Part shown: piece after piece, positions 1 through 35,616 of the stretch
Position numbering within the stretch: the first letter of the stretch is position 1
Layout of the letters: every line of letters starts with the position of its first letter
From: Deltaproteobacteria bacterium
GTDB taxonomy: Bacteria; Myxococcota_A; UBA796; UBA9615
NCBI GenBank assembly: GCA_023954745.1
Contig: JAGSHC010000036.1
Span: 1-35,616 of the forward strand
Direction: 5' to 3'
Length of the DNA: 35,616 nucleotides
The notes under the pieces: generated by a model
Told to the model about the DNA's origin: nothing
What the model saw: the letters and a program-made list of their open reading frames with translations, nothing else
Databases searched by the model: none
Position numbers and translations under genes: made by a program

Positions 1-2
1 CC

Positions 3-182
3 GCTCCCGAACAGCCGGCGGCGCCCGAAGCTCCCGCGGCACCTGAGGCGGCGGTCGCTCCCGAAGCGCCTGGAGCCCCCGAGGCCCCGGGAGCGCCCGA
101 AGCTCCGGGTGGACCCGAAGCTCCGGGTGGGCCCGAGATCCCTGACTTCTCCGAGGCGCCTGACGTCCCCGAGCCGAGCTAG
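3..182 (+). CDS. C-terminal end of a Pro/Ala/Glu-rich protein (5' partial)
   Basis: An open frame runs from the window start to a TAG at 180-182. Its ~59 residues are almost entirely Ala, Pro, Glu and Gly, with repeated A-P-E and P-E-A-P-G units, and end in a slightly more ordinary tail (PDFSEAPDVPEPS). Such tails are usually flexible, disordered extensions of a larger protein, often envelope-spanning or scaffold-like. No catalytic domain is visible, so function cannot be given. The start lies outside the window. The frame is chosen because it is the one that gives the Ala/Pro/Glu bias and a stop just before the convergent MATE gene. A compositional shadow cannot be fully excluded. Confidence 0.6.
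   Translation, partial: APEQPAAPEAPAAPEAAVAPEAPGAPEAPGAPEAPGGPEAPGGPEIPDFSEAPDVPEPS
78..131 (+). repeat. 18-bp tandem repeat, three copies, inside the Pro-rich tail
   Basis: Two near-identical 18-bp units lie at 96-113 and 114-131, differing only at the last base. A more degenerate copy precedes them at 78-95. The unit encodes P-E-A-P-G-(G/A), so the DNA repeat is the coding form of the protein repeat. Such in-frame repeats expand and contract by slippage, so copy number may vary between strains. Confidence 0.7.
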
Positions 183-187
183 AGGGC

Positions 188-215
188 GCCTCCGGCCTAG
201 CGTCCTGGTGGAGGC
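188..215. other. Inverted repeat between convergent genes, weak terminator candidate
   Basis: GCCTCC at 188-193 and GGAGGC at 210-215 can pair around a 16-nt loop in the 51-bp gap between the plus-strand stop (182) and the minus-strand MATE stop (234). The location fits a shared bidirectional terminator. There is no T-run on either side, so an intrinsic terminator is only a possibility. Confidence 0.25.
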
Positions 216-233
216 CGGCCTGACCGTGCGCGT

Positions 234-1580
234 TCAGACGACGATCTCCTCCCAGCCGGAGCTTCTCAGCTTCCGTAGGGCGAGCGCGGCGAGCAGGACG
301 CGGGACGCCGCCATGGCCAGCCAAAGGCCGACAACTCCCCACTGGAGAGTGACTCCGAGAATCCAGGCGAGCGGAATCAGGACGAGGTATTGCGCGCCCA
401 GCTGCACGGCGGCGGCCCACCGCGTCGCTCCCGCACCGAGCAGGCTGTAGATGATCACGAAGGGCACCGCATCTACGACGAACGAGATCGAGAGGATTCG
501 CAGAGCGGGGGCCGCAAGGTCGATGACCACCTGATCCGGGGTGAAGCCCGAGAGGATCAGTCCCGGGGCGAGCTGGAGCACTGTCGCAGGGACAAGGAGG
601 ATCACCAGCGCGATCCTGAGGGTCTGCCAAACCATCGCGCGGGCCTCGGCAGGGTCCTTGCGCCCCAGGGCCCGGCCGACGAACGTGGCGCCGGCGAGTC
701 CAAAACCGAGGGCCGGGAGAAACCCAACAGAGGCCAGCTGAATCAGGATGGTTCCCGCGGCGAGCTCCCGGGTGCCGAGGTGGCTGTGGATGAGCTGGAA
801 GAGCATGTAGCCGCCCATCAGTCCCATCCCCCGCAACGCCTCGGGCCAGGACAGCGAGCCGAGCCGACGAGCCACTGAGACCGAGAGGGACGTGAACCGG
901 AAGGGCTTGTATCGAGACCGCACCTCGGGGTTGGCCACGGCGAGGACCGTGTAGCTCACCGTGCCGGCGGCTGCCGCCAGGGCCGAAGCCAGAGCGGCTC
1001 CTTGCACTCCCATGGCTGGAGCGCCCAGGTGGCCGAAGATCAGCACCCAGTTGAGGAAGAGGTTCACCGTGTGGATGACCAGAAGGGTCTTCAGGTAGAC
1101 CTTCGAGCGGCCGATTCCGTTCCAGAACCCCCGGAAGCAGTAGTTGGCGGTCACCACGCCGAGGGCCATCAAGCGAATCCCCATGTACTGAGAGCCGCCA
1201 GCGACCACGGTCGCGTCGTCCGAGAGCAGGGGGAAGATGTGGGGAGCGAGCACACTGAGGAGGCCGCCCAGGGGAAGGGCGACCAGCAGGGTGGTGACGA
1301 GGGCCGTGTCCAGCGCAGCACCGGCTCCCTCCGGGTCGTCCTGGCCATCGCGTCGGGAGACCATCGCCTGCACGCCGGTCCCGAGGCAGATGGTCAGATT
1401 CGCCAGGACGAAGAAGGTGATGGACCCGAGCCCGACGGCCCCCTGCGCTGCGGGTCCCAACCGCCCGACCATGGCCGCGTCGACCACGTTGAGGATCATC
1501 TGAGAGCCCATCCCACCGATGATCGGGCCAGCCAGCACGAGAATGGTCCGCGTGCGCGCCCGGTCGAAGAGCGTCGTCAT
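234..1580 (-). CDS. MATE family multidrug/sodium efflux transporter
   Basis: The 448-residue product has the length and alternating hydrophobic pattern (about 12 membrane helices) of the MATE (NorM/DinF-type) family. These proteins export cationic or otherwise toxic compounds using a Na+ or H+ gradient across the inner membrane. The N-terminal half shows the typical first-helix region (LAGPIIGGMGSQMIL, then NVVDAAMVGRLG), and the second half repeats the fold. The ATG overlaps the stop of the upstream protease gene by four bases (ATGA), so the two are probably translationally coupled and co-transcribed. The substrate cannot be read from the sequence. Family assignment is firm; the subfamily is not. 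Confidence 0.9.
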   Translation of the reverse strand: MTTLFDRARTRTILVLAGPIIGGMGSQMILNVVDAAMVGRLGPAAQGAVGLGSITFFVLANLTICLGTGVQAMVSRRDGQDDPEGAGAALDTALVTTLLVALPLGGLLSVLAPHIFPLLSDDATVVAGGSQYMGIRLMALGVVTANYCFRGFWNGIGRSKVYLKTLLVIHTVNLFLNWVLIFGHLGAPAMGVQGAALASALAAAAGTVSYTVLAVANPEVRSRYKPFRFTSLSVSVARRLGSLSWPEALRGMGLMGGYMLFQLIHSHLGTRELAAGTILIQLASVGFLPALGFGLAGATFVGRALGRKDPAEARAMVWQTLRIALVILLVPATVLQLAPGLILSGFTPDQVVIDLAAPALRILSISFVVDAVPFVIIYSLLGAGATRWAAAVQLGAQYLVLIPLAWILGVTLQWGVVGLWLAMAASRVLLAALALRKLRSSGWEEIVV

Positions 1581-2347
1581 GGGTTCCTTCTGCGGCCGGG
1601 AGGCACGCCGTCATCTTCGGGGTACAGATCGTCCGAGCAGTCTGCGCAGTAGCGCATCGGAAGGTAGCCGGTGAAGAGCGTGGGGAAGAAGTAGAGAAAG
1701 AACGTGCGCGCGTCGACGCCGTCGTACATCGAGCACCACGCATTGGTGCAGTGGCCACCGCTCCCGTGGCCGGGGTCTCCGACCAGTCCCAGTGTGTGGC
1801 CGAACTCGTGCACCAGCACCGAGGCTTCCTGCCGCACGTCGGTGATCCATGCGATGGACTTCAGCTGGTCCTGGAAGATGAGGATGAGCGCGGCGTCGTA
1901 GTTCGGGCTCGTCCTCGCCATCACGGGCCGGGTCCAGGCGAAGCCTCGGTACCCATGAAAGCGCGGTCCGTAGAGGATGTGGACCGTCGCGAGGGACCCT
2001 GGGGCGGGCCGCTCCAGCGAGCGCGTCCGACGCGCCAGGGACCGAAGCACCTGGTCCGACTCCTGCCAAGCCTCCGGGGGGAGCAGATCGTCGACGACGA
2101 CGGTGATGCCATCGGGCTTGTCTGTGAGGTCGCGCAGGCGGAGGGCCAACTTTCGCAGCGCCCGCGGTCGTGGCTCCGAGCCCTGCACGCGGTCGACTTC
2201 GAGGAGAAGCCGGCTGGCGGGCTCCGACTCCAGGACCCGGGCATCTCGCCACGCGGGCGCCTCGGGACCCGTGGGCCGGGGAAGCGACGCGCACCCGCCG
2301 AGCGCCAGCGCGAGGAGGACGGCGGCGAGTCCAGGGGGGATGCGCAT
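1577..2347 (-). CDS. Lipoprotein zinc metalloprotease, archaemetzincin-like
   Basis: The product (256 residues from the ATG at 2347; a TTG at 2356 would add three) begins with a signal peptide ending in a lipobox LGGC (Cys19). It is therefore predicted to be a membrane-anchored periplasmic or surface lipoprotein. Near the C-terminus it has HEFGHTLG (zinc ligands His180 and His184, catalytic Glu181), then GGHC (His199-Cys200), then C-x4-C-x-M (Cys200, Cys205, Met207) and a CADC pair (Cys234, Cys237). This order matches the archaemetzincin (M54) signature: HExxHxxG, HC-x4-C-x-M, CxxC. It differs by an insertion of about nine residues before the third His and a longer spacer (26 rather than 17) before CxxC. 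The first ~150 residues are not recognised. It overlaps the MATE gene by 4 bp. The protease class is well supported; the substrate is unknown. Confidence 0.75.
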   Translation of the reverse strand: MRIPPGLAAVLLALALGGCASLPRPTGPEAPAWRDARVLESEPASRLLLEVDRVQGSEPRPRALRKLALRLRDLTDKPDGITVVVDDLLPPEAWQESDQVLRSLARRTRSLERPAPGSLATVHILYGPRFHGYRGFAWTRPVMARTSPNYDAALILIFQDQLKSIAWITDVRQEASVLVHEFGHTLGLVGDPGHGSGGHCTNAWCSMYDGVDARTFFLYFFPTLFTGYLPMRYCADCSDDLYPEDDGVPPGRRRNP

Positions 2348-2444
2348 CGGCGGCAAGCTAGCAGGCTGTCGATGGACTCCGACCCAGAGCGACGGGGCCC
2401 GAGCGACCCTGGACCAGAGCCCAAGGGAAGCGCATCCTTGGCCG

Positions 2445-3494
2445 ATGCGCGGCCTCTCCCTTCTGGTCGTCCTCCTCGCTCTTCCAGCCTGTGACTGGGC
2501 GGCGGCGGACGGCCCCTGGAATCAACCCTCGGACGACGGACCGCAGTCCACCGTGGCGCGGGTCGAGGGACGCATCTGTGAGCCGGGAGGCTTGCGAGAC
2601 GTCCCAGGGATCGGCGTGCGCCTGCTCGATGCCAACGAAGAAGAGGTCGCGGTCGTGACGACCGACCCCTGGGGCCGCTGGGACGCGGAGTTGCCGAGCG
2701 GGCGCTTCAGCATCGAGGCGGGCGTGGGCGGGAACTTCGAGGCGTACGACGCGGTGCTCGTGGACGAGGGCAGCGACGGGAATGCGGGGGTGCTCTGTCT
2801 GGAGCGGGGAACACCTCAGTCGCTGCTCTTCCGTGCGCCCGTGGCAGAGTCCACGGACCTTCTCGGCCAGCGGCTCTCCGGCCTCGGGCTCGCTCATGTG
2901 CACGAAGGCCCGGGGAATGCGTCCGAGGCGGCGCAGATCCTGGCCTCACCCGCCGGTCTCGTGGAGTACGGCATCGTCGCCCTCCTCGGAGGGCTCGACT
3001 TCAGCGAGCTGGCGTCGGCCCCCGGGGCTCTGGACGGACTGCGTGACCACCTGGCGGGGGGAGGTGGGCTGTTCCTCTCCGCCGACGCCTGGCCGGTCTT
3101 CGATGCGCTCGCGCCGGGGAGCATCTCGCTGCTCGCTGAGCCGGCCTCGGGGGGATGGGTGCTCGCGTCCATTCCGTCGGAGCCGTGGGCGATGCAGCTT
3201 CAGTGGCCCGACGTCGGAGTTCCGGTGCCCAAGGATGCGCTGCTCTTCGAGCTACTGGACGGAGAGTCACTGCTTCGAGCGGATGTCCCGGCCGGAGAGG
3301 ACGGTGCCATCGTCACGGCGGACCTCCTGGTGCGCGTGCCCGTGGACGCCGGCACCGTCGTCCTCAGCTCCTTCCTGGCTCCTCCCCCGCGCGCCGACGG
3401 CTGGTGGATGGGCGACCCGGTCGAGGAGCAGTCGCCCAACGGCGTCTGGGATGGTCGGGGAGCGGTCCTGGACCGGGTCCTGTTGCAGTTCTAG
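2445..3494 (+). CDS. Lipoprotein with a carboxypeptidase-regulatory-like domain
   Basis: The start chosen is the ATG at 2445 because it is followed at once by a lipoprotein signal, LLALPAC with lipobox Cys16. The frame stays open upstream but has no signal there. The 349-residue product has, at roughly residues 30-90, a small beta-sandwich-like segment (RVEGRICEPGG, then VRLLDANEEEV, then TTDPWGRWDAELPSG) typical of carboxypeptidase regulatory/SD-repeat-like domains. The remaining ~240 residues contain a segment like class-I-glutamine-amidotransferase folds (YGIVALLGGLDFSEL, then LRDHLAGGGGLFLS), without an obvious catalytic Cys. It is transcribed divergently from the metalloprotease, with under 100 bp between them. 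Function is unknown; an envelope binding or structural role is possible. Confidence 0.75.
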   Translation: MRGLSLLVVLLALPACDWAAADGPWNQPSDDGPQSTVARVEGRICEPGGLRDVPGIGVRLLDANEEEVAVVTTDPWGRWDAELPSGRFSIEAGVGGNFEAYDAVLVDEGSDGNAGVLCLERGTPQSLLFRAPVAESTDLLGQRLSGLGLAHVHEGPGNASEAAQILASPAGLVEYGIVALLGGLDFSELASAPGALDGLRDHLAGGGGLFLSADAWPVFDALAPGSISLLAEPASGGWVLASIPSEPWAMQLQWPDVGVPVPKDALLFELLDGESLLRADVPAGEDGAIVTADLLVRVPVDAGTVVLSSFLAPPPRADGWWMGDPVEEQSPNGVWDGRGAVLDRVLLQF

Positions 3495-3535
3495 CCGCGG
3501 GCGGAGAGGACCTAGCGTCCCCCCTGGCGGCTGAT

Positions 3536-4525
3536 TCAGACGGCCTGATGCGCGAGAGGCCGTCCGGCCGCGAAATCGAGCACCGCCTCGACGGCGAGCT
3601 CGGCCATTCGGTGGCGAGTCTGTCGGGTCGAGGAGCCGATGTGGGGGACCAGCAGGACGTCATCGCGGGAGACGAGCGCCTCCGGGACGTGAGGTTCGTC
3701 CTCAAAGACGTCCAGGGCGGCGAAGCCGAGAGGCCCATCCTGGAGGGCCGCCGGGAGCGCCTCCTCGTCGATGAGCCCGCCGCGGGATGTGTTCACGAGG
3801 ATTGCCCCGGGGGAGACCGAGAAGAGTCGCTCGCGAGTGATTAGGCCGCGGGTCTGGGTGCTCAGTGGGGCGTGTAGCGAGATCACGGCGCTCGTGGCGA
3901 GCAGCACGTCCAGGTCGAGGTGCTCAGCGCCGAGCTCCACCTCGAGTTCCCGGGGGGCCCGCCGTGGAGCGCTGTAGACGATGCGCATTCCAAAGGCTCG
4001 GGCGCGTCGCGCGACGGCGGCTCCGATGCGCCCCAGGCCTACGATGCCCAGCTGGGCGCCGCGTAGCTCCAGCCCACTGAGCATGTCGAGGGACCACGTG
4101 GTCCATCGACCTTCGCGCACGGTGAGGTCTGCTTCGGGGAGTCGGCGGGCTGCCGCCAGCAGCAGTGCCATCGTGAGGTCAGCAGTGGCGTCGGTGAGGA
4201 CCCCGGGGGTGTGGGTGACCGCGATGCCCTCGGTCCTCGCCGCGTCGAGGTCGACGTTGTCGAGGCCGACGGCCACCTGGCTCACGAGATGGAGAGGGCG
4301 GGCGGCGTGCGCCCCAGCGTGCAGGACGGCGGCGGTCATCGGCTCGGTCAGCATGCAGATCACGGCGTCGTGCCCAGGGACGAGAGCGAGCAGCTCCTCC
4401 TCGCCTGGGGGGCGATCGGAGGGGCGGCGAGTCAAGCTGACGACGGCACCGAGCCTCGCCTCCAGGTCGGAGGGCAGGCGCCGGGTCAGCAGCACCCGAG
4501 GGCGCTCAGCCAAAGTCGATCTCAT
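3536..4525 (-). CDS. D-isomer-specific 2-hydroxyacid dehydrogenase (glyoxylate/hydroxypyruvate reductase-like)
   Basis: This 329-residue protein has the complete signature of NAD(P)-dependent D-2-hydroxyacid dehydrogenases, which interconvert 2-oxoacids and D-2-hydroxyacids in the cytoplasm. It contains a Rossmann motif GIVGLGRIG and the catalytic triad Arg248 (NTSRGG), Glu277 (FEDEP) and His295 (PHIGS), with family spacing of 29 and 18 residues. The [13 protein letters not shown] segment before it resembles glyoxylate reductase/hydroxypyruvate reductase more than PdxB or the long SerA, since no ACT domain follows. The ATG at 4525 lies inside the upstream dnaJ-like gene (20-bp overlap); a GTG a few codons downstream is an alternative start. 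The exact substrate is not determinable. Confidence 0.88.
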
Positions 4526-5474
4526 CGCGGGGGCCGTCGCTGTAGAGGGCGTCTAGCTGCTCGGCGAGGGACTCGGTCTCCGCGGAGTCGGGCGCCCCGG
4601 GGGGCGTCGGCCGCAGGACCAGATAGAGGTCTCCCTGGCGGGTTTCGGAGCCCCCCACGGGCAGGCCGCGTCCCTTGAGGCGCATGCGGGTGCCCGACGC
4701 AGCAGCGCGTGGGATCCGGATCTTGACCGTCCCGGTGGGGGTGGGCGCAGTGATCTGCCCTCCCCGCAGGGACTCGGCGAAGCTCAGGGGCAGGTCCATC
4801 TCCAGGTCGTCCCCGTCGATGCGGACGAGGGGATGGTCCAGTACCTCGATCTTCAGGAGCACGTCGCCCGGGGGGCCGCCATCGCTGCCCGGGGAGCCCT
4901 TGCCCTTCAGGCGCATCGTGGTGCCGGTGCGCACGCCCTTGGGGATGCGGACCTTCACCTTGCTGCCGGTGGGCAACATGAACTGCGCCTCGGTCCCGGC
5001 GATCGCCTCTACGAGGGAGACCTGGAAGGCCACTTCGAGGTCGCGCCCGCGACGGGGGCCCCTGGCGAAGCCGCGACGGCCACGCTGAGGGCCTCCTCCG
5101 CCGAACTCGAAGTGGAAGGAGCCCGGTCCGGCTCCTCCGCCGCCCCCGCCGAACATGCTGCGCAGGAGATCGTCGAGGTCCATTCCTCCGGCCCCACCTC
5201 CGCCGCCGCGGAACGCACCGCCGAAGGCGCGCGCTTGCTCGGCGTTGAAGCCGGGCCGGAACGCCTGGAACCCGAACTCGTTGTAGAGCTTGCGCTTCTC
5301 CTCATCCGAGAGGATGGCGTGGGCAGCGTTGATCTCCTTGAACTTGGTGTCGTCACCGCCGGTGCGGTCGGGATGATGCTCCCGCGCCAGCTTCCGGTAG
5401 GACTTCTTGATGTCGTCGCTGCTGGCGTCCTTGGAGACGCCGAGCACCTGATAGGGATCACGCGCTTGTGCCAT
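4506..5474 (-). CDS. DnaJ/CbpA-type Hsp40 co-chaperone without zinc finger
   Basis: The 322-residue product starts with a J domain containing the HPD tripeptide (residues 34-36) that stimulates DnaK ATPase. A Gly/Phe-rich linker follows (about residues 68-130, with runs of Gly). Two beta-barrel peptide-binding domains come next ([15 protein letters not shown], then [18 protein letters not shown], then [12 protein letters not shown]). The CxxCxGxG zinc repeats of classical DnaJ are absent, so it is a class II (CbpA/DnaJ2-like) co-chaperone. The ATG at 5474 is preferred over the in-frame TTG at 5483, because an AGG nine bases upstream of the ATG leaves no spacing for the TTG. It overlaps the downstream dehydrogenase by 20 bp. 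Regulation is not evident; no CIRCE element is seen. Confidence 0.92.
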
Positions 5475-5622
5475 GCGGCTCAACCTGTGTCGTCAGCGCC
5501 CCACGTCAAGCGGGGCGGGGAACCCGAACCGAGGGCCGGAGCCATCCCGAGGTCAAGAGAGACGAGAGCCTAGGAGGCTCGAGGCGGGGGAGGTCAAGGA
5601 GGCAAGAGAGGAGAGGAGGGAA

Positions 5623-5638
5623 CCGTATTCCAATACGG
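5623..5638. promoter_or_regulatory. Near-perfect 16-bp palindrome between atpC and the dnaJ-like gene
   Basis: CCGTATT and AATACGG are perfect inverted arms around a CC centre, standing out as AT-containing in GC-rich DNA. It lies 52 bp past the atpC stop and about 150 bp before the dnaJ-like start. It could be an operator for a dimeric regulator. As RNA on the minus strand it could also form a 6-bp stem with a TGGA loop followed by TTCCCTCC, a weak termination signal for the atp operon. The sequence alone does not decide between these. Confidence 0.4.
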
Positions 5639-5688
5639 CGCACCGACCGACGACCGCAGCCGACGCAGAGATCCCCGTCTCGGGCCTT

Positions 5689-6096
5689 CTAGCGGGCTTC
5701 GACGGCGCGGAGCTTGCCCAGCGCCATCGCCTGGTCGTACCGAGCGTTCTTGTGCTCGGCGTCCGACGGGCCGTACTGAAGCAAGGCGTTGGATGCCTCG
5801 GCGAGGTCCGAGGCGACCTGCGCCGCATCGAGATCCGACGCGTCCACGGCCGAGCTGACGATGATCGACACCTTGCTCGCTGCGACCTGGGCGAAGCCGT
5901 CGCCGATGGCGAGCACCTGCTTGCCGCCCGTGCCCTCGATGACCAATGCCCCCGGCTGCACCGAGGTGATGTAGGCCACGTGGCCGGGCAGCACCCCGAA
6001 GTCGCCGTCGTGGCCCGAGACCGTGACGGTCGAGACCTCGCCCGAGAAGACCTCTCGGACCGGCGTCAGCACGCTGAGCTGGAAGACGTCGGCCAT
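5689..6096 (-). CDS. atpC: F1Fo ATP synthase epsilon subunit
   Basis: This is the last gene of the atp operon. The 135-residue product has the epsilon N-terminal beta-sandwich (FQLSVLTPVREVFSGEV, then GDFGVLPGHVAYITSV) and a C-terminal helical hairpin (residues ~90-135). The length is normal for the family. Epsilon sits on the central stalk, connects gamma to the c-ring and can inhibit ATP hydrolysis. The ATG is four bases after the atpD stop, so translation is probably coupled. Confidence 0.95.
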   Translation of the reverse strand: MADVFQLSVLTPVREVFSGEVSTVTVSGHDGDFGVLPGHVAYITSVQPGALVIEGTGGKQVLAIGDGFAQVAASKVSIIVSSAVDASDLDAAQVASDLAEASNALLQYGPSDAEHKNARYDQAMALGKLRAVEAR

Positions 6097-6100
6097 GGAC

Positions 6101-7603
<1,503 letters not shown>

Positions 7604-7646
7604 TCAATCGCGGCCGGGCCGCGAGGGTCTGAATCGAAGGGGGTGG

Positions 7647-8528
7647 TTACAGGGCTTCGGCGCCGGACACGATCTCGATGAGTTCCTTCGTGATCGCGGC
7701 CTGGCGGGCCCGGTTGTACTGGAGTGTGAGCTTGTCGATGACCTTCTTGGCGTTGTTCGTCGCGCCGTCCATGGCCATCATTCGCGCCGCGTGCTCGCCG
7801 GCCTCGGACTCCAGGAACACCTGGTAGATCCGCGTCCGCAGGAACAGCGGAAGGATGTCGCTGAGGATTTGCGTCTGGCTGGGCTCGTAGACGAACTCAG
7901 TCAGGTGCTCAGGCTCCTCGGCGTCCCCGGCCAGGGAGGTCAACGGGAAGATCTGCTCCACCGTGGGCTCCTGGTTCAGCGTGCTGACGAAGCGGTTGTA
8001 GGCCAGGTAGACCTCATCCACTTCGCCGCCGACGAAGCGCTCGGTCAGATCGCTGATGAGCTTCGCCGACAGGTCGCTGAACTGGCTGGGGTGCAGATCC
8101 ACGTGCGTCTGGCCGACGTTGATGTCCGTCTTCCGGATGTAGTGGTCACGCGCCTTCTTGCCGTAGATCACGACCTCCGCGCTTTCGAAGCGCGAGTCGA
8201 TGTTGAGGTTGTCGAACAACCAGCCGTCGACCTTGCGGAGCAACTGGCTGTTGAAGCCACCGCACAGCCCTCGATCCGAGGTCAGGACGATGACAACAGC
8301 GTTCTTGACCTCATCGTGGGGCTTGAGCAACGGATGCTCGTTGTCCCCGATGCGTGCCATGAGCGAGCTCAGGACCGCCGTCACCTCTTCGGAGTACGGA
8401 CGGGACTGCACCGCGGCGTCGACCGCGCGCTTCATCTTTGCGGCGGCGACCAGCTTCATCGCACGCGTGATCTTCTGCGTGTTCTTGACCGACGCAATGC
8501 GTGTCTTGATTGCCTTGAGTGAGGGCAT
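7647..8528 (-). CDS. atpG: F1Fo ATP synthase gamma subunit
   Basis: The 293-residue protein has the conserved N-terminal helix (KAIKTRIASVKNTQKITRAM), the internal SDRGLCGGFN motif and the C-terminal helix (MDGATNNAKKVIDKLTL, ending in ELIEIVSGAEAL). These are diagnostic for gamma, the rotor shaft inside the alpha3beta3 ring. GGAG lies five bases before the ATG. It lies between atpA (51-bp gap) and atpD in the usual order. Confidence 0.97.
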   Translation of the reverse strand: MPSLKAIKTRIASVKNTQKITRAMKLVAAAKMKRAVDAAVQSRPYSEEVTAVLSSLMARIGDNEHPLLKPHDEVKNAVVIVLTSDRGLCGGFNSQLLRKVDGWLFDNLNIDSRFESAEVVIYGKKARDHYIRKTDINVGQTHVDLHPSQFSDLSAKLISDLTERFVGGEVDEVYLAYNRFVSTLNQEPTVEQIFPLTSLAGDAEEPEHLTEFVYEPSQTQILSDILPLFLRTRIYQVFLESEAGEHAARMMAMDGATNNAKKVIDKLTLQYNRARQAAITKELIEIVSGAEAL

Positions 8529-8579
8529 CTCGACTCCAACTCACACGCCCGGGGGCGGAGAGCGCGGAAGGGAAGGGGA

Positions 8580-10091
<1,512 letters not shown>

Positions 10092-10161
10092 CAGGTTGCC
10101 TTTCGTAGCGCTTGCGCGCTGAGTGCTTTCTCTCGAAGTTTCTGTAAGGCGGGGGAGAGGC

Positions 10162-10725
10162 TCAGGCCTCGCCCACCGCGTCCCCGGCGGTCAGCTGATC
10201 CCGAAGGAGCTTCAGCTGGGTGCGCACGCTCCCGTCGAGGACGAGGTCCCCGATGCGGGTCACGATGCCGCCGATGAGGGTCGGGTCGGTTTCTTGGGTG
10301 ACGAGCACGTCCTTGGCGCCCGTGATCTTCTGAAGGTGAGTGCGCAGCGTCTCGACGGACGCGGCGTCGAGCCCCTTGGCCGAGGTGATGTTCGCGCGGA
10401 CGCGACCCACCTGGGTGTCGTAGAGGCTTCCGAACTCCTCGACGATCGCGTCGAACGCGCCGAGGCGGTTCCGATCGTTCAGGACGAAGAGGAAGTTGCG
10501 GGTGTGTTCGTGGGAGCCGAGCTTGCTCAGGACGGTCTCGAGAACGGCCTTGCGCTCCTCCACCTTGAACGCCGGGTTCAGGAGGGCTGCGCGGAGCGCG
10601 GGGGCGCCACCGAGGACACCGGACAGCTTGCCGAGGTCCTTCTCGACAGCTTCCAACGACCCCTTCTCGGAGGTCAGCTCGACCAGCGCAGCGGCATAGC
10701 GACGGGCGACAGCGAGGGTGCTCAT
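10162..10725 (-). CDS. atpH: F1Fo ATP synthase delta subunit
   Basis: The 187-residue product matches the delta/OSCP family. It has an N-terminal helical bundle ([12 protein letters not shown]) and a C-terminal segment rich in conserved hydrophobics ([30 protein letters not shown], split here only for reading). Delta clamps the peripheral stalk to the top of F1. Its ATG overlaps the atpF stop by four bases (ATGA), indicating translational coupling. It precedes atpA by 70 bp. Confidence 0.95.
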
Positions 10726-11306
10726 GAGCGGGCAGTCTCCTCGACGCGGCTCAGGTAGTCGCCCGTGAGGCGCGCCTGGTCGTCGTCGGTGATGTTCTTG
10801 GTGAGCAGCTCCTCGGCGATCTGCACGCTGAGCTCGACGGCCTCGGCCTTCAGCTCGGCGCGGGCGCGGCGGAGCTCCTCGGTCACGGTGCGCTTCGCCG
10901 CCTCTTCGATGCCCGCAGCTGCGTGCTCGGCGTTCGCCATGAGGGTGCTGCGCTCGTTCTCGGAGTCCGTGCGGACCCGGGCGCGAAGCTCCTCGAGCTC
11001 GGCCTCGAAGTTCTCGAGACGGGTCGACAGCTCCGCGTAGTTCTTCTCGGCTTCGGCCTTGGCCGTGGCCGACGCGTCCAGTTGGTCCTTCACCTCGGCA
11101 CGCCGGAAGTTCAGGAAGTCACCGAGCGGTCCGCGAAGGGCCCACCAGAGGATTCCGAGCAGGAGCAACAGGTTGATGCCGTGGCGGGCGAGACCGGGAA
11201 GGTCCGCGTGCGGCTTCTCGTGCCCGTCTCCCCCACCCGCAGCCATGGCCAGGACGGGGAGCAGCGCGACGACGAGAGTCGTTCCGATGAGGAGGAGCTT
11301 CTTCAT
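10722..11306 (-). CDS. atpF: F1Fo ATP synthase b subunit with signal-peptide-like N-terminus
   Basis: The 194-residue peripheral-stalk subunit starts at an ATG only one base after the b' gene stop. Before the usual single membrane helix (INLLLLLGILWWAL), the N-terminus carries an extra hydrophobic segment, MKKLLLIGTTLVVALLPVL with AMA, that looks like a cleavable signal peptide. A signal-like leader on b is a known feature of deltaproteobacterial/Myxococcota-type ATP synthases. The rest is a long, charged coiled coil (residues ~70-190) that reaches F1. The frame is open further upstream, but that part lies over the b' gene and is not used. Confidence 0.92.
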   Translation of the reverse strand: MKKLLLIGTTLVVALLPVLAMAAGGGDGHEKPHADLPGLARHGINLLLLLGILWWALRGPLGDFLNFRRAEVKDQLDASATAKAEAEKNYAELSTRLENFEAELEELRARVRTDSENERSTLMANAEHAAAGIEEAAKRTVTEELRRARAELKAEAVELSVQIAEELLTKNITDDDQARLTGDYLSRVEETARS

Positions 11307-11307
11307 G

Positions 11308-11748
11308 TCAGTTCCCCTGGACCTGACGGCCGAGGATCGTCGACGCGATGGTCGACGACAGACCGCGGGCGGTGCCCTGGAGCTGCTTGCTCGCGGAGTC
11401 GCGCTCAGTGGCGAGCACGCCCCGGGCCTCAGCGACGACCGCATCGGACTTCGTCCGGGCTGCGTCGAGGATCTCGCTCTCCGCCGCCTTGGCCTCGAGC
11501 CGGAGCCGCGCGCGCTCGTCCTGCGCCTCACGGCGGGCTTCGAGTAGCTTCGCGTCGAGTTCGGCGAGTTTGCTCGCCACCTCTCCCTGAAGGGAGTCGG
11601 CCTCGTTCTTGAAACCCTCGATGTTGCGCTCGCGCTCTGCCAAGTAGGAGAGCATGGGCTTGAGGATGATGGTGTGCAGGCCGATCACCGTTACAAGGAA
11701 CGGGATGAGCTGCAGAAGGACCATCTCCAGCGTGACTTCGTCGATCAC
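11308..11748 (-). CDS. F1Fo ATP synthase b' (second b-type) subunit
   Basis: The product is 146 residues from a GTG at 11748. It has one N-terminal membrane helix (LLQLIPFLVTVIGLHTIIL), the short KPMLSYLAERERNIEG segment typical of b/b' subunits, and a long coiled coil. With the next gene it would form a b-b' heterodimeric peripheral stalk, as in cyanobacteria, photosynthetic proteobacteria and many delta-type bacteria. The GTG is chosen because GGAG lies five bases upstream. The only longer in-frame ATG (11844) lies upstream of the promoter's -10 box and so would not be on the transcript. It is the first gene of the operon as seen here. Confidence 0.88.
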   Translation of the reverse strand: MIDEVTLEMVLLQLIPFLVTVIGLHTIILKPMLSYLAERERNIEGFKNEADSLQGEVASKLAELDAKLLEARREAQDERARLRLEAKAAESEILDAARTKSDAVVAEARGVLATERDSASKQLQGTARGLSSTIASTILGRQVQGN

Positions 11749-11753
11749 GGTTG

Positions 11754-11757
11754 CTCC
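11754..11757 (-). promoter_or_regulatory. Ribosome binding site deciding the GTG start of the b' gene
   Basis: Read on the minus strand, GGAG is followed by CAACC and then GTG, a five-base spacing. It supports the GTG at 11748 over longer in-frame starts. Confidence 0.6.
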
Positions 11758-11823
11758 GCGGGGAGAAAGGGGGATGTGCCGTCGGGGAGGCGTTCGCTCG
11801 AACCCCCTCTGGCGGGCGCGCGC

Positions 11824-11852
11824 CTTATACGGAGGAGACCCCACAGAGTCAA
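11824..11852 (-). promoter_or_regulatory. Sigma-70-like promoter of the atp operon
   Basis: Read on the minus strand, TTGACT (11852-11847) is separated by exactly 17 bases from TATAAG (11829-11824). Both hexamers match the housekeeping consensus closely, and the element is oriented toward the b' gene. Transcription would start near 11817, giving a leader of about 70 nt. The match is striking in such GC-rich DNA. It implies that the operon begins with b', without a and c genes upstream. Confidence 0.75.
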
Positions 11853-12025
11853 GAGATGGAGTGCCGCGCAGCCGAACGAATCACTTCGGCTCAAGCCTGG
11901 CCTCCGGTGTCCGTTCTGTAGCTCAATAGTGGTCTGGTAAAGTACAAAAGACCCAAATCGGCCAAGGCTGTAAGTGACTGGGATTCATGGGAAAATCTGA
12001 ACTTGCCCCTCCTCGTGAGGGAGCC

Positions 12026-12030
12026 GGAGG
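12026..12030 (+). promoter_or_regulatory. Ribosome binding site supporting an internal antiporter start
   Basis: GGAGG lies four bases before the ATG at 12035. The upstream in-frame ATG at 11987 has no comparable site, and its 16 extra residues are charged and Pro-rich, not signal-like. Confidence 0.45.
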
Positions 12031-12034
12031 CCGG

Positions 12035-13534
12035 ATGACAGGGCTGCGGGTCGTCGCTGTGCCCCTCCTCGTCCTCGGAGCGCTGCTCCTCGTCCCTGAC
12101 CTGGCCTTTGCTGCCGGGGACGCAGCCACCCACGGGGCTGATCATGTGCCCCTCGGAGCGCGGCTCCCGATCTGGTCGGTGGGACCGTTCGCGGGGATCT
12201 TGCTCTCGATCGCCCTCTTCCCCTTGGTGGCGCCCGCCTTCTGGCATCACCACTACGGGAAGATCGCGGCAGGTTGGGCCGTCCTCTTCGGCGTGCCGTT
12301 TCTGGTCAAGTACCGGCAGGAGGCCATCGACGCGATCCTTCACATCTACGCCGTCGACTACATCCCGTTCATCATCTTGCTGTGGGCGCTTTTCACCGTC
12401 GCCGGCGGGATCGTGGTCCGTGGGTCGCTCAAGGGCTCGCCGAAGGTGAACGTCGGGCTGCTGGCTATCGGCACCGTGCTTGCGAGCATCGTCGGCACGA
12501 CGGGCGCGTCGATGCTGCTCATCCGGCCCCTCATGCGCGCGAACTCGTGGCGCATCAACAAGACGCACCTCATCGTCTTCTTCATCTTCCTGGTCAGCAA
12601 CATCGGTGGCTCGCTGACGCCGCTGGGGGATCCCCCGCTCTTCCTCGGCTTCCTCCACAGCGTGCCGTTCTTCTGGACGCTGCATCTCACGCCTGCCTAC
12701 CTGCTTCTGAGCGCGATGCTGCTCGTCGGCTTCTTCTTCCTCGACCGTTACTACTATGGGAAGGAGCCCGAAGACGCGAAGCAGGCGATGCTCAGCGCCG
12801 AGACCGAGAAGTTCGGCCTCGCGGGCACGCACAACTTCCTCTACCTGGGTGGAGTCATCGGGTTCGTCCTGTTCTCCGGGTCGGTGACCCTGGGAGACGT
12901 CCACCTGACCGACCACCTCCACGTGCCCATCCAGAACCTCGTGCGCGACTTCGGTCTCGTCGGGCTGGGGCTCCTCTCCATGAAGACCACCGGAAAGGCC
13001 CTTCGCGAGGAGAACGAGTTCTCCTGGGGGCCCATCGAGGAAGTGGCGTACCTCTTCGCGGGCATCTTCATGACCATCATTCCGGCCCTGGCGATTCTCG
13101 GGGCAGGCGAGGATGGAGAGCTCGGGTGGTTGGTCGCGGGGGTGCAGTCAGACATCTCCTACTTCTGGGTCACCGGCGGCCTCAGCTCCTTCCTGGACAA
13201 CGCACCGACCTACCTGACGTTCTTCAACACGGCCCTCGGTGGTCTCGACATGAGCGCGGCGGAGTGCGCCCAGAACGCGTCTCTCGTGTGCGGGGAGCCC
13301 GAGAAGGTCGCGGTGCTCATCGAAGAGCGAAACCGCACCCTGCTCGCCATCTCGGCCGGCGCGGTGTTCATGGGCGCCAACACGTACATCGGGAACGCCC
13401 CGAACTTCATGGTCAAGGCGATCGCCGAGGAGGGGGGTGTCGCGATGCCTTCCTTCTTTGGGTACATCATCCGGTGGTCGCTCCCCATCCTCGTGCCCTG
13501 CTTTGTCGTGGTCACACTCGTCTTCTTCCTGTGA
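12035..13534 (+). CDS. NhaD-type sodium:proton antiporter (ion transporter superfamily)
   Basis: This ~499-residue polytopic membrane protein starts with a signal-like first segment (LLVLGALLLVPDLAFA), then many hydrophobic helices. Conserved-looking re-entrant and loop motifs follow (VGTTGASMLLIRPLMRAN, SNIGGSLTPLGDPPLFLGF, SSFLDNAPTYLTFFN, FMGANTYIGNAPNFMVKA). The paired T/S-x-x-G-D/N-P and D-N-A-P-T motifs are those of the NhaD/ArsB ion transporter superfamily. NhaD members exchange Na+ or Li+ for H+ at the inner membrane. The start at 12035 is preferred for its GGAGG and signal-like N-terminus; 11987 is the alternative. A small unknown gene follows after 12 bp. The substrate ion is inferred from family likeness. 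Confidence 0.85.
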   Translation: MTGLRVVAVPLLVLGALLLVPDLAFAAGDAATHGADHVPLGARLPIWSVGPFAGILLSIALFPLVAPAFWHHHYGKIAAGWAVLFGVPFLVKYRQEAIDAILHIYAVDYIPFIILLWALFTVAGGIVVRGSLKGSPKVNVGLLAIGTVLASIVGTTGASMLLIRPLMRANSWRINKTHLIVFFIFLVSNIGGSLTPLGDPPLFLGFLHSVPFFWTLHLTPAYLLLSAMLLVGFFFLDRYYYGKEPEDAKQAMLSAETEKFGLAGTHNFLYLGGVIGFVLFSGSVTLGDVHLTDHLHVPIQNLVRDFGLVGLGLLSMKTTGKALREENEFSWGPIEEVAYLFAGIFMTIIPALAILGAGEDGELGWLVAGVQSDISYFWVTGGLSSFLDNAPTYLTFFNTALGGLDMSAAECAQNASLVCGEPEKVAVLIEERNRTLLAISAGAVFMGANTYIGNAPNFMVKAIAEEGGVAMPSFFGYIIRWSLPILVPCFVVVTLVFFL

Positions 13535-13546
13535 ACTGGAGCGGTC

Positions 13547-14149
13547 ATGAGCGACTCATCCTCAGGTGACGACAGCGTCGAGCTCATCGTCGAAGGTGAC
13601 GAGAAGACCGTCACCGGCTTCATCCGTGGCCTCTTCATCGGAGCGAGGAACGCGCAGTGGCCCGTGTTTCACGACGAGCGTGGAATCGAGAACCAGACCT
13701 TCGCCGAGCAGCTCAAGGGATGGGTCGGACTCACGGAGCCTCTGACCCACTTCGTCGTGGACGAGGACTCCGTCCAGCTCGTGCGTGCGTCCCTGGCTGA
13801 CACTCGCTGTCACGGCATGAAGCTCCGCGAGGCCCAGCCGGTGCTCTCGGCCAGCTTCGGCTTCAAGCTCAAGGTCTTCACTGAGGAGGCGGCTGCCCAG
13901 GTGCGCGCGGTCTACGAGCAAGTCCCATCGGACGTGACCGTGGAGCGGTGGGACCCCAAGGAGACGCGACGCGACGGCGACACGGAAGGCGTGGAGCTCT
14001 ACTCGCCCGTGCATCACTACAAGATGGAAGCGGAGGGCATCGTCAAAGGCCCCTTCCGACACGTGCTCTACGTGCACGAGCAGGCCCGCCGGATCGAGCA
14101 GGTCGACGAGGAAGAGATGCGGCTCGTTCTGGGCGACTCCCTCCTCTGA
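13547..14149 (+). CDS. Unknown 200-residue soluble protein
   Basis: I do not recognise this protein. It is acidic at the N-terminus (SDSSSGDDSVELIVEG), has no signal peptide or membrane helix, and seems a compact alpha/beta protein. Charged stretches and possible metal or ligand residues (WPVFHDERG, DTRCHGMKL, VHHYKMEAEG) carry no known motif. It begins 12 bp after the antiporter stop and is likely in the same transcript, so a role tied to the antiporter is possible. The coding status is supported by the ATG, tight spacing and normal amino-acid composition. Confidence 0.7.
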   Translation: MSDSSSGDDSVELIVEGDEKTVTGFIRGLFIGARNAQWPVFHDERGIENQTFAEQLKGWVGLTEPLTHFVVDEDSVQLVRASLADTRCHGMKLREAQPVLSASFGFKLKVFTEEAAAQVRAVYEQVPSDVTVERWDPKETRRDGDTEGVELYSPVHHYKMEAEGIVKGPFRHVLYVHEQARRIEQVDEEEMRLVLGDSLL

Positions 14150-14221
14150 TCCCCCGCCAGTCACGCCAAGTCCGCTGGACCGGGTGATGGGCGCCATGTA
14201 AGTTCGCGCCGCTCTTTTCAG

Positions 14222-14251
14222 GGGCTGCGTGAAGAAACCCCACGCCAGCCC
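14222..14251 (+). other. Hairpin-forming inverted repeat in the thioesterase leader
   Basis: GGGCTGCGTG (14222-14231) pairs with CACGCCAGCCC (14241-14251) through ten base pairs with a single bulged C, around a nine-base loop AAGAAACCC. It lies 30 bases before the thioesterase ATG and about 70 bases after the preceding gene. No T-run follows on either strand, so it is not a standard terminator. It could be an mRNA leader structure or a processing site. Confidence 0.4.
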
Positions 14252-14281
14252 GTCGAACGCAGTGCAGGTGGAGATGCGCGG

Positions 14282-14737
14282 ATGGGGTTCCAAAAGCAGA
14301 TCAAGGTGCGCTTCAGCGACACCGACCCAGCGGGGGTCATGTACTTCCCCCGGTTCCTGGACAGCTTTCACGGCGTGTTCGAGGACTGGTTCGACGAAGA
14401 CCTGAAGATGCCGTACCGCTGGATGCTCGAGGACACCCGCGTGGGCTTCCCGACCGTCAGCGTGGACGTGGACTACCGCGGGCCCCTTCGCTTCGGTGAG
14501 ACCATGGTCGTGGACCTCGCGGTGACCGCCATCGGTGACAAGTCCTTCGCGTGTACCTATAGGGCGCGGCTCAAGGGCGGCGACCGTGTGCTCGTGCGCG
14601 CCGTCATGAAGACGGCCACCGTGGACCTCGACAAGTTCAAGGCGATTCCGATTCCACCGAAGCTCAAGCAGGCCCTCGAGAGCCGGTTGGAGCGACCGGT
14701 CCGAGACCTCAAGCGTCCTGCGCTGACGGGGGCCTGA
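14282..14737 (+). CDS. 4-hydroxybenzoyl-CoA-type (hotdog) acyl-CoA thioesterase
   Basis: The 151-residue length and the N-terminal motif FSDTDPAGVMYFPRF identify the 4HBT/YbgC hotdog-fold family. The Asp in T-D-P-A-G (Asp15) is the catalytic residue of 4-hydroxybenzoyl-CoA thioesterase. The YRGPLRFGETMVVDL segment is also typical. It hydrolyses acyl- or aroyl-CoA esters in the cytoplasm. GGAG lies seven bases before the ATG. The CoA ligase gene starts four bases after its stop, so the pair probably acts on the same CoA pool. The acyl group is not determinable. Confidence 0.88.
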   Translation: MGFQKQIKVRFSDTDPAGVMYFPRFLDSFHGVFEDWFDEDLKMPYRWMLEDTRVGFPTVSVDVDYRGPLRFGETMVVDLAVTAIGDKSFACTYRARLKGGDRVLVRAVMKTATVDLDKFKAIPIPPKLKQALESRLERPVRDLKRPALTGA

Positions 14738-14741
14738 CGGT

Positions 14742-16160
14742 TTGAGCGAGGCTCCCCGCTTCTACAGCAAGGTCGCCGCCGAGCGGCTGGCGTTCGATCA
14801 GGCAGCGAAGCTCGACCGCCTCAAGTACACGGTCGCGCAGGCGAAGAACGCTCCGGTCTACAAGCATCGCCTCGATGGGGTGAGCATCACGTCCCTCGAG
14901 GACCTGCGCTCCTTGCCCCTGACCTACAAGAAGGATCTCAAGGAGAACCCGCCAGAAGCCTGGCGAGCAGTTCCCCTCGACAAGGCCTGGCACTACCACG
15001 AGTCCTTTGGCACCACGGGGACCCCCGTCGTCGGTTGGTACTCGCTGGACGACATCGAGTGCGAGGTCGACGTGATCCAGCGGTGGCTGCCGGAGTTCGG
15101 CCCCGGTCAGACGATCATGAACCGGTACCCCTACAGCTTTCCGGTGCCGGCGCAGCTGGTGGAGACCGCGGCGCGGCTCATGGGCGGCACGGTCGTCCCC
15201 GCGTCGAACCTCGTGTTCAACGTGGGCTACCCCCGCGTGCTCGAGCTGATCAACAAGCTGCACGTGAACTCGCTGACGTCGATGCCGCTGGAAGCGGTGC
15301 TGCTCAAGGAGGCCGCCATCGAGCACGGGATGGACCCGCTCAAGGACTTCCCGTCCATGCAGGGGTTCTCCTTCGCGGGCCGCATCCTCACGCCCTCCTG
15401 GCAGGCCACCATGGAGGACGACTGGGGCGTCAAGGTGCACAACCTGTATGGCTCCACCGAGGGCGGGCCCTTCGCCACCTCGGGCGACGACGGGCACCTT
15501 CGCCTTCACGACGAGGCGTTCCTCTTCGAGATCCTCGACCCCGAGACCAAGGAGCCCATCCCCGTCCGCGACGACCGGCCCGTCGTCGGCACCCTCGTAG
15601 CTACGACCCTGATGCGCGAAGCGCAGCCGATGGTTCGCTACTGGACGGATGATCTCGTCAAGGCGTGGCGAGATGACGAAGGCAACCGCTGCATCCAGGT
15701 TCTGGGGCGCGCCGGGGGACTCAAGCAGTTCGGCGGTGTGGAGGTGACGGACTTCGACCTCGAGGAGGAGATCCTCTCCTGGAGCCGCGAGTTCGGGAGC
15801 AACGTCTTCTTCGTCGTCATCACGCACAAGGGTTTCCTGGTCCGCGTGGAAGCCCGGGAGCCGGGCCGCGTCAACGCGGGAGAAGGCAGCCGCCGCCTGA
15901 GTGATCGACTCGGGGTGCCGGTGAAGGTCGAGGTCGTCCCGCGCGGCGTCCTCGTGAATCACGTCTCGCTCATCACGTCCCCCCAGGTGTTCAAGCCGCG
16001 CATGGTCTCGGACCATCGCGTCGAAGACCGCCGCGTCATCAACCTGTCGGGCGGGCTCATCAACTTCTGGGCGGACTTCACGCCATCGCTCATCGGACAG
16101 TCGATGCTGAAGTCGATCAAGGACTGGCTCACCAGTCTGCGCTTCCGCCTGCTCGAGTAG
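14742..16160 (+). CDS. Phenylacetate-CoA ligase (PaaK)-like adenylate-forming enzyme
   Basis: The start is a TTG four bases after the thioesterase stop. The 472-residue product belongs to the ANL superfamily. It has the P-loop-like SFGTTGTP (from residue 88), the adenine/acyl-binding YGSTEGG (from residue 236), a YWTDDL motif and the hinge region LGRAGGLKQFGGVEV. It activates a carboxylic acid with ATP to acyl-AMP and then to the CoA thioester. It is about 40 residues longer than a usual PaaK, with extra C-terminal residues after ~420 (NLSGGLINFWADF). The substrate may be aromatic, consistent with the neighbouring 4HBT thioesterase, but this is inference. The gene is followed by a small lipoprotein gene. 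Confidence 0.85.
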   Translation: MSEAPRFYSKVAAERLAFDQAAKLDRLKYTVAQAKNAPVYKHRLDGVSITSLEDLRSLPLTYKKDLKENPPEAWRAVPLDKAWHYHESFGTTGTPVVGWYSLDDIECEVDVIQRWLPEFGPGQTIMNRYPYSFPVPAQLVETAARLMGGTVVPASNLVFNVGYPRVLELINKLHVNSLTSMPLEAVLLKEAAIEHGMDPLKDFPSMQGFSFAGRILTPSWQATMEDDWGVKVHNLYGSTEGGPFATSGDDGHLRLHDEAFLFEILDPETKEPIPVRDDRPVVGTLVATTLMREAQPMVRYWTDDLVKAWRDDEGNRCIQVLGRAGGLKQFGGVEVTDFDLEEEILSWSREFGSNVFFVVITHKGFLVRVEAREPGRVNAGEGSRRLSDRLGVPVKVEVVPRGVLVNHVSLITSPQVFKPRMVSDHRVEDRRVINLSGGLINFWADFTPSLIGQSMLKSIKDWLTSLRFRLLE

Positions 16161-16190
16161 GGCGCTCCCGCGTTGGGGGCTCGTTCCCGT

Positions 16191-16196
16191 TAGACT
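16191..16196 (+). promoter_or_regulatory. Possible -10 box for a leaderless lipoprotein transcript
   Basis: TAGACT lies six bases before the GTG start at 16203, a spacing that would put the transcription start at or near the first codon. No Shine-Dalgarno is visible, and no good -35 is found 16-18 bases upstream. It is only a candidate. Confidence 0.25.
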
Positions 16197-16202
16197 TCGC
16201 CT

Positions 16203-16685
16203 GTGCGATCCCTCCTCGCTCTCCTCGCCCTCGCGTCCCTGATTGGCTGTGCCGCCGCGGGCGATGACGACGACTCTGCGTCTCCCGGCGTGGTCTATCA
16301 GCTGACCCCGGGCGACGCCGTGGACGCCGAGCCCAACGACTCGGTCGCCGCCGCGCAGGACCTGGGAGTGCTCACCGCGCCGTTCAGCCTGACCGGCAGC
16401 TCCCTTGGCTGCGGGGAGAACGGCACGTGGGACACTGCCGACCACGACTGGTTTCGCTTCTCCCCGGCCTCGGGCGACCCCATCACCCTGGACCTCTCGA
16501 TGTGGGAAGGGGATCTGGACATGGCGGTGCTCGACAGTGACGGGCAGTTGATCGTCGATGGGGCGACCGCCGGTCTGGACGACGAGACCCTGCAGATCGC
16601 CCTGGATCCCGAGGCGTCCTGGCTGTTGCGCATTCGTTGCTGGCAGGGCAAGCCTGGAGCGCTGTGGCGCCTGCGCCTTCGATAG
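16203..16685 (+). CDS. Small lipoprotein with a PPC-like (pre-peptidase C-terminal) domain
   Basis: The 160-residue product starts at a GTG and has a signal peptide LLALLALASLIGC with lipobox Cys16, then an Asp-rich linker (GDDDDSASP). The mature part has features of a bacterial pre-peptidase C-terminal (PPC) domain: AEPNDSVAAAQDLG at its start, DHDWFRFSPASGD in the middle and a Trp/Asp-rich beta end. PPC domains bind other proteins or polymers, and here no protease is attached. It lies between the CoA ligase and the molybdenum hydroxylase genes but is probably independent of them. Confidence 0.75.
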   Translation: MRSLLALLALASLIGCAAAGDDDDSASPGVVYQLTPGDAVDAEPNDSVAAAQDLGVLTAPFSLTGSSLGCGENGTWDTADHDWFRFSPASGDPITLDLSMWEGDLDMAVLDSDGQLIVDGATAGLDDETLQIALDPEASWLLRIRCWQGKPGALWRLRLR

Positions 16686-16724
16686 AGAGGTGAGACGCTT
16701 GCCTCTCAGGAGCTGGAGACACCC

Positions 16725-17248
<524 letters not shown>

Positions 17249-17252
<4 letters not shown>

Positions 17253-19396
17253 GCGAGATCCTCAATGTCTCTCGCCGAGACTTCCTCGCCGGGAGCGGGA
17301 GCCTCGTGCTTGGCTTCACCCTGGTGGGGATGCCGCGTGTGGCGGCCTTCGACGAGACCGTCGTCCTCGGCTCCACCAATGAGCAGGGCGCGGTCTTCTC
17401 TCTCAACGCGTGGCTGCGGGTCGCGGGGAACGGCGTGGTGACCATCCGCATGGGTGCCTCCGAGATGGGACAGGGCGTGTACACGTCGCTGCCCATGCTG
17501 CTCGCCGAAGAGCTCGATGTCGCCTGGAACGACGTGCGGATCGAGAGCGCGCCGGCGGGCAAGGAGTTCCGTCGCGAGTCTCCGTCGTTCCCCGGAAAGG
17601 TGCAGCTCACGGGCGGCTCGGAGTCCGTGCGTGGCTACTGGAACATCCTCCGCAAGGCGGGAGCGAGCGCCCGGGCCATGCTCATCGAGGCAGCGGCGGA
17701 GCGCTGGGGCGTGAGCCCGCTCGCCTGCACCACCCTCGCGGGCAGCGTGCGCCACGGTCAGAGGTCGGCGACGTACGGCTCGCTGGCGTCCGACGCGGCG
17801 CGGATCGCGACGCCCGGCAACGTCACCCTGAAGGACCCTGCGGACTTCAAGCTGATCGGCACATCGCCCCCACGATCGGATCTGCCCCCGAAGGTCGACG
17901 GCAGCGCGGTCTTCGGCATCGACGTGCAGGTCGAGGGCATGGTGAACGCCACCGTGGTGGCGTGCCCACACTACGGCGGAAGCCTGGTCTCGTTCGATGA
18001 CCGCAAGGCACGGGGCGTGGCCGGGGTGCTGGATGTCTTCCAGGTCGACAACGCAGTGGCCGTCGTGGCGGACACCTTCTGGCACGCCAAGAAGGCGTCG
18101 CGGCTGCTGGAGATCGTCTGGGAGAAGGGCGAGGGTGCCGGAGTCGACGACGCAGCGGTCTCTGCGCTGCTTCGCGAGGCGCTCGGCCAGGGCAAGAAGC
18201 GCTATGGCGTGGGGCCGAAGCCTGAAGGCATGGACATCGAGGCAGTCTTCGAGACCCCGTTCCTGGAGCACGCGCCCATCGAGCCCATGAACGCCACGGC
18301 CTGGATCCAGAAGGACCGGGTGGACGTGTGGGCGCCGACCCAGGCGCAGGCGCGGCTCAAGCGAAGGGCGGCCAAGCTCGCAAAGCGTCCACAGCGCCAG
18401 GTCTTCGTGCACACCACCTTCCTCGGCGGGGGCTTCGGCCGGCGCGGCTTCGACGACTTTGGCGACTACGCGGTCAAGATCGCCACGCGCATGGAGGGAA
18501 CTCCAGTGAAGCTCATCTACACCCGCGAGGAGACCTTCACGCACGGGTACCACCGTCCGGCGTCCATGTGCCGCATGCGCGCGAAGCTCGGAGAGGACGG
18601 TCTGCCTTCGGACCTGCACATGGAGCTCAGCTGTCAGAGCATCCTCGCGGAGTACCTCCCACCGCTCCTCCTCGAGGCCCCGTTCGCCACGAACACCGCC
18701 ATCGACGGGCTGAAGCACTCGCCCTACTCCATCCCGCGTCAGCAGGTGGACTACAAGCGGGTGACCCTGCCGGTTCCGGTCGGCTGGTGGCGCTCGGTCC
18801 ACGGCAGCCACAACGCGTTCTACCGGGAGTGCTTTCTGGACGAGCTCGCCGAGAAGGCAGGCCAGGACCCTGTCGAGTACCGCCGGGCCCTGCTCCAGGG
18901 CTCTCCCCGGGATCTCGGAGTCTTCGAGCTGGCAGTCGACAAAGCGGGACCCGTTCCCGAAGGCCTGCACCGCGGAGTGGCCGTCTTCGAGTGTTTTGGC
19001 TCGTACGTCGCAGAGGTGGTCGACATCGAGGTGATTGACGGCGTGGTCTATCCCCGTCGTCTCGTCGCCGCTGTCGACTGCGGGATGGTCGTGCACCCGG
19101 ACACGGTGAAGGCGCAGATCATGGGTGGCGCCACGATGGGTCTGAGCACCACGCTGTACGGAAAGCTCAGCCTGGTCGACGGGGCGGTCCAGGAGACGAA
19201 CTACCACCAGTACCCGCTGCTCGGCATGAATCAGGCGCCTCGCGTCGAGGTGCACATCGTTCCGTCGGCGGAGCCACCTGGCGGAGTGGGCGAGGTGGGG
19301 CTTCCCCCGGCCATGGGCGCCCTGTGCAACGCCATCTACGCGGCGACCGGCAAGCGAATCCGCACCCTGCCGGTGGCGGACCAGTTGAAGGCGTAG
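17249..19396 (+). CDS. Molybdenum hydroxylase large subunit, Tat-exported (IorB-like)
   Basis: The 715-residue product starts at a GTG overlapping the small-subunit stop. Its N-terminus has a twin-arginine signal (SRRDFLAG, then a hydrophobic stretch ending in RVAA), so the folded enzyme is expected in the periplasm. Family motifs include [41 protein letters not shown] and the catalytic Glu682 in [10 protein letters not shown]. It resembles the isoquinoline 1-oxidoreductase beta subunit, which binds molybdenum-cytosine dinucleotide and hydroxylates N-heterocycles or oxidises aldehydes with water as oxygen donor. No XdhC/MobA-type maturation gene is nearby. The substrate is unknown. Confidence 0.92.
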
Positions 19397-19450
19397 CGCA
19401 TCTTCAGGGCCCGCCTGCCGGCGTATCTGCGCGGCCCGGCTTTCGTCGCG

Positions 19451-21229
19451 GTGGCAGTGCTGGGTGTGCTCGTGGCCAGGGCCGTCGCTGCACCGGTCGA
19501 CCCCTACGGGAGCAACGGCGCGGCCTGGATGGAGCACCTTCAGCGGCTGAACGCCGCCTGGGAGCTGCCCGAGGCGCTGCCCCCCGGGGGCGAGTTCATG
19601 CACCACTGGCTCGCCAGGCTCGACGGCGGTTTTCCCCCGATGCTGCACCTGCTGGCGGTGCCACTCACCTGGCTCACCCGCGGGTCCTTGCTGGGCGTTC
19701 TGCCCCTGACCCTCGGTCTGCTCTTGGTGCTGGCCGGAGCGGTGGGTCGTATCGCCTACGCGATCACTGATCGGCCCCCGGTGGGCGCCGGCGCCTTCGC
19801 AGGCGTGATGCTCGTTCCAGGACTGCACGGGTCCGCGATTCGCTACTACTACGACCTTCCGATGACGGCTCTGTTGTGGGCCGCCCTGGCGGTCCTGGTG
19901 AGTCGTTGGGACCAGGAGCCCGTGAGGGCCGGCCTCGTCGGGGCGGGCCTCGCCCTCGCCGCCTCGTTCACGAAGTGGACGACCCTTCCCTTCCTGCTCT
20001 GTCTCGTCGCCGGGGCGGCCCTCACTCCGCGCCGCTTGCCGGGGGCGCTGGCCGGCCTTCGCAACCCCGGCGCGCGGGGGAAGGCGCTGCTGGTGTGGGG
20101 GCTGGCGTGGTTGATCCCGGTCGGCCTGTATGTGCTCATCCGCGGGCAGAAGAACTCTCTGGGCTTCTCGGCGCGAGAGTCCGGCGTCGTGAACTACGGC
20201 CACCACGAGACCGGCGGGTTCTTCGCCTCGGTGGTCGGGGGGATCGGGGCCCGTCTCGGAGAGCTTCCCTTCCTCTTGGAGAAGCTTGGTGACTATGGCC
20301 TTGGGCTGACCGTGGCGGTGTTCTCGCCGCTGCTCCTCGCGCCGACCCTGGTGCTGTTGGGGATCGCGGCGGCCCGGCGCGCCCCGGGTGGATGGCTCGT
20401 CGCCAGCGCGGTCTTTGGACACATTGGCTTCCTCGTCTTGCTGGTCGACCCCGTCGACGAGCGCTTCCTGATCACCCTGGCCCCGGCGCTGGTGCTCGGG
20501 GCAGCCGTGGGCTGGGGAACTCTCTCCCCGGGCCGGCGGCGACTCAGCGGGGTGGTCATCGCCACGCTCGGGCTGCTCGTGGCCGCGGACCTGCACCACG
20601 GCGTGCCCCTGGGTCCCAACTCGTGGGCACGCAGTCTTCCGTTGTGGGGGACTCCGGGGGCCGATCCGATGCCGCCCCCCATCCGGCCCCGAGGGATCTC
20701 CGCCGCCAGCTCGAGCGCCCACCGCGGTTGGGCTCGCCGGGACGCGGCCTTGGATCCTCGCCAGCCAATGCGCGACGCGCTCCAAGACTGGCTGCGGGGC
20801 TGTGCGCCGACGAAGGTGGCGGCCCTCGACGCCATCGATCTCATCGCGCCCTACGGCGACCACGACTGGATCACCTGGAGCAACCGGCGCTGGTGCATGC
20901 GGGACGAGGACTGCGTGCCCCTGCAGACGACTCCAGTGAACTGGCGCCTCGCGGGCAACGTGACGCCCCCTCCCGGCGTGCGCGCGGTCTTCTTCCTCGA
21001 TGACCCGAGCTTCTCTTGCGAGGGGGCGGACCTGGCGCCAGACACCCTCGTGCTCTCCATCGAGCGCTTCGACGGCCGCGCGCAGCGGGCACCACCCTGT
21101 CCTACTGGGGAGCCTTGGCACCTGGTGGCGCTGGTGCCTGATCCGGAGGGTGGGCCGGGGGTGGGGGCGTGGGCGCGGGCAGGCACGGAGCCGTGCTCTC
21201 GGGGCGTCCCCCCGTCGCCAGTGCGCTGA
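19451..21229 (+). CDS. Polytopic membrane protein, possibly GT-C glycosyltransferase-like
   Basis: The 592-residue protein has roughly 8-10 hydrophobic helices up to about residue 385. A hydrophilic C-terminal domain of ~200 residues follows, with several Cys (RGCAPTKVAAL, RRWCMRDEDC, FSCEGADL). The early segment GGFPPMLHLLAVPLTWL and the large loop before it (VDPYGSNGAAWMEHL) recall GT-C family enzymes such as PMT/ArnT, which transfer sugars from polyprenyl-phosphate donors; this is only a suggestion. The only in-frame start (GTG at 19451) cuts the first helix, since the frame upstream (to 19397) encodes a plausible basic-plus-hydrophobic N-terminus without ATG, GTG or TTG. Its 3' end overlaps the next, opposite-strand gene by 128 bp. 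Confidence 0.75.
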   Translation: MAVLGVLVARAVAAPVDPYGSNGAAWMEHLQRLNAAWELPEALPPGGEFMHHWLARLDGGFPPMLHLLAVPLTWLTRGSLLGVLPLTLGLLLVLAGAVGRIAYAITDRPPVGAGAFAGVMLVPGLHGSAIRYYYDLPMTALLWAALAVLVSRWDQEPVRAGLVGAGLALAASFTKWTTLPFLLCLVAGAALTPRRLPGALAGLRNPGARGKALLVWGLAWLIPVGLYVLIRGQKNSLGFSARESGVVNYGHHETGGFFASVVGGIGARLGELPFLLEKLGDYGLGLTVAVFSPLLLAPTLVLLGIAAARRAPGGWLVASAVFGHIGFLVLLVDPVDERFLITLAPALVLGAAVGWGTLSPGRRRLSGVVIATLGLLVAADLHHGVPLGPNSWARSLPLWGTPGADPMPPPIRPRGISAASSSAHRGWARRDAALDPRQPMRDALQDWLRGCAPTKVAALDAIDLIAPYGDHDWITWSNRRWCMRDEDCVPLQTTPVNWRLAGNVTPPPGVRAVFFLDDPSFSCEGADLAPDTLVLSIERFDGRAQRAPPCPTGEPWHLVALVPDPEGGPGVGAWARAGTEPCSRGVPPSPVR

Positions 21230-23240
21230 CGACGTCGCGCTCGCTCCGAAAGCCACACGCGAAGGTGCGAGCGGCCGATGCGGGGGCGTCCGGCCACCAC
21301 CAGCGGTACTCCGGTGTCGGGGCGCTGTTGGCCCCCGGGCCGAGGTCGCGCCCCACCGCCATGCCCCAGCCGAGGGCGAGTTCTTCGGCGGTGCACGCGG
21401 CGGCGGGGTCCAGCCACTCCATCAACTCCACGGGTCGCATGGTGAACCAGGCCCACTGCCCGGAGGCCACACAGAGGGCGCGGCGTGGAACGCCGGCGGC
21501 GAAGCGTTGCTCGAGCCCGCCGAACCGTCCGTCGAGGCGCTCCAGCGTGCCGTAGGCGATGCCCGTCAGCAGAGCCATCCACGAGGCTTCGTCGGGGACG
21601 GCGCCACGCAGCGCTGCCCCCAGCTCGGCATCCCACCCGGCGGCGCTGGGCCCTCCGTGAAGCATGCGGCAGGGCTCGGGCGACATGGCCACTTGCTCCC
21701 CGAGGCCCTCGAAGAACCAGGCGCGCTCGGCCGGCGCGAGGTCGAGGCCCAGCAATCCGGGTGCGCGGCCCTCGGGCCCACAGGCTCGGTCCGTGAAGTC
21801 CAGCGCGGTGGCCTGGCCGAGCATGCGGAGGAGGGCAGGGGACTCCTCGGGGCGCTCCTTTGCCAGCTGCCGGAGCCCCTTCGGTCCCTCACGGTCGATG
21901 AGCCGTGGACCGAAGGTGTGCCGCTCGGGCCGCGCCGCCCGCAGGGACCCGGCGAAGCGGGACTGCAGCCAGGTGTTGGACTCCTCGTCGGAGGCACCGA
22001 AGTAGAACGCGGCCAGCTTCCAGTGCATGCCCTCGAAGCAGAGCAGCAGGGCCCCGCCCAAGGCGATGCTCGCGGCGAGGGTGCGCACGCGGCGTCGGCG
22101 CGGGGCTCCGGGCGCAAAGGCACTGGCGGCGAGCACCACGAGGTAGGGCCAGATGGGCGCGATGTAGTCCACCTCGACCTCGAGGCCGGCGAAGAGGACC
22201 GCGGAGCACTGCACCAGGGGAACGAGCACACAGGTTGCTTGTACGAGGCGCAGGCCGCGGTTGGCCGTCGGCTCGCTGGGAGACGTCAGCGCGATCCCTC
22301 CAATGACGGCGAGGACGAGCAGGAGGGCGGGGTATGCGTAGAGCAGGACCCCCTCGCTCATGGGGACCAGACCCCACAGGTCCGGCCCGGAGACCCGAAA
22401 CCCCGTGGGCAGAGCGAAGTCGATGAGCTGACCGAGCCTCTCGCTGAACGGCGCCGTCATCTCGATGCCCGACCGGTCCTCAGCCCACAGCGTTCCGCGG
22501 GAGAAGGCCTTTCGGATGACCCCATCCTCGCCATCGCTCACTCCGAGCACCGCGAAGGTGGCGAGGGACGCCAGCAGGCCCCCCGCCATCGCCGATCCTC
22601 GGGCGAGGCGCCCCCGGGACCACATCACCAGCGCCAGGCCGAGCACCACCGCCCCACGCACGCCGCCGTCGAGCATGTACCCCGCGGCGAGCCCCACGAG
22701 AGCGCCGGCGAGCCCCGCCCGGACGAGCGCCCCACGCCCGCGTCCGTCGGCTCCGGGAGCCGCGACGAGGAGCAGCGCGAGCCCCACGAAGAGATCGCAG
22801 TCATCGTGGTTGGTGGAGCCCTTCTGGGCGTAGTGGGCGAGCATCGGGGGAGCCAGCACGAAGAGGGCCCCGGCGCTCGCTGCGCCCTTCCACCCCGCGG
22901 CTCGGCTGGCGAGCAAGGTGAAGACGAGGGCCACCGCCGCATGCAGGGTGAGGCTGCAGAGCCGCAAGCTGCCGACCTCGGGGCCAGCCAGGGCGATGAC
23001 CGGTGCGCACCAGGCACCAAAGACGAACGTGCAGCCTTGATGAGGCTGGGGGAGGTAGTCGGCCGGTGGGCCCAAAAGCCCCGACACGAGGTGGGCAGCG
23101 AAGAGACCGAACTGGTCCATCTCCGTGGTCCCCCAGTCCGGCTCGAACAGCAGGATCGGGAGACGCACCGCGAAGAACGCTGCCATGGTCACGAGGGCGA
23201 CGAGACCGATCCGCGAGCTGGGGGTGAGGGGACCGGGCAT
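21102..23240 (-). CDS. Large polytopic membrane protein, GT-C-like, unknown substrate
   Basis: This 712-residue protein has an N-terminal membrane helix (LVALVTMAAFFAVRLPILLF) followed by an acidic loop (EPDWGTTEMDQFGLF), then about nine helices. A ~300-residue soluble C-terminal region ends in a Pro/Ala-rich tail (PAPTPPPPAHPP). The acidic first loop and topology resemble GT-C glycosyltransferases, but I cannot name a family. It faces the gene at 19451-21229 tail to tail. Both have the same architecture (membrane half, Cys-containing soluble half), so they may be distant relatives or functionally linked. The ATG at 23240 lies about 60 bp from the divergent hydrolase. Confidence 0.75.
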   Translation of the reverse strand: MPGPLTPSSRIGLVALVTMAAFFAVRLPILLFEPDWGTTEMDQFGLFAAHLVSGLLGPPADYLPQPHQGCTFVFGAWCAPVIALAGPEVGSLRLCSLTLHAAVALVFTLLASRAAGWKGAASAGALFVLAPPMLAHYAQKGSTNHDDCDLFVGLALLLVAAPGADGRGRGALVRAGLAGALVGLAAGYMLDGGVRGAVVLGLALVMWSRGRLARGSAMAGGLLASLATFAVLGVSDGEDGVIRKAFSRGTLWAEDRSGIEMTAPFSERLGQLIDFALPTGFRVSGPDLWGLVPMSEGVLLYAYPALLLVLAVIGGIALTSPSEPTANRGLRLVQATCVLVPLVQCSAVLFAGLEVEVDYIAPIWPYLVVLAASAFAPGAPRRRRVRTLAASIALGGALLLCFEGMHWKLAAFYFGASDEESNTWLQSRFAGSLRAARPERHTFGPRLIDREGPKGLRQLAKERPEESPALLRMLGQATALDFTDRACGPEGRAPGLLGLDLAPAERAWFFEGLGEQVAMSPEPCRMLHGGPSAAGWDAELGAALRGAVPDEASWMALLTGIAYGTLERLDGRFGGLEQRFAAGVPRRALCVASGQWAWFTMRPVELMEWLDPAAACTAEELALGWGMAVGRDLGPGANSAPTPEYRWWWPDAPASAARTFACGFRSERDVVSALATGGRPESTAPCLPAPTPPPPAHPPDQAPAPPGAKAPQ

Positions 23241-23299
23241 GCGCAGGGGGATGATAGCTTTGCTGGATCAGGGCGACGTCGACCGCCCTCGGAGAGTCT

Positions 23300-24406
23300 G
23301 TGCGCACCCCTCTTCTCCTCGTGGGCATTCTCGCGCTCGCTGCCCGACCGGCGGTGGCGGAGCCTCTCTGTGCGGCGTCGGATGTTCGGTTGGAGGAGCG
23401 GGTCGCCACCGCGACTGAGACGAGCTGCCACGCGCTGGGGTGGACCCGATGTGCCTTGGGTTACGAGGTCTTCCTGTCCCATCCCGAGGTCATGGAACAC
23501 GCCGCTCCCTGGTCGGACTGTGGCTCCCAGATCCAGTCGATCGCCGAGTGGGGGATGCTCGGCCTCGCGCCCGAGGGCTGGCCGGCCGCCGAGGTGGGTG
23601 TCTCCGATGTGGGAGCCACGTTGCTAGAGACCACCAATCTCGACTTTCTCTTCGACGCCGAGGCCCTCGCGCGCCGCCCGCTCGAGAGCGTGGTCTTGTC
23701 CGAGTCCACGGAGACGAGCTCGAGCGGCGCCACCTATCTGCAGAGGCGCTTGCTGCTCCGCGACCCCTTCGTGGGCGAGATCCCGGCTCTCCTGTTGCTG
23801 CCACCCGGAACAGGCTCCGTGCCCGCGGTGGTCGCGCTGCCGGGGCACGGGGAGGACCCCGAGGCGTTTCGAGACCTGCGCATGGGCCAGTTCTTCCCCG
23901 AGCAGGGTCTCGCGCTGTTGATCGTGGGGTTTCGGGCGTGGACGCGGCCGGAGGAGGACCATCGCTTGTCGGCGACGTTCCTCTGCGCCGGCTTCTCCCT
24001 GGCCATGGTGAGAGCCTACGAGGCCCTCGTCGCCCTCCGCTACCTGCAGGCGTCCTCGCGGACGTGCGGTCAGCGGTTGGGCGTCATCGGACACAGTGGA
24101 GGTGCATCGACCGGCAACTTGCTCGCCTGGCTCGAGGTCAATCCCGCGGTGGCCCACGTCACCGACCTGCAGGCGGAGTACCTCACCAGCGACGAGCTGG
24201 GGATGATCGACTGCGAGACTCACCCCGGGCTGCACGCGCACTGGGAGTCGGTGGTGTGGTTCGACGGGGCGCCGCGGGCGATTCTGGAGGTCCCCTACCA
24301 GTTCGGGGGGACGATGGAGAACGAGTACCCCCCAGACCCCGAAGACCCCGCCAGCACCTCGCTCTTCATGCCCTTTCTCCTCGAGCACTTGACGCCCACC
24401 CCCTGA
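23300..24406 (+). CDS. Secreted alpha/beta hydrolase (esterase/dienelactone hydrolase-like)
   Basis: The 368-residue product starts at a GTG and has a signal peptide (LLLVGILALAARPAVA, cleaved before EP). The alpha/beta-hydrolase core spans roughly residues 140-360. It has the strand/oxyanion region AVVALPGHGEDPEAFR and the nucleophile elbow GHSGGAS with Ser266. The acid and His are probably in the C-terminal third, but I cannot pinpoint them; note the absence of an obvious late GxxH motif. Residues 20-100 hold several Cys that could form disulfides in the periplasm. The substrate may be an ester such as an acetylated polymer. The starch cassette follows after about 280 bases but has its own start. 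Confidence 0.75.
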   Translation: MRTPLLLVGILALAARPAVAEPLCAASDVRLEERVATATETSCHALGWTRCALGYEVFLSHPEVMEHAAPWSDCGSQIQSIAEWGMLGLAPEGWPAAEVGVSDVGATLLETTNLDFLFDAEALARRPLESVVLSESTETSSSGATYLQRRLLLRDPFVGEIPALLLLPPGTGSVPAVVALPGHGEDPEAFRDLRMGQFFPEQGLALLIVGFRAWTRPEEDHRLSATFLCAGFSLAMVRAYEALVALRYLQASSRTCGQRLGVIGHSGGASTGNLLAWLEVNPAVAHVTDLQAEYLTSDELGMIDCETHPGLHAHWESVVWFDGAPRAILEVPYQFGGTMENEYPPDPEDPASTSLFMPFLLEHLTPTP

Positions 24407-24469
24407 GGTCCTCGGCTCGGGCGGAGTGCGTCCCGCGCACGCGGCGCCCCGGTGTGGTTCGATCCTGCG

Positions 24470-24649
24470 GTGTCGACCCCGCGCCCCCTCCGCGCTCTCT
24501 GGACCGCGTCGCTGCGCCTCCTGAGCGTTCTCGGCGCCGTGAGCGCGCGCTGGGCCGGGAGCGTGGGAATGGTGCTCCTGGCGCCAGCCTGCATCTGGCA
24601 GCTGATGCGGCACACAAAAACTCCGACCACCGCCCAGACGCTCGTGTAG
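24470..24649 (+). CDS. Possible small membrane protein
   Basis: A short frame from a GTG encodes about 59 residues with a basic N-terminus (TPRPLRALWTASLRLL) and a hydrophobic stretch (GSVGMVLLAPACIWQL), followed by a short polar tail. It fills most of the largest gene-free gap (24407-24686). There is no clear ribosome binding site and no recognised family, so it may be spurious. Otherwise I see nothing firm in this gap. Confidence 0.25.
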   Translation: MSTPRPLRALWTASLRLLSVLGAVSARWAGSVGMVLLAPACIWQLMRHTKTPTTAQTLV

Positions 24650-24686
24650 TGTGCGGCCGGGAGGCGTGACTCAGGATAGAGTGACT

Positions 24687-27146
24687 ATGGCGAACGCACT
24701 GACCAGAACTGGCTTTCTCTGCATGGCGCTGCTTCTCGCGGCGTGTCCGTCCGACGGCGTGCGGCTCTATCACACGGAGCCGATTGCCCCGCAGTTGACT
24801 CGGGAAGACGTCGAGAACCTCGAGCACATGGGCCCGGTCCTCACCGAGACGGGCGTCAACTTCGCCATCTACAGCGAGAACGCGACCCGCATCGACGTCC
24901 TGCTCTTCGATGACCCCGAGCTCGAGACTCCCGCGCAGCAGTTCGAGATGCTTCCCATCCGCGAGGGCAGCCCGGTGTGGAGCCTGTACGTGGAGGGGGT
25001 CGGCCTCGGCCAGCACTACGGCTACGTCGCCTGGGGACCCAACTGGGAGTACGACGAGGAGTGGTTCCCCGGGGCCATCGACGGCTTCATCGCCGACGTG
25101 GACTCCTTCGGCAATCGCTTCAACCCCAACAAGCTGCTCATCGACCCCTATGCCCTCGCCCTGCACCGCGACCACGACTGGACCCGGGGCAGCACGGCCT
25201 CTGGACCCGGCCGCACGTCGTCCACCTGGGCAGCGGGCTCGAAGTCCGTGGTGGTGCGCAGCGAGTACGAGTGGTCCGCTGAGGAAGACGCGTGGCGGAC
25301 GGGGCGCGCAGCCAACACGCTGCCAGGGCACGACTGGCACGAGCAGATCGTCTACGAGGTCCACCCCAAGGGCTTCACCGCCGACCCGGCGTCCGGCGTC
25401 GACCATCCCGGGACCTACCGCGGAATCGGTGAGCACGCCCAGTACCTCGCGGATCTGGGGGTCACGGCCGTCGAGCTTCTGCCCATTCACGAGAAGCCCC
25501 TCGACGGTGGGTACTGGGGCTACAACAACACCAGCTTCTTCGCCCCCGAGCTGTCCTACGCCTTCGATCGGCGGCCTCGCGAGGTCGTCGACGAGTTCAA
25601 GTGGATGGTGGACCAGCTCCACCAGGCCGGCATCGAGGTGTGGATGGATGTCGTCTACAACCACACGGGTGAGGGCGGGCTCTGGCGCGAGCGCATCTAC
25701 CAGACCGACACGTCGCTGGACCCCACGACGGATGCGTCCTTCTACAACTTCGACCCCCACGAGACGGCAGGGATCTACAACTTCCGGGGCATCGACAACG
25801 CCGCGTACTACGCCCTGGAGGAGTCGGGTCTCACCTACTGGAACAACACCGGGGTGGGGAACCAGACGCGGCCGAACCACACGCCCATGCGCCGGCTCAT
25901 CCTCGACTCTCTGCAGTACTACGTCGAAGAGATGCACGTCGATGGGTTCCGCTTCGACCTGGCGGGCATCCTCGGCGAGCGCGACCTGGACTACAACAAC
26001 TGGGACGACCCGGCCAACACGGTCCTCCAGGCCATCAGTGACGCGCCGTTCGTGCAGGACAACAACGTGCGCATCGTCGCCGAGCCCTGGACCGCGGGAG
26101 GCAACTACGGGTCTCTCATCGGGGCGTACCCCGCCGCGACGAACGGTCATGGGTCTGGGTGGGGCGAGTGGAACGCGCGCTTCCGGGACTGGTGGCGAGA
26201 CTTCGTCAACGACGACAACTGGCGCCTGAACACCCCCATCAGTGAGGACTGGAGCACGTCCGCTGACGGCGGCTTCGTGATGACCGGCTCGTCGTCGTAC
26301 TACGACCACAATGGCCGCAAGCCCTGGCACAGCCAGAACTTCATCACCATTCACGACGGGTTCACGATGTACGACCTGTTCACCTACGAGGAGAAGGTGA
26401 ACGGCTGCGGTCCCCTCAACCCCGTGTGTTGTGACGACCCCGCCTCGGCCTGGTGTGACCAGGAGAGCGGCGACGACCACAACCGCTCGCGCGACTGGGG
26501 CATGTCCCAGGCCGGTGAGGCGACGAAGCGCCAGATGATGCGCAACATGTACGCGGCGATGATGATCAGCCACGGCACGCCGCTGCTCCTCGGCGGCGAC
26601 GAGTGGGCGCGCACCCAGCTGGGCAACAACAACGCCTACTCGACCCAGGCCGACAACGAGTGGAACTGGTTCCAGTGGGGCGCGTGGCAGCAAGACGACG
26701 CGCGGGTCCGCATGCACGACTTCGTGCGTCAGATCATCCAGGTGCGCAAGGACCACATGTACGCGTTCGCGCCCCAGGACTGGGGGACTGGCGCGCCCTT
26801 CTCCTGGCGCAACGCCAACAACTCCGGGGACCCAGACTGGGGGGCGCGGAACCTGATGATTCACTACTACGACGCGACCTTCGGTCCCGAGATCGCGATC
26901 CTCGTGAACCTCGAGCGCGGCCCGGTGGAGTTCACGCTCCCCGAGGGCCGTAGCTGGGCACGTCTCATCGACACGCAGCTGTGGTTCGACAACGAGGACC
27001 CCAACGACACCGCGGACTACTTCGACCAGACCGGGGCCGACCCCCGCAGCTCCTGGAACGCGAGCCTCGGCGAGGAAGCCATCGCGATCCCCGACGGCAG
27101 CTACGGCGCCGCGGCCAACTCCATCGTCATCCTCGAGGCCCGGTAA
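24687..27146 (+). CDS. Lipoprotein GH13 debranching enzyme (isoamylase/pullulanase-like)
   Basis: The product (819 residues from the ATG at 24687) has a lipobox LAAC with Cys20, so it is a lipid-anchored envelope enzyme. An N-terminal CBM48-like domain (TETGVNFAIYSENATRIDVLLF) is followed by a GH13 TIM barrel. The barrel shows DVVYNHTG (Asp321, His326), the nucleophile Asp424 in GFRFDLAG, the acid/base Glu466 in IVAEPW and Asp557 in TIHDGFT. The domain order and the YHPKGFT-like start of the barrel (VYEVHPKGFTADP) are those of isoamylases and glycogen-debranching enzymes, cutting alpha-1,6 branches. A Cys-rich insertion (CGPLNPVCCDDP) fits an extracytoplasmic location. It is the first gene of the starch cassette, four bases before the porin gene. 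Confidence 0.92.
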   Translation: MANALTRTGFLCMALLLAACPSDGVRLYHTEPIAPQLTREDVENLEHMGPVLTETGVNFAIYSENATRIDVLLFDDPELETPAQQFEMLPIREGSPVWSLYVEGVGLGQHYGYVAWGPNWEYDEEWFPGAIDGFIADVDSFGNRFNPNKLLIDPYALALHRDHDWTRGSTASGPGRTSSTWAAGSKSVVVRSEYEWSAEEDAWRTGRAANTLPGHDWHEQIVYEVHPKGFTADPASGVDHPGTYRGIGEHAQYLADLGVTAVELLPIHEKPLDGGYWGYNNTSFFAPELSYAFDRRPREVVDEFKWMVDQLHQAGIEVWMDVVYNHTGEGGLWRERIYQTDTSLDPTTDASFYNFDPHETAGIYNFRGIDNAAYYALEESGLTYWNNTGVGNQTRPNHTPMRRLILDSLQYYVEEMHVDGFRFDLAGILGERDLDYNNWDDPANTVLQAISDAPFVQDNNVRIVAEPWTAGGNYGSLIGAYPAATNGHGSGWGEWNARFRDWWRDFVNDDNWRLNTPISEDWSTSADGGFVMTGSSSYYDHNGRKPWHSQNFITIHDGFTMYDLFTYEEKVNGCGPLNPVCCDDPASAWCDQESGDDHNRSRDWGMSQAGEATKRQMMRNMYAAMMISHGTPLLLGGDEWARTQLGNNNAYSTQADNEWNWFQWGAWQQDDARVRMHDFVRQIIQVRKDHMYAFAPQDWGTGAPFSWRNANNSGDPDWGARNLMIHYYDATFGPEIAILVNLERGPVEFTLPEGRSWARLIDTQLWFDNEDPNDTADYFDQTGADPRSSWNASLGEEAIAIPDGSYGAAANSIVILEAR

Positions 27147-27150
27147 CTCC

Positions 27151-28647
27151 GTGAGATCCCGACTGCTCGGCGCCGCGCTGGCGCTGCTCTTCTTGCTGCC
27201 TGCCAGCGCTCTGGCCGAGTCGAGCTATCGCCCGGCGAGCGTCGGTGGGTACTTCCGTCTGATGGCTCGCCCGGACTTCCAGGGCGGCAATGGGCGGCTG
27301 GGCTACTGGAACCTGTACGGGCGCCTGCTCAATGAGGCTCCGTGGGCGGCGGTGGAGCTCCGGCTGCACCTGCTCCCACAGCAGCCGGGCACGAAGGAGA
27401 TCTGGACGAACCTCGTCATGCGGATCGAGGGCGGCTCGGTGCGCAACGCCAGCGAGAGCAACGGGTCCCTGGGCGAGTTCCAGTTCTCCCAGCTCTACGC
27501 CGAGGCGGGCAACGTGCTGCTCGAGGACGTCACCTGGCGACTGGGCACCCTGCAGTATTGGTACGGCGACCTCGGGCTCTACGACATGCGCCCCGCCGAG
27601 ATCTTCTTCCAGACCCTCGGGCTGTCGATGAAGCTCAACAAGGGGCCCCTCGAAGTGATGGTGGGCGTCGGGGACTCGGGGTTCGCGCAGCGGGGATTCC
27701 AGTACAGCACCGTGATCTCCGGGGGCGGCGCCTTCCGGCTGCGCGCGCCGCGCCACTTCGAGTTCGGCTTCGGCGGTCAGGTGAACTGGGAGCCCAAGGT
27801 CGCTGGGAACCGCAACGCGCCTCACACCACGCCCGGCGTCGGGTACGAGGAGTGGGTGCGCGGCGAGATCGTGCAGAACTACCTGCAGGCCAACCCGGGG
27901 CAGGAAGACTTCTTCCCGAAGCCCGAGGCCACCGCCAACGTCTCCTGGAAGGGCGTGGGCTACATCGGCTTCGGCGACCTCGGTCCCATCCGCTGGAACT
28001 CGCTCTTCGCGAACATCCAGCTGACGCACCCGGACCAGCGCACGACGGAGACCTTCGAGGGGCGGGAGTACGACATCTACGTCGCCGACCTCACTGACGA
28101 GCGCTTCCAGCTGACCCTCGGTGACGAGCTGCAGATGCAGCTGGTGCCGAACCGGCTCGACCTCTCCTTGGCCGTGCTCTACGGCAACCACTGGGACGCC
28201 GACAACGACGAGGTCAGCCCGTCGGACCACGACCGGGAGTACCTCAGCTCCGTCCTCCGGGTGCAGGTCTACATCACGCCGACGGTGCACTTGCTCGTCG
28301 AGTCGAGCATCGCCTGGGAGAAGAGCCGCAACGGCAATGCCTACCGCAACGCCGCGGACTCCATCTTCGAGAACACCGGGGGACTCACGGACAGCCGCGG
28401 CCTGGAATACGGAGACTCGGACCAGCGCACGACCTGGCAGGGGAAGGGCGGCTTCGTGTTGAACCCCCTCGGTCCAGGCATGTACGTCCGACCGTCCCTT
28501 CGTCTGCTGTACGGCATCCAGTACTCCACCCAGAACAACGCCTTCGGCAACAGCTTCGTCGAGACGCCATCGCAGTTTGCGCAGTTCGAGACGGTGGAGC
28601 GCCACTGGCACCACATGATCGCTCTCGAAGCGGAGGCCTGGTTCTAG
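27151..28647 (+). CDS. Outer-membrane porin, maltoporin/carbohydrate-porin-like
   Basis: This 498-residue protein has a GTG start, a signal peptide ending ASALAES, and alternating amphipathic beta strands rich in Tyr, Trp and Gly (GGYFRLMARPDFQGG, GYWNLYGRLLN). A terminal Phe (EAEAWF) is the usual sign of an outer-membrane beta-barrel recognised by the Bam machinery. Length and placement between two amylolytic lipoproteins suggest a maltodextrin porin of LamB type, though pairwise likeness to LamB is not obvious by eye. It starts four bases after the upstream stop and two bases before the next ATG, so it is co-translated with both. Confidence 0.82.
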   Translation: MRSRLLGAALALLFLLPASALAESSYRPASVGGYFRLMARPDFQGGNGRLGYWNLYGRLLNEAPWAAVELRLHLLPQQPGTKEIWTNLVMRIEGGSVRNASESNGSLGEFQFSQLYAEAGNVLLEDVTWRLGTLQYWYGDLGLYDMRPAEIFFQTLGLSMKLNKGPLEVMVGVGDSGFAQRGFQYSTVISGGGAFRLRAPRHFEFGFGGQVNWEPKVAGNRNAPHTTPGVGYEEWVRGEIVQNYLQANPGQEDFFPKPEATANVSWKGVGYIGFGDLGPIRWNSLFANIQLTHPDQRTTETFEGREYDIYVADLTDERFQLTLGDELQMQLVPNRLDLSLAVLYGNHWDADNDEVSPSDHDREYLSSVLRVQVYITPTVHLLVESSIAWEKSRNGNAYRNAADSIFENTGGLTDSRGLEYGDSDQRTTWQGKGGFVLNPLGPGMYVRPSLRLLYGIQYSTQNNAFGNSFVETPSQFAQFETVERHWHHMIALEAEAWF

Positions 28648-28649
28648 CC

Positions 28650-30899
28650 ATGACGCGCCGCCTTCTACTCATCGCATCCCTCTGTCTCCTGGTCACCGGC
28701 TGCCTCAAGCGCGCCGAGCCCAACAAGGCGGCCGAGCCCACGGCCGTCGCGGCCATCTTCCTGCTCGATCAGGAGAGCGAGACCGACGTCTTGCCGGCCC
28801 CCGCCGCCCTCGTCGACACGGCGACGGCGATGCTCGCCGAGCGCAACCTCGTGGTGCGGTCCATCCCGCCGGAGGAGTGGGCCGAAGACTTCTCGCGACG
28901 GAGGAGCACCCGCCAGCGGATGTTGTCCCTCTTGGACAGCAGCGAAGAGGACGTGGTTCTGCTCGTGGAGACCCGGGCCTCCCTCGCTTCGCTCATGGAG
29001 GGTCGCTACACGTGGACGGTGCCGACCCAGCTGACGCTTGCTCGCCGCGGTCAGGCCGACTTCCCCGTCCAGGCGACGGTGGAGGCCCCTGTCTTCCTGC
29101 GCTTCGCCCACCAAGGTGCGCCGGAGGCGGTCGAGGCGGCGGTCACCGTCATCACCCGACGGCTCGCCCGCATGACCGAGGACCTGCTCAGCGAGGACCT
29201 GCAGAGCGCGGCCCCAGCTCGGGAGTCCGGCGTCAAGCAAGCCCAGGCGAGCCCTCGGACCCACGACGACGCAGACGCCATCTACTTCGTGATGGTGGAC
29301 CGGTACAAGAACGGCGACCCCTCCAACGACCGGACGGTGGACCCGTCGGACCCCCAGGCGTTTCACGGGGGAGACCTGCGGGGGCTCATCGACGACCTCG
29401 ATCGCCTCGCAGCCCTGGGGTTTCGCAGCGTCTGGGTCAGCCCGGTCTGGGAGACCCGCGACGAGCGCATCGGACCGTGGGGTGCGTTCCACGGCTACTG
29501 GGTGGAGGACCCGGGCGCCGTAGAGCCTCGGTTTGGCACCGAGGCCGAGCTGGTGGAGCTCAGTGAGGCGCTGAAGGAGCGAGGGATGGGACTCATCCTC
29601 GACTTCGTGGCGAACCATGTGGCCCCCGGGAGCCCATTGGTCTCGGAGAATCCCGAGTGGTTCCACGGCCTCGGTGACATCGAGGACTGGGACAACGCCG
29701 AGGAGGCGGTGACCCACGACGTCCATGGCCTGCCAGACCTCGCCCAGGAGCGGCCCGAGGTGGCGCAGTGGCTCGTCGACCACGCCGTCCAATGGCAGGA
29801 GCGCCTGGCGCCGGAGGGATTTCGCCTCGACGCTGTCCGGCATGTCGCTCCGGCCTTCTGGCAGTCGCTGAACGACGAGCTGAGGGAAGGGGACGCTGGA
29901 GTCGCGCTGGTCGGCGAGCTCTTCGATGGCTCGCCCGACGCCGTCTCCAAGAGCTGGAGCGAGGGCGCGTTCTCAGGGATGTTCGACTTTCCGCTGCACT
30001 ACGCGCTGACGGATGTGTTCTGCGACGACGCCCCGGTGGGAAAGCTGGCGGCGACTCTCGCCCGAGACCGCGTCTACCCGGACGCGGCGCAGCTGGTGAC
30101 GTTTCTCGACAACCACGACCTGCCGCGCATCGCGTCGCGATGTGGGCAGGACCCGCTCTCCGGCGCGCTGACGACGCTGTTGGCGCTGCGGGGTCGTCCG
30201 TCCATCACCTGGGGTACCGAGCTGCTGCTCGATGGCGCCGAGGAGCCGGCCAATCGGGCCGACTTTGACTGGGAAGCCGAGCGTCGCTTCGAGAAGCAGA
30301 TCGCCCTCGGCCTTCGCATGCGGGCGGACTGGTCCGCGCTGCGGGCTTCCACCCGTCAGGTGCTCGTCCTCGAGGAGAGCGTCTTTGCCTGGGTCCAGGG
30401 CGACGAGGACTCCGCGGCGGTGGTCGCCATCAACCTGGGGGAGGAGCCGCGCACGGTGGAGCTTCCTCCTCTCGGTGACTGGCAGGACCCCGCGATGAGG
30501 TCCGATCTCGAAGGAGCCGTAACCGTTGCCCCCGGCGCCGTCGCCCTGGCGACGACGAGAGGCGAGCAGCCCGGAATGGGGGTGTGGCTCACCGACGCCC
30601 GAGCTCCCGAGTCGGTGGAGCTGGTGGTGCGGCTCGAGGGAGCGTCCCTCAGCAAGTTCGACGAGATGCTCCTCATCGGCGCGTCCACCGAGCTCGGGGC
30701 CTGGAGCCCGTCGAAGGCCGTCCCCGCGAAGCGAGACGGCAGGGACTTCGTGGCGCGGGTCACTGTTCCCCGCGGCGACGTCCTGGAGTTCAAGTTCGTG
30801 ATTCGCCAGGACGGCGGTTCTCTCCTGTGGGAAGACCGTCCCAACCGCTATCACCTCGTGGTGGGCGGCGGCGAAGTCACCGCTGGCTGGGAGGCCTGA
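28650..30899 (+). CDS. Lipoprotein alpha-amylase (GH13) with C-terminal CBM20
   Basis: This 749-residue lipoprotein (lipobox VTGC, Cys18) has three parts. Residues ~30-190 are an unrecognised alpha/beta domain ([17 protein letters not shown], then [17 protein letters not shown]). Residues ~210-600 are a GH13 barrel beginning [13 protein letters not shown] and [12 protein letters not shown], with nucleophile Asp394 (GFRLDAVRH), acid/base Glu423 (VGELFDG) and Asp490 (FLDNHD). Residues ~650-745 are a CBM20 starch-binding domain ([33 protein letters not shown]). It should bind and cleave starch alpha-1,4 bonds at the cell envelope. Its stop overlaps the ABC ATPase start (TGATG). Confidence 0.92.
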
Positions 30900-31975
30900 T
30901 GGCCACCGTCGAGCTTCGAGACGTAGGCAAGCTCTACGGCGATACGCGCGCGGTCCAGGGAGTGAACCTCTCGGTGGCCGACGGCGAGTTCCTCGTGTTG
31001 GTCGGGCCCTCGGGCTGCGGCAAGTCCACGCTGCTTCGCATGGTGGCGGGCCTGGAGGAGATCAGCGAGGGCGAGCTTCGCATCGGAGGGTCACGAGCCA
31101 ACGAGAAGGCTCCCCGCGACCGCGACGTCGCCATGGTCTTCCAGAGCTACGCGCTCTACCCCCACATGACCGTCCGTCAGAACATGGCGTTCGGTCTCAA
31201 GGTCCGCAAAGAGGACCCCGCGGAGATCGCGCGCCGGGTGAACGACGCGGCTCGGATGCTCGAGCTGGAGCCGCTCCTCGATCGGCTGCCCAAGGCGATG
31301 TCGGGAGGGCAGCGCCAGCGCGTCGCCCTGGGGCGCGCCATCGTGCGCCAGCCCGAGGTCTTCCTGTTCGACGAGCCGCTGTCGAACCTGGACGCGGCTC
31401 TGCGGACCCAGATGCGAGGCGAGCTGAAGGCCCTGCATGCCCAGCTCGGCAGCACGATGTTGTACGTCACCCACGATCAGGTCGAGGCGATGACCCTCGC
31501 CGACCGCATCGCCGTCTTGCGGCTCGGTGTGCTGCAGCAGGCGGGCACTCCCCGTGAGTTGTTCGAGCGCCCAGCAAACCGCTTCGTCGCCGGCTTCATC
31601 GGCTCGCCGGCCATGAACTTCATCGAGGGCCAGATCGAGGATGGCGCGTTCGCCGCCGGGAGCGCCACGTTCCCGCTCTCCGATCTGGGGGAGGCCACCG
31701 AGGGCGGCGCCTGCACCCTCGGAGTGCGGCCCCACGAGTTGTTGGTCCAGGGGACGGACGCCGCCGGCCTGTCGGGACGGGTCGGGCTGGTGGAGCCCAC
31801 CGGCTGGGAGTCCATGGTCCACGTAGACACCGACCTGGGGCGGCTCGTCGCGCGGGTGGAGACGCGGGCGCTGGGAACCATCGCCGAGGGCTCGGCGGTG
31901 ACGGTGCGGCCCTCAGAAGCTGTGCATCTCTTCGCCTCGGGCGAGACCGGGGCGGCCCTGCGGCATCCCGCGTAG
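30899..31975 (+). CDS. Sugar ABC transporter ATPase, MalK/UgpC type
   Basis: The 358-residue protein is an ABC ATPase of the carbohydrate-uptake CUT1 group. It has Walker [10 protein letters not shown] (residues 36-44), Q-loop Gln82, signature SGGQ (135-138), Walker B with Asp158-Glu159 and H-loop His192. A C-terminal TOBE domain (to residue ~350) has the [10 protein letters not shown] segment typical of MalK and UgpC. It powers uptake of maltodextrins or related sugars through permeases that are absent from this window. Its start overlaps the amylase stop, placing it in the starch operon. Such ATPases are often shared between several importers. Confidence 0.95.
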
Positions 31976-32006
31976 CCGCTCGCGCCGCGGCGAAGGCCTC
32001 CTCCGT

Positions 32007-34652
32007 CTACATCGGCGGGAGGTGGACGTCACGGACCCCGCCGAAGCGGGGGTCGTCTGGGCTCTGGAGCAACGCGGGGCCCGAGGACTCTGCGGGTAGC
32101 GAGCAGACGAGGCGAATGCCCGTGTCGCCGTAGACGTTTGCGGCCGGCCAGCCCGAGCGCACGCTGAGTCGAGCCTGGTCGTGGCGGTCCCACCAGGCAC
32201 CGCCTCGCAGGAGGCGCATCTCGCGCTTCACGCTCTTCCACCCGTCACACCAGTCGCGGGAGCCGCCAGACATGTCATGCAGGCCGTAGGAGTTCACGTC
32301 GGTCTCGGACCAGCCCACCGCTTGGGGCTGCGGTGCGGTCCCCAAGGTGCCGAGCACCAGCGCATAGCCGGGCACCCAGCGGTCCCCCCAGGGGAACAGT
32401 CGTCCGTCAGGGCTGCGGGCTGCGTACTCCCACTCGGCGTCCGTGGGCAGCCGGTATCGGACTCCGTCGCAGGCGGTCCGCCACTCGGCGTACGCGACGG
32501 CATCGTGGAACGAGACCGCCATCACGGGCAGCTGGGGGTCCCACTCGTGCCCTGCGGGGTCGCGCTCGGGAAGTCGCAGTGTGCCATCGTCTGCCTTCTC
32601 GAGGTACTGGCCCCCGTGGGGCTCGTCCCTGGGGGCCCGGGCCCACGCTTCCTCCGGGGAGAGCGCCTCCAGGAAGTGCAGGTACTCCGCCATGGTCACG
32701 GGGTGCGTCATCATCGCGAAGTCGGGGAGCTGCACCCGCAGGCTCCGCAGACCACGCAGGGCTCGGCGGTCGCCACCGATGGTGGCTGACCCTCCGGGAA
32801 CCGTCGCAAACCCAGCGGGCAGTGAGCTCTGGCCGAGCAAACGGAGCCGGAGCGACAGCCGCTCGCCGCGCCCGAGTTTCACGGGCTGCACGACCGTCAG
32901 GCGACCCGGAAGGCGTGCTCGCACGAGATAGCGGCCCGGCGGCAGAGGGACCTCGTCCGTTGGCGACATGCCCCGGGCCACGGCGTCGCCGGGCGTCAGC
33001 CGCCGATCCCGCTCGTCCATGGAGGAGATCTTGACCTCGGCCCTCGGGGGGTCCGTGTCCACTTGGAGGAGTGCAGGCGCGCTGAGGAGCGGAGCCCACT
33101 GGGGATCGTCGATCGCCCGGAGCTCCTCCTCGTACCGCACCGCCTCGAGGCGTCGGCCGGCGCGCTCGACCTCTTGGAGCTTGCGCCAGAGGTGGCGGGC
33201 CAGGGTGCGCCGGGCCTCGGTGTGGTCGGGGCGCTTGCGGAGCGCCTCCCGAAGCAGCCCCTCCATCGCGGCGTGCTCCCGCTCGCTCTCGAGTTCGAGC
33301 CGACTCGCAGTGTCTTCGGCCGCCCAGGCGTTGCGCTTCTTCTCGATGGAGTCGCCCGCCTTCAAGGACGCCATGGCGGCAGTGGCCTCTCGATGAGCCT
33401 GGCTGGCTCGCTCCTGGAGCGTCTTCCAGCGCCCCTCGTGCACCAGCGCTTCGTTGAGGGCGAGCTCGGCCGCCTTCCGCTTTCGGCGCTCGTCCTCGGT
33501 CCCCTGGAGGAACAGCTCCACCGCCAGGAAGAGGTCCCAGGCGGTGGGGTGCCGGTCTTCGGGGAGGCGCGCCATCGCGGTCAGGCAGATCTCCTCCAAG
33601 GGAGGCGCGACGGGGCGGTCGGCAGGTGCGACCTCCGATGGCTTGCGAAAGCGCCCCCGGGTGACGGCCAGCATCACGCGGCGTGCGTCGCGTCCCGCGA
33701 ATGCCGGCCGCAGCGCGAGGATCTCGTAGAGGATGGTTCCCAGCGCGTAGACGTCGGTGCGCACGTCGAGATCGGCCCCCCGCGCCTGCTCGGGGGCCAT
33801 GTGAGCAGGGGTTCCCAGGACACGTCCGATGGCGGTCTCGTAGATCGCGGCGTCGTCGCCCGTCTCGCCGAGCAAGTCTCCCGAAGAGAACGGATCGTTG
33901 GAGGTGGTGCTCCAGCTGTCCTCGAGGATGTCGAGCCGGGCGAACGTCGGTTCGTCGTCCACAGGATCCAGGTTTACGGTGGACCGCGCGATGCTCCCGT
34001 CGCCGAAGAGCGCCACGAGCCGTCCCGTCTCCGAGTCCGAGATCGCCTCGAGATTGTCGTGAGGCCCCTCGCCGAGGCCCACTGCGGGTTCGAGGGTTTC
34101 CGATCCGAAGAGCTGGCGTCCCGCGGTTGGCAGGGGAGGGATGCGCTTCGCGAGTCCCCAGTCCATGAGGAGGACCTCGCCCAGGGAGCCCACCATGATG
34201 TTCCCGGGCTTCAAGTCGCGGTGGAGCACCCCGCGCGTGTGCGCGTAGTGCACGGCCTGGCAGATCTGGCCGAACATCGCGAGCAGGCGCGGAAGGGGAA
34301 AGCGTGGCTCGAGTTCGTCGTCGCCCAGGCGAAGACCCTTGAGCAGCGAGTCCAGGCTGCGCCCGTGCACCCGCTTCATGGCGAAGAAGAGTTCCCCCGC
34401 TGGGGTCAGCCCGAGGTCATAGACCGGCAGGATGTTGGGGTGCTGGAGCTGGGCTGAGAGCCGGGCCTCCCTGACGAAGCGGATTCGATACCCGTCGTCC
34501 GACGCGCGGTCTGGGAGCAGGACCTTGTACGCCACCTCGCGGTGGAGCGCCCGGTCCAGCGCGCTGTGGATCGCGCCAACCCCCCCGGCTGCGAAGGCGT
34601 CGTGGACGAGATACCGGCTGGTGGCGTCGTCGGCGTCTCTCGACTCGCCCAC
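32007..34652 (-). CDS. Ser/Thr protein kinase fused to PEGA-like and sulfatase-modifying-factor-like domains
   Basis: The 881-residue protein begins with a Hanks-type kinase. It has a Gly-rich loop (AAGGVGAIHSA), Lys43, HRDLKPGN (catalytic Asp146), DWG in place of DFG (Asp164) and APEQ (Glu288). The segment between Asp164 and Glu288 is about 124 residues instead of 25-35, with an acidic, Ser/Thr-rich insertion. A charged, coiled-coil-like region follows (~380-500), then a PEGA-like beta domain (~520-600; PRAEVKISSM, PLPPGRYLVRARL). The C-terminal FGE/SUMF1-like domain runs from ~610 to 870 (RLPTDAEWEYAAR, MSGGSRDWCDGW, RLLRGGAWW). No membrane helix is seen. The upstream gene ends ten bases before its ATG, so they are likely co-transcribed. 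The target is unknown. Confidence 0.92.
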   Translation of the reverse strand: MGESRDADDATSRYLVHDAFAAGGVGAIHSALDRALHREVAYKVLLPDRASDDGYRIRFVREARLSAQLQHPNILPVYDLGLTPAGELFFAMKRVHGRSLDSLLKGLRLGDDELEPRFPLPRLLAMFGQICQAVHYAHTRGVLHRDLKPGNIMVGSLGEVLLMDWGLAKRIPPLPTAGRQLFGSETLEPAVGLGEGPHDNLEAISDSETGRLVALFGDGSIARSTVNLDPVDDEPTFARLDILEDSWSTTSNDPFSSGDLLGETGDDAAIYETAIGRVLGTPAHMAPEQARGADLDVRTDVYALGTILYEILALRPAFAGRDARRVMLAVTRGRFRKPSEVAPADRPVAPPLEEICLTAMARLPEDRHPTAWDLFLAVELFLQGTEDERRKRKAAELALNEALVHEGRWKTLQERASQAHREATAAMASLKAGDSIEKKRNAWAAEDTASRLELESEREHAAMEGLLREALRKRPDHTEARRTLARHLWRKLQEVERAGRRLEAVRYEEELRAIDDPQWAPLLSAPALLQVDTDPPRAEVKISSMDERDRRLTPGDAVARGMSPTDEVPLPPGRYLVRARLPGRLTVVQPVKLGRGERLSLRLRLLGQSSLPAGFATVPGGSATIGGDRRALRGLRSLRVQLPDFAMMTHPVTMAEYLHFLEALSPEEAWARAPRDEPHGGQYLEKADDGTLRLPERDPAGHEWDPQLPVMAVSFHDAVAYAEWRTACDGVRYRLPTDAEWEYAARSPDGRLFPWGDRWVPGYALVLGTLGTAPQPQAVGWSETDVNSYGLHDMSGGSRDWCDGWKSVKREMRLLRGGAWWDRHDQARLSVRSGWPAANVYGDTGIRLVCSLPAESSGPALLQSPDDPRFGGVRDVHLPPM

Positions 34653-34662
34653 GCGAGGACTC

Positions 34663-35616
34663 CTACTGACTCCGAGTCAACGCCTGGCAGTCTGCACTCG
34701 TCGAGGCCGAGCCGGCGCATGACTTCGACCCGAGGGCCGCGATCCGCGGAGCCCGCGCGGCCACCGTCTTCTGGTTGGCCGAGCCGAGGCGAATGGCCTG
34801 GGCGGCGAGCAGGCGGGTTGCCTTCGTCCGGGCCGCTGCGTCGGTCAGGGCCGTCGCGCGAGTCAGAGCGAGATCCGTCGCTTCGATGGACTGCACGAAC
34901 CACTGGCCACTGGTTCCGCCATCGCAGTTCGCGGCCTGACAGCCTGCGAACACGGCGTAGGCCGCCCTCGACCAGGCCTGGCACGCGTCGAAGCGAGCAC
35001 CGGTCTTGCACTCGGCTTGAAGCGTGTCGGAGAAGGCGGTCACCTTCGCACGCACACCCTCATCCGAGGCGTCCGCGGGGGACTTGATTCCCAGGCCCGA
35101 GTAGCCGGCGATGGCTGTGCTCGTAGCGTCGCCAGCGGCGCCTTCGCCGAGGTTCACGTCGCCCATGCGCAGGTCCTGGCTCAGGCGCGCGGCGGCGGCC
35201 GGAGCCGGGGCGGCTGCAGTTTCCGGGGCAGGTGCGGGTGCGGGGTCTCCTCCGCGGCTCAGGAAGACGAACACAAAGCCCGCGATCACGACTCCGAGGA
35301 CGCCGATGGCGGCGAACAGTGCGGTGTTCGAGCCCTTCTTCGGCTTGCTCGCGCCGGGCGGCGGCGTGGGAGCGGGCTTCGCCGCCGGAGCTTCCTCCAC
35401 CGTCGCCGCGTTGCCAGTGATGGGGGCCTGCCCTGGGGACGGGGTCTTTCCCGCCAGCGGAGGAGTGGAGATCACCCGACGGGTCGAGTCGACCTTGGCA
35501 GCTTCGGCGGCGTCCTCCTCCGGCGCGGGGGGCGTCGGCGGCGGCTTGGGTGCCGGGGGCTTGGGTGCCGGGGGCTTGGGCGCCGCGGCCTTGGGTGCTG
35601 CGGGCTTCGGAGCCTC
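34663..35616 (-). CDS. Single-pass membrane protein with Pro-rich N-terminus (5' partial)
   Basis: The frame is open to the window end, giving 317 residues; the true start lies beyond 35616, so a GTG at 35475 is not the start. The visible N-terminus is built of Ala-Pro-Lys-Pro repeats. One membrane helix follows (~residues 96-118; FAAIGVLGVVIAGFVFVFL), then an Ala/Pro linker and a ~150-residue C-terminal domain with six Cys (ECKTGARFDAC, GCQAANC, SCAGS, ADCQALTRSQ). The domain probably lies in the periplasm with disulfides. The kinase gene follows after ten bases, which suggests a sensor, anchor or substrate role. No family is recognised. Confidence 0.75.
   Translation of the reverse strand, partial: EAPKPAAPKAAAPKPPAPKPPAPKPPPTPPAPEEDAAEAAKVDSTRRVISTPPLAGKTPSPGQAPITGNAATVEEAPAAKPAPTPPPGASKPKKGSNTALFAAIGVLGVVIAGFVFVFLSRGGDPAPAPAPETAAAPAPAAAARLSQDLRMGDVNLGEGAAGDATSTAIAGYSGLGIKSPADASDEGVRAKVTAFSDTLQAECKTGARFDACQAWSRAAYAVFAGCQAANCDGGTSGQWFVQSIEATDLALTRATALTDAAARTKATRLLAAQAIRLGSANQKTVAARAPRIAALGSKSCAGSASTSADCQALTRSQ
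35543..35602. repeat. 15-bp tandem repeat encoding Ala-Pro-Lys-Pro units
   Basis: Two identical 15-bp units (35543-35557 and 35558-35572) are followed by two degenerate copies (35573-35587 and 35588-35602), continuing toward the window end. They encode P-A-P-K-P-type units on the minus strand, in the Pro-rich region of the partial membrane protein. Slippage-driven length change is possible. Confidence 0.65.

Follow-up and report, generated by a model that had tools for sequence, protein, structure and literature searches.

We report a lipoprotein gene whose product would be a metzincin-type zinc peptidase and which overlaps the gene for a MATE exporter in the window, by which we mean the whole stretch of 35,616 nucleotides that was analysed. 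Our preferred reading, held with modest confidence and drawn from sequence comparison, is that the protein is anchored in the cell envelope, is co-translated with the exporter, and, more tentatively, acts on or clears the pumped material. It appears to belong to an unnamed, phylum-wide family set apart from the archaemetzincins (M54). This family lies nearest to M54 by profile, and we do not claim that it belongs there.

The lipoprotein gene and its motifs

The gene is an open reading frame of 256 amino acids plus a stop codon on the minus strand (1577–2347) and starts with ATG. The plus-strand reading of the same interval is unrelated to the lipoprotein. Orthologs within the order are henceforth referred to as the clade, and related proteins elsewhere in the phylum as the wider family. 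The features are as follows.

1577–2347, minus strand: metzincin-like lipoprotein gene (open frame; an ortholog in each of the order's seven genomes; dN/dS ~0.37)
2291–2347, minus strand: signal peptide and lipobox LGGC19, residues 1–19 (read by eye; a lipobox-type Cys is also present in orthologs and wider-family members)
1823–2218, minus strand: conserved N-terminal half of the domain, approximately residues 44–175 (aligns through the 29-member family)
1787–1810, minus strand: HEFGHTLG, residues 180–187, with two predicted zinc His, the catalytic Glu and the metzincin Gly (H180, E181, H184 and G187 in 29 of 29 members)
1754–1786, minus strand: 11-residue loop, residues 188–198, displacing the third His (length comparison of clade, wider family and M54)
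1727–1753, minus strand: H199-C200-x4-C205-x-M207, with the predicted third zinc His, two Cys and the Met of the Met-turn (family conservation)
1637–1648, minus strand: C234xxC237 (C237 in 28 of 29 members; C234 in the whole clade and 1 of 23 others)
234–1580, minus strand: MATE family exporter, 448 amino acids (PF01554, 150.5 bits; TIGR00797, 227.7 bits; partner gene in orthologs)
1577–1580, minus strand: ATGA stop/start overlap of the lipoprotein and MATE genes (RTGA at six readable junctions of the order)

The C-terminal motif reads H199-C200-TNAW-C205-S-M207, then, after 26 residues, C234-AD-C237. A sequence-only reading of the window had described the order HExxHxxG, HC-x4-C-x-M and CxxC, named His180, His184 and His199, called the protein a lipoprotein and noted a 4-bp overlap with a MATE exporter; on all of these points our analysis agrees with it. 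By eye, a hydrophobic signal and a lipobox Cys (LGGC19 and its equivalents) are found across the clade. The residue after Cys19 is Ala rather than Asp. In E. coli, Ala rather than Asp at this position sends a lipoprotein to the outer membrane, which suggests that the window lipoprotein is sorted there, away from the inner-membrane pump, with the caveat that the E. coli rule may not hold in this host.

The same reading had described an unrecognised N-terminus of ~150 residues. This region is not peculiar to the protein, as it is conserved throughout the 29-member family described below. Judged by its position, it probably corresponds to the N-terminal half that zincin catalytic domains normally have, together with a short lipoprotein linker, with no extra domain; its homology to the N-terminal subdomain of M54 is weak in profile comparison. 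Two AlphaFold models, made from three sequences only (the window protein, L002 and L003), had pLDDT values of 40.5 and 42.3, too low for the fold to be read from them.

The peptidase gene occurs in each of the seven genomes of the order. The orthologs share 42–64% identity in the clade alignment, and comparison with the nearest one gave a dN of 0.33 and a dS of 0.89. H180, E181, H184, G187, H199, C200, C205, C234, C237 and D240 are present in 7 of 7 rows of this alignment. M207 is the only motif residue that varies in the clade (Leu in 2 of 6), and all six full-length members have a Gly-to-third-His gap of 11 and a Met-to-CxxC spacer of 26. Because the motif residues other than Met207 are kept, the gene is found in every genome of the order and dN/dS is ~0.37, the motif is not a product of chance.

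A family of metzincin-like lipoproteins across the phylum

We searched a profile built from the first relatives against 379 sampled genomes of the phylum. Matches were detected in 65 genomes at E ≤ 0.001 and in 50 (13%) at E < 1e-10. The weakest, which span only the HExxH region, are probably unrelated. Most of the members that were inspected are lipoproteins. Seven genomes (G241, G190, G226, G298, G117, G242 and G011) carry two wider-family genes each, which are adjacent to one another in G117 and G242. The family had no match in a plasmid collection.

We aligned six clade members with 23 others. H180, E181, H184, G187, H199, C205 and D240 are invariant in all 29 rows, each of which thus contains the putative metzincin motif, HExxHxxG with a downstream third His (H199). 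M207 is present in 27; the two exceptions have Leu and both belong to the clade. No curated Pfam or NCBIfam model scored over its cut-off for the window protein or for any of the 29 members scanned. Below cut-off, model scans and profile comparison gave similarity to metzincin profiles only, and this was distant. The best phmmer match in the PDB, FAS-associated factor 1 at 0.008, falls outside the catalytic motif and was judged to be chance. A PDB profile search returned only matches driven by HExxHxxG, the best being a serralysin-type protease at 0.042, with no archaemetzincin among the 60 matches listed.

The third histidine had been described as displaced by about nine residues relative to archaemetzincins, which is correct: 11 residues separate it from the Gly in the clade, compared with 2 in canonical M54s (24 of the 24 measurable ones in the same phylum). 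The displacement is real and is not peculiar to this gene. Since the gap is 19–21 in the wider family and 11 in the clade, it is a trait of the family as a whole. We also considered H194 as the third ligand. This candidate was rejected, as four wider-family members have N, M, G or A at the position; H199 never varies, and its conservation in 29 of 29 while H194 varies makes it the likely third metal ligand. The spacer of 26 residues from M207 to C234 had likewise been counted correctly. It is 16 in canonical M54s of the phylum by our own count, and X17 in the published archaemetzincin consensus (PMC3427221).

The cysteines differ in how widely they are kept. The family retains the pair formed by C205 (29 of 29) and C237, which would be a natural disulfide in an exported protein. 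C200 is present in all of the clade and in 10 of the 23 other members, the remaining 13 having Asp, and C234 is nearly confined to the clade. Within the family, the four cysteines occur together only in this clade.

From these patterns we propose the following arrangement. In a lipoprotein predicted to be tethered to the cell envelope, H180, H184 and H199 would bind the catalytic zinc and E181 would serve as the general base. The substrate cleft is probably shaped by the additional loop that precedes H199. The family-wide pair C205 and C237, joined in the clade by C200 and C234, may hold the C-terminal subdomain together, whether by forming two disulfides or by binding zinc in a Cys4 site like that of archaemetzincins. 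The invariance of the catalytic residues in 29 of 29 members, a lipobox throughout the clade and the distant similarity to metzincin profiles alone favour this assignment; the low pLDDT of the two models and the replacement of Met207 by Leu in two clade members count against it.

Coupling to a MATE exporter within one order

The exporter gene is a clear MATE, scoring 150.5 bits with PF01554 against a cut-off of 24.9. An RTGA overlap of 4 bp is kept at all six readable junctions of the order (the window, L014, L015, L016, L018 and L019), which come from five genera and two families and in which the partner is a MATE or MATE-like protein. In the seventh genome (G004), the peptidase and MATE genes both end at contig edges, in matching orientations. 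The partner in G006 (L019, 6084–7283, minus strand) is a very divergent MATE-like protein that keeps a GTGA overlap. The clade MATE profile gives it 55 bits and PF01554 only 20 bits, below the cut-off, and the closest MATE of that genome is located elsewhere. This partner is possibly decaying or re-specialised.

We surveyed the flanks (up to ~1.5 kb) of 24 distinct wider-family loci and detected no MATE gene; the sole MATE match in the wider-family lists (L031) is the clade member of G005 itself. Pairing as a family-wide feature was thus rejected. Other families of the class have MATE homologues at 36–45% identity that are not accompanied by the peptidase, and we likewise rejected the idea that this MATE clade depends on the peptidase. 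With the wider family lacking the MATE and the MATE homologues standing alone elsewhere, the pair is a gain or retention of one order. The upstream hydroxyacid dehydrogenase gene is also conserved in three other genomes of the clade, so synteny alone may account for some of the linkage; the exact overlap is a stronger sign of coupling than linkage.

Co-translation in this order of bacteria means that peptidase and pump would be made together. The peptidase most likely acts on or clears what the pump exports, which may be a peptide or a peptide-capped compound. The sequence-only reading had suggested such a joint function from the overlap. The pairing on which it relied holds throughout the readable junctions of the order and fails at every wider-family locus surveyed; any joint role would therefore be confined to the clade. 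Close MATE homologues without the peptidase and wider-family peptidases without a MATE neighbour both weigh against it, as do the outer-membrane sorting suggested by the Ala after Cys19 and the failure to recognise a biosynthetic cluster nearby, and we propose a joint role of pump and peptidase only tentatively.

The protein could instead be a general housekeeping peptidase of the envelope that turns over surface proteins or damaged ones, a role that the wider family would also have, with the MATE as an operon partner with which it has no common substrate. We regard this as a serious contender, if short of probable. It fits the 24 wider-family loci, the occurrence of the MATE clade on its own, and a neighbourhood of ATP synthase genes, DnaJ and a dehydrogenase. 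Against it stands the exact RTGA overlap, which none of the order's readable junctions has lost, not even the one with the very divergent partner in G006. The neighbouring genes scanned also include a transporter, a thioesterase and amylases, and no biosynthetic cluster was recognised among them. A putative lipoprotein (LPAC; 2445–3494, plus strand) is transcribed divergently from the peptidase gene. It has only a sub-threshold carboxypeptidase-regulatory-like match and, of the six clade regions compared, only that of G001, a genome of the same genus, contains it.

Relationship to the archaemetzincins

The sequence-only reading had linked the protein to M54. An archaemetzincin that turned into an exported lipoprotein and acquired a loop ahead of the third His, with its structural Cys4 zinc site retained, would account for much of what we observe; on balance, we find this origin unlikely. 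A Pfam search gave no PF07998 match for the window protein, and its NF033823 score was 13.2 bits against a cut-off of 145. We note that L020, a clear M54 of the host, reaches only 93.8 on NF033823 and yet passes PF07998. NF033823 is the model most often touched below cut-off, by 18 of the 29 members (best 6.2e-6), which speaks for an M54 origin.

We also compared profile with profile, using controls for M54, M43 and reprolysin built from genomes of the same phylum. The clade profile scored 68.5 with M54, 36.7 with M43 and 31.9 with reprolysin, placing it nearer to M54, and in its alignment with M54 the signature of that family falls on H199-C200...C205-x-M207 and C234xxC237. With the clade left out, the wider family scored 58.4, 53.6 and 37.3, respectively, about as near to M43 as to M54, and the controls scored 38–55 against each other. 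The part of the claim that survives is the proximity of the clade profile to M54; no M54 model passes its cut-off. A tree built from 82 domains recovers the clade (99/98) and unites it with the wider family (94/94), and that group has no supported neighbour, M54 included.

All four cysteines stand in M54 order, and they had been proposed as the M54 ligand set. They are present in the clade, but two of the four are not a family trait, and the sister group lacks them. As proof of M54 membership we rejected the four-cysteine motif. An M12B protease has the same HC-x4-C-x-M spacing, and in adamalysin-type enzymes two disulfides occupy positions like those of the M54 zinc site (PMC3427221). The pattern is undiagnostic because its spacing is common to an M12B enzyme, where such positions form disulfides. 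We do not file the protein as an archaemetzincin because the models stay below cut-off, the tree does not place it with M54 and the host already has a canonical M54. The latter, L020 on host contig C250, scores 40 bits and is over the PF07998 cut-off. In L020, CxxD-H (CPLDH) replaces the final CxxC, with an x5 spacer, and the same is seen in L084.

The host encodes a second stretched archaemetzincin-like lipoprotein, L150 (contig C415, match at 866–1240, plus strand; ortholog L038/L149). It has the lipobox LVGC, HELGHALG, a 15-residue gap, HC-x4-C and CxxC; its loop contains an additional pair of Cys, and 14 residues separate Met/Leu from CxxC. Its ortholog in G001, L038, matches the archaemetzincin model NF033823 at E 7.7e-7, and the two lie beside M54 in the tree with modest support (85/75). 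L150 resembles the window protein in being a lipoprotein with a lengthened loop before the third His and four Cys, and differs in its gap of 15, extra Cys pair, spacer of 14 and clear M54 resemblance. That an exported M54-like protein with a stretched third His exists separately in the same genome keeps an M54 origin of the window gene alive. Archaemetzincins had also been taken to be generally soluble. Four canonical M54s (L077, L078, L081 and L082) start with apparent Sec signal peptides, so the archaemetzincins of the phylum are not all cytosolic, which qualifies that description.

Finally, we give very little credence to the idea that the metzincin fold has lost catalysis here and serves in binding or regulation. 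A parallel would be CarG of Myxococcus xanthus, a regulatory homologue of M54, and the crystallised archaemetzincin was inactive on the substrates tried (PMC3427221). But CarG has lost the catalytic Glu (PMC3427221) and is a subunit of a transcriptional regulator, whereas Glu181 and the three His are kept by every one of the 29 members here and the window protein is exported.

Significance and comparison with known systems

We return to an envelope-anchored metzincin-type peptidase as the preferred reading. The family occurs in about one eighth of the sampled genomes of the phylum with no Pfam or NCBIfam model over cut-off, and many ‘hypothetical lipoproteins’ could be annotated as zinc peptidases with named, testable residues. 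The clade is a natural test of a third zinc ligand moving along the chain, and of four cysteines serving as a zinc site or as disulfides after export of an enzyme. The conserved coupling gives a concrete, testable claim on the MATE transporters. To our knowledge, the natural substrates of this transporter class are mostly unknown. A broader scenario, which we offer as a long shot, is that the phylum carries lipid-anchored metzincins intermediate between archaemetzincins and other metzincins, in which the third-His loop would have lengthened stepwise, the cysteines would have switched between a Cys4 zinc site and disulfides on export, and one clade would have fixed a pump-peptidase module that matures or clears MATE exports. 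As far as a light literature search can tell, metzincin-like lipoproteins that lack a model, have a lengthened third-ligand loop and show clade-specific pump coupling appear to be new. A lengthened third-ligand loop as such is already known, in far longer form, in leishmanolysins (PMC11957388).

The proposed pump-peptidase pair works like ClbM-ClbP of colibactin, and the likeness is in mode of action only: an exporter is followed by an envelope peptidase, ClbP, that activates the exported precursor (PMC9889268). ClbP, however, has membrane helices, belongs to the S12 family of serine peptidases and is encoded in a biosynthetic cluster, whereas the window encodes a metallopeptidase-like lipoprotein with no cluster recognised. 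Among metzincins, the leishmanolysins (M8, GP63) set a published precedent in that an insertion separates their Gly from the third zinc His (PMC11957388), but theirs is at least 62 residues long, they have many more Cys, and we found no sequence match to them in this analysis. Pappalysin-type enzymes (M43) have the metzincin motif and are the second-best control for the wider family; they differ in a third His 2 residues after the Gly and in having no HC-x4-C-x-M. The adamalysins/reprolysins (M12B) have the motif and a similar Cys spacing beside the third His, with cysteines at similar places forming two disulfides (PMC3427221), but their profile score is weak and their third His follows the Gly by 2 residues. 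Measured against the archaemetzincin consensus HEXXHXXGXXHCX4CXMX17CXXC (M54; PF07998; NF033823), the window protein, a lipoprotein below the M54 cut-offs, has a gap of 11 instead of 2 and a spacer of 26 instead of 16–17; it has HExxHxxG, HCX4CXM and CxxC in the same order, and M54 is its best-scoring profile control.
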